A DNA stretch of 48,077 nt from Gemmatimonadales bacterium (lineage in GTDB: Bacteria; Gemmatimonadota; Gemmatimonadetes; Gemmatimonadales; GWC2-71-9): the NCBI GenBank assembly GCA_019637315.1, contig JAHBVU010000024.1, positions 1-48,077 of the forward strand, given 5' to 3'. A program made the position numbers and the translations under genes. Shown here one piece after another: positions 1 to 48,077 of the stretch. How positions within the stretch are numbered: the first letter of the stretch is position 1; the number at the start of each line of letters is the position of its first letter. The notes under the pieces were generated by a model. The model did no database searches. It had not been told where the DNA came from and was given only the letters and a program-made list of their open reading frames with translations.

Positions 1-222
1 CGTGAGGTGCTGCGCATGGCGACCCGAAACGGTGCCGAGGCGTTGGGGATTCTCGATCAGACGGGGACGGTCGAAGTCGGCAAGCAGGCCGACCTCCTGC
101 TGCTCGATGCGAATCCGGAGGTAGACATCGCCAGTACGCGCTCGATCGTCTGGGTCATGCGGGGTGGTACCCGCTGGATCCCCAGCGACCTGCTGGCGGG
201 CCGAGCGAAGACTCGGCCCTGA
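1..222 (+). CDS. Amidohydrolase family protein, C-terminal fragment
   Basis: The reading frame is open from the first base and stops at 222, so only the last ~73 residues of a longer gene are present. The segment reads like the end of a metal-dependent amidohydrolase (imidazolonepropionase/prolidase-like branch): a helix with '[11 protein letters not shown]', then '[18 protein letters not shown]', which is the closing beta-sandwich motif of this superfamily where the chain returns to the small domain. The metal-binding residues lie upstream of the window, so substrate and activity cannot be judged. A second, complete amidohydrolase lies convergently just downstream. Confidence 0.8.
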
Positions 223-267
223 GGTACGGACGATTGGTCAGGTGCGGAAGCGGGGCCGTGACGCTGC

Positions 268-1575
268 CTAGCGACCGAGGTAGACGGTGCCAGCCTTCAT
301 CACGAAGCGGACGCGTTCGATGGCGGTAAAGTCCCGCTCGGGGTCGCCCTCGACCGCAATGATGTCTGCCCACGCGCCGGGCTTGAGCACACCAAGCCGT
401 CCGTCCATGCCCAGCAGCCGTCCATTGTTGAGGGTCGCCGCCTGCAGTATCTGGCTCGGCGTCATACCGGCTTCCCGGTAGGCAAACAGGACGCGCCGTG
501 CGGATACCCCTTGGGATTGCTTGAAGTCGAGATAGTTGTCCGATCCGGCGGTTATGGTCACGCCGGCCTTGAGGGCCCTCCGCAGCCGGTCACGACCTCC
601 TTCGAGGTAGTTGCGCACCATCCCGGGGTCGGGGGCCGGACCTCCTGGGTTCTGCAGCTCGAAGTATCGGACGATCGAGACGCTGTCGATGTCGGTCGGC
701 GTCAGCGTCACGCCCTGCTTGGCCATCAGTGCCAGCGTCGAGTCGGCAATCTGGTAGCCGTGTTCGATCGAGTGGACCCCCGCCAACGCGGCGCGATAGA
801 CGGCCGCGTCACTGGTCGCGTGCGCGGCCACTCTGACACCATGGAGACTGGCCGAGGTCACGATGGCCCGCATTTCGTCGAGGGTCAGGATGCCCGGGTT
901 CGGCGTCGCGTTGGAGAAGATCTTGATGACACGGGCGCCGAAGGTGACGTTCTCTCGAACCGCATCGGCGGCATCGGCAGGATTACGGATGACGCGGTAG
1001 TCCTCGTTGGCGAGGTGCTCGAACCCGGGCTTGAGGCCGGGAAACTGCCCACCGAGCGGGCTGAGGCCGGGCCCTGAAGGAATCAGGCGGGGGCCATCGA
1101 CGCTGCCATCCTCGATCGCGGTCCGAAGCGCCACGTCGCCAAAGCGGCCGCTGTTGCCCAGATCCCGTACCGTCGTGAACCCGGCATGCAGGAAGCTCCG
1201 GCCGCGTGCCGCACCATGCAGCGCTCGGAGGGGCAGCCCTTCGGTCACGACTGCCTTGATTCCTTCCATGGTCAGACTGGCGCCCGTTCCCTCGAGATAG
1301 AGGAGATGGGTGTGCGCGTCGATCAGGCCTGGTAGCACCGTGTAGTGCGACAGGTCGATGACCCGCGCGCCCGCCGGCCGCTCGACCCGCTCGGCAACTG
1401 CAGCGATGCGCCCGTTCTTGATCAGGATTTCGCGGCCGGAAAGGAAGCTGCCGGTTTCGCTGTCGAAGAGGCGTCCGGCGCGGACGACCGTGGTCCCGGT
1501 GTCCGGCGGCGTCTGCGCAAGGACTGGCAATGATGCCAGGAGCGAAAACGCGACTACAACAGCCAACGGCTTCAT
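268..1575 (-). CDS. Secreted metal-dependent amidohydrolase
   Basis: A 435-residue protein with a clear signal peptide (hydrophobic residues 4-20, ending near 'VLAQT'), so it is probably periplasmic or exported. It is an amidohydrolase-superfamily TIM barrel: 'DAHTH' after the first strand gives two metal histidines, 'IKIFSN' carries the usual bridging lysine, 'AAHAT' and 'IEHG' the next two histidines, and 'AGSDN' the final aspartate. The C-terminal 'LGVLKPGAWADIIAVEGDP' motif closes the small beta domain. Known relatives hydrolyse Xaa-Pro dipeptides, organophosphates or imidazolone-like amides; the exact substrate cannot be read here. It converges on the fragment at 1-222. Confidence 0.88.
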   Translation of the reverse strand: MKPLAVVVAFSLLASLPVLAQTPPDTGTTVVRAGRLFDSETGSFLSGREILIKNGRIAAVAERVERPAGARVIDLSHYTVLPGLIDAHTHLLYLEGTGASLTMEGIKAVVTEGLPLRALHGAARGRSFLHAGFTTVRDLGNSGRFGDVALRTAIEDGSVDGPRLIPSGPGLSPLGGQFPGLKPGFEHLANEDYRVIRNPADAADAVRENVTFGARVIKIFSNATPNPGILTLDEMRAIVTSASLHGVRVAAHATSDAAVYRAALAGVHSIEHGYQIADSTLALMAKQGVTLTPTDIDSVSIVRYFELQNPGGPAPDPGMVRNYLEGGRDRLRRALKAGVTITAGSDNYLDFKQSQGVSARRVLFAYREAGMTPSQILQAATLNNGRLLGMDGRLGVLKPGAWADIIAVEGDPERDFTAIERVRFVMKAGTVYLGR

Positions 1576-1669
1576 TCAGGTCTCGGTGGTGAGGGGTACG
1601 ATCAGGTCTAATCCAGCAGTGTCGGTGTGACAGTCGGCGCGGCTGATGCGTCGGGGCGCGGGTTTCGCG

Positions 1670-1698
1670 TGGACACGAGTAAGCCATCGGCGTATACT
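1670..1698 (+). promoter_or_regulatory. Predicted sigma-70-type promoter of the PhzS-like gene
   Basis: TGGACA (1670-1675) and TATACT (1693-1698) are separated by exactly 17 bp, close to the housekeeping consensus, about 40 bp before the TTG start of the downstream monooxygenase. A GGAG-type ribosome-binding site lies between. Prediction from sequence only. Confidence 0.5.
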
Positions 1699-1739
1699 GG
1701 GATCTCTGCCAAGAGGCCCACGAGCAGGAGCGAGCCCAG

Positions 1740-3038
1740 TTGAATGATACCACCGTGGTGATTGCCGGTGCAGGCCCGGGCGGCCTCTGCCTGGCTCTGC
1801 TGCTGGAGCAGCACGGCATTCCGGTCCAGGTGTATGAATCGGTGCCGGAAGTACGGCCGTTGGGTGTTGGGATCAACCTGCTTCCCCATGCGGTCCGCGT
1901 CCTTGCGAGCCTCGGCCTGACGGAGGGTTTGGAAGGGCTGGGCATTCCGACCGCTGAGCTGCGTTACTACAACAGGCATGGCCAACTGATCTGGGCCGAA
2001 CCGCGCGGGCGAGCGGCCGGATACAGCTACCCGCAGTTGTCCATCCACCGGGGCCAGTTGCAGGGACTGCTGCTGGAGACGGCACGGGCGCGGCTCCGCC
2101 CCGGCTCGGTTCAGCTCGGGTTGGCCCTGGAGGGTTGGCGTAACGAGCCGGACGGCATCACGGTATGGTTCCGCGAGCGGGGCGGTTCGGTGCGCGAGGT
2201 GCGCGGCGACTGCCTGGTAGCTGCGGATGGCATTCACTCCGCCGCCCGGCGGATTCTGGTGCCTGATGAGGGGCCGCCGCGTTTCTCAGGTCGCATTCTC
2301 TGGCGTGCGGTGTCAGAATCCCTGCCGTTTTTGGACGGCCGAACCATGATTATGGCGGGCCATCAAGCCCAGAAGTTTGTCTGTTACCCGATCTCAGCAG
2401 CTCACGAGCGGCGTGGCGCGGCGCTGTTGAACTGGGTCGCTGAACTCGCCCTGCCCGACGATGCTCCGCCGCCGCAAGACTGGAATCGCCAGGTGCCGAA
2501 AGAACGGTTTCTGGCGGAGTTTCTTTCCTGGACCTTCGATTGGCTGGATGTACCGGCGCTGATCGGGGCCGCGAGCCAGATTTACGAGTACCCGCTGGTC
2601 GATCGTGATCCGCTGCCGCGCTGGACGCATGGACGGATGACCCTGCTTGGGGACGCGGCGCATCCGATGTATCCCATCGGCTCGAATGGCGCCTCACAGG
2701 CCGTGCTCGACGCCGCGTGTCTTGCGGAGCAATTGAGTAGTGGGCTTGGTTCGGCGGAGGCGCTCGCCGCGTACGATGCCATCCGCCGACCGGCGACCGC
2801 ACAGATCGTCCTGACCAACCGCGCCAATGGTCCGGAGCAGATCATGCAGATCGCCGAGGAGCGCGCTCCGAACGGTTTTGACGACATTGACGCGGTGATA
2901 CCCAGAGCGGAACTCGAGGATATAGCGGCTCGTTACAAGCGGGTCGCCGGGTTTACGCTGCACGACGTCAATCAGGTTGCGAGCGGGGGTCCGGAGGCAG
3001 TCAGGCGCCACGTCCGCTCGGATGGCCTTCCCCTCTGA
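1740..3038 (+). CDS. FAD-dependent monooxygenase, PhzS-like
   Basis: A 432-residue class A flavoprotein monooxygenase. Residues 5-33 form the FAD-binding Rossmann motif (GAGPGG); 'VAADGIHSAAR' is the conserved DG motif and 'LLGDAAHPMYP' the GD motif that contacts the FAD ribityl chain. Stretches such as 'RPLGVGINLLPHAV', 'AYPQ/SIHRG'-like 'SYPQLSIHRGQL' and 'YPLVDRDPLPRW' closely resemble the phenazine enzyme PhzS (5-methylphenazine-1-carboxylate 1-monooxygenase) and related salicylate hydroxylases. No other phenazine gene is nearby, so the substrate is probably another aromatic acid. The TTG start is preceded by a GGAG-like site and a good promoter; this start keeps the Rossmann strand at its usual distance from the N terminus. 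Confidence 0.85.
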   Translation: MNDTTVVIAGAGPGGLCLALLLEQHGIPVQVYESVPEVRPLGVGINLLPHAVRVLASLGLTEGLEGLGIPTAELRYYNRHGQLIWAEPRGRAAGYSYPQLSIHRGQLQGLLLETARARLRPGSVQLGLALEGWRNEPDGITVWFRERGGSVREVRGDCLVAADGIHSAARRILVPDEGPPRFSGRILWRAVSESLPFLDGRTMIMAGHQAQKFVCYPISAAHERRGAALLNWVAELALPDDAPPPQDWNRQVPKERFLAEFLSWTFDWLDVPALIGAASQIYEYPLVDRDPLPRWTHGRMTLLGDAAHPMYPIGSNGASQAVLDAACLAEQLSSGLGSAEALAAYDAIRRPATAQIVLTNRANGPEQIMQIAEERAPNGFDDIDAVIPRAELEDIAARYKRVAGFTLHDVNQVASGGPEAVRRHVRSDGLPL

Positions 3039-3042
3039 CTCA

Positions 3043-3666
3043 CTACCAGCGCAGACTAAGTCCGAAGGTCAGGATGTCGGCCGTGCCGAGCCCTCCCTCC
3101 ATCACGGTGACGAGGCCATGCCAGCGGGCTTCGAGCCCCAGGCTCGGCCCACTGCGCAGCCGCGTCAACATCAGACCTGCCCCTGCGGATAAAGCAGGCT
3201 TGATATCCTGACCCGATCCGCTGAAATCGTAGAAAGGAACCCGGTTGCCGTCGGCATCCAGCACCGCGATGCGATCACGAAAGCGCGTGTTGTACGCTCC
3301 AACGCCGGCGAGGAGGTACGGGCGCAGCCCACCCTCGGCGAGCTCCCACCGCCCGAGAAGCGCAACCCGGATCAGCGAGCGCGTCACGTCTTCGGTCAGC
3401 ACCCAACCAGCCTGATTGTCGAAGTACTCGATTCGCGTCGTATGGGTGCCCAGCGACTGAAAGCCGATCTCGGCGCCATACGTCAGCCGTCCCTTCCGTC
3501 GCAGCAGTTCGCCGCTGATCCCGAGGCCCCAGACCGCGTCGTCCAGCTCGAGACTTGACCCGGCGGTAAGCGCTAGTGCTGGCGACCAACCACCGCGCTC
3601 CTGGGCGCTGCCGTCCGTCCAGGTCGCAATTGTCAGAATCGATGCTGCAAGAATTGTCCGAATCAT
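3043..3666 (-). CDS. Predicted outer-membrane beta-barrel protein
   Basis: A 207-residue protein beginning 'MIRTILAASILTIATW' with a signal peptide cut near 'GSAQE'. The rest alternates short hydrophobic strands with glycine and aromatic residues, and it ends in 'LTFGLSLRW', the aromatic C-terminal strand typical of outer-membrane barrels recognised by BamA. The frame is open a further 240 bp upstream, but that part is arginine/proline-rich, overlaps the next gene and looks non-coding, so the ATG at 3666 is chosen. It converges on the PhzS-like gene with 4 bp between stops. No specific family is recognised; it may be a porin-like or surface structural protein. Confidence 0.72.
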   Translation of the reverse strand: MIRTILAASILTIATWTDGSAQERGGWSPALALTAGSSLELDDAVWGLGISGELLRRKGRLTYGAEIGFQSLGTHTTRIEYFDNQAGWVLTEDVTRSLIRVALLGRWELAEGGLRPYLLAGVGAYNTRFRDRIAVLDADGNRVPFYDFSGSGQDIKPALSAGAGLMLTRLRSGPSLGLEARWHGLVTVMEGGLGTADILTFGLSLRW

Positions 3667-3722
3667 CGCGCGGCGCCGGTTGAAGTCGGCCCTATGATAC
3701 GACGGGGGGCGTGACCCGGCCG

Positions 3723-4520
3723 TTACCCGCGATCGCGGACCCGGTCGAGGACATCGCCGATCGCGCCGATCACGAGGTCCGGCTCCGAGAGCTGCGGAAA
3801 GTGGCCGCTTCGGGTCGCCTTTACTTGTCGACCCAGCGGCGACAGGCCCACCAGCTGCCGCTGGTGCTCGGCGCGTGCCTGGAGCGCCTCGGTCGCGGTG
3901 GCCCACTGCATTGCCGGCTGGGTCCCCGTGACGACGACCAACGGGATAACGGGAAATGGCGGGGCCTGTCGCACCTCGGCGACGGTCGTTATAACCTGCT
4001 CGATCTCGGCCAGTGGGGACGGCGGCGATACCTTCCTCAGCATCCCTCGGATCAGTCGCTGAAGTCGGGTCTCGTGTTGCGCCATTCGCTCGGGGTCTTC
4101 GGGTGCCGTCGCGTCGAGCAAGACGGCGCCGGCGACGAGAGCCGGATGGGTTCGGGCGAAGAGATTGACGATCAGGCCGCCGAGCGAATGGCCAACCATG
4201 AGATAGGGCGGGGGTTGCTGCGTTGCGGTCAGCAGGGCCGTCAGCGATGAGACGAGATGGGAGCCCACCTGGGGCACTGCCGGCTTGGAGCTTCCGCCGA
4301 TTCCCGGACGATTATAGGCAAACGTCGAGGTCCGACTGCCTAACGCAGCCCAGATCCGGCCCCATCCGGCAAGCGGCCCGCCGGCACCGTTGACGAGAAC
4401 GACCGTTGGTGCCCCCGATCCGGTGACGGCATACTCGAGCGTTTCGCCACGAACATCGAGCGTCCCAGTCGGTCGTACTGGATCCATGGCGGCACTCGAC
4501 CCCATCCGGTCTTTGGGCAC
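3723..4520 (-). CDS. Alpha/beta-fold hydrolase
   Basis: A 265-residue cytoplasmic alpha/beta hydrolase without signal peptide. 'VNGAGGPLAGW' replaces the common HG oxyanion motif, 'GHSLGG' is the nucleophile elbow, and 'RSGHFPQLSEP' carries the catalytic histidine. The acid residue is expected after strand 6 or 7, but the local sequence 'VVVTGTQPA' lacks the usual aspartate, so the triad is not fully assigned. The annotated GTG start gives an 11-residue lead; ATG at 4487 is a plausible alternative. Ester, lactone or epoxide substrates are all possible. Confidence 0.8.
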   Translation of the reverse strand: MPKDRMGSSAAMDPVRPTGTLDVRGETLEYAVTGSGAPTVVLVNGAGGPLAGWGRIWAALGSRTSTFAYNRPGIGGSSKPAVPQVGSHLVSSLTALLTATQQPPPYLMVGHSLGGLIVNLFARTHPALVAGAVLLDATAPEDPERMAQHETRLQRLIRGMLRKVSPPSPLAEIEQVITTVAEVRQAPPFPVIPLVVVTGTQPAMQWATATEALQARAEHQRQLVGLSPLGRQVKATRSGHFPQLSEPDLVIGAIGDVLDRVRDRG

Positions 4521-4746
4521 GACCCAATCTGTGGGCGAGCCCTGCCAGTGTCAAAAGCGGATGAACTCGACGGTGCATTCCCCATCGTGTGCATCATCTG
4601 GCAGGATCAGCCCCGCGCATGCCATGCAGCAAGCGCGGCCGCTTCCTGGTCGGGCTTGATCGTAAAGCGCGGAGCAGGCCGGCCGCGATGGCGCCGCCGG
4701 CGGCGCCCGTTCGCAGGAGCTGCCAGATCGACGAGTTCGCGTCAGA

Positions 4747-6312
4747 TCACTGCCGCGCAAGCGAGATCAGGTCGGGCAGCACGTTGCCCACTCTGACGGG
4801 ATCAGCATCCCGCTGGCCCAGGCCGAAGTACAGCTGGGAGAACAGGGCGTAGAGTGCGTTGTAGCGCTGGTGCGCCTCAGGGTCAGGCGCGACGATCCGG
4901 TACGGTGGGCAGAGCGCCCTCTGCGCCGCGTCGATACTGTCATAAGCGCCGGCCGCAACGAGTGCGAAGATCGCAGCGCCGAGGCTGGTGATCGATCGCT
5001 CGGGCACCAGGACGGGGGCGCCCATCACATTGGCATAGACTTGGTTCAGGGTCTCATTGTGCTGGGGAATTCCGCCGGCATGGATCAGTCGGCGGACGGG
5101 CACGCCGTGCTCCATCATGCGTTCGAGAATGATGCGTGTGTGCATGGCGGTCGACTCGATGGCCGCGAACAACTCATCCTGCGCAGTATGGCCGAGGTTC
5201 CAGCCCAGGGTCACCCCACCGAGCCAGGGATTGACGAGGATGGTGCGATCGCCGTTGTCCCAGGCCAGGCGGAGGAGCCCGGTCTGCGCAGCCCGATACC
5301 GATCGAGCCCGCGCGCGAGCTCGTCGACGGGCTGGCCAGCCCGTCTGGCGATGGCTTCGAAGAGCTGCCCTGTGGCAGACAGCCCGGCTTCGATCCCGGT
5401 GAACTCCGGGTGAATCGACCCCGGTACGACGCCCGATACGCCCGGGACGACTTCGACTGATCGGGTCACTGCCATGATGCAGGTCGAGCTGCCGATCACA
5501 CTGACCGCATCGCCCTCGGCGATCCCAGCGCCGATCGCGTCCCAGTGGGCGTCGAGCGCGCCAACCGGAATCGGAATCCCGGCGCGAAGTCCAAGCCGTT
5601 CCGCCCACTCGGTCGACAGCTGGCCGGCGGTCTGATCCGAGGTGGCGTAGCGGCCGCGCAGCCAGCGAGACGCCCCCGCCAGCAGCGGGTCGACCTTCTC
5701 GAGCAGGGCATCGGGCGGCAGCCCGCCATGATCGGCATGCCACATCCACTTATGACCCATTGCGCAGACACTTCGGGGCATGGCTGCCGCGTCGGTGATG
5801 CCGCACAGTACGGCGGCAATCAGGTCGCAATGTTCGGCTACGGCAACGACCTCATCCCTTCGCTCGCGGTGGTGGCGGAGCCAGTGCAGCACCTTCGCGA
5901 ACCCCCACTCGGAGGAATACACTCCGCCGCAGCGGGCCAGGCCAGGAAAACCCTCCGCCGCCGCCACGTCGGTGATTCGCGCGGCCTCCACCTTGGCGCG
6001 GTGATCGCACCAGAGATAGTAGTCGTCGAGCGGCTGCAGGCCCCGCCCAAGGATGACGACGGTGGAACCGGTCGTATCGATGGCGAGTGCTGCGACGTCG
6101 CGCCCATCGACGCCGGCCGCGCGGAGGGCATCTCGCGTGGCAAGCGTCAGCGCTTCGAGATGCGCTCCGTGCGCCTGCGTGGCAAAGTCGGGGTCGTCGG
6201 CGCGATGGTGGACCGGGTATGGCGCTACGCCAGTGCCCAGAACGCCCACGTGATGATCGACCAGCGTGACGCGGACGCTTTCCGTTCCGAAATCGATGCC
6301 AGCGACAATCAT
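4747..6312 (-). CDS. FGGY-family carbohydrate kinase, ribulokinase type
   Basis: A 521-residue sugar kinase of the FGGY family that phosphorylates a ketopentose using ATP. 'GIDFGTESVRV' is the N-terminal phosphate-binding strand, 'IDTTGST' and 'YSSEWGFAKVLHW' match AraB-type ribulokinases, 'GALDAHWDAIGAG' holds the catalytic aspartate region, and 'HAGGIPQHNETLNQVYANVMG' with 'SLGAAIFA' form the C-terminal ATP-binding motif. It is shorter than E. coli AraB (566). AraB-type enzymes accept L- and D-ribulose; with a FucI-type isomerase two genes upstream, D-ribulose is the likelier substrate here, giving D-ribulose-5-phosphate. The ATG overlaps the stop of the binding-protein gene by 4 bp, and this is the last gene of the operon. 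Confidence 0.88.
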   Translation of the reverse strand: MIVAGIDFGTESVRVTLVDHHVGVLGTGVAPYPVHHRADDPDFATQAHGAHLEALTLATRDALRAAGVDGRDVAALAIDTTGSTVVILGRGLQPLDDYYLWCDHRAKVEAARITDVAAAEGFPGLARCGGVYSSEWGFAKVLHWLRHHRERRDEVVAVAEHCDLIAAVLCGITDAAAMPRSVCAMGHKWMWHADHGGLPPDALLEKVDPLLAGASRWLRGRYATSDQTAGQLSTEWAERLGLRAGIPIPVGALDAHWDAIGAGIAEGDAVSVIGSSTCIMAVTRSVEVVPGVSGVVPGSIHPEFTGIEAGLSATGQLFEAIARRAGQPVDELARGLDRYRAAQTGLLRLAWDNGDRTILVNPWLGGVTLGWNLGHTAQDELFAAIESTAMHTRIILERMMEHGVPVRRLIHAGGIPQHNETLNQVYANVMGAPVLVPERSITSLGAAIFALVAAGAYDSIDAAQRALCPPYRIVAPDPEAHQRYNALYALFSQLYFGLGQRDADPVRVGNVLPDLISLARQ

Positions 6313-7280
6313 GGTGTTGTCCGGACGATTCGCTCGGTCGGGAGCGTGATCCGATGTGGCACGGAATCTCCCGCAAGAATCTTCACTGCGATGTCGATCG
6401 CTTCCCGACCACCTGTCGGGTACACGAACGTCGCGGCGAGCTTGCCGTCGGTAACGGCCTGCACGCCGCCGTCCAGACCGGGAAGGCCGTCGATCCCGAC
6501 GAATCGAATTGCCGATTCGCGCCCCTTGGCCCGAGCCGCCAGCCAGGCGCCTACCGCCATCGGATCATTGTGCGCGTAGACCAAGTCGATCCGTTGGTGC
6601 GCCGACAGCGCAGCCTCCATCTGCGTCACCGCTTCTTCGCGGAGCCAGTTGGCGACGGGGTCGTGGATGATGCGAATGCCCGAGAAGGACGCGATTGCTT
6701 CGCGGAATCCTTCGCTGCGATCCCGGGCTGGTGTGGAACCTGGCAGACCTTTGATCTCGACCACGTTACCGCGCCCGCCGAGTACTTCGGCAACGAACTC
6801 CCCCGCAGCGCGCCCGATCGACCGGTTGTCGGCGCCGATGAAGGTGGTGTAGCTGTCACCCTCGATTTCGCGATCGAGCACGATGACGGGAATCCCTGCC
6901 TCGAATGCGCGGCGTACTACGGGCGTCAGCGGCTTGGCTTCATTGGGAGAGATGATCAGCAGGTCGATCCGCTGCCGGATGAAGCTTTCAACGTCAGCAA
7001 CCTGGCGGGCGTTGTCCTGCTGAGCATCCGCATAGACGACCTGCAGGTTGGGGTGAGCCGCGGCCGCTGCAGCAATCTCCGCATTCATCGCAACGCGCCA
7101 CGGTTCGCCCAGGTTTGCTTGGGAGAATCCGATGACGGTGGCGCCGCCGGACCCGCGGCCGCATCCCGCCGCCAGTACGAGCGCGGTGAGGACGAGCCAG
7201 CTACGCGCGCCGCCGCTGGAGCCAGACCGCCAGGAGAATGATGGCGCCTTTGAGGATGAGCTGAAGGTTGGCGTCGACAT
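6309..7280 (-). CDS. Sugar ABC transporter substrate-binding lipoprotein, RbsB-like
   Basis: A 323-residue periplasmic binding protein of the LacI/RbsB fold. The hydrophobic stretch ends in the lipobox 'LVLAAGC' with Cys40 as the lipidation site, unusually far from the start because 26 polar residues precede it. 'GFSQANLGEPWRVAMN', 'IDLLIISPNEAKPLTPV', 'GIPVIVLDRE', 'FIGADN' and 'AHNDPMAVGA' are typical of ribose/galactofuranose-class sugar receptors. The only standard start codon in frame is 80 bp inside the upstream transporter gene; no ATG, GTG or TTG lies closer to the hydrophobic core. It presumably delivers a pentose to the fused transporter encoded immediately upstream. Confidence 0.87.
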   Translation of the reverse strand: MSTPTFSSSSKAPSFSWRSGSSGGARSWLVLTALVLAAGCGRGSGGATVIGFSQANLGEPWRVAMNAEIAAAAAAHPNLQVVYADAQQDNARQVADVESFIRQRIDLLIISPNEAKPLTPVVRRAFEAGIPVIVLDREIEGDSYTTFIGADNRSIGRAAGEFVAEVLGGRGNVVEIKGLPGSTPARDRSEGFREAIASFSGIRIIHDPVANWLREEAVTQMEAALSAHQRIDLVYAHNDPMAVGAWLAARAKGRESAIRFVGIDGLPGLDGGVQAVTDGKLAATFVYPTGGREAIDIAVKILAGDSVPHRITLPTERIVRTTP

Positions 7281-9774
7281 TGTTGAGACCCATGATGTTG
7301 TTGATGATGCCGATGATGAGAATGCCTACCAGCGTACCGCCTACGGTTCCCACGCCGCCGCTCAGGGACGTTCCCCCGATGACCACGGCGGCGATGGCGT
7401 CGAGCTCGTAGGCTACCCCATCGTTCGGGTTGCCCTGTTCGAGCTGCGCGGCATGAATCAGCCCGGCCAGTGCCGCGAGCGTTCCTGACAGCACGTAGAC
7501 CCAGGCGGTGTGGAACCCGACCCGCACCCCCGAGAGCCGCGCTGCCGACTCGTTGTCGCCGATGGCATAGACATAGCGCCCGGCGCGCGTGCGGGCCAGG
7601 AAGAAGCCGACCGCGAGCACGGTGGCAACGAACAGCACGGCGGGCGCAGGGACATAGGGGATGATCGGCGCCGCGAGCGCGCGAACCGACTCGGGGGCTC
7701 TCCCCTCACCGAAACCCAGCGGAATGGCGGTGCCTCCGCTCAGCCAGCGGGCTGCCCCGCGAGCGGCGCTCATGGTCGCAAGCGTGGCGATGAACGCTGG
7801 TAAGCGCCACCGCGCTACCACGATCCCGTTGAGGAGCCCCCATAGCGCACCCGCGCCGAGCACCAGTACGGTGGTAGTGCCCAGGCTGTAGCCGTTCATC
7901 AGCAGCATGGCCGAGAGCGTGGCGCCGAAGGCCAGAACCGAGCCGACGGAAAGATCGATGCCACGGGTGATGACGACCGCGGTCATGCCGACCGCCAGGA
8001 TGCCCTTTTCAGACACCTGGCGGAGGATATCCGTCAGATTGCCGATGTCGAGAAAGATCAGCCGGCCGCCGCGCACCGGCGAGAAGATGATGGCGAGGAT
8101 CAGTACGGCGACGAGGCCCAAGGCACTGCGGTAGCGCGCGAGCCAGCTCGCTGCGCGCCGAACGGACGAGGGCGGGTCCGGCGGGGGCAACGGTCCGTCG
8201 GATCGAGGGTCGGGCATGGCGACTCCGCGTGTATCGGAAGTAGCAGGGTCGGTCGTACCAGCAGCCGCCGCGAGAATCCCTTCCTCGGTAGCGTTCGACC
8301 GATCGAACTCGGCCGTGATCCGTCCGTTGCGGATGACGAGGATGCGATGGCACTGCGAGAGAATCTCCGCCAGGTCGGATGATACCAGCAGAACGCCGAA
8401 CCCACCGGCGGCCAGGCGATGTAGCTCCTGGTAGATGTCGGCCCGCGCCGCCAGATCGACCCCCCGGGTCGGCTCGTCGAGCAGCAGTACCGTGGGCGAC
8501 GCAAACAGGCAGCGGGCCAGGAGTGCTTTCTGCTGATTGCCGCCGCTCAGCGTCCCGATCGGTACTTCGGGGTGGGCAGCTCGCACTCCGGTCTGGGCAA
8601 TCAGCCCAGCCGCTGCCTGCCGCTCGCCTTCGCCTGACAGCACTCCGAACCGGCTGAGGCGGTCGAGCGCCGAGATCGTGATGTTCCGGTCGACGCCGAG
8701 CTGGGGAAAGATCGCATCGGCCTTGCGCTCTTCGGGCAGCATCACGAGCCCGGCGTCCCGCGCCTGGGCCGGGGTTTGCGGGGAGTAGCGGGTGCCGTCG
8801 ATTGCGATGGTGCCGCTGACCCGGCCAGGGTGCGCGCCGACCAGGGACAGCAGCAGGTCGCTTCGCCCCGCACCAACGAGACCAGCCAGCCCGACGATCT
8901 CGCCGGCGCGGACCGTTAGCGAGATCTCACGCAAGCGATCCGAGCCGGGGCGTTCGGGGTCGGTCACCGACAGGCGCTCGATGGTCAGGACCTCGCGCGC
9001 ACCATCGGGGACGGGAGCGAGCTCGCTGGGCGGGACGTCGCGACCCACCATCAGGCGAATCAGACTGTCGGGCGAAAGGTCCGCCGCAGGTTGGGTTGCG
9101 ATCCGCTGTCCGTCGCGGAGCACGGTAATGCGGTCAGCGAGTGAGAGAACGTGCTCGAGCTTGTGCGACACGTAGACGATGCTGGTGCCGCTCGCCGCGA
9201 GGGTGCGGATCAGCCGCTCCAGTCGGGCTTCTTCGTCCGCGCCGAGCGCGGCGGTGGGCTCGTCCATGATCAGGCAGCGGGCATTCAGGGACAGGGCTCG
9301 CGCGATCGCGACGAGCTGCCGGTCGCCGGGCGACAGCGAGCCCAGCAGGACCGCGGGTGAGATGTGGGTTCCGCCGACCGCGTCGAGGTGGGTTCTCGCG
9401 GTGGTTGCCATGGCCGAACGGTCGATGGTGCCGAGTGCCGTGCGCGGTTCGTGGCCGAGCAGGATGTTCTCGCCGACGGTCAGCGAGGTGACCAGTTGCA
9501 GTTCCTGGGGAATCATTGCTACGCCTGCCGCGATCCCATCGCGCGGGGATCCCAGCCGACGCGAGACGCCCGCAATGCGCAACTCTCCCTCGTCGCCCTG
9601 GAGTTCGCCACACAGCAGGCGACCGAGTGTCGATTTCCCCGCGCCGTTCTCGCCGACCAACGCGTGGATCTCGCCAGGTCGCACGTCGAAGTCGACGCAT
9701 GATACGGCCCGGACACCGGGGAAACCGATGCCGATGCCGCGCGCATCGATGAGGGGCACGCCGTCGACGGTCAC
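7201..9774 (-). CDS. Fused sugar ABC transporter: double ATPase plus permease (RbsA-RbsC fusion)
   Basis: One 857-residue chain carries what is usually two proteins. Residues 1-500 are an RbsA-like double ATPase: cassette 1 has Walker A 'GENGAGKS' (41-48), signature 'SLSPGDR' (146-152) and Walker B ending 'MDEPT'; cassette 2 has the degenerate P-loop 'GLVGAGRSD', signature 'LSGGNQQ' (409-415) and '[10 protein letters not shown]'. A proline-rich linker (about 520-540) leads to an RbsC/BPD_transp_2 permease with about eight or more membrane segments and the loop '[14 protein letters not shown]'. An internal ATG at 8217 could mark the old permease start. It overlaps the isomerase gene by 4 bp. 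The carrier class imports ribose, arabinose or similar monosaccharides. Confidence 0.9.
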
Positions 9775-11420
9775 CGCTCTCCGGCCGGCTGATAGCGGTC
9801 GAGCTCGTCGTCGATTGCGCCACAGAGGGTCACCTCGATCCCCAACTCTCGTGCCATAGCGGCTTTCCGGGCAAGTCCACGTCGAGCGAGGGTCGCATCA
9901 GGGGCGTAGACGACCTGGATGTGATTCGCCTGGTGTTTGGCCATCAGCTGATTTCGCGAGACGCCATACAGGACCGCGTGCATGATCGGCCATTGTGGCG
10001 TTGTGGCCTGCCACCGGCGCTCGGTCTCCCCGTCCGAAAGACGCACGACGCCACCGCGACCGATGTCCATGCGCAGCCGGTCGTCTTGAACGTAGATTCG
10101 GCTCCAGACGATCTCGCCGGGTCGACTGACCCCTTTGAGGGTCGAGCCCCCGCGCGGGAAGTACATTGGTGGTTGCCGCTCGCCCCGGGCTCCAGCGTAC
10201 CCGTCAATGAAATGCGACGCTGGGGCCGCGCCGGAAATCTCGAATACCCAGACGAAGCTGTCGACGCCACGGTCCTGAACCGGAGCCCCCCAGCGAACGT
10301 CATGCAGAGTGTTCGATGGATCGAGGCCCAACTCGGTCCAGGTGATGTCCGTCAGCAGCGCATCGATGCCGGCGCACTCGTCCACTTCGTTGAAGTGCGG
10401 CACGGCGCGCCCCGCAAAGAGCGGCGTCCCGTCGAGGCCCGCGACCGGTGGCCGATCCGGGTTGTTGAGCAGCCCCTCGGTCAGGTCGGAGGCCACACAG
10501 GTGTCCTTGAGTCCCTGCTGATACTGAATGCCGATGGCCGCACACCCGAACGCATCTGCCATCCTGACAGCAGCCTCGTACATCTGGAGCCCCTCGAGCA
10601 CCTGGGCTTTGGTCAGGGTGGTGGCCTCGTCCTGGCCGAGTGAAAACTGCATCCCGCGATCGAGGAGCCACTGATAATGGCGCTCCGCGTTGGCCTCGGG
10701 CACTCGCTGCATCTCGGCGTAGAGTGCGCTTTGGCTCAGGCGCTCCTTGAACAGGCCCATTGCGTGCAGCAGGTGGTCCGGCACGATGGCGTTGTACATC
10801 CCCATACAGCCCTCGTCGAACACACCCAGGATCGCCTGCCGATCTCGCAAGGCGGCGCCGGCCGCGCGTCCTGCCGCGATGTCGGCCGAGAGATCCGCAC
10901 CAAGCATAGCATCCTGGAACGGGCGTGCATGAGACACCTCGTGCCGGATCGTGCCGGTCTCAAGCCAGCTCCGGAGCGCGGCGCGGGCAAACTCATCGGT
11001 GAAGTCTTCGCTCCAAATCGTGGCGTAGGGAATACCGGCCTTGGTGAGGGAGCCATTCAGATTGAGCAGACCAACCAGGCCGGGCCACTGTCCGCTCCAG
11101 TTGGCCAGCGTCAGGATCGGGCCGCGATGGCGGGTCAGTCCTGCCAGCACATGGCTGGTGTACTGCCAGACCGCGACCGCCACGATGAGGGGCGCATCGC
11201 GATCGATGCTGCGGAAGACCTCGATTCCCCTGGCCTGACCGTCGATGAAGCCATGCCCTTTCGCAGGGTCGACCGGATGGCCCCGGACTACTCGGCCGCC
11301 CATCGACGCCAGGGCCTCTGTGACGGTGGCTTCGAGCGCCAGCTGCGCGGGCCAGCAAACCTGATTGGCAGCGAGACGCGAGTCGCCACTGGCAACGAGT
11401 ACGATATCGGAACGTGTCAT
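9771..11420 (-). CDS. L-fucose/D-arabinose isomerase family protein
   Basis: A 549-residue protein of the FucI/AraA-type aldose-ketose isomerase fold, a little shorter than E. coli FucI (591). '[30 protein letters not shown]' in the N-terminal half, '[27 protein letters not shown]' in the middle and '[29 protein letters not shown]' near the end are characteristic blocks; the C-terminal histidines fit the metal/substrate site of FucI. No signal peptide, so cytoplasmic. Characterised FucI enzymes convert L-fucose to L-fuculose and D-arabinose to D-ribulose. With a ribulokinase-type kinase and GH172 enzymes in the operon, D-arabinose to D-ribulose is the best inference. It begins 7 bp after the GH172 gene stops. 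Confidence 0.8.
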
Positions 11421-11427
11421 GCGAGCC

Positions 11428-12588
11428 TCAGGGGCGACCCATCGTCGGTCCGCCAGTGTTCATCTGCTTCGGGATCCGGGTTGCGGCCGGCGGCAGCGGC
11501 GGAAACGGCTTGTGTGGCAGGGTCTGATACCAGAACGCCACCGTGTAGTTGTTGTCCGAACGGTGATTGGCGTGACCCGACTCGATCGAGAAGCGAAGGG
11601 ATTTCTGGAAGGCAACCGGAGAGTCGGTGTGAAAGCGGTAGACGGTCCAGCCTGCGCCACGGTCGTCTCCACCGTTGACCGGGTTGCCATAGCGCTGGAA
11701 CGCGAAGGTCGGCCGCTTGCTGCCAAACGCGTCGATTCCGCAGCCACCGTAACACCAGGCGCCCAGGTAATAGTCCTCCGCGCCAGTGCCGTTGATCTGC
11801 GGTGTAGTTGCGCCGTCGATGTAGAACATGTCGTCGCCCTCCCCCCACCAGTCGCCCTGGTTCTGCAAGATGCTGTGGGTCACGCCCACAAAATGCCCGC
11901 GGCCCTCCGCCTCCATGATCAGATAGTTGCCGGCGCCGTCCTTGTTGGGGCGCCGGTTCACCAGGGTGTCGCCATTGCGGGTCCAGTCTGTGGTCCATCC
12001 CGGAAAGGGCGTTGCCTGACGATACTGGGCATGGAAGTACCCCATCGACGCCGGCAGGGAGCTGTGCTTTTCCCAGTCGATGTTGTAGTAGAGAGACAAG
12101 GTCGGCAGATCCCCCTCATTGGCGACCGTGATGACCGCCCCCTTCTGGAAGGGCATCGGGAAGTAGCTATTGAGCGCCTTCTGCGAACCGACCGACAGCG
12201 GACCCGATTCGTAAACCAGGTACTTGCCCAGGCCCAGGCCGAAGAAGTCGCCGATCGGCGCCTCGACGCTCGGGTTGGTCTGGCCGTCCCAGTAGATTCG
12301 CAGCACCAGATTCTTGAGGTGCCAGCGATCGGTGCTGTTGATCGTGAACCACATGTGGGTAATGATTCCTGGCCCCGTCATGCGCGCGATGGTTCGCACC
12401 TCGCCGGGCATCAGGCGCTCGCGCCCGTTGCCATCGTCGTTGGCCCCCGATGTGTCCGCACTGGAAACCCGCTGAGAGGTGTAGGAACGAAGGAAGGGCA
12501 GGTTGTCCAACTCGCGTCGGATCTCTTGAGTCTCGATCCTGACCGGTACGACCAGGGCAACTGCCACGGCGAATGCGACGAGACGCAT
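11428..12588 (-). CDS. DUF2961 / GH172 family glycosidase, exported
   Basis: A 386-residue protein with an N-terminal signal-like segment (residues 3-16). It shows the DUF2961 (glycoside hydrolase family 172) pattern in order: '[12 protein letters not shown]', '[11 protein letters not shown]', 'DFFGLGLG', '[10 protein letters not shown]', '[13 protein letters not shown]' and '[12 protein letters not shown]'. Glu250 and Glu271, 21 residues apart, fit the catalytic pair I recall for the Bifidobacterium dentium family founder (Glu270/Glu291). Known family activities are difructose-dianhydride hydrolysis and alpha-D-arabinofuranosidase action on mycobacterial-type D-arabinan. It is the first gene of the five-gene operon and lies divergent to a second DUF2961 gene; release of D-arabinose outside the cytoplasm is the likely role. 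Confidence 0.87.
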
Positions 12589-12652
12589 GAGCTCTCCGGG
12601 GTCAATGTTCGGATGCGATTTGCGGGAGGCAGGACAAGAGGTAATATGAGGA

Positions 12653-12670
12653 TATACAATTCTGTATACA
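12653..12670. promoter_or_regulatory. Palindromic operator between the two GH172 genes
   Basis: TATAC (12653-12657) and GTATA (12664-12668) form an inverted repeat with a 6-bp centre, and the right arm is itself the perfect 8-bp palindrome TGTATACA (12663-12670). It lies in the short AT-rich stretch between the divergent starts of the sugar operon and the second GH172 gene. GntR- and TetR-type repressors commonly bind such sites. No regulator gene is adjacent, so the binding protein is unknown. Confidence 0.45.
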
Positions 12671-12734
12671 AGAACGTCCGCTGTGCGCCGCGGCGCCTGG
12701 TGGGCGAATCGACGTGACCTCGACCATTCCTGTC

Positions 12735-14711
12735 ATGACTCGGATCCTGTCCTTCTTGGCGGTTGCCGTTGTTACGATGCCGCTCGCTGCTCAGACGCAG
12801 ATGGCCGATCTCCCCGGAGTCGGCCTGCGGGCCTATGCCCGCCTCGACGAGTTGGCATTTACGCGCCCGATTGTCGGATATGGCGCCGTCACCAGCCGGG
12901 ATCCGTCCGGGAAGAACGACGACGGGTTCAGCGGTGCGCACTCGTTTCTTCGGAAAGAAGGCAGCGGCCTCGTGATCGCGGATCTCGTGGGGCCGGGAGT
13001 CGTGACCCGTATCTGGACTCCCACGCCGACCGATGATCCGATCGAGTTCTACTTCGACGGTGAGAGCACACCGCGACTGCGTCTCCCGATGCGCCAGCTG
13101 TTTCTCGACGGACCAGAGCCGTTCCGGCCACCGCTGGTCGGCTTCGGCGCGGGTGGGTATTTCAGCTACGTGCCGCTGTCGTACGCCCGCTCGCTGAAAG
13201 TGGTGGTGCAGGGACCTCGGGTGCAGTTCTACCAGATCAACTATGCCAAGCTGGCCGATACGGTCGGCGTCAGCAGCTATTCGCCGGGCCGACTTCCCGA
13301 CGTAGCGGCGGCAGCACGCTTGCTCGGGTCGGTTGGTCAGAACCTCTCGGGCTTTACGGCGCCGCCGGGCAGTTCGGTGTCGCGCCAGGTTGCGTCAGGG
13401 AGGCTCGACCCGGGACAGCGCAAGGTGCTGTTCGAGACTCGGCGCGGAGGTCGTCTGGTGGGTTTGCGCATCGGGCCTGCCTCGACCCTGATGGACGAGG
13501 GTCGCTCAACTCGGCTGCGAATCTTCTGGGATGGGTCGCCCGACCCCGCCGTCGATGCGCCGGTGCTGGACCTCTTCGGCGGCGCGTGGGGTCGGCCCGC
13601 TATGGCAGGGCTGCTGGGCGGCGCCATTCGAGACACAGCCTATCTCTGGTTTCCGATGCCGTACGACCGATCGGCCAGGGTCGAGCTGCTGCAAGCTGCG
13701 GATGGGCCTGCCGTCGACGTGCATGCAGAGATCTTCGAGGCCAACCTGCCGCGTCGTGCCGGCGAAGGGCGGTTCTACGCCGTATGGCGCCGCGAGAACC
13801 CGACGACCCTCGGGCAACCATTCACCTTTCTGCGGACCGGCGGGTCCGGACACGTCGTGGGATTCGTACTGCAGGCTCAGGGGCTCGGAACCGACGGCAC
13901 CCTGTTCTTCGAGGGCGACGACCGCGTCGTGGTCGACGGGGACACACTGATTGCCGGAACCGGATCCGAGGATGCCTTCAACGGGGGCTGGTACGATGTG
14001 CCGGGGCGCTGGGACGGGCGCCGGTCGCTGCCGTTGTCCGGCTCGCTCGGCTACTCGAATCCGCTGACGAGGACGGGCGGGTACCGGTTCCTGCTTGCTG
14101 ACGCCTATCCCTGGCTGCGCAGCATCGATTTCACGATCGAGCACGGCGAGGACACCGACAACCTGATCCCGACGGACCACGCCTCCGTCACATACTTCTA
14201 TGCCGAGGCGCCCCCTGACTGGAGATCGACGGAGTTTACCGAGGCGACCCGACGGCCGGTGCGTCCGGATCGGATCGTGCTCAACGTGGGGTGGTCGTCG
14301 CCGATCATTTTCTTCTCGTCGCGGTTTGCGACGCTCAGCAAGGGCCCGGAGCCTGGTGTGGGTCGGCACCTGTCCTTCGTGGGAGACAGCATACCCGAGT
14401 TGGGGCGCCACGTCCTGAGCTTCTCGGCCCCGATTCCGACCGCCGGCCGGTATCGTGTCTCGTTGACCCCTGTGCTCGGCCCCGCCCAGGGTACGGTCCA
14501 GCTGCTGCTCGATGATCAGCCGATCGGTCGTCCGCTCGATACTCGATCGGACACCAGGAAAGCGGGCGAGCCCACCCCGCTTGGCGAGCTGGTCCTGGAG
14601 GCCGGCGAGGCGGCCATTCACCTCCGGATCAGGCCCTCGATTCCCGGATCGCAGCGTGCAGCACTCGACGTGATCCGGATCGTGCTCGAGCGGATCGGGC
14701 CGGCCGAGTAG
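12735..14711 (+). CDS. Large DUF2961 / GH172 family glycosidase, exported
   Basis: A 658-residue secreted protein (signal peptide cut after 'TMPLAAQ'). Residues ~30-480 are a DUF2961 domain with 'SRDPSGKNDDGFSG', 'VGPGVVTRIWTP', 'LWFPMPYDRSA', 'FFEGDDRVVVDG' and 'GTGSEDAFNGGWY'. The presumed catalytic glutamates (393 and 412 from this start) are 19 residues apart, against 21 in the neighbouring paralogue. The last ~150 residues form a beta-sandwich-like module ('GRYRVSLTPVLGPAQGTVQLLLD'), possibly carbohydrate binding. A GTG at 12714 is an alternative start. Two diverged paralogues facing each other suggest two linkage or chain-position specificities on one polymer, for example D-arabinan; this is inference. 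Confidence 0.83.
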   Translation: MTRILSFLAVAVVTMPLAAQTQMADLPGVGLRAYARLDELAFTRPIVGYGAVTSRDPSGKNDDGFSGAHSFLRKEGSGLVIADLVGPGVVTRIWTPTPTDDPIEFYFDGESTPRLRLPMRQLFLDGPEPFRPPLVGFGAGGYFSYVPLSYARSLKVVVQGPRVQFYQINYAKLADTVGVSSYSPGRLPDVAAAARLLGSVGQNLSGFTAPPGSSVSRQVASGRLDPGQRKVLFETRRGGRLVGLRIGPASTLMDEGRSTRLRIFWDGSPDPAVDAPVLDLFGGAWGRPAMAGLLGGAIRDTAYLWFPMPYDRSARVELLQAADGPAVDVHAEIFEANLPRRAGEGRFYAVWRRENPTTLGQPFTFLRTGGSGHVVGFVLQAQGLGTDGTLFFEGDDRVVVDGDTLIAGTGSEDAFNGGWYDVPGRWDGRRSLPLSGSLGYSNPLTRTGGYRFLLADAYPWLRSIDFTIEHGEDTDNLIPTDHASVTYFYAEAPPDWRSTEFTEATRRPVRPDRIVLNVGWSSPIIFFSSRFATLSKGPEPGVGRHLSFVGDSIPELGRHVLSFSAPIPTAGRYRVSLTPVLGPAQGTVQLLLDDQPIGRPLDTRSDTRKAGEPTPLGELVLEAGEAAIHLRIRPSIPGSQRAALDVIRIVLERIGPAE

Positions 14712-14745
14712 CGTCACGACACGCCGACGCCGAGCCTCGGGAACC

Positions 14746-15627
14746 CTATCGGAAACCTCGCACCAGGGCCATGAACTCCGCCGGGCGCTCGACTGCCGGG
14801 ATGTGGCCGGCGTCGGGAATGGTTGCCAGCTGCGCTCCCGGAATTGTCCGCGCCAGGTGCTGTCCGATGGCAAGCGGAACGAGATCGTCCTGCTCGCCCC
14901 AGATCAGCAGAGTAGGCACCTTGATCCGGGCGAGCTGCTCGTCGGACGGCAAGCCTCGGAGGAAGCCGCTGTCCTGAATGATTCGCTGTCGAGTTGCCTC
15001 ATGGTCTCGGCGCGGTTGTGTTGCCGCGAAAGCGCGGGCCTCTGCCAGCGCGACCGTGTCGGCAAAACCTCGGGCTCCCGGGTCCAGATGGCGCAGCCCG
15101 ATTGCTGCGCCCACCAGCACCAGGCCATCGACCGAGGGCACCGCCGAACCGACTTCCGCCGCCCGAATCGCGTAGTTGGCTGCGACCCAGCCGCCGAACG
15201 ACTCGCCGATGAGCACCACGCGATCCAGACGGAGGGCGTGTATCAGCTCGGCAAGATGCTCCACGAAGGCGTTCTCGTCATAGCGCATCTCAGGCACGTC
15301 CGACGGCGCAAATCCAGGCAACTGCGGAGCGACAACGCGGTGGGTCTGGGCAAGGTCGGCAATGACTCGGCCCCACTCGAAGGCCGCCGAGCCGCTGAAG
15401 CCGTGGAGCAGGAGCAAGGTCGGGCCCGAGCCGCGTTCGACATACTGCACCCGGTGGCCGCGCACCGTGACGAAGCTGTCACGCGGTATCTGCCAGTCGG
15501 GACGCGGGGAGGCAACCTGAGCAGACCCGATCGGAATCAGGTCAGCGTATGAGAGAGAAAAAATGAACAGGGCGAGGGATGCGACCGAGACTCGACGGAT
15601 CCTATCGGACCGGTGGCACGTCGGCAT
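14746..15627 (-). CDS. Exported alpha/beta-fold hydrolase
   Basis: About 293 residues from the ATG at 15627, which places a signal peptide or anchor ('VSVASLALFIFSLSYADLI') near the N terminus; the frame extends upstream to 15696 with basic, unlikely sequence. The hydrolase fold is complete: 'LLLHGFSGSA' oxyanion motif, 'GESFGGW' nucleophile elbow with the catalytic serine, 'LLIWGEQDDLVPL' with the catalytic aspartate, and 'IPDAGHIPAVERP' with the catalytic histidine. It resembles the haloperoxidase/epoxide hydrolase/BioH-like group. The substrate is unknown. It is convergent with the large GH172 gene. Confidence 0.83.
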   Translation of the reverse strand: MPTCHRSDRIRRVSVASLALFIFSLSYADLIPIGSAQVASPRPDWQIPRDSFVTVRGHRVQYVERGSGPTLLLLHGFSGSAAFEWGRVIADLAQTHRVVAPQLPGFAPSDVPEMRYDENAFVEHLAELIHALRLDRVVLIGESFGGWVAANYAIRAAEVGSAVPSVDGLVLVGAAIGLRHLDPGARGFADTVALAEARAFAATQPRRDHEATRQRIIQDSGFLRGLPSDEQLARIKVPTLLIWGEQDDLVPLAIGQHLARTIPGAQLATIPDAGHIPAVERPAEFMALVRGFR

Positions 15628-15692
15628 TAGTACCCTCAACGTAAGTTTCCAGCGCCGAATCCGGATCCGCAGGAGCGGCGGGCCGCAGCTGA

Positions 15693-16235
15693 TCAATCAG
15701 CGCGTAAGTCTTCCGGCAGCAGATCCAGGAGCATCCCGTCGTGATAGCTCCCGTCGGGGCCCCGCTCGTAGGCGCGCATCACACCCACGCGCCTGAAACC
15801 AACTCTTTCATAGCTCCGGATGGCGCGAACGTTGTCGGCCGCAGGGTCGATCGTGATCCGATGGTGCCCCCGCACGTCGAACAAGTAGCGACAGACCAGA
15901 CCAATGGCCTCCCCGCCGTATCCCTTCCCCTGATGCGCCGTCGTGAGAAAGAGGTCGATCCCGGCGTGGCGGTAGTCGCGATGCAACTTCTCCCATCCGG
16001 CAATCCAGCCAATCACCTCGTCATCCAGAAGAATCACGAAGGTGGTTATCCGCTCGGCGCCGTCGGCGTCATCACCTGAGAGAAGCTCGCGCCGATCGAA
16101 GTCATCGTCCGCTTCGCTCCAGTGCTTCGCAACGGCGGGCTCGCGCAGGATGGCAAGGAGTCTCGGAAGGTCCTCTTCGCGAGTTGACCGCAAGCGGACA
16201 CGGGGCCCCGTCAGCATCAGGTCATCACGGTTCAT
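15693..16235 (-). CDS. GNAT-family N-acetyltransferase
   Basis: About 180 residues of the acetyl-CoA-dependent GNAT fold, nearest to the RimJ/RimL and AAC(6')-like groups. 'LFLTTAHQGKGYGGEAI' is the acetyl-CoA pyrophosphate-binding loop (Q/RxxGxG/A), followed by 'RITIDPAADNVRAIRSYERVGFRRVGVMR', the conserved DPxxxNxRAIRxYExxGF block. The terminal 'ERGPDGSYHDGMLLDLL' matches a branch often annotated as aminoglycoside 6'-acetyltransferase-like, but resistance cannot be inferred from this alone. ATG at 16235 is chosen; a TTG six bases upstream is possible. It overlaps the frame of the downstream hydrolase only in the unlikely N-terminal extension of that gene. Confidence 0.83.
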   Translation of the reverse strand: MNRDDLMLTGPRVRLRSTREEDLPRLLAILREPAVAKHWSEADDDFDRRELLSGDDADGAERITTFVILLDDEVIGWIAGWEKLHRDYRHAGIDLFLTTAHQGKGYGGEAIGLVCRYLFDVRGHHRITIDPAADNVRAIRSYERVGFRRVGVMRAYERGPDGSYHDGMLLDLLPEDLRAD

Positions 16236-16263
16236 CCTCAAAAGCTAATCGGGCTACCTCTCG

Positions 16264-17496
16264 CTAGGGCTCTGAACGGCCATAGATGGCGCGCTCCACC
16301 CTGCGCAGCGTTGCGATGACCCGCGCGTCATAGAAGGGGAGAACCTGGAATAGCAGGATCACGCCAATGCCGCTGCCCGGGTCGATCCAGAAGTGCGTGT
16401 TCGCCAGTCCGGCCCAGCTCAGACTTCCGGCTGAACGTCCATCCGGCCCGGCCGTTCGGGTGACCTGAAACCCAAGGGAAAACCCGTCATCACCGGCTCC
16501 CAGAGGAAACGCTTCGGAGAGAGCCGGATTGGCACCGGGCTGCAGGGCCACAGCGAGGCCCTCCAACTGGTCGCGGGTCATCTCCCGGACCCACACCGAG
16601 TCCAGCAGGCGGACGCCGGCGCGGGCCCCGTTGCCCAGGATCAACTGGACGAACCTGGCGTAGTCCTCTGCGGTCGAGTGCAGGCCGCCGTCACCGCGCC
16701 CGTCGAAGTGAACCGAGTCTGGCCGTGGCGTTGCGTGCAGTTTTCCGTTCTGTCGTCGATAGACTGCCGCCAGCCGGGCTGCGCTTGTCTTGGGCAGGCT
16801 AAATGAGGTGGTGCTCATCCCGAGCGGGCCAAAGATGCGCGCTTGATAGAACTCGCGCAGCGGCATTCCCGTCACCCCCTCGATGATCCATCCGAGGTGT
16901 GCCGTACTCATCCCGTATGTCCATCGTGTCCCGGGGTCGTGCAGTAAGGGAAAGGCTCGATCCCTGAGGTTCGTATGCCTGGCAAGCGCGAGGGCCTCGT
17001 TGCTCGAGAAGGGATAGGCAATTCCCGAGGTGTGTCGGAGCAGGTCGCGGATCGTGACCTCGCGCGCTGCGGGGCGGGTGACAGCCGATCGTTCTGCCGA
17101 GTCGACCCGAACCAGAACCTCTCGCCCGGCAAGCTCCGGCAGATACCGGGATGCGGGGGCGTCGAGGTCCACCTTTCCTTCCTGCACCAGCACCATGATG
17201 CCGAGTGAGGTGACCGGCTTGGTCATCGACTGGATCGGAAAAATGGCGTCCAGGGTCATGGGAAGTGGGCCGGAAGGGTCCAGCGCTCCGAACGCCTTAT
17301 GGTAGAGAATGCTGTCGCGGGACGTGATCAGGGCGACGGCGCCAGGAACGTCTCCGTTCCGGACCGCTGCCTGCAGGACAGAATCGACGGCGGCGAAACG
17401 GGATCGATCGATGCCGTAACCGGGTGTCGATCCGCATCCGCCGAGTGCGGCAGCGATGAGTGCAAGCGCGATCGTGTTGCGAGCTGGCCGAGTCAT
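16264..17496 (-). CDS. Lipoprotein serine hydrolase, class C beta-lactamase/esterase-like
   Basis: A 410-residue lipoprotein: the leader ends in 'AALGGC' with Cys21 as lipidation site. It belongs to the penicillin-binding-protein-like serine hydrolases (COG1680). 'SMTK' (Ser90, Lys93) is the SxxK catalytic motif, 'YGMS' stands where class C enzymes have Tyr-x-Asn, and 'WAGLANTHFWIDP' matches the third active-site strand of EstB-type esterases rather than the KTG of beta-lactamases. 'RDLLRHTSGIAY' is also typical of the family. Esterase or D-aminopeptidase-like activity outside the cytoplasm is more likely than antibiotic hydrolysis. Confidence 0.87.
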   Translation of the reverse strand: MTRPARNTIALALIAAALGGCGSTPGYGIDRSRFAAVDSVLQAAVRNGDVPGAVALITSRDSILYHKAFGALDPSGPLPMTLDAIFPIQSMTKPVTSLGIMVLVQEGKVDLDAPASRYLPELAGREVLVRVDSAERSAVTRPAAREVTIRDLLRHTSGIAYPFSSNEALALARHTNLRDRAFPLLHDPGTRWTYGMSTAHLGWIIEGVTGMPLREFYQARIFGPLGMSTTSFSLPKTSAARLAAVYRRQNGKLHATPRPDSVHFDGRGDGGLHSTAEDYARFVQLILGNGARAGVRLLDSVWVREMTRDQLEGLAVALQPGANPALSEAFPLGAGDDGFSLGFQVTRTAGPDGRSAGSLSWAGLANTHFWIDPGSGIGVILLFQVLPFYDARVIATLRRVERAIYGRSEP

Positions 17497-17768
17497 CGTT
17501 CCAATCTACTACTGCGATGCCAGGCCTTCCTGTTGACGCAGCCGTGCGGGAAACCCGACTGAATGACTAGTCGATTCTCGTTGAACAAAGCCGCAACGAT
17601 AGGATCTGTGATTACCTGCCATAGACCCTGATGATGCATCGATTCCCGGGTGCCCATAGCACGGTTTACCACGGGACAACGCAGGCTCGAGCGAGTAGAT
17701 TGCATCGAGATACTTCATCCGTGAGAATCGAGGTTGGTTCTCCGGTACCACCTGCTGCAGGAGATTGA

Positions 17769-19958
<2,190 letters not shown>

Positions 19959-19969
19959 CCCGAGAGATG

Positions 19970-20010
19970 GCCTGTCGGGCGGCGATCTTCGCGATCGATG
20001 CCCGACAGGC
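19970..20010 (+). terminator. Strong hairpin after katG
   Basis: GCCTGTCGGGC (19970-19980) and GCCCGACAGGC (20000-20010) are perfect 11-bp complements flanking a 19-base loop, starting 12 bp after the katG stop. No run of T follows, so it may be a processing or rho-assisted terminator, or an RNA-stabilising stem, rather than a classical intrinsic terminator. Confidence 0.55.
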
Positions 20011-20187
20011 ACCGCCACCATCTGCGTGTTCCTCCCTGCTCGATTCCCGTCGATCATCACCAGCACATCACCGGCTTTGGCGCGGGCTTCGCCGCGCTGC
20101 TGTGCATCCCGCCCGCCCGGGTCTGGACCGTATGCCGCATGAGGTCTAGCTTGCGTCATTTCAGGAACTTTACCAGCGGGGGACCGT

Positions 20188-21507
20188 TTGTTCACCTCAT
20201 CTCGCCAGTGCAGCGATCTGACGCTGCTATCCAGTGGTGTGGCCGTGATCGCAGCGCTTCTGCTCGGTGCCTGTGGTGCACCGGCAGTGCGTCCCGCACC
20301 GCCAGAGACTGGTGCGGGAGCCGTGCCCGTCGACACGGCGGCTCCGATGCTGGTCGTCGCGACACCTGATTCCGCCAGGTGGCGCGTGGTTGCCGTTGAT
20401 ACGATGGCCACAGGCCTCGAAGTGCCGTGGGCAATCGCCTTCACGCCGGACGGTCGTGCGCTGGTGACTGAGCGGGTCGGGCGAATCAGGTCGATTGATG
20501 CGCAGGGGCAGCTTGACGAAACACCGTGGGCGTCGATCGATGCCTACGCGCTCGCCCAGGGTATCAACCCCGAAACCGGATTGATGGGAATCGCCCTCGA
20601 CTCGACGGCAGACGGACGGGAGGTCGTCTACACGGCCGTGGTCCAGCATCGGGGCAGCCAGGTAGGCGGCGATGGATTCATCGGCCGCATCGTCCGACGG
20701 ATCCTCCATGCCACGGCGCCGCAGCGTGCCTCGCCGTTCGTGACCCGGGTGCTGCGCTGGGAACGCGGTCCCGATGGCCAGGCAAGCTCGAGTATCCTCG
20801 TCGACAGCATCCCCACGAGTCACTATCATGCCGGCGGTGGCCTGCTCCGGCTGGGCGACACATTGTTCCTGGGCACCGGCGACGGCACCTGGCCCAAGTA
20901 TGCCGCGCGGAGTGACGCTGCGCCGGGCAAGATCCTTCGGATCGGGTTGCGTGGCGCGGATAGTGGTCGCCTGCGAGTGGAAGCGAGCGGCTTCCGAAAC
21001 GTCCAGGGTATTGCGCGGCTGCCTGACGGTCAGCTGTTGGCCATCGAGCACGGCCCAACCGGGATGACCCAGGAACGGGGCCGCGCCGGCAATGACGAGC
21101 TCAATCTGATTCGGCGTGGCGCGTCGTATGGGTGGCCCGGGGTGTCGGGTACCGATCGCGCCGATGGCGTCACGATGCCGACCGTGCTCTGGCCGCTCGC
21201 GATTGCGCCGTCAGGCCTTGCACTGCTTCCTGCCGCACCGGGCGACACGGCCGTCACTGCATTGGTCTCGTCCCTGCGCAGCGGGATCTGGATGATCGAG
21301 TTGGCTCGCAGCGCCGACAGCTGGACTGCGCGGCAAGCAAGCCTGCTGGCCGGGCTGCCGTCGTCAGGGCGGATTCGCGCAGTGTCGGTTGCGCCCGATG
21401 GGTCGCTCTGGGTCACGACGAGCAACCGTGATGGTCGAGGTGGACCGCGTGCGGGAGACGACCGGATTCTGCGCGTCCGGGTGGAGCGGAACCAGGTCGT
21501 GCCGTGA
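20188..21507 (+). CDS. PQQ-dependent sugar dehydrogenase-like lipoprotein
   Basis: A 439-residue six-bladed beta-propeller of the glucose/sorbosone dehydrogenase family (GSDH, COG2133). The leader ends 'ALLLGACG', a lipobox, so the protein is probably membrane-tethered in the periplasm. 'GLEVPWAIAFTPDGRALVTERVGRI', 'GLMGIALDS', 'SHYHAGGGLLRLGDTLFLGTGDG', 'FRNVQGIA' and 'GNDELNLIRRGASYGWPGVSG' are standard blocks; the histidine in 'YHAGG' matches the catalytic base of soluble aldose dehydrogenases. PQQ use is known for the family and not proven for this member. TTG start after a G-rich ribosome-binding site. No pqq synthesis genes are visible. Confidence 0.86.
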   Translation: MFTSSRQCSDLTLLSSGVAVIAALLLGACGAPAVRPAPPETGAGAVPVDTAAPMLVVATPDSARWRVVAVDTMATGLEVPWAIAFTPDGRALVTERVGRIRSIDAQGQLDETPWASIDAYALAQGINPETGLMGIALDSTADGREVVYTAVVQHRGSQVGGDGFIGRIVRRILHATAPQRASPFVTRVLRWERGPDGQASSSILVDSIPTSHYHAGGGLLRLGDTLFLGTGDGTWPKYAARSDAAPGKILRIGLRGADSGRLRVEASGFRNVQGIARLPDGQLLAIEHGPTGMTQERGRAGNDELNLIRRGASYGWPGVSGTDRADGVTMPTVLWPLAIAPSGLALLPAAPGDTAVTALVSSLRSGIWMIELARSADSWTARQASLLAGLPSSGRIRAVSVAPDGSLWVTTSNRDGRGGPRAGDDRILRVRVERNQVVP

Positions 21508-21702
21508 TGCCCCGGACCTCACGGAGCCGGGAGCATTCGGCAGCGTGACGCCAGCAGTCCGGTCGCCGCGCTGAGGTCGAGGTCTGCGAGCAGCAGCCCT
21601 TCCTGTCCGTACGGGCACCCGGAGGTTTGCCAGAGCGATTCGTATCCTGCTCACCTTGTCCTGCACGGTGGTTCTCCCTGAATTGCGAACCCGCGGCGGC
21701 AC

Positions 21703-22125
21703 TTAGTCCGGGGCGATCCACTGCGGGTTCCAAACAGCCTCCCACAGGTGACCGTCGGGATCTGCAAAGTAGCCGGCGTAACCGCCCCAAAACGTCTCGT
21801 GCGCGGCGCGGACGATCGTGGCTCCTGCGCGCTGTGCACGGTCCATGATCCTGTCGACCTCGGACCGCGAGGCCACGTTGTGCCCGAGCGTAAACTCCGT
21901 GGCGCTCGGCGGTGCCTGCTGAAGGCCCGCGTCGCGAGCAATGCTCTGTCGGGGCCATAAGGCAAGGCGAAGGCCCGCTTGCAGGTCGATGAACGCGACG
22001 GCGCCATACTCGAACTCGGTGCCGACCACCCCATCAGTCGGGAAGCCGAGCCCGTCACGATAGAAGCACACCGATCGTTCGAGGTCGTCCACGCCGATCG
22101 TGATTACCGTAATCCGTGGCTTCAT
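21703..22125 (-). CDS. VOC-family (glyoxalase/bleomycin resistance-like) protein
   Basis: A 140-residue vicinal-oxygen-chelate protein made of two beta-alpha-beta-beta-beta units. 'ITIGVDDLERSVCFYRDGLGF' opens the first unit and 'GYAGYFADPDGHLWEAVWNP' closes the second, with the terminal glutamate in the usual metal-ligand position. The ATG at 22125 overlaps the stop of the nitronate monooxygenase gene by 4 bp, so the two are translationally coupled; the longer open frame upstream is a shadow of that gene. Function could be detoxification or isomerisation of small electrophiles; no substrate can be read. Confidence 0.86.
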   Translation of the reverse strand: MKPRITVITIGVDDLERSVCFYRDGLGFPTDGVVGTEFEYGAVAFIDLQAGLRLALWPRQSIARDAGLQQAPPSATEFTLGHNVASRSEVDRIMDRAQRAGATIVRAAHETFWGGYAGYFADPDGHLWEAVWNPQWIAPD

Positions 22126-23156
22126 AGCGTTCCGAGATCCCGGGTGAGAGCGGCGGCCGGAATCGGCTTGCAGCCGCTGGTGTTCTGCCCGGCCCACAGC
22201 GACGAGAAGTCTCCCCGCCCCATACTCTCTGCCTTTGCGCGCAGCGGAGCGATCGCGGCAGCCGCCAGCGGAAAGCGTGGCGCTGCTGGATTGATCGGCC
22301 CCAGTTCCTGCATCAGCCGATTGACGATGCCCCTGGCCGGCCGACCGGTAAACAAGTTGGTCAGCGCGGTTGTCCGGGAGGATTCGCTTCCGAGTGCCGC
22401 CCGATGCACCGCACTCGTCGTCGCCTCGGGGCAAAGCAGGTAGGCCGTGCCAATCTGCGCACCGGCAGCACCGAGCGCCCGGACTGCCGCTACGCCCTGG
22501 GCATCGGCGATGCCTCCTGCGGCAATCACCGGAATCCGTACCGCGCGCACGACCTGCGGAACCAGTGCCAAGGTGCCGACCTGGCTGCCGAGGTCCTCGG
22601 AAAGGAAGATGCCGCGATGTCCGCCGGCCTCGACCCCCTGCGCAATTACCGCATCGACGCCGTGCGCCTCGAGCCAGACAGCTTCCTCGACGGTGGTGGC
22701 GGACGACAAGACCTTGGCGCCCCATGCCTTCACCCGTGCTATGAGGTCAGGCGCGGGCAATCCGAAATGAAAGCTCACGACGGGTGGGCGAAACTCTTCG
22801 AGCGCGTCCGCCACCGCCGCGCTGAAAGGCAATCGCGCAGGCTGCGCGGCGACCGTGTCCGGGTCGACCCCCAACTCGGCGTAGTAGGGAGCCAGAACTG
22901 CTCGCCAGGCTCGTTCCCGCTCAGCATCCGGCTCCGGCTGGGCATGGCAGAAGAAGTTGACGTTGAACGGAGCTGTCGTCCCGGCCCGAATGGCCGTCAG
23001 CTCAGCGCGCATGGCGTCGACGTTCAGCATGGCGCAAGGCAGCGACCCGAGCCCGCCGGCGTTCGATACGGCCACAGCGAGTGCCGACCCCTGTGATCCA
23101 GCCATCGGGGCCTGAACGATCGGGAGTTCGACCCCGAACAGGTCTCGCAGATCCAC
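22122..23156 (-). CDS. Nitronate monooxygenase / 2-nitropropane dioxygenase-like
   Basis: A 344-residue FMN-dependent TIM barrel that oxidises nitronates such as propionate-3-nitronate in known members. 'PIVQAPMAGSQGSALAVAVSNAGGLGSLP' is the N-terminal signature, 'DAVIAQGVEAGGHRG' holds the FMN-phosphate loop and conserved histidine, and 'PVIAAGGIADAQGVAAVRALGAAGAQIGTAY' the second phosphate-binding strand. GTG start one base after the UvsE stop, and the end overlaps the VOC gene. This fits a stress or repair operon under the TetR-type gene upstream. Confidence 0.9.
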   Translation of the reverse strand: MDLRDLFGVELPIVQAPMAGSQGSALAVAVSNAGGLGSLPCAMLNVDAMRAELTAIRAGTTAPFNVNFFCHAQPEPDAERERAWRAVLAPYYAELGVDPDTVAAQPARLPFSAAVADALEEFRPPVVSFHFGLPAPDLIARVKAWGAKVLSSATTVEEAVWLEAHGVDAVIAQGVEAGGHRGIFLSEDLGSQVGTLALVPQVVRAVRIPVIAAGGIADAQGVAAVRALGAAGAQIGTAYLLCPEATTSAVHRAALGSESSRTTALTNLFTGRPARGIVNRLMQELGPINPAAPRFPLAAAAIAPLRAKAESMGRGDFSSLWAGQNTSGCKPIPAAALTRDLGTL

Positions 23157-23157
23157 G

Positions 23158-24093
23158 CTACCGTCCCGCCAGCGCAGCGAGCAGCCGAGCCACCGCGAGT
23201 TCCTTGGCCTTGGCCTCGACTTCCACAGTCAGCGGCCACCCGAGCCACTCCTTGGGAAAGTCGGCGGGGTCGATGTAGTCGTGATGCCGGGCTGGCTTGG
23301 GGCCTTTCCATCCCTCGATCGGACTCGAGACATGGAACAGCGGCTCCCGCCGCCAGGTTGCCTGAGCCCGTTCGGTCGCCTCGGCCACGCTCAACCCGTC
23401 GGCCAGGCAGCGGTGGTGATGTACGTCGTAGACCAGCGGCACGCCAGTATCGGCGCAGACAGGCAGCAGGTCGGCTGGCGTGTACACCTTGTCGTCGTTC
23501 TCGATCGTCAGGCGGCTCCGAACCTGCTCCGGCAAACGCTCGATGTTGCGGCGCAGTGCAATCAGCGCACTGGTCTTGTCGCCATACGCGCCGCCGCCAT
23601 GCAGGTTGATCGTGTCGGCGCCCACCCATTCCGCGATCTCGGCCTGATAGTTCAGCTCGGCCAGGGACTGTTCGAGCGTGCGCGGCGTCGGCGAATTGAG
23701 CACGACGAACTGATCCGGATGAAAGGAGAGGCGTAAGCCGTGCGTGCGAGCGTACTGGCCGCACTCCCGATACCGCGCGACGATTGCCTCCGCACCTGGC
23801 AGCTCTTCGATGGCGTAGCCCGCGGTCGGATGCGTCTTGACCGGCAGGATCTGACTGTTGATCCGAAAGGCGCCGATGCCGTGGCTCGCGCAGAACTCCA
23901 GCGCGCTCATCAGCGCATCCGCGTTGATACGACAGAGCTCGGCCAATCGCGCCAGCCGATCCTCGCGCGAGAGCCGGAGCATTGCCGTTGCGGTCGTTGT
24001 CCTGAACTTGATCGGCTCCTCTGCGAACAAGCAGCACAAGCCGAGGCGAAGCTGAGATGATGCCGCCCGATTGGATCGGACCTTCCGTGCCAT
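23158..24093 (-). CDS. uvsE: UV damage endonuclease UvsE/UvdE
   Basis: About 311 residues of the UVDE family, a metal-dependent TIM-barrel endonuclease that nicks DNA 5' of UV photoproducts and abasic sites. 'LRLGLCCLFAEEPIKFRTTT' is the family opening, followed by 'FRINSQILP', 'LSFHPDQFVVLNSP', 'NLHGGGAYGDK', 'LTIENDD' and 'YDVHHH', which supply the metal-binding histidines, glutamates and aspartate. ATG at 24093 has a GAGGG site just before it; a GTG at 24111 is an alternative. It sits between a TetR gene and the nitronate monooxygenase gene in one minus-strand run. Confidence 0.93.
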   Translation of the reverse strand: MARKVRSNRAASSQLRLGLCCLFAEEPIKFRTTTATAMLRLSREDRLARLAELCRINADALMSALEFCASHGIGAFRINSQILPVKTHPTAGYAIEELPGAEAIVARYRECGQYARTHGLRLSFHPDQFVVLNSPTPRTLEQSLAELNYQAEIAEWVGADTINLHGGGAYGDKTSALIALRRNIERLPEQVRSRLTIENDDKVYTPADLLPVCADTGVPLVYDVHHHRCLADGLSVAEATERAQATWRREPLFHVSSPIEGWKGPKPARHHDYIDPADFPKEWLGWPLTVEVEAKAKELAVARLLAALAGR

Positions 24094-24112
24094 GTACCCT
24101 CGCTTTGTCACC

Positions 24113-24961
24113 CTACGACGCTGCCCGCCTAAGATAAGCCTCGATGCCGTCGAGAACCCGCTGCAGACCGAAGTCGAACGATTCTTCCATCGTTCGCGGC
24201 TTGCCGTCGGACGGCGTCGTCAGGATTGCCGCGAACTGTGCGAAGCGCGGGTCGCCCACGGCGCGTCCCAGGTCGGCACCGACCGCGGCCGCCCACTGCT
24301 GCTCGGAAATGCCGCGCGCCCGGGCACGCGCCAGGGAAACTGAGGTATCCGAGGCGCCGCGGGTATAGCCGTCGACCACGCTGATCATCTGACCGAGGTC
24401 GGCCGGCCGGAGTCGCGTGCCTGCGAAGGCCGCTGCCAGCGCCTCGAGCCAGGCCAACCAGTTCGGCCCATGCGGCGCTGCGACGAAGGGCAACTCCGCC
24501 AGCCAGGGCCTCGAGCAGAGCATCGCCCGCTTGGCGTGCGCCCATCGCGACACCTCCTCTCGCCAAGTGCCCCGGGGGTTGCCGGGCGCGGGCGGCAGTC
24601 CCAGCGCCGCGTCCACGATTGCGTCGTACAGCGCTTCCTTATTGGGGAAGTAGCGATAGACGGCCATGGTCGTAAAGCCGAGCCGCGCGGAAACGGCCTG
24701 CATCGTTACGGCGCTCAGGCCCTCCTCGTCGGCGATGTCCATCGCCGCCCGCACCACGTCCTCCGGTGCGAACGCCGCTTTCGGGCCGCGCGTTGCGGGG
24801 GAGCGATCCTCCCAGAGCAGCTGACTCCGCCGCTGAAGGGCAGGGTCGGGCGCCACCGACGCCTGCATCACGTCGTCGTGCGTCAGGGTGCCGCCGGAGG
24901 GTTTCCCCTTCCTGGTACCACCTCGCCCGCCTGATCCTGCCGACTTCTTCCGTCCCGCCAT
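24113..24961 (-). CDS. TetR-family transcriptional regulator
   Basis: A 282-residue repressor. The first ~60 residues are a basic, glycine/lysine-rich extension; residues ~62-110 are the TetR helix-turn-helix ('AVTMQAVSARLGFTTMAVYRYFPNKEALYDAIVD'), and the remainder is a TetR_C-type ligand-binding domain. It is divergent from an outer-membrane barrel and a DUF2306 gene, with tandem palindromes and a TTGACA box in the 132-bp gap, so it probably represses both itself and that pair. It may also head the run into uvsE (19 bp gap). The ligand is unknown. Confidence 0.9.
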   Translation of the reverse strand: MAGRKKSAGSGGRGGTRKGKPSGGTLTHDDVMQASVAPDPALQRRSQLLWEDRSPATRGPKAAFAPEDVVRAAMDIADEEGLSAVTMQAVSARLGFTTMAVYRYFPNKEALYDAIVDAALGLPPAPGNPRGTWREEVSRWAHAKRAMLCSRPWLAELPFVAAPHGPNWLAWLEALAAAFAGTRLRPADLGQMISVVDGYTRGASDTSVSLARARARGISEQQWAAAVGADLGRAVGDPRFAQFAAILTTPSDGKPRTMEESFDFGLQRVLDGIEAYLRRAAS

Positions 24962-24983
24962 AGTGCCCGCTCCGGCGACAGTA

Positions 24984-25037
24984 TTGACAAACCTGAAACT
25001 GTGTATATCATATACTAGTACTGTGTACGTCGTATAC
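24984..25037 (+). promoter_or_regulatory. Promoter with tandem TetR-type operators
   Basis: TTGACA (24984-24989) is followed after 16 bp by TATCAT (25006-25011). Two palindromes cover this region: GTATATCATATAC (25003-25015, perfect around its centre) and GTACGTCGTATAC (25025-25037, one mismatch pair), 22 bp centre to centre, which places them on the same DNA face. The arrangement fits repression of the downstream pair by the divergent TetR protein. Confidence 0.62.
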
Positions 25038-25093
25038 TAATAACACCCCGGGCGCCGCGGTAGCCCGGACGGCACCAACTCAGGAGAAGTCAT

Positions 25094-25720
25094 ATGTCTC
25101 GCTCGTACCCTGCTCTCCAGACCGGACGCCTGGTAGTCGGCGTCCTTGCCCTCATGCTTGGCTTGACCACGGCTGCCTCCGCCCAGGACACCGCATCGGC
25201 GGGCGACAAGTTCGAGTTTCGGGTCTCGGGTGGTTACCTCGTTGCCACCGGCGCCCAGCGCACCCAGGTCACCGATGCCCAGGTGACTGCTGCTCAGCTT
25301 TCCTGGGTCGTCCACCCGCGTCTGGCGCTCAACGGCACCTTCGGCTGGGCCCGTAGCCGTGATCGCATCGCCGCCGGTACGCCCAAACTCGATGTCGTGA
25401 ACTGTGATGTCGGGGGGGAACTGCGCACGGCGCGATGGTCGCTCGGCGGGCCGTTCTCGCTCAGTGCATTTGGCGGGCTGGGCGTCGGGTTCCGTAGCTA
25501 CAACTACCGCAGCCTCGATCTCCCGGCGACCTACAACCTTGCCGGCTACGGCAGCGTCGGCGGCGAAGTCGGGATTGGGCGCGTCGGCCTGCGACTCGAA
25601 GCCCGCGACTACCTGACCGGCTTCAAGCCGCTTGCCGGGCAGGGTGGGTCGGCTACCCGCAACGACGTCATGATCACGGCGGCACTGCGTTTCAACCTCC
25701 GTCCCGTAGCCGGAGCCTGA
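25094..25720 (+). CDS. Predicted outer-membrane beta-barrel protein
   Basis: A 208-residue protein with a signal peptide ('LVVGVLALMLGLTTAASAQ'). The mature part is a series of amphipathic strands rich in glycine, tyrosine and arginine, e.g. 'FGGLGVGFRSYNYRS' and 'GSVGGEVGIGRVGLRLEARDYLTGF', ending 'NDVMITAALRFNLRP', resembling OmpW/OmpA-type or PorT-like small barrels. AGGAG ribosome-binding site before the ATG. It is the first gene under the tandem operators and is followed after 2 bp by a DUF2306 membrane protein, so the two are likely co-expressed and relieved by an unknown TetR ligand. Confidence 0.78.
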   Translation: MSRSYPALQTGRLVVGVLALMLGLTTAASAQDTASAGDKFEFRVSGGYLVATGAQRTQVTDAQVTAAQLSWVVHPRLALNGTFGWARSRDRIAAGTPKLDVVNCDVGGELRTARWSLGGPFSLSAFGGLGVGFRSYNYRSLDLPATYNLAGYGSVGGEVGIGRVGLRLEARDYLTGFKPLAGQGGSATRNDVMITAALRFNLRPVAGA

Positions 25721-25722
25721 CC

Positions 25723-26451
25723 ATGCCACGGACGCGACGCGACTGGACCATCCCTGCCGGCCTGATGGCGCTGGGCCTCGTGCCCGCAGTCGCGGGGGGT
25801 GCGCGGCTGGCTCAGCTGGCTGGCGGAAACACCGCCGGCACGGAGGCGGCCCGCTTCTTTGCGGCCCCGTTTCCGGTGACGATCCACATCGTCGCGGCAG
25901 TCGTGTACAGCATGCTCGGCGCACTTCAGTTCTCACCGGGCCTTCGACGCGCGAACCCCGGCTGGCACCGCATCTCGGGTCGGATTCTGATTCCCGCCGC
26001 CGTCCTGGTCGCGGTCACGGGGATCTGGATGACGCTGACCTATCCATCGCCGCCGAATGACGGCACGATGGTCTTTGTGGAGCGGCTGATTTTCGGCTCT
26101 GCGATGCTGATATCCGTAGTACTCGGCGTCGATGCCATTCGCCGGCGCCGCTACGCTGAGCACGGGGCGTGGATGATCCGCGCCTATGCCATCGGTTTGG
26201 GAGCGGGTACGCAGGTGCTGACGCACCTGCCGTGGTTCCTGGTTTCGGATCTCGAGCCGGGACCGACGCCGCGGGCGGTGATGATGGGGCTGGGGTGGGT
26301 GATCAACCTGGCCGTGGCGGAGCGGGTCATCCGCCAACCGGCGTCCAGGTCTGCTCGGGCTGCTCGCGACCATTCGCCGGGTGGGGGTGGTTGGCAGGGA
26401 GCTGGTGGAGAGGCTCCGCTGGGTGAACCCGGCTCCCTGGCCAGCCGATGA
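25723..26451 (+). CDS. DUF2306-type integral membrane protein
   Basis: A 242-residue protein with about six membrane segments and conserved histidines: 'FPVTIHIVAAVVYSMLGALQFSPGLRRANPGWHRISGRIL', 'YAEHGAWMIRAYAIGLGAGTQVLTHLPW'. This pattern (regularly placed His in helices, 'HRxxGR' loop, 'HxxWMxR') is that of the DUF2306 predicted membrane proteins, whose role is not established; a haem or electron-transfer function is possible given the intramembrane histidines. The last ~30 residues are low-complexity and proline/glycine-rich. It is coupled to the upstream barrel gene. Confidence 0.78.
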   Translation: MPRTRRDWTIPAGLMALGLVPAVAGGARLAQLAGGNTAGTEAARFFAAPFPVTIHIVAAVVYSMLGALQFSPGLRRANPGWHRISGRILIPAAVLVAVTGIWMTLTYPSPPNDGTMVFVERLIFGSAMLISVVLGVDAIRRRRYAEHGAWMIRAYAIGLGAGTQVLTHLPWFLVSDLEPGPTPRAVMMGLGWVINLAVAERVIRQPASRSARAARDHSPGGGGWQGAGGEAPLGEPGSLASR

Positions 26452-26505
26452 TCCCGGCCCGTGCTGCAGCCCAACCCGACTCTTGGATCCTTTGCCCGCG
26501 CGGGT

Positions 26506-27207
26506 TCACAGGCCAATCCGCACGCCAGCGCGGATGGCAAGCATTGGGGTGCGGGATTCTAGTGGCGTGATGGTGACCTGACCGTCGGGATGGTCGACGA
26601 TACTGCCTGGGGCCAGGTAGCTCGCGCGGCCGCCCGCGATGTATTGCGCGCCAAAGTCCAGAAGCACCTGGCGAGTTCCCGTGTGGACCGGGATGCTCAC
26701 CCCGCTTCCAAGGTTCCAGCCGAACGCGAGGTCGGACTGGTTGACGCTGGACACCAGTGGATATCCGCCGGCCGTTGGTTCGATGCGGGTCGTGGTATAG
26801 AAGGCCTGGGCAGCGATGCCGCCATGGGCGTACACCGCAAGAGGGCCGAACGACAGCTCACCCTGGAGTCCCAACGTGATCGGTACCACGGCATTGGTGG
26901 TGCGGACCATGACCTCGACCCGGTCGCCGACCGTTGCACTGAACGCGGTTCGCCGGGATTCGTGACCATACTCCATCTCGCCGACCTCGGCCCGAATGCT
27001 CAAGCGGCCCGATCGGTCGAGCGGTATGGTCAGGGCGCCGGTGATCCCGTACCCGAAGCTGATGTTGTGCCCCAGGGCGCCGAGAGGCCGGTTTTGAACT
27101 GCGGCGAGGGAGACGGTGCTCCGCCCCCTTGCCTGAGAGAAGGCCGGAAGGGACATTGGACCTGCACCGATCGACAACACGAACATGACTCCGACGATGT
27201 ATCGCAT
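26506..27207 (-). CDS. Predicted outer-membrane beta-barrel protein
   Basis: About 233 residues from the ATG at 27207, which begins a standard signal peptide ('RYIVGVMFVLSIGAGPMSLPAFSQ'). The mature chain alternates hydrophobic and polar residues in short strands ('NISFGYGITGALTIPLD', 'LLDFGAQYIAGGRASYL') and ends 'MLAIRAGVRIGL'. No enzyme motif is present. The frame runs 39 bp further upstream, but that extension would put polar residues before the signal. It converges on the DUF2306 gene and is divergent from the AraC regulator. Confidence 0.68.
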   Translation of the reverse strand: MRYIVGVMFVLSIGAGPMSLPAFSQARGRSTVSLAAVQNRPLGALGHNISFGYGITGALTIPLDRSGRLSIRAEVGEMEYGHESRRTAFSATVGDRVEVMVRTTNAVVPITLGLQGELSFGPLAVYAHGGIAAQAFYTTTRIEPTAGGYPLVSSVNQSDLAFGWNLGSGVSIPVHTGTRQVLLDFGAQYIAGGRASYLAPGSIVDHPDGQVTITPLESRTPMLAIRAGVRIGL

Positions 27208-27355
27208 GACCGTCCCTGGGTTGGAGCGTTCTTTGTGGCAGCACACGCTGCGTTACCAATGTCTCGCTTGGCGGCGAAGTCGGATTGAACACAGGGGCTG
27301 ACCTCGCTGCAGGCGGCCAGTCCGGGTCTGGAGTAGGGATCTGTGCGGAGGGCTC

Positions 27356-28168
27356 GTGACCTTGCTGACCGGTGATGTCGAGATGTTCTTGTGGGACGGT
27401 GGCTGCGCCTTCGTTGGCAACAGCGCTGCACGCACCGGGCTGCACAGCCACCAGGCGATCCAGCTGGTGTATGGCACCGATGCCGAGATCCGCCTCAGCC
27501 CGGCCCACGACGGACCGTGGGCAAGCTACCGTCTGGCGCTGGTCGCCTCCCATCAGCCTCACATCATGGATGCCACTGATGTGTCGCTGGGTGTGACGAT
27601 GTTCATCGAGCCCGAGACCCTGGAGGGGCGGGCGCTCAGTGCGCTCTGCTCGCCGCACGGCCTCACCTCGCTCGACCCCGCACCTGCCGCTGCTGCCCTG
27701 AACGAGTTGTTTGAGCGATTCCTCGCGCGGCGGGGTGACGCTGCCATCAGTGAGTCGGCGCGCCGTGTCGTAACGCTCCTGACGGATGGAGTCGAGCCGA
27801 CCGCGGTGACCAGCGAGCGGATCATGCGGGCCCTGGCGTGGATCAATGCCCACATCCGAGAACCAATCACCCTCGATGCGGTGGCGGCGGCGGTCTTCCT
27901 CTCGCCCAGCCGTTTTCGCCATCTCTTCATGGAGCAGATGGGCATGGGGCTTCGACCCTGGCTTTTGTGGCGCCGGTTTATGCGGACCTGGGGGATGATC
28001 ATGGACGGTGCAAGCATCTCGCAGGCAGCTCATGAGGCGGGGTTTGCGGATGCGGCCCATTTCACCCGGACATCCAACCGCATGATTGGTGTAGCGCCGT
28101 CGGGGTTCCGTGTCTCGCGGTCTCCCGCAGCGCTAAAGAAGGGACCGCCCCCGGCGGCGAAGCCATAA
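27356..28168 (+). CDS. AraC-family transcriptional regulator
   Basis: A 270-residue regulator. The N-terminal half is a cupin-like sensing region ('GLHSHQAIQLVYG'), and residues ~165-255 contain the two helix-turn-helix motifs of AraC: 'ITLDAVAAAVFLSPSRFRHLFMEQMGMGLRPWLLWRRF' and 'ISQAAHEAGFADAAHFTRTSNRMIGVAPSGFR'. GTG start. The divergent barrel gene is a possible target; the ligand cannot be inferred. Confidence 0.87.
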   Translation: MTLLTGDVEMFLWDGGCAFVGNSAARTGLHSHQAIQLVYGTDAEIRLSPAHDGPWASYRLALVASHQPHIMDATDVSLGVTMFIEPETLEGRALSALCSPHGLTSLDPAPAAAALNELFERFLARRGDAAISESARRVVTLLTDGVEPTAVTSERIMRALAWINAHIREPITLDAVAAAVFLSPSRFRHLFMEQMGMGLRPWLLWRRFMRTWGMIMDGASISQAAHEAGFADAAHFTRTSNRMIGVAPSGFRVSRSPAALKKGPPPAAKP

Positions 28169-28197
28169 CAGCACCACGCCGCCTGGGGTGCGTACCG

Positions 28198-28566
28198 TCA
28201 CGACACGGGGGCCTCGCAACGGCAGCGATCGCAGTTGCAGTCGGCGGCACACCGGGAGTTCGAATCACATTTGCAGTTCGAGCCACACTCGCAGTTCGAG
28301 CCACACTCGCAGTTCGAGCCACACTCGCAGTCCGAGCCGCACGCGCAGTCCGAGCCGCACGCGCAGTCCGAGCCGCACGCGCAGTTCGAGCCGCACCGGC
28401 AGTCGGCACCGCACTGGCAGTCGGCACCGCACTGGCAGTCCGAGCCGCACTGGCAGTCCGTGCAGTTGCAGCCAGTGCCAGACGCGTCGCTGTTACAGGG
28501 GGTGGCGGATTCCACGCAAGTACAAGGACCGGCGTTTCGGGTGGTGCTGCTGTTGTCGGCGTTCAT
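28198..28566 (-). CDS. Cysteine-rich repeat protein, metallothionein-like
   Basis: A 122-residue protein with 32 cysteines (about a quarter of all residues). The central part is ten tandem hexapeptides of the form C-x-C-G-S/A-D/N (e.g. 'CQCGSD', 'CACGSD', 'CECGSN'), with more CxC pairs on each side and no aromatic residues. This resembles metallothioneins and would bind several soft metal ions (Zn, Cu, Cd) through thiolates; I do not recognise a named family. No signal peptide. A good site, GAGGTAGG, lies just before the ATG at 28566, which favours this strand over the open plus-strand frame. It converges on the AraC gene. Confidence 0.72.
   Translation of the reverse strand: MNADNSSTTRNAGPCTCVESATPCNSDASGTGCNCTDCQCGSDCQCGADCQCGADCRCGSNCACGSDCACGSDCACGSDCECGSNCECGSNCECGSNCKCDSNSRCAADCNCDRCRCEAPVS
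28273..28452. repeat. Ten tandem 18-bp repeats inside the cysteine-rich gene
   Basis: Ten head-to-tail 18-bp units start at 28273 and recur every 18 bp, with the pattern GCAGTYCGAGCCRCACNC. On the minus strand each unit encodes one C-x-C-G-S-D/N hexapeptide. The first three units are nearly identical to each other, and so are units four to six, which points to recent unit duplication. Confidence 0.88.
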
Positions 28567-28641
28567 GTCCTACCTCAGGTGAAGGGTTGATCCAAGGTAG
28601 GAACAATCCTGCTGGCACACTTGAACGCAGCGGCTGAGTTC

Positions 28642-30123
28642 TTATGGTCGGGTCGTGATCGCAGTGGGGGACCTCGGAGCCGGCTCGCTCTTCCAAAGGT
28701 GCAGAGTTGCGTAGCTCCTCCAAGGCCGCCACGGCTCCGACCGCTCTTCGGCCAACCGAGGGGACAGCCCTCCCAGGCGGTTCCGCACCACGGCATCTCC
28801 CGTCAGGAAGGCGTCCGGCCAGCCTAGCGCCCGCATTGCGATATACCGCGCCGTCCACGGTCCGATGCCCGGCACCGCCAGCAGCCGTTCAAGCGTCTCC
28901 TCGGCCATGGGGCCCGGCTCGAGCCGAATCCGCCCCGCAGCCACCTCGGTAGCCACCGCGACCAGGCACGCAGCCCGGGTCCGCACTATCCCTAATCCAG
29001 CCACCTCTGCAGCTCGAAGCCCCGCCACCCGCTCAGCCGTGGGCGTCAGGCAGTCGAGCCCCCCCGGTGCCCCCGCGATCCGCTCGCCGTAGGCCGCCAC
29101 CACTCGCGCCGTCAGTCGTGACCCTGTCACCACCGTTACCTGCTGGCCCAGCACGGCGCGCAGTACGATCTCGAATCCGTCGAACGCCCCCGGCACCCGA
29201 AGCCCAGGGTGCCGAGTCACCGAGGCCGCCAGGAGCGGGTCCTGGCCGAGCCGTGCCACGATGAGGTCGGGCCGCGCCTCGAGGTCGAACAGCTGACGCA
29301 GTCGACCCAGGAGCGCCGGCAACACAGGCGTGAGCTCGTGCGGCAGCTCGACCAGGATCGACCGTCGCTGCGGCGCATGCTGGACCGAGACCCACCCTGT
29401 ATGCGCACCAATCTTGACGGTGCGATGGTACCTGCCGTCAGCTACGACCTCGACGCCGGCCACCGCGCGAGTGCCCAGGAACTCGAGCAGCGCGTCCCAG
29501 TCGAAGGGCGGCCGGTATCCCAGCGGCAGCGTCAGCGTTTCGGCTGCTGCCGCGGGTGCCTCGGTCGCTTTGCGCAATCGGGTCGGCGGCATGCCATAAC
29601 GGCGCAGGAACGCGTCGTTGAATCGCCGGAGGCTGCTGAATCCGCTGGCAAAGGCCACCTCGGTAACCGGAAGCGCAGTATCGGTCAGCAGTTGCTTGGC
29701 AAGAAGCAGGCGCCTCGTCAGCGCCAGTTCGATTGGCGAGACGCCCAGTTCCTGCTTGACCAGTCGACGCAGGTGGCGCGAGCTCCACCCGAACTGCGCG
29801 GCAATTGCCTCGAGCCCGCGCGCTCCGTCCGACAACCCCTCTTCGATTCGCGCGGCGACGAGATGCGCAATCCGGCGGGCATCGTCGACCGGCGCATGAC
29901 CGGGCGCCAGCTCTGGCCGGCATCGCAGGCAGGGCCGGAAGCGCGCCTGCTCTGCAGCAGCCGGGGTTTCGAAGAAACGGCAGTTCGCCGCTTTCGGAGT
30001 CTTGGCGGTGCAGATCGGGCGGCAGTAGATCCCGGTGGAGGTCACCCCGACATAGAACACGCCGTCGAAACGCGGATCGCGCGCCTGGAGCGCGGTGTAG
30101 AGCGCGGTGGGATCCCGTGTCAT
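28642..30123 (-). CDS. AdaA-AlkA fusion: methylphosphotriester sensor and 3-methyladenine DNA glycosylase
   Basis: A 493-residue three-part protein for alkylation damage. Residues 1-80 are the Ada zinc domain: Cys34, Cys38, Cys65 and Cys68 have exactly the spacing of E. coli Ada Cys38/42/69/72, so Cys34 should accept a methyl group from DNA phosphotriesters. Residues ~85-190 are an AraC-type DNA-binding domain. Residues ~200-490 are AlkA: an N-terminal wing, 'VLGQQVTVVTGSRL', and the helix-hairpin-helix 'LLAVPGIGPWTARYIAMRALGWPDAFLTGD' with the catalytic aspartate. It therefore joins sensing, gene activation and base excision, and lies divergent to an Ogt gene. Confidence 0.94.
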   Translation of the reverse strand: MTRDPTALYTALQARDPRFDGVFYVGVTSTGIYCRPICTAKTPKAANCRFFETPAAAEQARFRPCLRCRPELAPGHAPVDDARRIAHLVAARIEEGLSDGARGLEAIAAQFGWSSRHLRRLVKQELGVSPIELALTRRLLLAKQLLTDTALPVTEVAFASGFSSLRRFNDAFLRRYGMPPTRLRKATEAPAAAAETLTLPLGYRPPFDWDALLEFLGTRAVAGVEVVADGRYHRTVKIGAHTGWVSVQHAPQRRSILVELPHELTPVLPALLGRLRQLFDLEARPDLIVARLGQDPLLAASVTRHPGLRVPGAFDGFEIVLRAVLGQQVTVVTGSRLTARVVAAYGERIAGAPGGLDCLTPTAERVAGLRAAEVAGLGIVRTRAACLVAVATEVAAGRIRLEPGPMAEETLERLLAVPGIGPWTARYIAMRALGWPDAFLTGDAVVRNRLGGLSPRLAEERSEPWRPWRSYATLHLWKSEPAPRSPTAITTRP

Positions 30124-30158
30124 GCGGGAAGTCTAGGGCGGCCGACCCGAGGTTGCTA

Positions 30159-30208
30159 GCCATTTTCGGACATGATTGCAGGGCGGACTTTGGCTGTCCG
30201 GAAATGGC
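30159..30208. promoter_or_regulatory. Inverted repeat in the alkylation-repair divergon
   Basis: GCCATTTTCGGACA (30159-30172) and TGTCCGGAAATGGC (30195-30208) are complementary at 13 of 14 positions, with a 22-bp spacer between them. It lies between the divergent AdaA-AlkA and Ogt genes. This is a likely binding site for the Ada-type regulator, one arm serving each promoter; it does not match the E. coli Ada box AAAGCGCA. Confidence 0.6.
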
Positions 30209-30277
30209 GAGCCATAGGGCCCGTCCGGTGGTAGAATGGTGTCGTTTGCCGGATCAACGCCACCTTCGAGGTTGTCG

Positions 30278-30808
30278 ATGCCTTCACCGGACCTGACCTA
30301 CACCATTGGGAGCACAGCCCTCGGTCTTGCCCTCGTCGCTACAGACGCGGGCGGCATCGTGGCCGTGCTGCTTGGAGACGACACCGAGTCCCTGCTGCAC
30401 GACCTGGCCGCCCGATTTCCGAGTGCCCGCGTGACGCGCGACGACAACGTCAACGCCTCGCCGCTCGCCGCTGTGATCCGCGCGGTCGAGAAACCTGATC
30501 AGTCCAGCACAGTGCCGCTTGCTCCGCGGGGTACCGCCTTCCAGCGTCAGGTCTGGGACGCCCTTCGCAAGATCCCGCCCGGCGCCACCACCTCATATAC
30601 GGAGATTGCCCGCATGATCGGCTCACCGCGGGCCTATCGCGCGGTTGCCCATGCGTGCGGCGCCAATCCGATTGCCGTGCTGGTGCCCTGTCATCGGGTC
30701 GTGCGGAGCGATGGCGCCCTGGCCGGCTATCGCTGGGGCCTCGATCGCAAACGTCAGCTGCTGGCCCGTGAGGAAGCCGCTAGAGAAACAGTACCGCTTC
30801 GGCCATGA
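30278..30808 (+). CDS. ogt: Methylated-DNA-[protein]-cysteine S-methyltransferase
   Basis: A 176-residue suicide repair protein that removes methyl groups from O6-methylguanine. 'AFQRQVWDALRKIPPGATTSYTEIARMIGSPRAYRAVAHACGANPIAVLVPCHRV' is the complete DNA-binding and active-site block with the acceptor Cys138 in PCHRV. It resembles the C-terminal domain of Ada more than stand-alone short forms. ATG at 30278 has GAGG just upstream; the frame is open to 30236. Its 3' end overlaps the type III polyketide synthase gene tail-to-tail by 29 bp. Together with the divergent AdaA-AlkA it forms a split adaptive response. Confidence 0.94.
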   Translation: MPSPDLTYTIGSTALGLALVATDAGGIVAVLLGDDTESLLHDLAARFPSARVTRDDNVNASPLAAVIRAVEKPDQSSTVPLAPRGTAFQRQVWDALRKIPPGATTSYTEIARMIGSPRAYRAVAHACGANPIAVLVPCHRVVRSDGALAGYRWGLDRKRQLLAREEAARETVPLRP

Positions 30809-31871
30809 GGCCGGGGCCAAACCCCAGCGCCACACACGGCAGCGGCGCTCCGCGCTGGCGCAGCTGCTCGAGGATGAAGAGAATCGTGGGCGAGGACATG
30901 TTGCCGTAGTCGCGCAGGACTTCCTTCGACACGTCGAGCGCATCCGGCTCCAGCGCCAGCGCTTTCGCGGTTGCGGTAAGGATCCGCGGGCCGCCGGGAT
31001 GCACCGCCCACGATCGCACGCTCTGGGTACCGAGCCCGACCGTGCCGAGCCAGGTGCCCATCCAGGCGCCGAGGTGCGTGGCAATGAGATCGGGCACCCG
31101 CGGGGACAGGGTCATCGCAAAGCCGTGATCCCGCACGCTCCAGCTCATCGCATCCTCGGAGTCCGGTATCAGGCACGATCCCGTCGCCCCGATCCGCCAC
31201 GCACCTGGCGCGCCGTCCGGAGCCGCCCCGCCGATCAGCGCCGCCGCGCCGTCCGCAAACAGCGCGTTGGCAACTACCTTCTCGGGATCCCAGCCGTAGT
31301 GATAGTGCAGGCTGCACAGCTCGACTGCCGCCACCAGGATCCGCGCCTCGGCGTCGCTCTCCGCGATGCTTCGGGCCGCGCGCAGGCCGTTGAGCGCCCC
31401 ATGGCACCCCATGAATCCGACATGGATCCGCTCGACGGTTCTCCGCAGCTCCAGATCCCGAATCAGCTGGATATCCACTCCAGGCGCCGCGAACCCGCTG
31501 CACGATACGGTGATGAGATGGGTAATATCCTCGGCCTCGACACGGCTCGCGCTGAGCGCGTTGCGCGCCGCCTGTGCAGCAAGCACCGGTGCGTGCTGTT
31601 CGTAGAGCCGCATTCTGGTGCTGGTTGGTGGCCCCCTGTCGTCCGGAGATGTCGGGGACGGGAAGGACGGATCGCGCGCCGCTTCACCCTCCAGGCCGGT
31701 GAGCAGGATGCTGTGCCGCCGCTTGACGCCAGACATTCGATAGAGCGCGGGTATCAGGCGCCGCTGATCGTCGTCGTGCCCGCTGTAGGTGGCGGCATAC
31801 AGCGCTGCATCGGCCTGACTGATGCTGAACGGCGGCAGCGCCGTGCCCTGGCCCAGGATCGTGAATTTCAC
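30780..31871 (-). CDS. Type III polyketide synthase
   Basis: A 363-residue homodimeric thiolase-fold synthase that extends acyl starters with malonyl-CoA. The catalytic triad is visible: Cys156 in 'GFMGCHGAL', His in 'WAVHPGGPRIL' and Asn in 'DYGNMSSPTILF'. The GTG start overlaps the stop of the FAD reductase gene by 4 bp. The neighbours, a geranylgeranyl-reductase-like flavoprotein and a SAM methyltransferase, resemble the tailoring sets used for alkylresorcinol, alkylpyrone or alkylquinone lipids in other bacteria (such as the srs operon). The starter and chain length cannot be read from the sequence. The longer open frame upstream is not coding. Confidence 0.92.
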   Translation of the reverse strand: MKFTILGQGTALPPFSISQADAALYAATYSGHDDDQRRLIPALYRMSGVKRRHSILLTGLEGEAARDPSFPSPTSPDDRGPPTSTRMRLYEQHAPVLAAQAARNALSASRVEAEDITHLITVSCSGFAAPGVDIQLIRDLELRRTVERIHVGFMGCHGALNGLRAARSIAESDAEARILVAAVELCSLHYHYGWDPEKVVANALFADGAAALIGGAAPDGAPGAWRIGATGSCLIPDSEDAMSWSVRDHGFAMTLSPRVPDLIATHLGAWMGTWLGTVGLGTQSVRSWAVHPGGPRILTATAKALALEPDALDVSKEVLRDYGNMSSPTILFILEQLRQRGAPLPCVALGFGPGLMAEAVLFL

Positions 31872-33031
31872 CGTGTTGCCGCTGCCACCGGGAGCGCCCG
31901 GTTGAGATGCTGGATGACCGGCCGAGCCAGCACCGGCGCACGATGCAGCAGGTCCAGGCCGGTGCGGACGAGAGCGGGGTGGCGGAGCAGCGAACGAAGC
32001 ACGCGGCAGACTGCTTGTCGCGGTCGAATCAGGCTGCTGTATTGTGCCTCCCAGTCGCTGAGCAGTCTTGCCTGCCAGCCAGCGATCGCGCGCTGCGCAA
32101 ATGGCACCACGGCATGACCGGACGCGAGCGCCCAACCGATGCCTTCGCCCGTGAAGGGTTCGACATAGCCTGCGGCATCGCCGGCCAGGAGAAGACGCTC
32201 GGCGCCCAGCCGAGTTCGTGACCGCGTGAGCGGCGGGGTGCCACGCCATGCTGCCGCGACGAGACCCGCCGGCACGGCGAGACCCGTCTCCTCGAGGATC
32301 GTGTTGACCAGCGCCCCGATGCCGCCGGCGGTCCTGATGGCAGCCGGGTCGAGGGCAGCTGCAATGTCGAGCTCGCCTGTCTCGGTACGTACCACGCCGA
32401 CGTATCCATCCGTTCCGCACGCCATATAGATCGTGCCGGCCGGATAGTCCGTCGAATCGTCGTCGAGCGTTACACCGGCGCCGATCCGGGCGGTGCCGTC
32501 GACCAGCGCCCGCGGCATCTCCCCCGCATGGGCCGACTCAGCGCCAAGCCCGGCCGCGACGAGCACCACACTGGCGCGGACCGTCAGCTGCTCGATGCCC
32601 CGACGCAGGGTGACGTCACGCCGGTTGCCGCGGACCGGGCCTGTGATGGCAGTGACCTCGGGAAGAAACACTGCACCGGCCCGCGCAGCTTCGCCGACCA
32701 GGGCGGCGTCGAGCACCGAGCGTGACAGCACGCTGCCCCTCGGGAGATGCAGCGTTGCACTCCGATGCCGGGCATGGAGCTCGAATGCCGTGAGTGGCCG
32801 CGCGCCACAGGCGGGGATGAGCCCGCCGAGCCCCGCCTCGTCCAGCACGCCGAGAGCAACCCCGCCCAGGCAGGAGCCACACACCTTGTTGCGCGGCCAG
32901 CTGGATCGCTCGACCAGGAGCACCGAGTGCCCAGCGCGGGCGAGCCCTCGCGCCGCAATGGCACCGGCCGGTCCCGCGCCGATGACCAGGGCGTCCCATC
33001 GAGCTGCGATACCGGAGAGAGGGCGCGTCAT
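31868..33031 (-). CDS. FAD-dependent oxidoreductase, geranylgeranyl reductase-like
   Basis: A 387-residue flavoprotein. 'ALVIGAGPAGAIAARGLARAGHSVLLVER' is the FAD Rossmann motif, 'KVCGSCLGG' the cysteine motif common in the geranylgeranyl reductase group, and 'LLLAGDAAGYVEPFTGEGIGWALASG' the second FAD-binding block with the conserved GE. Such enzymes reduce prenyl chains or hydroxylate aromatic rings. In this operon it probably modifies the polyketide lipid product. ATG overlaps the methyltransferase stop by 4 bp and the end overlaps the polyketide synthase start. Confidence 0.88.
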   Translation of the reverse strand: MTRPLSGIAARWDALVIGAGPAGAIAARGLARAGHSVLLVERSSWPRNKVCGSCLGGVALGVLDEAGLGGLIPACGARPLTAFELHARHRSATLHLPRGSVLSRSVLDAALVGEAARAGAVFLPEVTAITGPVRGNRRDVTLRRGIEQLTVRASVVLVAAGLGAESAHAGEMPRALVDGTARIGAGVTLDDDSTDYPAGTIYMACGTDGYVGVVRTETGELDIAAALDPAAIRTAGGIGALVNTILEETGLAVPAGLVAAAWRGTPPLTRSRTRLGAERLLLAGDAAGYVEPFTGEGIGWALASGHAVVPFAQRAIAGWQARLLSDWEAQYSSLIRPRQAVCRVLRSLLRHPALVRTGLDLLHRAPVLARPVIQHLNRALPVAAATR

Positions 33032-33732
33032 ACTTGTGCGGCGTTCAGGCGTGCCGTCAGCACGAACCGCTCGGGCCAGACCGGGCGCACGGTTGCCGCC
33101 AGTCCGGCGCGGGCGGCGAGCTGCCGCGCTTCGTCGATCGTAAATGCCGACCGAACGGACTGCGGACCGTCATACCGAACGATCTCGCTCCGGGTCAGCA
33201 GTCGACATGCAAGGTGCGCAAGCCCGAGCCCCGCGCGGGAGCGCACCAGGTCGGTGACGAGCACGAGCCGGTCTGCCGCCCGCGCCATTCCCGCCAGCAC
33301 GGCAACAGCCTCGTCGTCGGCGAGGTGATGCAGGAAGAGAGACGACATCACGGCGTCGTAGTTGCCGCGAATCGGATCGCTCAGGACATCCTGTTGGTAG
33401 AAGCGAATCGAAACGCCGGCGCGCGCCGCCTGCTTCGCGGCGTGGTCCAGGGCGCGTTCGCTGATGTCGCAGGCGTCGAACTGCATCGGTATCCTCGCTC
33501 GTTCCGCCCGACGAGCAATCCGGATCGTGTTGTCGCCGCCGCCGCAGGCCAGATCGAGCACGCGCAGCGGGGTGGCGGTGTCCCGGGCCAGCCTGGCCAG
33601 CGGATGCCAGACGGTTCGGCCGCTCAGGCTCCATCCATTGAGACGCGCGAGGCCTTGGAGCGCATGCACATGACGGATCCCGTCGAGGCCGGGATGATCC
33701 ATCAGCTCGGGGTGTCGCCGCCGTTCGTGCAT
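33028..33732 (-). CDS. Class I SAM-dependent methyltransferase
   Basis: A 234-residue methyltransferase. '[18 protein letters not shown]' is motif I for SAM binding, '[14 protein letters not shown]' holds the acidic residue at the end of strand 2, and '[19 protein letters not shown]' is motif IV. The opening '[13 protein letters not shown]...ALQGLARLN' recurs in methyltransferases next to type III polyketide synthases, which fits O- or C-methylation of a resorcinol or quinone. ATG at 33732 is chosen; a TTG 12 bp upstream is possible. First gene of a three-gene operon and divergent from the ADOP permease. Confidence 0.87.
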
Positions 33733-33812
33733 GGAACCGTGCAACCCTTCTTCCGGATTCGCTGTCAGATCGAATATATCCCCGACATCCGCCTTTGAAT
33801 CCGGACGGTTCG

Positions 33813-36239
33813 ATGTTTCTCGAGCTGCAGCAGGATCTGCGCTATGCGGTTCGCAGTCTGCGCCGCACGCCGCTGTTTACCACAATTGCGGTGCTGACGC
33901 TTGCCCTGGGCATCGGGGCGAACGTGGCAATCTTCAGTGTGGTCGAGGCTGTGCTGCTCAGGCCCCTGCCATGGACCGACCCGGCCCGCCTCGTCAGTGT
34001 GTGGGACGGCAGCCATTCCCGGGCCGAGTTTGTCGGTGTGCGGGATCGGAACCGGAGCCTGGAGGCCGTCGCAGCCTATCGGGACCGAGTCGGCATTAGC
34101 CTGGGGGATGAACGCGACGCAGTGCGACTCCCCGGTGCCGCAGTCTCGGCCGACCTTTTCCGAGTCCTCGGAGCGAGCCCGGCCCTCGGCCGGGGCTTTG
34201 CCGCCGGTGAGGATCGCCCAGGGGTCGAGCCGGTCGTGGTGGTCAGTGACGCACTCTGGCGCTCCCGCTTTGGCGCCGATCCCACCCTGCTCGGCCGGCA
34301 ACTCGATCTGGACGGCGTGCAACACACCGTGATCGGAGTGATGCCCGCCGAGTTCTGGTTTCCGCGCCGGGAGGTGCAGCTCTGGATTCCGTTGGTGCTC
34401 GATCCGGGGCAGGCCGGGGTCTTCTGGGGCCAGTACGGCCAGTTCATCGTCGGGCGATTGGCGCCAGGGGTGACCGGGTCGCAGGCGCGAGCCGACGTCC
34501 GTTCGATTGCTGAGCAATTGCGCTTGGAGAACCCGGTCTGGCGCCCGTCGGAAGAGCACTACCTTGCCTCGATCGACGTCATTCCGCTCGAGCGACGCCT
34601 GGTCGACCGGTCGAGCCGCCAGCTCCTTCTGCTGCTCCTTGGCGCGGTTGGCCTGGTGCTCCTGATTGCTTGCGCCAACGTGGCAAATCTCCTGATTGCG
34701 CGCGGCGTGGCCCGTGAGCGAGAGTTCTCCTTGCGGACCGCCTTGGGTGCCGGCCGTTCCCGCCTGTTGCGTCAGCTGGGTACCGAAAGCCTCGTGCTGG
34801 CAGCCTTCGGCGGTGCGGCCGGGCTGGGACTTGCGCTCGGTCTGGTCCGGGTCCTGGTCGCCATTCTCCCGGCGGACACGCCCCGTTTGGCGGAGGTCGG
34901 TGTCAATCCAAGCGTGCTTGCGTTTACCGCGGCGGTGGCACTGCTGGCCGGGGTCGGCTTCGGTGTGGTGCCCGCGTTCAGGCTCTCCCGCTCCGATCCG
35001 GGGCTCGCCCTCGGCGACCGGAGTGGCGGGAGTAGCCGGCATCGCACTCTGGCAGGCGCGCTCGTCGTGGCGGAGATCGCGCTCGCGGTGGTGATTGCCA
35101 TCGGCGCCGGACTCCTGCTCCGAAGCTTCGGTCGGATTCTCGCCATCGACCCAGGGTTCCGCACCGAGCAGGTCGTCACCGCGAAAGTCAGCCCGCCGAG
35201 AGCGCGGTGGTCGGGGCCAGGCTTCGGGCCCCAGCCGGTCGAGATCGCCGAACGACAACGCGTCTTCTACCAGATGCTGACCGAGCGGCTCGAGGCGTCA
35301 CCGGGCATCACCCAGGCGGCAGTGATCAATCAGGCCCCATTCGAGAAGACCAACGAGTCGATCGCGATCTGGGTCGACGGGTTCACGACCGACCGTAACA
35401 AGCTCGAGATTTGGAACCTGCGTAAGGTCTCACCGGGCTACTTCAGCACGATGCGGATCCGGCTGATCTCGGGGCGGGACGTCAGTGATACGGACGTCGC
35501 TGGCGGGCCCCTGGTGGCGGTGATCGATCAGGCGGCCGCGGACAAGTACTACCCCGGGAGGGATCCGATCGGAGCGCGGCTCAGCTTTCCGTGGCCGGGC
35601 TGGATGACTGTCGTCGGTGTCGTCGCCAACGTGGCCAACAACGACCTGACCGACAGGCCTGAGCCCACGATCTACGTTCCGTTTCCGCAATACTCCCAAG
35701 CCGAGATGACTGTGGTCGCGGTCGCCACGGGTGGGGTGGCCGGAGCGGTGGCGACGATTCGCGCCGTGGTGCGGGAGTTGGCGCCCGACGTGCCGGTCAG
35801 CGACGAGCGCACCATTGAGGACCGGATCAGCGAGTCGGTGGCGCAGCCTCGGTTTGCCGCGCAGCTGCTCTTTGCATTCGGCGTGCTGGCGCTGCTGCTT
35901 GGTGCGGTCGGGACGTATGGTTTGTTCGCCTACCGGACCCAGCGCCGGACCCGGGAACTTGCCGTTCGCATGGCACTCGGCGCCCGGGCCGGGCAGGTCG
36001 TCTGGGTCGTGGTGCGCGAGGGAGCAGTGCTGGCCGGCTCGGGCGTCGCGCTCGGTGTGCTGCTGGCGATCGGCCTGGGCCGGGTTCTCGATGGCATGCT
36101 GTTCGGGGTGGCCTCGGTCGATCTTGTCACCTTCGCAGCCGTCGCGACCCTGCTCCTGGCAACGGCGCTCCTAGCGACTTACCTGCCGGCGCGCCGAGCC
36201 ACGCGCGTCGACCCTGTGACGGTCATTCGCGACAGTTGA
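33813..36239 (+). CDS. ADOP-type ABC transporter permease (MacB/FtsX family)
   Basis: An 808-residue permease with the duplicated MacB-PCD/FtsX layout: '[40 protein letters not shown]' at the N terminus, a first large periplasmic domain, three helices around residues 270-400 ('[38 protein letters not shown]'), a fourth near 415-440, a second periplasmic domain, and three closing helices with '[19 protein letters not shown]'. Such proteins, called acidobacterial duplicated orphan permeases, usually have no ATPase next to them, as here. They are expanded in Acidobacteriota, Gemmatimonadota and relatives. The substrate is unknown. ATG at 33813 matches the usual family start. Confidence 0.9.
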
Positions 36240-36263
36240 TGTGCCGCCAGGATCCGGGCAGGG

Positions 36264-37534
36264 TTACTCGCCGCCGCCGGCCGCCTCGATCAGCCGCAGG
36301 GCTGGCTCGCTCACGAAGATCGGTGCGTGAAAGCGTCGGCCCCAGGACAACGGGGTGACGTCACGATAGTCGTGACGGGTGGGGTCGCCATGGCCCGGGT
36401 GCAGCCGCTTCCAGATCGAGGCCCGAACGTTAGGCTCCGCACCGTACTGCAGCAGGAGTTCCGTGAAGGGCGCGGTGTAGGGTCCGCGCTTGCCATAATT
36501 CATCCAGAAGTTGGGCTGCGATACGACCGTATTGAACAGCGGCGTGTATCCCCCGAAACCGCTCGCCCCGACCGCGGCCCGCGCGTTCGGATCCGCCCCG
36601 GCCTCGAGGAGCCACCGGGCAATTTCCAGCTCGTCATAGTCGACGCACATGTGAAGCAGCGTCGTCCCGCCCAGGGGAGTGCCGACCGTGGCGTCGAGCG
36701 GATCACGACACCCCATCTCCGCCGGGTAGATCTCGCGGTGCGTGAAGGTGCGACTCAGAAGATTCGGATCGCTCCGCAGGTGGCGCTCGAGCAGATCGAT
36801 CCGTCCCCGATGCAACGCCATGACCGGCGTGTCGGGGTACTCCAAACCGTGCTCTTCATACAGGCGCAGAATCGCATGCTTTGCCGCAGGCTTGCGACTG
36901 TCCGTTTCGAGCACGACGCTCACCGGCGCCAGGAGAGTCCCGGTGCTGTCCCTCACCTGCGCACCAAGGCTGAGCAGCAGCGCCGTACCCTCGGCGCTCA
37001 ACGTGTATGCTGGCCCGCCGAGTGCATCCATTGGGACTGGCGGTCGGCCGCTCAACTCATACAGCATCCGCGCGGTGCCGACCTGACCCTGCAGTGCCGC
37101 CCGATCGACCGCCGATGCGAAGTCGGTGGCGCCGAGTGCCACGAGATCCCGGATGATGCGATCGCGGCCGAGGTTGGCGGCGTAGGTCATCGGCGGACCC
37201 CAGTTACTGTCTGCACGAATCAGAACCTGCTCGGTGAGCAGATGCGGGTTGCGCCCGATCAGAGTTCGAACGGCCTCCGCGTCATCGTTCCAGATTGCGG
37301 TCGCCATCCCGACCGCTTGGCCAGCCTGGGCCAACTGGAGGCCTGGTACCAGCGAGCGATTACAAGCTGCGCATCGGCCAGCTTGGCCTCGGAAGGGGCG
37401 ATGGGATCCGGATGGAACTCCTTGAACGCCTCGTGTGCCGCAGCGTCTCCGTCTCGATAGGAGCGGAGCAGGTCCTTGGCTTGATGCTTGAGCTGGTCGA
37501 GATCGGGTCGAACGGGCAGGCGACGGACGGGCAC
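36264..37534 (-). pseudogene. Ankyrin-repeat protein gene interrupted by a frameshift
   Basis: Two overlapping frames make one gene. The 5' part starts with GTG at 37534 after a strong AAGGAGG, and encodes 'RPDLDQLKHQAKDLLRSYRDGD...LADAQLVIARWYQASSWPRLA'. The 3' part in another frame continues 'QAVGMATAIWNDDAEAVRTLIGRNPHLL' and then ankyrin-like repeats ('GGTTLLHMCVDYDELEIARWLLEAGADPNARA', 'PFTELLLQYGAEPNV') to the stop at 36264. The switch falls near 37315-37322, where adding one base would give a continuous 423-residue protein of a common family. Either a real 1-bp deletion or a sequencing error. Downstream residues remain well conserved, so any inactivation is recent. Confidence 0.82.
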
Positions 37535-37761
37535 GGCAAACCTCCTTGGTACGCCCGGAGTCCGCTGGGTCGGGCAAAGGAGGGCACGAAGGAACCGGCC
37601 TCAGGTCATGCGTCGGGTGGACTCGGTCCTTCCCGCGGACGGGAGGCGCCCCGCGCGCCTGTCCGAGAAGGTACGCGACCGGTCCGATCAGCCGCAAGAT
37701 TCCGCCGACCGGGCTGGGTCTCGCCCACACCTGGCCGCCCTACTCGTTACGGTGGCCGGTC

Positions 37762-37803
37762 TTGCGTCCGGGGCACCGTTCTTGCATTTTTATGCACTAT
37801 GCA
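37762..37803 (+). promoter_or_regulatory. ARG box and start-site promoter of the arginine operon
   Basis: TGCAT-TTTT-ATGCA (37783-37796) is a perfect inverted repeat. The 18 bp CTTGCATTTTTATGCACT (37781-37798) match about 15 positions of the reverse complement of the Bacillus ArgR/AhrC operator as I recall it. It abuts the argG ATG at 37799, and ATGCA recurs at 37799-37803 as a further half-site. TTGCGT (37762-37767) and CATTTT (37785-37790), 17 bp apart, would start transcription at or next to the ATG, implying a leaderless or near-leaderless mRNA. ArgR bound here would block the promoter. Confidence 0.72.
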
Positions 37804-38998
37804 AAAAACCATCGCCCTCGCCTTCTCCGGCGGTCTCGATACCAGCTACTGCGTTCCCCGGCTCGCCGAGCAGGGCTACGCCGTTCACACCGTCTACGTC
37901 AACACCGGCGGCACCTCGGCGGCGGATCTGGCGGCAATTCGCAAGCAGGCCGAAGCGGTCGGCGCGGTCTCGCATCACGAGGTGGATGCCCGCCAGCCGG
38001 TGTTCGATCGGTTCGTCCGGTACCTGATTCAGGGCAACGTCCTCCGGGGCGAGGTCTACCCCTTGAGCGTGTCGGCCGAGCGGACCCAGCAGGCCCTCTC
38101 GGTCATCGAGACGGCTCGGAAAATCGGTGCAACCGCGATTGCCCACGGCTCGACCGGCGCCGGCAACGACCAGGTCCGGTTCGACATCGCGATTCGAGTC
38201 CTGGCGCCCGAGATGGCCATCGTGACCCCGATCCGGGACGAGTCGCTCACCCGCGATGCCGCGATTGCCTATCTCGAGGCCCGCAAGCTGCCGGTGCCAC
38301 CCAAGGCGGGCGCTTTCAGCATCAACAAAGGTCTCTGGGGTACCACCTGGGGCGGGGGCTGGACCCACGATACCTGGGCCGCGCCGCCTGCGGAGCTGCT
38401 GGACCCGCCCGCCGATGCGCCGGCGCCGGTCGATGCTGTGATCGGCTGGAAAGAGGGCGTGCCCGTATCGATCGACGGTAAGGAGTACGCGGGTGCCGAC
38501 CTGATCGCGGCGATCAGCGAGTACACCGAGCGCTACGGCATCGGCCACAACATCCACGTGGGCGAGACGGCGCTGGGCATCAAGGGCCGGATCGGCTTCG
38601 AAGCCGGCGCAGCATTGCTGCTGATCACCGCGCATCGCGAGCTCGAGAAGTTGGTGCTCACCAAGTGGCAGACCTACTGGAAGGATCACCTGTCGCGCTT
38701 CTATGGTGACCGGCTCCACGAGGGTCACTATTTCGACCCTGCGCTTCGGGACATCGAAGCGCTGATCAGCAGTTCGCAGCAGCGGGTGACCGGTGAGACC
38801 CGCGTTCGCCTGGCGCCAGGTCGGTTCATGGTGACGGGAACGCGAAGCCCCTTCTCGCTGATGGACAAGTCCGTCGCGACCTATGGCGAAGAGAACCGGC
38901 TCTGGACCGGTGATGAGGCACGGGCCTTCGCGCGCATCGGCGCGATCCCGTCGCTGTTGGCGGCCAAGGTGGCCGAGAAGAATTCGGAGCGGAGGTAG
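37799..38998 (+). CDS. argG: Argininosuccinate synthase
   Basis: A 399-residue enzyme joining citrulline and aspartate with ATP, the penultimate step to arginine. 'ALAFSGGLDTSYC' at residues 7-18 is the PP-loop for ATP, and 'AHGSTGAGNDQVRFD' the citrulline/aspartate-binding block; 'AFSINKGLWGTTWGGGW' and 'IGHNIHVGETALGIKGRIGFEAGAALLLITAHRELEKLVLTKWQ' complete the family pattern. ATG at 37799 puts the PP-loop at its normal distance; no Shine-Dalgarno can fit because an ARG box ends at 37798. First gene of a nine-gene operon; a frame extension upstream lies outside the conserved protein. Confidence 0.95.
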   Translation: MQKTIALAFSGGLDTSYCVPRLAEQGYAVHTVYVNTGGTSAADLAAIRKQAEAVGAVSHHEVDARQPVFDRFVRYLIQGNVLRGEVYPLSVSAERTQQALSVIETARKIGATAIAHGSTGAGNDQVRFDIAIRVLAPEMAIVTPIRDESLTRDAAIAYLEARKLPVPPKAGAFSINKGLWGTTWGGGWTHDTWAAPPAELLDPPADAPAPVDAVIGWKEGVPVSIDGKEYAGADLIAAISEYTERYGIGHNIHVGETALGIKGRIGFEAGAALLLITAHRELEKLVLTKWQTYWKDHLSRFYGDRLHEGHYFDPALRDIEALISSSQQRVTGETRVRLAPGRFMVTGTRSPFSLMDKSVATYGEENRLWTGDEARAFARIGAIPSLLAAKVAEKNSERR

Positions 38999-39002
38999 GA
39001 AC

Positions 39003-40091
39003 GTGGTACGCACGACACGGGTTCGGCTCGATCGGATTTCGTCCGCAACCAAGAACGCGCGGCTCAACACCGACGTGATCCTGGGCGACGAGATCCGCGC
39101 CGAGGAGGGGCAGATTCTGGCGGTTCGGATTCTGTCCGATAAGTCGAGCTACAACACGGTCGAGGATGTCTCGGGCCGGATGGTGTCACTCCGCGCTGGA
39201 GATATCCTGGCCGGCGTGCTGGGCTCGCGGCGCGCGCTCCGCGGCTACGCGGGTGAGGTGCCGGCCACCGTGGCGGTGGGCGATACGATCAACGTGCTGA
39301 ACTTGGGCGGTATTCTCGGTCGCTGCACCTCGGTCAACCCCGACATCGGCCCGCCGTTCGACGCCGAAGTGCTTGGTGCGGTGCTGACCTTCCCCGATCT
39401 CGGCGATCGGGTCGGCCGTCCGGCCTCGATTCGGGATGGGGCGGTCGCAATGCCGTCGCACGTCGATCCGTCGACGCCGATCGTGTACGTCGTGGGCACC
39501 TGCATGAACGCCGGCAAGACCGTGGCGGCCACCGAGCTCGTCCGCGGCCTGGCTCGGCGCGGTCTCAAGGTCGGCGCCGTCAAGCTGACCGGCGTGTCGC
39601 TGATGCGTGACACCCTCTCGATGCTCGACGCGGGCGCGATTGCTGCGCTAGCGTTCAACGATGCCGGTATTGCGAGCACCCATGCCGGCCCCGAGACGGT
39701 GACCGTGGCCAAGGGGCTGCTGGGCCGGTTGGCGAGTCGGCATTCCGGGTCACCGGATGTCATCGTGGCCGAGCTGGGCGACGGCATCCTGGGCGAGTAC
39801 GGCGTTCAGGACATCCTGCTCGACGCCGAGTTGATGAGCGTCGGTGCCGCCCACGTGATGGCTGCTCCCGATCCGGTGGCCTGCTGGGGTGCGGTCGAGC
39901 TCTATCGGAACCGGTTCAATCTCTCGATCACGGCCTTTACCGGCCCCGCGACCGACAATCAGGTTGGCCGCGACTTCATCACCAACTCGCTGGGCCTGCC
40001 ATCGTTCAACGCGTTGCGCAATGCCGCCGGGCTGGTCGATGCGGTCGAGCCTGCGGTGCGCTCGTGGATGAGCAAGCGGGGAGCGGCGTAG
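39003..40091 (+). CDS. P-loop protein of unknown function in the arginine operon (candidate glutamate N-acyltransferase)
   Basis: A 362-residue cytoplasmic protein, GTG start with GGAGG 7 bp upstream, 4 bp after argG and overlapping argC by one base. Residues 1-155 are a beta-rich domain ('ALRGYAGEVPATVAVGDTINVLNLGGILGRCTS'). Residues 160-362 are a BioD/MobB-like P-loop domain with 'GTCMNAGKT' (165-173), 'VGAVKLTGVSLMRDTLSMLDAGA' and 'DVIVAELGDGILGEYGV'; the layout recalls DUF1611 proteins, one of which (DgcN) has been reported as a D-glutamate N-acetyltransferase. No ArgA, ArgJ or GNAT gene is in the operon, so this gene may supply the missing acylation of glutamate. That role is inference; a GTPase or kinase role is the main alternative. 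Confidence 0.6.
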   Translation: MVRTTRVRLDRISSATKNARLNTDVILGDEIRAEEGQILAVRILSDKSSYNTVEDVSGRMVSLRAGDILAGVLGSRRALRGYAGEVPATVAVGDTINVLNLGGILGRCTSVNPDIGPPFDAEVLGAVLTFPDLGDRVGRPASIRDGAVAMPSHVDPSTPIVYVVGTCMNAGKTVAATELVRGLARRGLKVGAVKLTGVSLMRDTLSMLDAGAIAALAFNDAGIASTHAGPETVTVAKGLLGRLASRHSGSPDVIVAELGDGILGEYGVQDILLDAELMSVGAAHVMAAPDPVACWGAVELYRNRFNLSITAFTGPATDNQVGRDFITNSLGLPSFNALRNAAGLVDAVEPAVRSWMSKRGAA

Positions 40092-41119
40092 TGAAAGTCG
40101 CGGTGATTGGCGGCGCCGGCTACGCAGGCGGTGAGCTGCTGCGGCTGCTGTTCCAGCATCCGGAAGTCTCGGAGATCAAGGCAACCAGCCGGAGCCAGGC
40201 GGGTAAGCCGGTCGGCGACGTGCATCCGGGCCTGGCGGCGTATCCCGACGTTCGCTTTACGGGCGAAACCCCGGGTGAGGCGGCCAAAGGCGCAGATGCG
40301 GTCTTCCTGTCGCTCGAGCACGGCGAGTCGTCCAAGCTGATGGGCGAGATCGTCGACGCCGGCCCCGGGCTGATTGTCGACCTTGCGGCGGATTTCCGGA
40401 TTCAGGACGGCCGACTCTACGAGACCTACTACGGCGCGCATCCCGCGCCCGAGCTGGTCCATCGATTTGCCTACGGTCTGGCCGATGTCCGCCGGCAGGA
40501 ACTTCGGGGTGCCAAGGCCATTGCGGCTCCCGGCTGCTTTGCAACGGCTGCCCAGCTTGCGCTGTGGACCCTCAAAGGGGCCCCGTTGGCTGGTGAGCCG
40601 GCGGTGTACGCGATTACCGGTTCGAGCGGCGCAGGGGTGCACCCGAAGCCGACCACGCATCATCCGGCCCGGGCGCACAACGTCTTTGCCTACTCCGTGC
40701 TCAGTCACCGGCACGAGGCGGAGATCGCCGAACAGTGGCGGCAATGGACCGGCAAGACGGGCGCGACGCCCCGCCTGCTGACCCACTCCGGCCCGTTCGT
40801 GCGCGGCATCTACGCAACCGTCCATGCGCGGCTGACAGAGCCCGCCGCGGAGGCAGTCAAGGCTGTTGCGACCGCGCTGGGTGCAGGCAGCCCTTTCGTG
40901 CGGGTCACCTCCGCGCCGCCGCAGCTGACCCACATCGTGGGCACCAACGACGCGCTGATCCATGTGACAGCCTCGCCCGATGGGCATGAGGTGGCGGTCA
41001 CGGTGGCGATCGATAATCTCGTCAAGGGTGCGGGCGGGCAGGGTGTCCAGGCCATGAACCTGGCCCTGGGCCTCGACGAGACTGCGGGGCTGCGCATCGC
41101 GCCGGCCTATCCGATCTGA
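40091..41119 (+). CDS. argC: N-acyl-gamma-glutamyl-phosphate reductase
   Basis: A 342-residue NADPH-dependent reductase making the N-acylglutamate semialdehyde. 'VAVIGGAGYAGGELLRLL' is the nucleotide-binding loop, Cys149 in 'APGCFATA' the catalytic cysteine (most family members have PGCYPT), and 'GSSGAGVHPKPTTHHPARAHNVFAYSVLSHRHEAEI' the conserved block with the active-site histidines. GTG start overlaps the stop of the upstream P-loop gene by one base. If the operon uses succinylated substrates, the acyl-binding pocket should differ from acetyl-type ArgC; the altered CFAT motif may reflect this but is not proof. Confidence 0.93.
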   Translation: MKVAVIGGAGYAGGELLRLLFQHPEVSEIKATSRSQAGKPVGDVHPGLAAYPDVRFTGETPGEAAKGADAVFLSLEHGESSKLMGEIVDAGPGLIVDLAADFRIQDGRLYETYYGAHPAPELVHRFAYGLADVRRQELRGAKAIAAPGCFATAAQLALWTLKGAPLAGEPAVYAITGSSGAGVHPKPTTHHPARAHNVFAYSVLSHRHEAEIAEQWRQWTGKTGATPRLLTHSGPFVRGIYATVHARLTEPAAEAVKAVATALGAGSPFVRVTSAPPQLTHIVGTNDALIHVTASPDGHEVAVTVAIDNLVKGAGGQGVQAMNLALGLDETAGLRIAPAYPI

Positions 41120-41166
41120 AGGATCCCGGGTCGCACCTGGGCGGCCCCGAACATGAAAGCGAGCCG

Positions 41167-42318
41167 ATGAGTACATCGAATACCGGTGCGTGGCTGCCGG
41201 TCTATGCGCAGTTTCCGCTTCGCGCCGAGTCGGGTCAGGGCTCCTGGCTGATCGATGACAAGGGCGAGAAGTGGCTCGACGCCTACGGTGGTCACGCCGT
41301 GGCGTCGACCGGCCACTGTCATCCGGCGGTGGTCAAGGCGATTGCAGACCAGGCCGCCAAGCTGATCTTCTACTCGACCGCCATTCCGCATGCAGGTCGT
41401 GAGCAGCTGGCCGAGCGAATCGCGGCGCTCTGCCCTGATCCGCTCAACAAGGTGTTCTTCTGCAATAGCGGCGCGGAGGCCAACGAGAATGCGCTGAGCC
41501 TGGCCCGCAAAGTCACTGGCCGGCAGCGTATCGTCTCGGTGACAGGTGGCTGGCACGGCCGCACGGTTGCCACGCTCGCCGCCACCGATGGCGCCAAGTA
41601 CGAAGAGGGCGCCAAGCGGGCCGGTATGCCGCTGTCCACCAAGGTGCCCTTCAACGACGTCACGGCCATTGGTGCAGCAGTCGATGATTCCGTCGCGGCC
41701 GTGATCGTCGAGCCGGTGCAGGGTCTGGCCGGCGCGCGCGACTGCTCCCCCGATTTCCTGCGGGCGGCCCGGATTGCCTGCGATCGCGAGGGCGCCGTCC
41801 TGATTTTCGACGAGGTGCAGTGCGGCGCTGGTCGCTGCGGAGCCTTCACGGCCGCCGAGGCGTATGAAGTCGTGCCGGATGTCCTGACGCTGGCCAAGGG
41901 GCTCGCGTCGGGAATACCGATCGGCGCCATGGTGGCCACGACGGCCATGACCTCGCGCCTGTCGGTCGGCGATCTGGGCAGCACCTTCGGCGGCGGGCCA
42001 GTCGCCTCGGCCGCTGCGCTTGCCACCATCGACGTGATCGTGAAAGACCGCCTGGTCGAGAACGCCGTCCTGGTGGGCGATCACATCCGGCGCGGCGTCA
42101 GCAAGCTCCCGGGTGTCACGGATGTCATCGGTCGCGGACTCCTGATCGGGATCGTGCTCGATCGGCCGGCCTCCGCTGTGCAGAAGGCACTGTTCGATCT
42201 CAAGGTGCTGACCGGTACCTCGGGTGATCCCTCGATTCTGCGGCTGATGCCGCCGCTTTCGTTCTCACGAGCGGAAGCCAACCTGTTGATTGACGCGTTG
42301 CGTCGGGTCCTGACATGA
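41167..42318 (+). CDS. argD: Acylornithine aminotransferase
   Basis: A 383-residue PLP-dependent class III aminotransferase converting N-acylglutamate semialdehyde to N-acylornithine with glutamate. 'FFCNSGAEANENALSLAR' and 'GGWHGRTVATLAATD' form the PLP-phosphate region, 'LIFDEVQCGAGRCGAF' holds the aspartate that contacts the pyridine nitrogen, and 'TLAKGLASGIPIGAMV' the Schiff-base lysine. ATG at 41167 lies 47 bp after argC, the largest gap in the operon, and overlaps the stop of a five-codon open frame (41153-41170). Its own TGA overlaps the argF' ATG. Confidence 0.93.
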   Translation: MSTSNTGAWLPVYAQFPLRAESGQGSWLIDDKGEKWLDAYGGHAVASTGHCHPAVVKAIADQAAKLIFYSTAIPHAGREQLAERIAALCPDPLNKVFFCNSGAEANENALSLARKVTGRQRIVSVTGGWHGRTVATLAATDGAKYEEGAKRAGMPLSTKVPFNDVTAIGAAVDDSVAAVIVEPVQGLAGARDCSPDFLRAARIACDREGAVLIFDEVQCGAGRCGAFTAAEAYEVVPDVLTLAKGLASGIPIGAMVATTAMTSRLSVGDLGSTFGGGPVASAAALATIDVIVKDRLVENAVLVGDHIRRGVSKLPGVTDVIGRGLLIGIVLDRPASAVQKALFDLKVLTGTSGDPSILRLMPPLSFSRAEANLLIDALRRVLT

Positions 42319-43328
42319 GAAAGCGCGACTTCCTCGCCACCGAGGATCTCGGGAAGGAACATTTCGAGGCCATTCTGGATCTGGCCGCCAAGGTCAAGCG
42401 GGGTGAGGTCACCGGTGGGCTCGAGGGCAAGGTCCTCGCCGCTGCGTTCATGGATCCGAGCTTGCGCACTCGCGCCAGCTTCGAATCGGCGATGTTCAAG
42501 CATGGCGGGCACATGATCGTGCTCGAGCCGGGGCGGAGCAGCTGGGCCTGGGAAACCGAGCGCGGCGCGGTGATGGAGGGCAACACGGTCGAGCACCTCA
42601 TCGAAGCGTCCCGCGTGCTCGGTCGCTACGCTGATGCCATCGGGGTCCGGGTCTTTCCCAAGGGCACCGAGTGGGTCAAGGAGCGTCAGGACCGGGTCAT
42701 CAAGGACTTTGCCGCCTTCAGCGAAAAGCCGGTGATCAACCTCGAATCGGCTCGCCGGCACCCGTGCCAGGGATTGGCCGATGCGCTGACGCTACGGGAA
42801 AAGTTGGGCATTACGCAGAACAAGAAGTTCGTGCTGAGCTGGGCCTGGCACCCGAAAGCGCTGCCGACCGCCGTGCCAGCCAGCGCTGCGATCGCAGCGG
42901 CGCAGTGTGGTATGGATATCACCATCGCTCGGCCGCATGGCTTTGACCTCGATGCCGACGATATGGCCGTGATCTACCAGCAGGCCGCCGCCAACGGCGG
43001 GCGGGTGACGCTGTCACATTCGATGTCGGATGCCCTGGTCGGTGCCGACGCGGTGTATGTCAAGTCGTGGGGCTCACTGCAGCACTACGGCAATCCGGAG
43101 GCAGAGCGCGAGTTCCGCGCCGGGCTGCGCGACTGGCGGATGACCACGGCCGCCACCAAGGCGACCAACGGCGGCAAAGGCATCGTGATGCACTGTCTCC
43201 CGGTGCGCCGCAACGTGGAGATCGACGATGCCGTGCTCGACGGCCCCAACTCGGTCGTGATCGACGAGGCCGAAAATCGCTTGCACGTCCAGCGCGCGCT
43301 GCTGCTGGACTTGATCGGGAGAAAGTAA
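42315..43328 (+). CDS. argF': N-acylornithine carbamoyltransferase, probably N-succinylornithine type
   Basis: A 337-residue transcarbamylase that makes N-acylcitrulline from carbamoyl phosphate. 'MDPSLRTRASFE' is the carbamoyl-phosphate loop; 'SARRHPCQGLADALTLRE' and 'LSWAWHPKALPTAVP' are specific to the N-acetyl/N-succinyl-ornithine branch (Xanthomonas AOTCase, Bacteroides SOTCase), not standard ornithine enzymes. 'HCLPVRRNVEIDDAVLDGPNSVVIDEAENRLH' closes the protein. Trp77 aligns with the AOTCase 80s-loop tryptophan. At position 92, where acetyl enzymes have Glu and succinyl enzymes Pro, Ser or Val, this protein has Val in 'GNTVEHL'. It overlaps argD by 4 bp and argB by one. Confidence 0.9.
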   Translation: MRKRDFLATEDLGKEHFEAILDLAAKVKRGEVTGGLEGKVLAAAFMDPSLRTRASFESAMFKHGGHMIVLEPGRSSWAWETERGAVMEGNTVEHLIEASRVLGRYADAIGVRVFPKGTEWVKERQDRVIKDFAAFSEKPVINLESARRHPCQGLADALTLREKLGITQNKKFVLSWAWHPKALPTAVPASAAIAAAQCGMDITIARPHGFDLDADDMAVIYQQAAANGGRVTLSHSMSDALVGADAVYVKSWGSLQHYGNPEAEREFRAGLRDWRMTTAATKATNGGKGIVMHCLPVRRNVEIDDAVLDGPNSVVIDEAENRLHVQRALLLDLIGRK

Positions 43329-44263
43329 TGCCGCACGACGCTACTCGGCCGCTGGCCGGGCTCAAGGGAACGCTTCGCTACGTTCGCGCCTATCGGGATC
43401 ACGTCTTCGTCGTCAAAGTCGGCGGCGAGGTTGTCGAGGACGCTCATAGCCTCGATCAGGTTGCCCAGCAGCTCGGCCTCTTGTCGAGCCTCGGCATTCG
43501 GATCGTCATTGTCCATGGCGGCGGGCCCCAGGCCACGGCCCTGAGCCGCCGACTCGGCCAGGAGCCTGAGATTGTCGCGGGCCGTCGCGTGACCGACGAC
43601 TCCGCGCTCGAAGTGGCCAAGATGGTCTTCTCGGGCACCGTCAATCTCGATCTCCTCTGTGCGCTCCGGCGGCATGGGGTGCAGGGCGTCGGCTTGAGCG
43701 GCGTCGATGCCGACCTGCTGAGCGCCGTTCGCCGTCCGCCGGTATCGGTCAAGGATGACAGCGGAACGGTGCGCACGGTCGACTACGGCCACGTGGGCGA
43801 CATCGAGTCCGTCGATGGCCGCGTCCTCACCAACCTGCTCGACGGGCGCTTCGTGCCGGTGATCTGCTCACTCGCCGGCGACAAGGACGGTCACGTCTTC
43901 AACGTCAATGCCGATACCGTGGCCGAGCGGATCGCCATCGCGCTCAAGGCACAGAAGCTGATCTTCCTGACCGGCGTGCCCGGCGTGCTCCGCGACCGAA
44001 ATGATCCCGCCTCGCTGGTGACGTTCGCAGATCCGGACGATCTGACGCAGCTGATGGAGTCGGGGGCGCTGGCGGGTGGGATGCGGCCCAAGGTCGAGGC
44101 CTGCATCCGCGCAGCTACCAGCGGTGTCGAACGGACCCATATCATCGACGGTCGTGCTACCGATTCGCTGTTGCAGGAAGTATTCACCGGATCTGGTGCG
44201 GGTACCATGATCGTGGGCAAGAAGGAAAAGGCAACCTACGTCGGGGCCGAACTTGCGGAATGA
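43328..44263 (+). CDS. argB: N-acylglutamate kinase
   Basis: A 311-residue amino-acid kinase that phosphorylates the gamma-carboxyl of N-acylglutamate. 'FVVKVGGEVVED' carries the ATP-phosphate lysine, 'IVIVHGGGPQATALSRRLG' the glycine-rich loop, 'GRRVTDDSALEVAKMVFSGTVN' the acylglutamate-binding block, and 'FNVNADTVAERIAIALKAQKLIFLTGVPGVL' the nucleotide site. ATG at 43328 overlaps the argF' stop (taATG); the longer open frame upstream is a shadow of argF'. The N terminus lacks the extra helix typical of hexameric arginine-inhibited kinases, but inhibition cannot be decided from this. Confidence 0.95.
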   Translation: MPHDATRPLAGLKGTLRYVRAYRDHVFVVKVGGEVVEDAHSLDQVAQQLGLLSSLGIRIVIVHGGGPQATALSRRLGQEPEIVAGRRVTDDSALEVAKMVFSGTVNLDLLCALRRHGVQGVGLSGVDADLLSAVRRPPVSVKDDSGTVRTVDYGHVGDIESVDGRVLTNLLDGRFVPVICSLAGDKDGHVFNVNADTVAERIAIALKAQKLIFLTGVPGVLRDRNDPASLVTFADPDDLTQLMESGALAGGMRPKVEACIRAATSGVERTHIIDGRATDSLLQEVFTGSGAGTMIVGKKEKATYVGAELAE

Positions 44264-45317
44264 AGTCGAGTTTCTGAAGGAGTTGGTGGCGATTCCCTCG
44301 GTCAGTGGAACCGAAGCGGAGATCGCCACCTTCGTCGAGGGTCGGGCCCGCGCCCTTGGCCTCGATGTTGTCAACGACGACACCGGCGTCAAGATCATCG
44401 TCGAGACAGGGCGGCCGGGTCGGACCCTCGCGTTCATTTCCCACCTCGATGTCGTTCCCGCGGGCGAAGGGTGGACCCGCGATCCGTTCACGCCGACGGT
44501 CGAAGGCGATCTCCTCTACGGTCGCGGCTCAGGCGATGCCAAAGCATCGGTGTCAGCGATGTTCATGGCGGCGCTCGATTTTGCCGAGCGACGTGGGGAG
44601 GACGTGGGCGGCCGCCTCGTGGTCGTCTTCGGACTGGGCGAAGAGACGCGGAACACGAGCATGGGTCGCGCGGTTGCGACACTGCCGCCGATCGATGCAA
44701 CCGTCGTTGGTGAGCCTACCAACCTGCGGATCTCCAATGCGCAGCGCGGCTTGATGATGGTCGATCTGATTGCCAAGGGCGATCAGCGTCATGCCGGCTA
44801 CGCGTCCCAGGGCGGCTTTACCAACGCGATTACCGAGCTGGCCAGCGACCTCGTCAAGTTGCCCGACCTGCTGAGTGAGCGGATTCACCCGATTCTGGGC
44901 CGGGCCACGGTCACCGCAACGATGATGTCGGCCGGGGTGAGCCGCAACGTCACGCCCCCGTCGGCCAAGGCGATCCTCGATATTCGGAGCACGCCGTCGT
45001 GGGAGCATTCCGAAATCGCCGAGGTGCTTCGTACGGCGCTCGACTGCGAAGTCGTGGTAACGTCGGAACGGTTGGTGCCCTGCGAGACGCCAGCACAGTC
45101 GCGGCTGCTCGATGCGGCCCGACGCCTCAATCCGACGATCGAGACCTTTGGCAGTCCAACCTGTTCTGATTGGGTGTTCGTCCGTCACACCGACGCCGTC
45201 AAAGTCGGACCTGGCACCAGTACGCGGTCGCACACGCCAGACGAGAGCGTCGACCTTCCCGAAGTGGTCGCTGCACGCGGATTCTATCGGGCTCTGGCCG
45301 AGGAGTACCTCCGATGA
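44253..45317 (+). CDS. argE: M20-family deacylase, ArgE/DapE-like (N-acylcitrulline or N-acylornithine deacylase)
   Basis: A 354-residue zinc peptidase-fold deacylase. 'FISHLDVVP' holds the first metal ligand pair, 'GRGSGDAKASVSAMF' the bridging aspartate, 'GLGEETRNTSMG' the catalytic Glu-Glu, 'VVGEPTNLRI' the next ligand and 'GPGTSTRSHTPDESVDL' the last histidine. It starts with TTG and overlaps the argB stop by 11 bp. Because the operon carboxamoylates acylornithine directly, the natural substrate should be N-acyl- (perhaps N-succinyl-) citrulline rather than N-acetylornithine; DapE relatives act on N-succinyl groups, which is consistent. Confidence 0.86.
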   Translation: MRNEVEFLKELVAIPSVSGTEAEIATFVEGRARALGLDVVNDDTGVKIIVETGRPGRTLAFISHLDVVPAGEGWTRDPFTPTVEGDLLYGRGSGDAKASVSAMFMAALDFAERRGEDVGGRLVVVFGLGEETRNTSMGRAVATLPPIDATVVGEPTNLRISNAQRGLMMVDLIAKGDQRHAGYASQGGFTNAITELASDLVKLPDLLSERIHPILGRATVTATMMSAGVSRNVTPPSAKAILDIRSTPSWEHSEIAEVLRTALDCEVVVTSERLVPCETPAQSRLLDAARRLNPTIETFGSPTCSDWVFVRHTDAVKVGPGTSTRSHTPDESVDLPEVVAARGFYRALAEEYLR

Positions 45318-46675
45318 AAACACTCTGGTCGCAGGCGACGCCGCCGGATGAGCTGATGCTCGCCTACACCGTGGGCGATGACCGTCATTGGGACGGCGTG
45401 CTCTTGCAGTGGGACGTGATCGGCAGTCTCGGGCATATCGAAGGGCTTCTGGCCTCTGGGCTGATCTCGCGGGCCGATCGCGACAAGATCAAGGCCACCC
45501 TGCGCAAGGCGCTCAAGGCCGTGCGTGCCGGCAAGCTCGTCATCGGCCCGGAGCACGAAGACGCCCACTCGGCCATCGAGGCCTGGGTCACCAAGCGAGT
45601 CGGCAGTGCTGGTGAGCGCATCCACACCGGGCGGTCGCGCAACGATCAGGTCGCGGTCGATATCCGGCTCTTCCTCAAAGATCGGCTGCTGCACCTGCAC
45701 TCGCTGGCACTCGGCTTGGCGCGGGCGCTGCTGACCTTTGCCGACGACCATCAGGACGCGCTCTGGCCTGGCTATACCCATCTGCGGCGTGCGATGCCCT
45801 CGAGCGCCGGACTCTGGGCGGGTGCGCTGGCCGGCAGCCTGATCGACACCGCGGGGTCGCTCGACGCGGTCTGGCGCGGGGTCGATCGCTCGCCGCTGGG
45901 CAGCGGGGCTGGCTATGGTGTTCCGTTGCCGATTCAGCGTGAAGTGGCAGCCTCTGCGTTAGGCTTCGGCGGTCTCGAACACAACGTTGCACAGGTACAG
46001 AACGGCCGCGGCAAGCTCGAGGGTGCTGTGCTCTTCTGGTGCGTTCAGCTTGGCCACGACCTGTCGAAGCTCGCAAGCGACGTAATTCTGCTGAGCGGCG
46101 AGGAATTCGGTGTGCTCGAACTGCCGGCGGCGTTTGCGACCGGGTCGAGCATCATGCCCCACAAGCGGAACCCCGATGTCTTCGAACTGACCCGGGGACG
46201 AGCTGCGTCGCTCGAGGGCGATCTTGCCGCTACGCTGGCGTTGCGCGGCAAGCTGACGAGCGGCTACCATCGCGACTTTCAGCTGCTCAAAGAGCCCCTG
46301 GTGCGCGGGCTCTCGCGCACCGAGGAAATGCTCGCGATGATGGCGCAGGTCGTGCCTGCGCTGGGCGTCAACCGAAGCCGCGGTCTTGCCATGCTCGAAG
46401 GCGGCGTTCTGGCTACCGACGAAGTGATGCGTCGTGTCGAGCGCGGAACCCCGTTCCGGCAGGCTTATCGCGAAGTTGCCGCTGCGATCAAAGCCGGTGA
46501 GGCACTGCCGGCGCCGACACCCAAGGAAATCGTGGCGCGTCGCAAGTCGACCGGCGGCCTCGGCAAGCTCGACCTTGCCGTTCCGAAGAAGCAGTTGGCG
46601 GCAGCGGCCGAATGGAACACGGCTGAGCGTCGTCGCTTCGTCAAAGCGGTCGGCGCGCTGGTCGGGAGGAACTGA
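45314..46675 (+). CDS. argH: Argininosuccinate lyase
   Basis: A 453-residue fumarase/aspartase-superfamily lyase splitting argininosuccinate into arginine and fumarate. 'GERIHTGRSRNDQVAVDIRLFLKD', 'PGYTHLRRAMPSS' and the signature 'GSSIMPHKRNPDVFEL' are present with the catalytic serine loop. The N terminus 'MKTLWSQATPPDELMLAYTVGDD' is a variant of the usual LWGGRF opening. ATG overlaps the ArgE-like stop (ATGA). The C-terminal region has an alanine/lysine-rich extension after the usual helical domain. Confidence 0.95.
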   Translation: MKTLWSQATPPDELMLAYTVGDDRHWDGVLLQWDVIGSLGHIEGLLASGLISRADRDKIKATLRKALKAVRAGKLVIGPEHEDAHSAIEAWVTKRVGSAGERIHTGRSRNDQVAVDIRLFLKDRLLHLHSLALGLARALLTFADDHQDALWPGYTHLRRAMPSSAGLWAGALAGSLIDTAGSLDAVWRGVDRSPLGSGAGYGVPLPIQREVAASALGFGGLEHNVAQVQNGRGKLEGAVLFWCVQLGHDLSKLASDVILLSGEEFGVLELPAAFATGSSIMPHKRNPDVFELTRGRAASLEGDLAATLALRGKLTSGYHRDFQLLKEPLVRGLSRTEEMLAMMAQVVPALGVNRSRGLAMLEGGVLATDEVMRRVERGTPFRQAYREVAAAIKAGEALPAPTPKEIVARRKSTGGLGKLDLAVPKKQLAAAAEWNTAERRRFVKAVGALVGRN

Positions 46676-47127
46676 TGATCCGCGGCGACCGGCGCCAGCG
46701 TCACCTCAAGATTCTCGAGCTGATCGAGACCCACGCGATCCGGACCCAGGAGGAACTGGCGGATGCGCTGGCCCGTGAGGGCTGGGAGGTGACGCAGTCA
46801 TCGGTTAGTCGCGACATCTCGGCGCTCAACCTCGTCAAGGTCGATGGGGTCTACTACCGACCCGCGGTGACTCGACCCCCACGCCTCGATCAGGACGAGC
46901 AGCGGATCGTCGAGGGGGTGCTGGCCTTCAACCCCGCGGGTGACGTCCTGATCGTGATTCACACCCCACCCGGCGAGGCCAATCGCGTCGGCATTGCTAT
47001 CGACCGCCTCGCCTGGCCCGACGTCCTGGGCAATATCTCCGGCGACGACACCATCTTCCTCGCGACCAGGAATCAGGTCGGCCAGCGCAACGTCATCAAG
47101 CAACTCGCTGAGTTGACGTCGTCCTAG
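46675..47127 (+). CDS. argR: Arginine repressor ArgR
   Basis: A 150-residue arginine-dependent regulator. The N-terminal winged helix includes 'TQEELADALAREGWEVTQSSVSRDISALNLVKV', with SSVSRD as the recognition helix; the C-terminal domain has 'PGEANRVGIAIDRL' and 'VLGNISGDDTIFLAT', the oligomerisation and arginine-binding motif (GDD). As last gene of the operon whose promoter carries an ARG box, it should close a feedback loop: arginine-loaded ArgR shuts off the whole pathway and itself. ATG overlaps the argH stop (tgATG). Confidence 0.95.
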   Translation: MIRGDRRQRHLKILELIETHAIRTQEELADALAREGWEVTQSSVSRDISALNLVKVDGVYYRPAVTRPPRLDQDEQRIVEGVLAFNPAGDVLIVIHTPPGEANRVGIAIDRLAWPDVLGNISGDDTIFLATRNQVGQRNVIKQLAELTSS

Positions 47128-47879
47128 CCCACCATCGCTTGAGAGCGGGCTAGCGCAACGGCATCGGCCCCGGCTGGGAAGCGCAGCTGATCCGTCGTGT
47201 CGGTTGCGGCGCGGTATACGCCCTCGGCGACATCGGACTCGGCGGTCACAGTGGTTACCTGCGCAAAAGCTCCCATGATCGGGGCCACGAACTCGGCATA
47301 GCTGTCCGGAAACAATCCGGCCATCCGCGCCTGCCCGTTGTCCGTAAATCGCGTACTCGGCGCGTACCCCGGTTCCACCAGCTTGACTCGCACCCCAAAT
47401 CCCGCGAGTTCGTGCGCCAGCGAGCCGGTAAACCCCTCGATGGCGGTCTTGCTGGCGGTATAGGCGGCAGCCAGCGGGTGCGGAGCGAGCGCGACGCTCG
47501 AGGTTACGTTGACCACCACCCCAGCTCGGCGCGCACGGAACTGTGGCAGGACGGCCTGCGTCATCGCCATGACGCCGAAGGTGTTCGTCTCGAACACTTC
47601 TCGCACGGTCGCCATCGGGGTGACCTCGAAGACGCCGATCACGCCGATGCCAGCGTTGTTGACGAGCGCGTCGATCGGGCCAGCGGCGTCCAGCGCCGCC
47701 ACGATGCTCGCCGTGCTGGTGACGTCCAGCGGCAACACCCGAAGCCGATCAGAAGGCGGGAAGAGGTCGGTACGAGGCGTCCGCATCGTCGCAACGACTT
47801 TCCAGCCCCGAGCAAGGAAGTGGCGCGCGGTTTCAAGGCCGTAGCCCGAGGAGGTACCCGTAATCAGCACAGTTTTCAT
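47124..47879 (-). CDS. Short-chain dehydrogenase/reductase
   Basis: A 251-residue classical SDR. 'VLITGTSSGYGLETARHFL' is the TGxxxGxG cofactor loop, 'VNNAGIG' the NNAG motif, 'VNVTSSVA' holds the catalytic serine and 'YTASKTAIEGF' the YxxxK pair. The arginine after the second strand ('ATMRTP') suggests NADP(H). The gene ends convergently with argR, sharing 4 bp, and is divergent from a TetR gene with palindromes between, so it is likely controlled by that regulator. Substrate unknown. Confidence 0.92.
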   Translation of the reverse strand: MKTVLITGTSSGYGLETARHFLARGWKVVATMRTPRTDLFPPSDRLRVLPLDVTSTASIVAALDAAGPIDALVNNAGIGVIGVFEVTPMATVREVFETNTFGVMAMTQAVLPQFRARRAGVVVNVTSSVALAPHPLAAAYTASKTAIEGFTGSLAHELAGFGVRVKLVEPGYAPSTRFTDNGQARMAGLFPDSYAEFVAPIMGAFAQVTTVTAESDVAEGVYRAATDTTDQLRFPAGADAVALARSQAMVG

Positions 47880-47927
47880 GGTTCCGTCTCATTGGTTCGA
47901 AGGGTTAGACGTCAATATGTAAACGCT

Positions 47928-47973
47928 CGTATACGTTATTGGTGTTGCGGGAATTTGTCAACACCTGTATACC
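47928..47973. promoter_or_regulatory. Operators and promoter between SDR and TetR genes
   Basis: CGTATACG (47928-47935) is a perfect 8-bp palindrome, and GGTGTTG (47941-47947) pairs with CAACACC (47959-47965) as a perfect 7-bp inverted repeat with an 11-bp spacer. TTGCGG (47945-47950) and TATACC (47968-47973), 17 bp apart, would place the transcript start at the TetR ATG (47980), suggesting a leaderless TetR message covered by its own operator. Confidence 0.55.
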
Positions 47974-47979
47974 TTTTGC

Positions 47980-48077
47980 ATGTCCAAGACGAAATCGCAG
48001 GGCAAAACCCCAGGCCGGCGCGGCGTGCGGGGCGGTGGCGAGGCAACCCGGCAGGCCATTCTCGATGCCGCCCGCCA
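47980..48077 (+). CDS. TetR-family regulator, N-terminal fragment
   Basis: The frame opens with ATG at 47980 and runs off the window after 32 complete codons. It begins with a basic, glycine-rich tail ('SKTKSQGKTPGRRGVRGG') followed by 'EATRQAILDAAR', which is the first helix of a TetR DNA-binding domain. Divergent from the short-chain dehydrogenase gene, which is the likely target. The rest of the protein is outside the window. Confidence 0.75.
   Translation, partial: MSKTKSQGKTPGRRGVRGGGEATRQAILDAAR

Follow-up and report, generated by a model that had tools for sequence, protein, structure and literature searches.

A putative ArgR operator abutting the start codon of an apparently leaderless argG operon in the Gemmatimonadales

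Operators of the arginine repressor ArgR often comprise two boxes. The ARG box itself is an 18-bp imperfect palindrome, consensus forms of which are given in PMC4865122, and the argG box of B. halodurans lies at -36 (PMC4865122). Single ARG boxes are known in Thermotoga and B. subtilis, and in S. coelicolor one predicted ARG box, mentioned in a footnote, overlaps a start codon (PMC3293853). Operators within leaderless promoters have been described for other repressors. The nreAXY operon of Mesorhizobium is autoregulated, its leaderless mRNA has been mapped to the A of the AUG, and the repressor operator lies within the promoter (PMC12724321). The cI and cro genes of phage PY54 are also leaderless (PMC4488713). 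In Actinobacteria and Deinococcus-Thermus, Zheng et al. read a TANNNT hexamer at -12 as the signature of leaderless genes (PMC3160421). Our literature search returned no description of ArgR or an ARG box together with leaderless genes or leaderless promoters, and for Gemmatimonas and its phylum it returned no transcript-start maps and no reported leaderless genes. Repressor operators in leaderless promoters are thus already known, and it is the ArgR case described here that is new among the literature searched.

The window, the whole 48,077-nt stretch of Gemmatimonadales DNA that was analyzed, carries an ARG box, CTTGCATTTTTATGCACT, at positions 37781-37798 (no strand assigned), which we propose as an ArgR operator based on its sequence, conservation and consensus scores. 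The box adjoins the argG start codon (ATG, 37799-37801) with no base between them. Within it is a perfect inverted repeat in which TGCAT (37783-37787) and ATGCA (37792-37796) are separated by four bases, and two bases after this core the pentamer ATGCA occurs again, at 37799-37803 on the plus strand, formed by the start codon together with the CA that opens codon 2. The site resembles the ArgR/AhrC operators of E. coli, B. subtilis and Streptomyces in being an 18-bp imperfect palindrome accompanied by a regulator with both ArgR domains, but differs from them in that no base separates it from the start codon of the first gene of its operon, itself apparently leaderless. With nreAXY it would share a repressor operator inside the leaderless promoter of an autoregulated operon, although the nreAXY repressor belongs to the CsoR/RcnR family, and the nreAXY operator is in the -35/-10 spacer rather than on the -10 element and start codon. 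The PY54 genes are comparable as repressor circuits whose messages begin at the AUG, but they form a lysis-lysogeny switch with unrelated regulators.

When compared to the published consensus forms (PMC4865122), the box matched 15 of 18 positions in each case. It was the top match to the B. subtilis consensus (minus strand) and to the Streptomyces consensus, and the tied top match to the E. coli consensus, in a 448-kb sample of the genome taken in 20-kb stretches and searched on both strands. Another site scoring 15/18 against the E. coli consensus, at C4:101385, overlaps a TAAATT adjoining a possible GTG start. The box had been described in the first-pass annotation as a Bacillus-type ARG box at the argG start; the box, its perfect repeat and its abutment to the ATG all stand, whereas the type assignment is not specific: the core of the box has the Streptomyces form, and by core and score the box belongs to the Streptomyces type (AWTGCATRWWYATGCAWT) no less than to the Bacillus type. 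The 18-mer CTTGCATTTTTATGCACT occurs once in the 3.9-Mb genome, and the pattern TTGCATNTTTATGCA at zero to two mismatches had the argG site as its one genome match. At three mismatches there were 18 matches, which is control level (26 for the reversed pattern), and a search of the genome for further strong ARG boxes gave chance-level matches only. Two tandem boxes separated by 2-3 bp, a common but not universal arrangement, were not present at argG, where one full box is followed at a short gap by one ATGCA, and no second box at the canonical 7-nt spacing 3' of the ATG was seen by eye in the aligned argG sequences of the family to which the window belongs. Tandem boxes are no strict requirement, since single boxes have been reported (PMC3293853).

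The argG gene of the window belongs to a group of 18 close homologues (the copy in the window counted) with about 70-87% identity, all in the same family, and elsewhere a distinct argG type, about 35% identical, is found. It is the close type that carries the box at the ATG. Allowing up to two mismatches, TGCATNTTTATGCANTATGCA was present in 33 of 102 family genomes, essentially once in each, with no matches for the reversed control, and every site that was fetched lay at an argG start. In the motif search upstream of related argG genes suggested earlier, 32 distinct sequences had the box directly at the ATG; 31 of them belong to this family and one (L052) comes from a record titled Myxococcales, and sequences from one family are to be read as non-independent samples. 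Across an alignment of 17 sequences, the stretch from -16 to -3 was near-invariant with the exception of spacer positions -11 and -10, position -1 was always T, and the ATGCA at the start codon was invariant, while there was little information upstream of the box other than at the -35 element. In one genus (L019/L160 of G012, G122 and G123) the right half-site is degenerate (TTTACCCATT), with TGCAT and the start-codon ATGCA kept.

The putative promoter noted previously, TTGCGT/CATTTT, is present as described on the plus strand, with the -35 element at 37762-37767 and the -10 element at 37785-37790 (-14 to -9 from the ATG) separated by 17 nt, and the pair recurs in the 32 distinct sequences. 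The -35 takes the form TTGC/TG or TTGCA in 32 of 32, at 15-18 nt (most commonly 17) from a -10 of the form CATNNT that is rarely altered. The -10 overlaps the left ARG half-site and begins with C rather than T; A2 and T6 are kept, and positions 4-5 vary, CATAAT being among the forms. None of the 32 sequences has room for a Shine-Dalgarno sequence.

In 448 kb of the genome containing the window and 400 kb of a congener (including G000 C2:1-200000 and C4:1-200000, and G005 C1:1-400000), TANNNT stood at -12 before 29 of 674 starts predicted with a simple codon-usage script, compared with an expectation of 3.2 (Poisson p about 2e-18). By this signature the genus clearly appears to have a leaderless gene class of the kind described in PMC3160421, from which argG differs in that its CATNNT is at -14, two bases farther from the ATG than the genus norm of -12, and shares its -10 with an ARG half-site. 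In L013, L051 and L132, which are identical in sequence, the box is two bases nearer the ATG and CATATT falls exactly at -12.

Transcription generally initiates 6-9 nt downstream of the end of a -10 element. As the argG -10 ends at -9, the transcript is predicted to start within -3 to +1 (37796-37799, plus strand). The A of the AUG would be a good initiator because an invariant A at +1 follows an invariant T at -1, and a start at A(-3) is also possible. The earlier claim of a leaderless argG finds comparative support in the lack of room for a Shine-Dalgarno sequence and in the genus TANNNT peak, and the exact start at the ATG widens into a zone: a leader of 1-3 nt is possible, given that the argG -10 is two bases upstream of the typical leaderless position.

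The argG gene (37799-38998; Pfam PF00764/PF20979, TIGR00032) encodes argininosuccinate synthase and is the first of nine genes on the plus strand. It is followed by a gene with a GTG start for a P-loop protein with weak DUF1611 similarity (39003-40091; E 1.3e-4, below the Pfam cut-off), argC (40091-41119; TIGR01850), an argD-type acetylornithine aminotransferase gene (41167-42318; Pfam/NCBIfam profile matches), an N-acetylornithine carbamoyltransferase gene (argF', 42315-43328; NF003384, 416 bits versus a cut-off of 288), argB (43328-44263; TIGR00761), an argE-type M20 deacylase gene (44253-45317; Pfam/NCBIfam profile matches), argH (45314-46675; TIGR00838) and argR (46675-47127). Except for 47 bases before argD, the genes overlap or are a few bases apart, and we therefore read them as a single operon. 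Because the carbamoyltransferase scores as an N-acetylornithine carbamoyltransferase, the arginine pathway probably proceeds via acetylated citrulline. The operon contains no recognizable N-acetylglutamate synthase gene (argA or argJ) and has the P-loop gene between argG and argC; the P-loop protein could supply this step or another one.

The product of argR was predicted, as in the first-pass annotation, to be an arginine repressor. Its N-terminal winged-helix domain (PF01316, 62.6 bits, cut-off 27) and its C-terminal oligomerization and arginine-binding domain (PF02863, 62.5 bits, cut-off 25) were both identified above cut-off. The closest solved relative by sequence is 1f9n, an AhrC-type arginine repressor/activator (E 3.5e-24), with which its GDDTI motif aligns, and a genome search with PF01316 had argR as its sole match. 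In at least 15 relatives argR is on the same contig as argG at a distance of 8-10 kb (about 9 kb downstream). That this tightly packed operon ends with argR agrees with the closed regulatory loop proposed earlier.

Taken as a whole, we consider an ArgR-repressed, essentially leaderless argG operon to be the probable explanation of the site (about 0.82). Against it stand the single full box with its one odd half-site, the C that opens the -10 and the position of that element two bases beyond the genus norm. The operator of the arginine operon would overlie a sigma-70-type promoter, with the transcript beginning at the argG AUG or no more than about three bases from it. With arginine bound, ArgR would occupy TGCAT-N4-ATGCA, lie over the -10 element and the start site of transcription, and block RNA polymerase. 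At low arginine, RNA polymerase would transcribe argG-(P-loop)-argC-D-F'-B-E-H-R into an essentially leaderless mRNA, whose last gene, argR, would close a negative feedback loop. The conserved unit reaches through the start codon into codon 2. From sequence comparisons, which show the site with its conservation and spacing, the gene order and a leaderless class in the genus, we infer the binding of ArgR, its dependence on arginine, the exact transcript start and the role of the ATGCA over the start codon. If correct, this would add a biosynthetic operon to the apparently leaderless cases, one that is both regulated and conserved and in which about 40 bases hold the operator, the promoter and the start codon; the abutting layout of box and argG is conserved in dozens of Gemmatimonadales species.

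A related design was observed in a sister family. Its argC genes (32 distinct sequences; L222-L223, L225-L258) have TTGAC at the -35 position, TATGCA or TATTCA at -12, and a start codon [A/G]TG followed by CAT or AAT, such that a half-site, TGCAT or TGAAT, begins inside the start codon after the canonical 7-nt gap. Acetyltransferase genes of this family (L224, L263, L265-L267, L279), which by eye resemble N-acetylglutamate synthase genes, have a like design, the -35 of the argC and acetyltransferase sites being TTGAC or TTGCG. A search of 172 genomes of the order found the pattern TATKCANNNNNNRTGMATAR in 61, nearly all of them members of the sister family, with few control matches. At these argC genes the -10 falls on the right half-site (TATGCA), versus the left half-site (CATNNT) at argG in the family of the window. 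The persistence of the palindrome, no matter which of its halves acts as promoter, favors a DNA-binding protein over promoter sequence alone. This shift in promoter register is as expected for a regulator's site, and is the strongest argument for the palindrome being the putative ArgR site.

In an alternative reading, argG would have an ordinary leader and a promoter farther upstream; the box would work as a proximal operator or a roadblock at the ATG, and translation would begin without a Shine-Dalgarno sequence. Many bacterial genes have no recognizable Shine-Dalgarno, and a consensus scan of 37500-37900 identified no strong sigma-70 promoter, the proposed argG promoter not being outstanding by consensus alone. 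However, nothing upstream of the -35 is strongly conserved, whereas the 32 sequences retain a suitably spaced -35/-10 pair, and we regard an upstream promoter as improbable. We give still less weight to the block being an AT-rich promoter core and initiator in which the palindrome is incidental and ArgR is not bound. In a genome of 66% GC, AT-rich -10 elements do resemble ARG boxes, as the site at C4:101385 illustrates, but a promoter has no need of the right half ATGCA, which is nonetheless kept. The recurrence of the palindrome at sister-family arg genes in another promoter register and the presence of argR inside the operon also speak against coincidence.

A narrower question concerns codon 2, and its answer is compatible with an ArgR-repressed operon either way. 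The conservation into this codon had been missed in the first-pass annotation. Among the 32 distinct argG sequences codon 2 is CAA in 18, CAG in six, CAC in four, CAT in three and CCT in one, and is thus CAN in 31 (ATGCA in 31 of 32). CA is kept while the third base is unconstrained, residue 2 alternates between Gln and His, and the residues that follow vary and carry indels. In the genus, ATGCA starts only 3% of ATG genes. Together, the kept CA, the free third base and the rarity of ATGCA elsewhere point to a constraint acting at the level of the DNA or the 5' end. The CA after the ATG may serve leaderless translation rather than DNA binding, as in E. coli an unleadered mRNA is translated better when CA repeats follow downstream (Martin-Farmer and Janssen 1999, as cited in PMC10105947). 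We think this somewhat unlikely: among other leaderless-type genes in the genome of the window, only one of 12 begins with [A/G]TGCA, and the sister-family extension, [A/G]TG[C/A]AT, is an ARG half-site. Whether the start codon of leaderless Gemmatimonadales arginine genes is itself part of the putative ArgR operator, so that a DNA site dictates the second amino acid, we judge to be evenly balanced; at argG the gap between the box and the start-codon ATGCA is not canonical operator geometry. Under that reading, residue 2 would be set by ATG-CAN (Gln/His) in argG and by [A/G]TG-CAT or -AAT (His/Asn) in the sister-family argC and acetyltransferase genes. If it is true, the same bases would be operator, transcription start, ribosome-recognized 5' end and coding sequence, and regulation would constrain the second residue of a protein.

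Other arrangements were seen among relatives of argG. In Bacteroidota and Acidobacteria no abutting box of this kind was found; at L054 a TGAAT-type box is accompanied by an apparent leader and a purine-rich site. A leader is present in the distant argG type, which occurs in the family of the window and in other families (L021-L031) and has an ARG-like site, TGTATNTTTATGC...TGCATAA; the same order thus contains both leadered and apparently leaderless forms of argG. Lastly, L052, from the record titled Myxococcales MAG-82, has the same abutting box before an argG that is 69% identical, which may reflect mis-binning or transfer.
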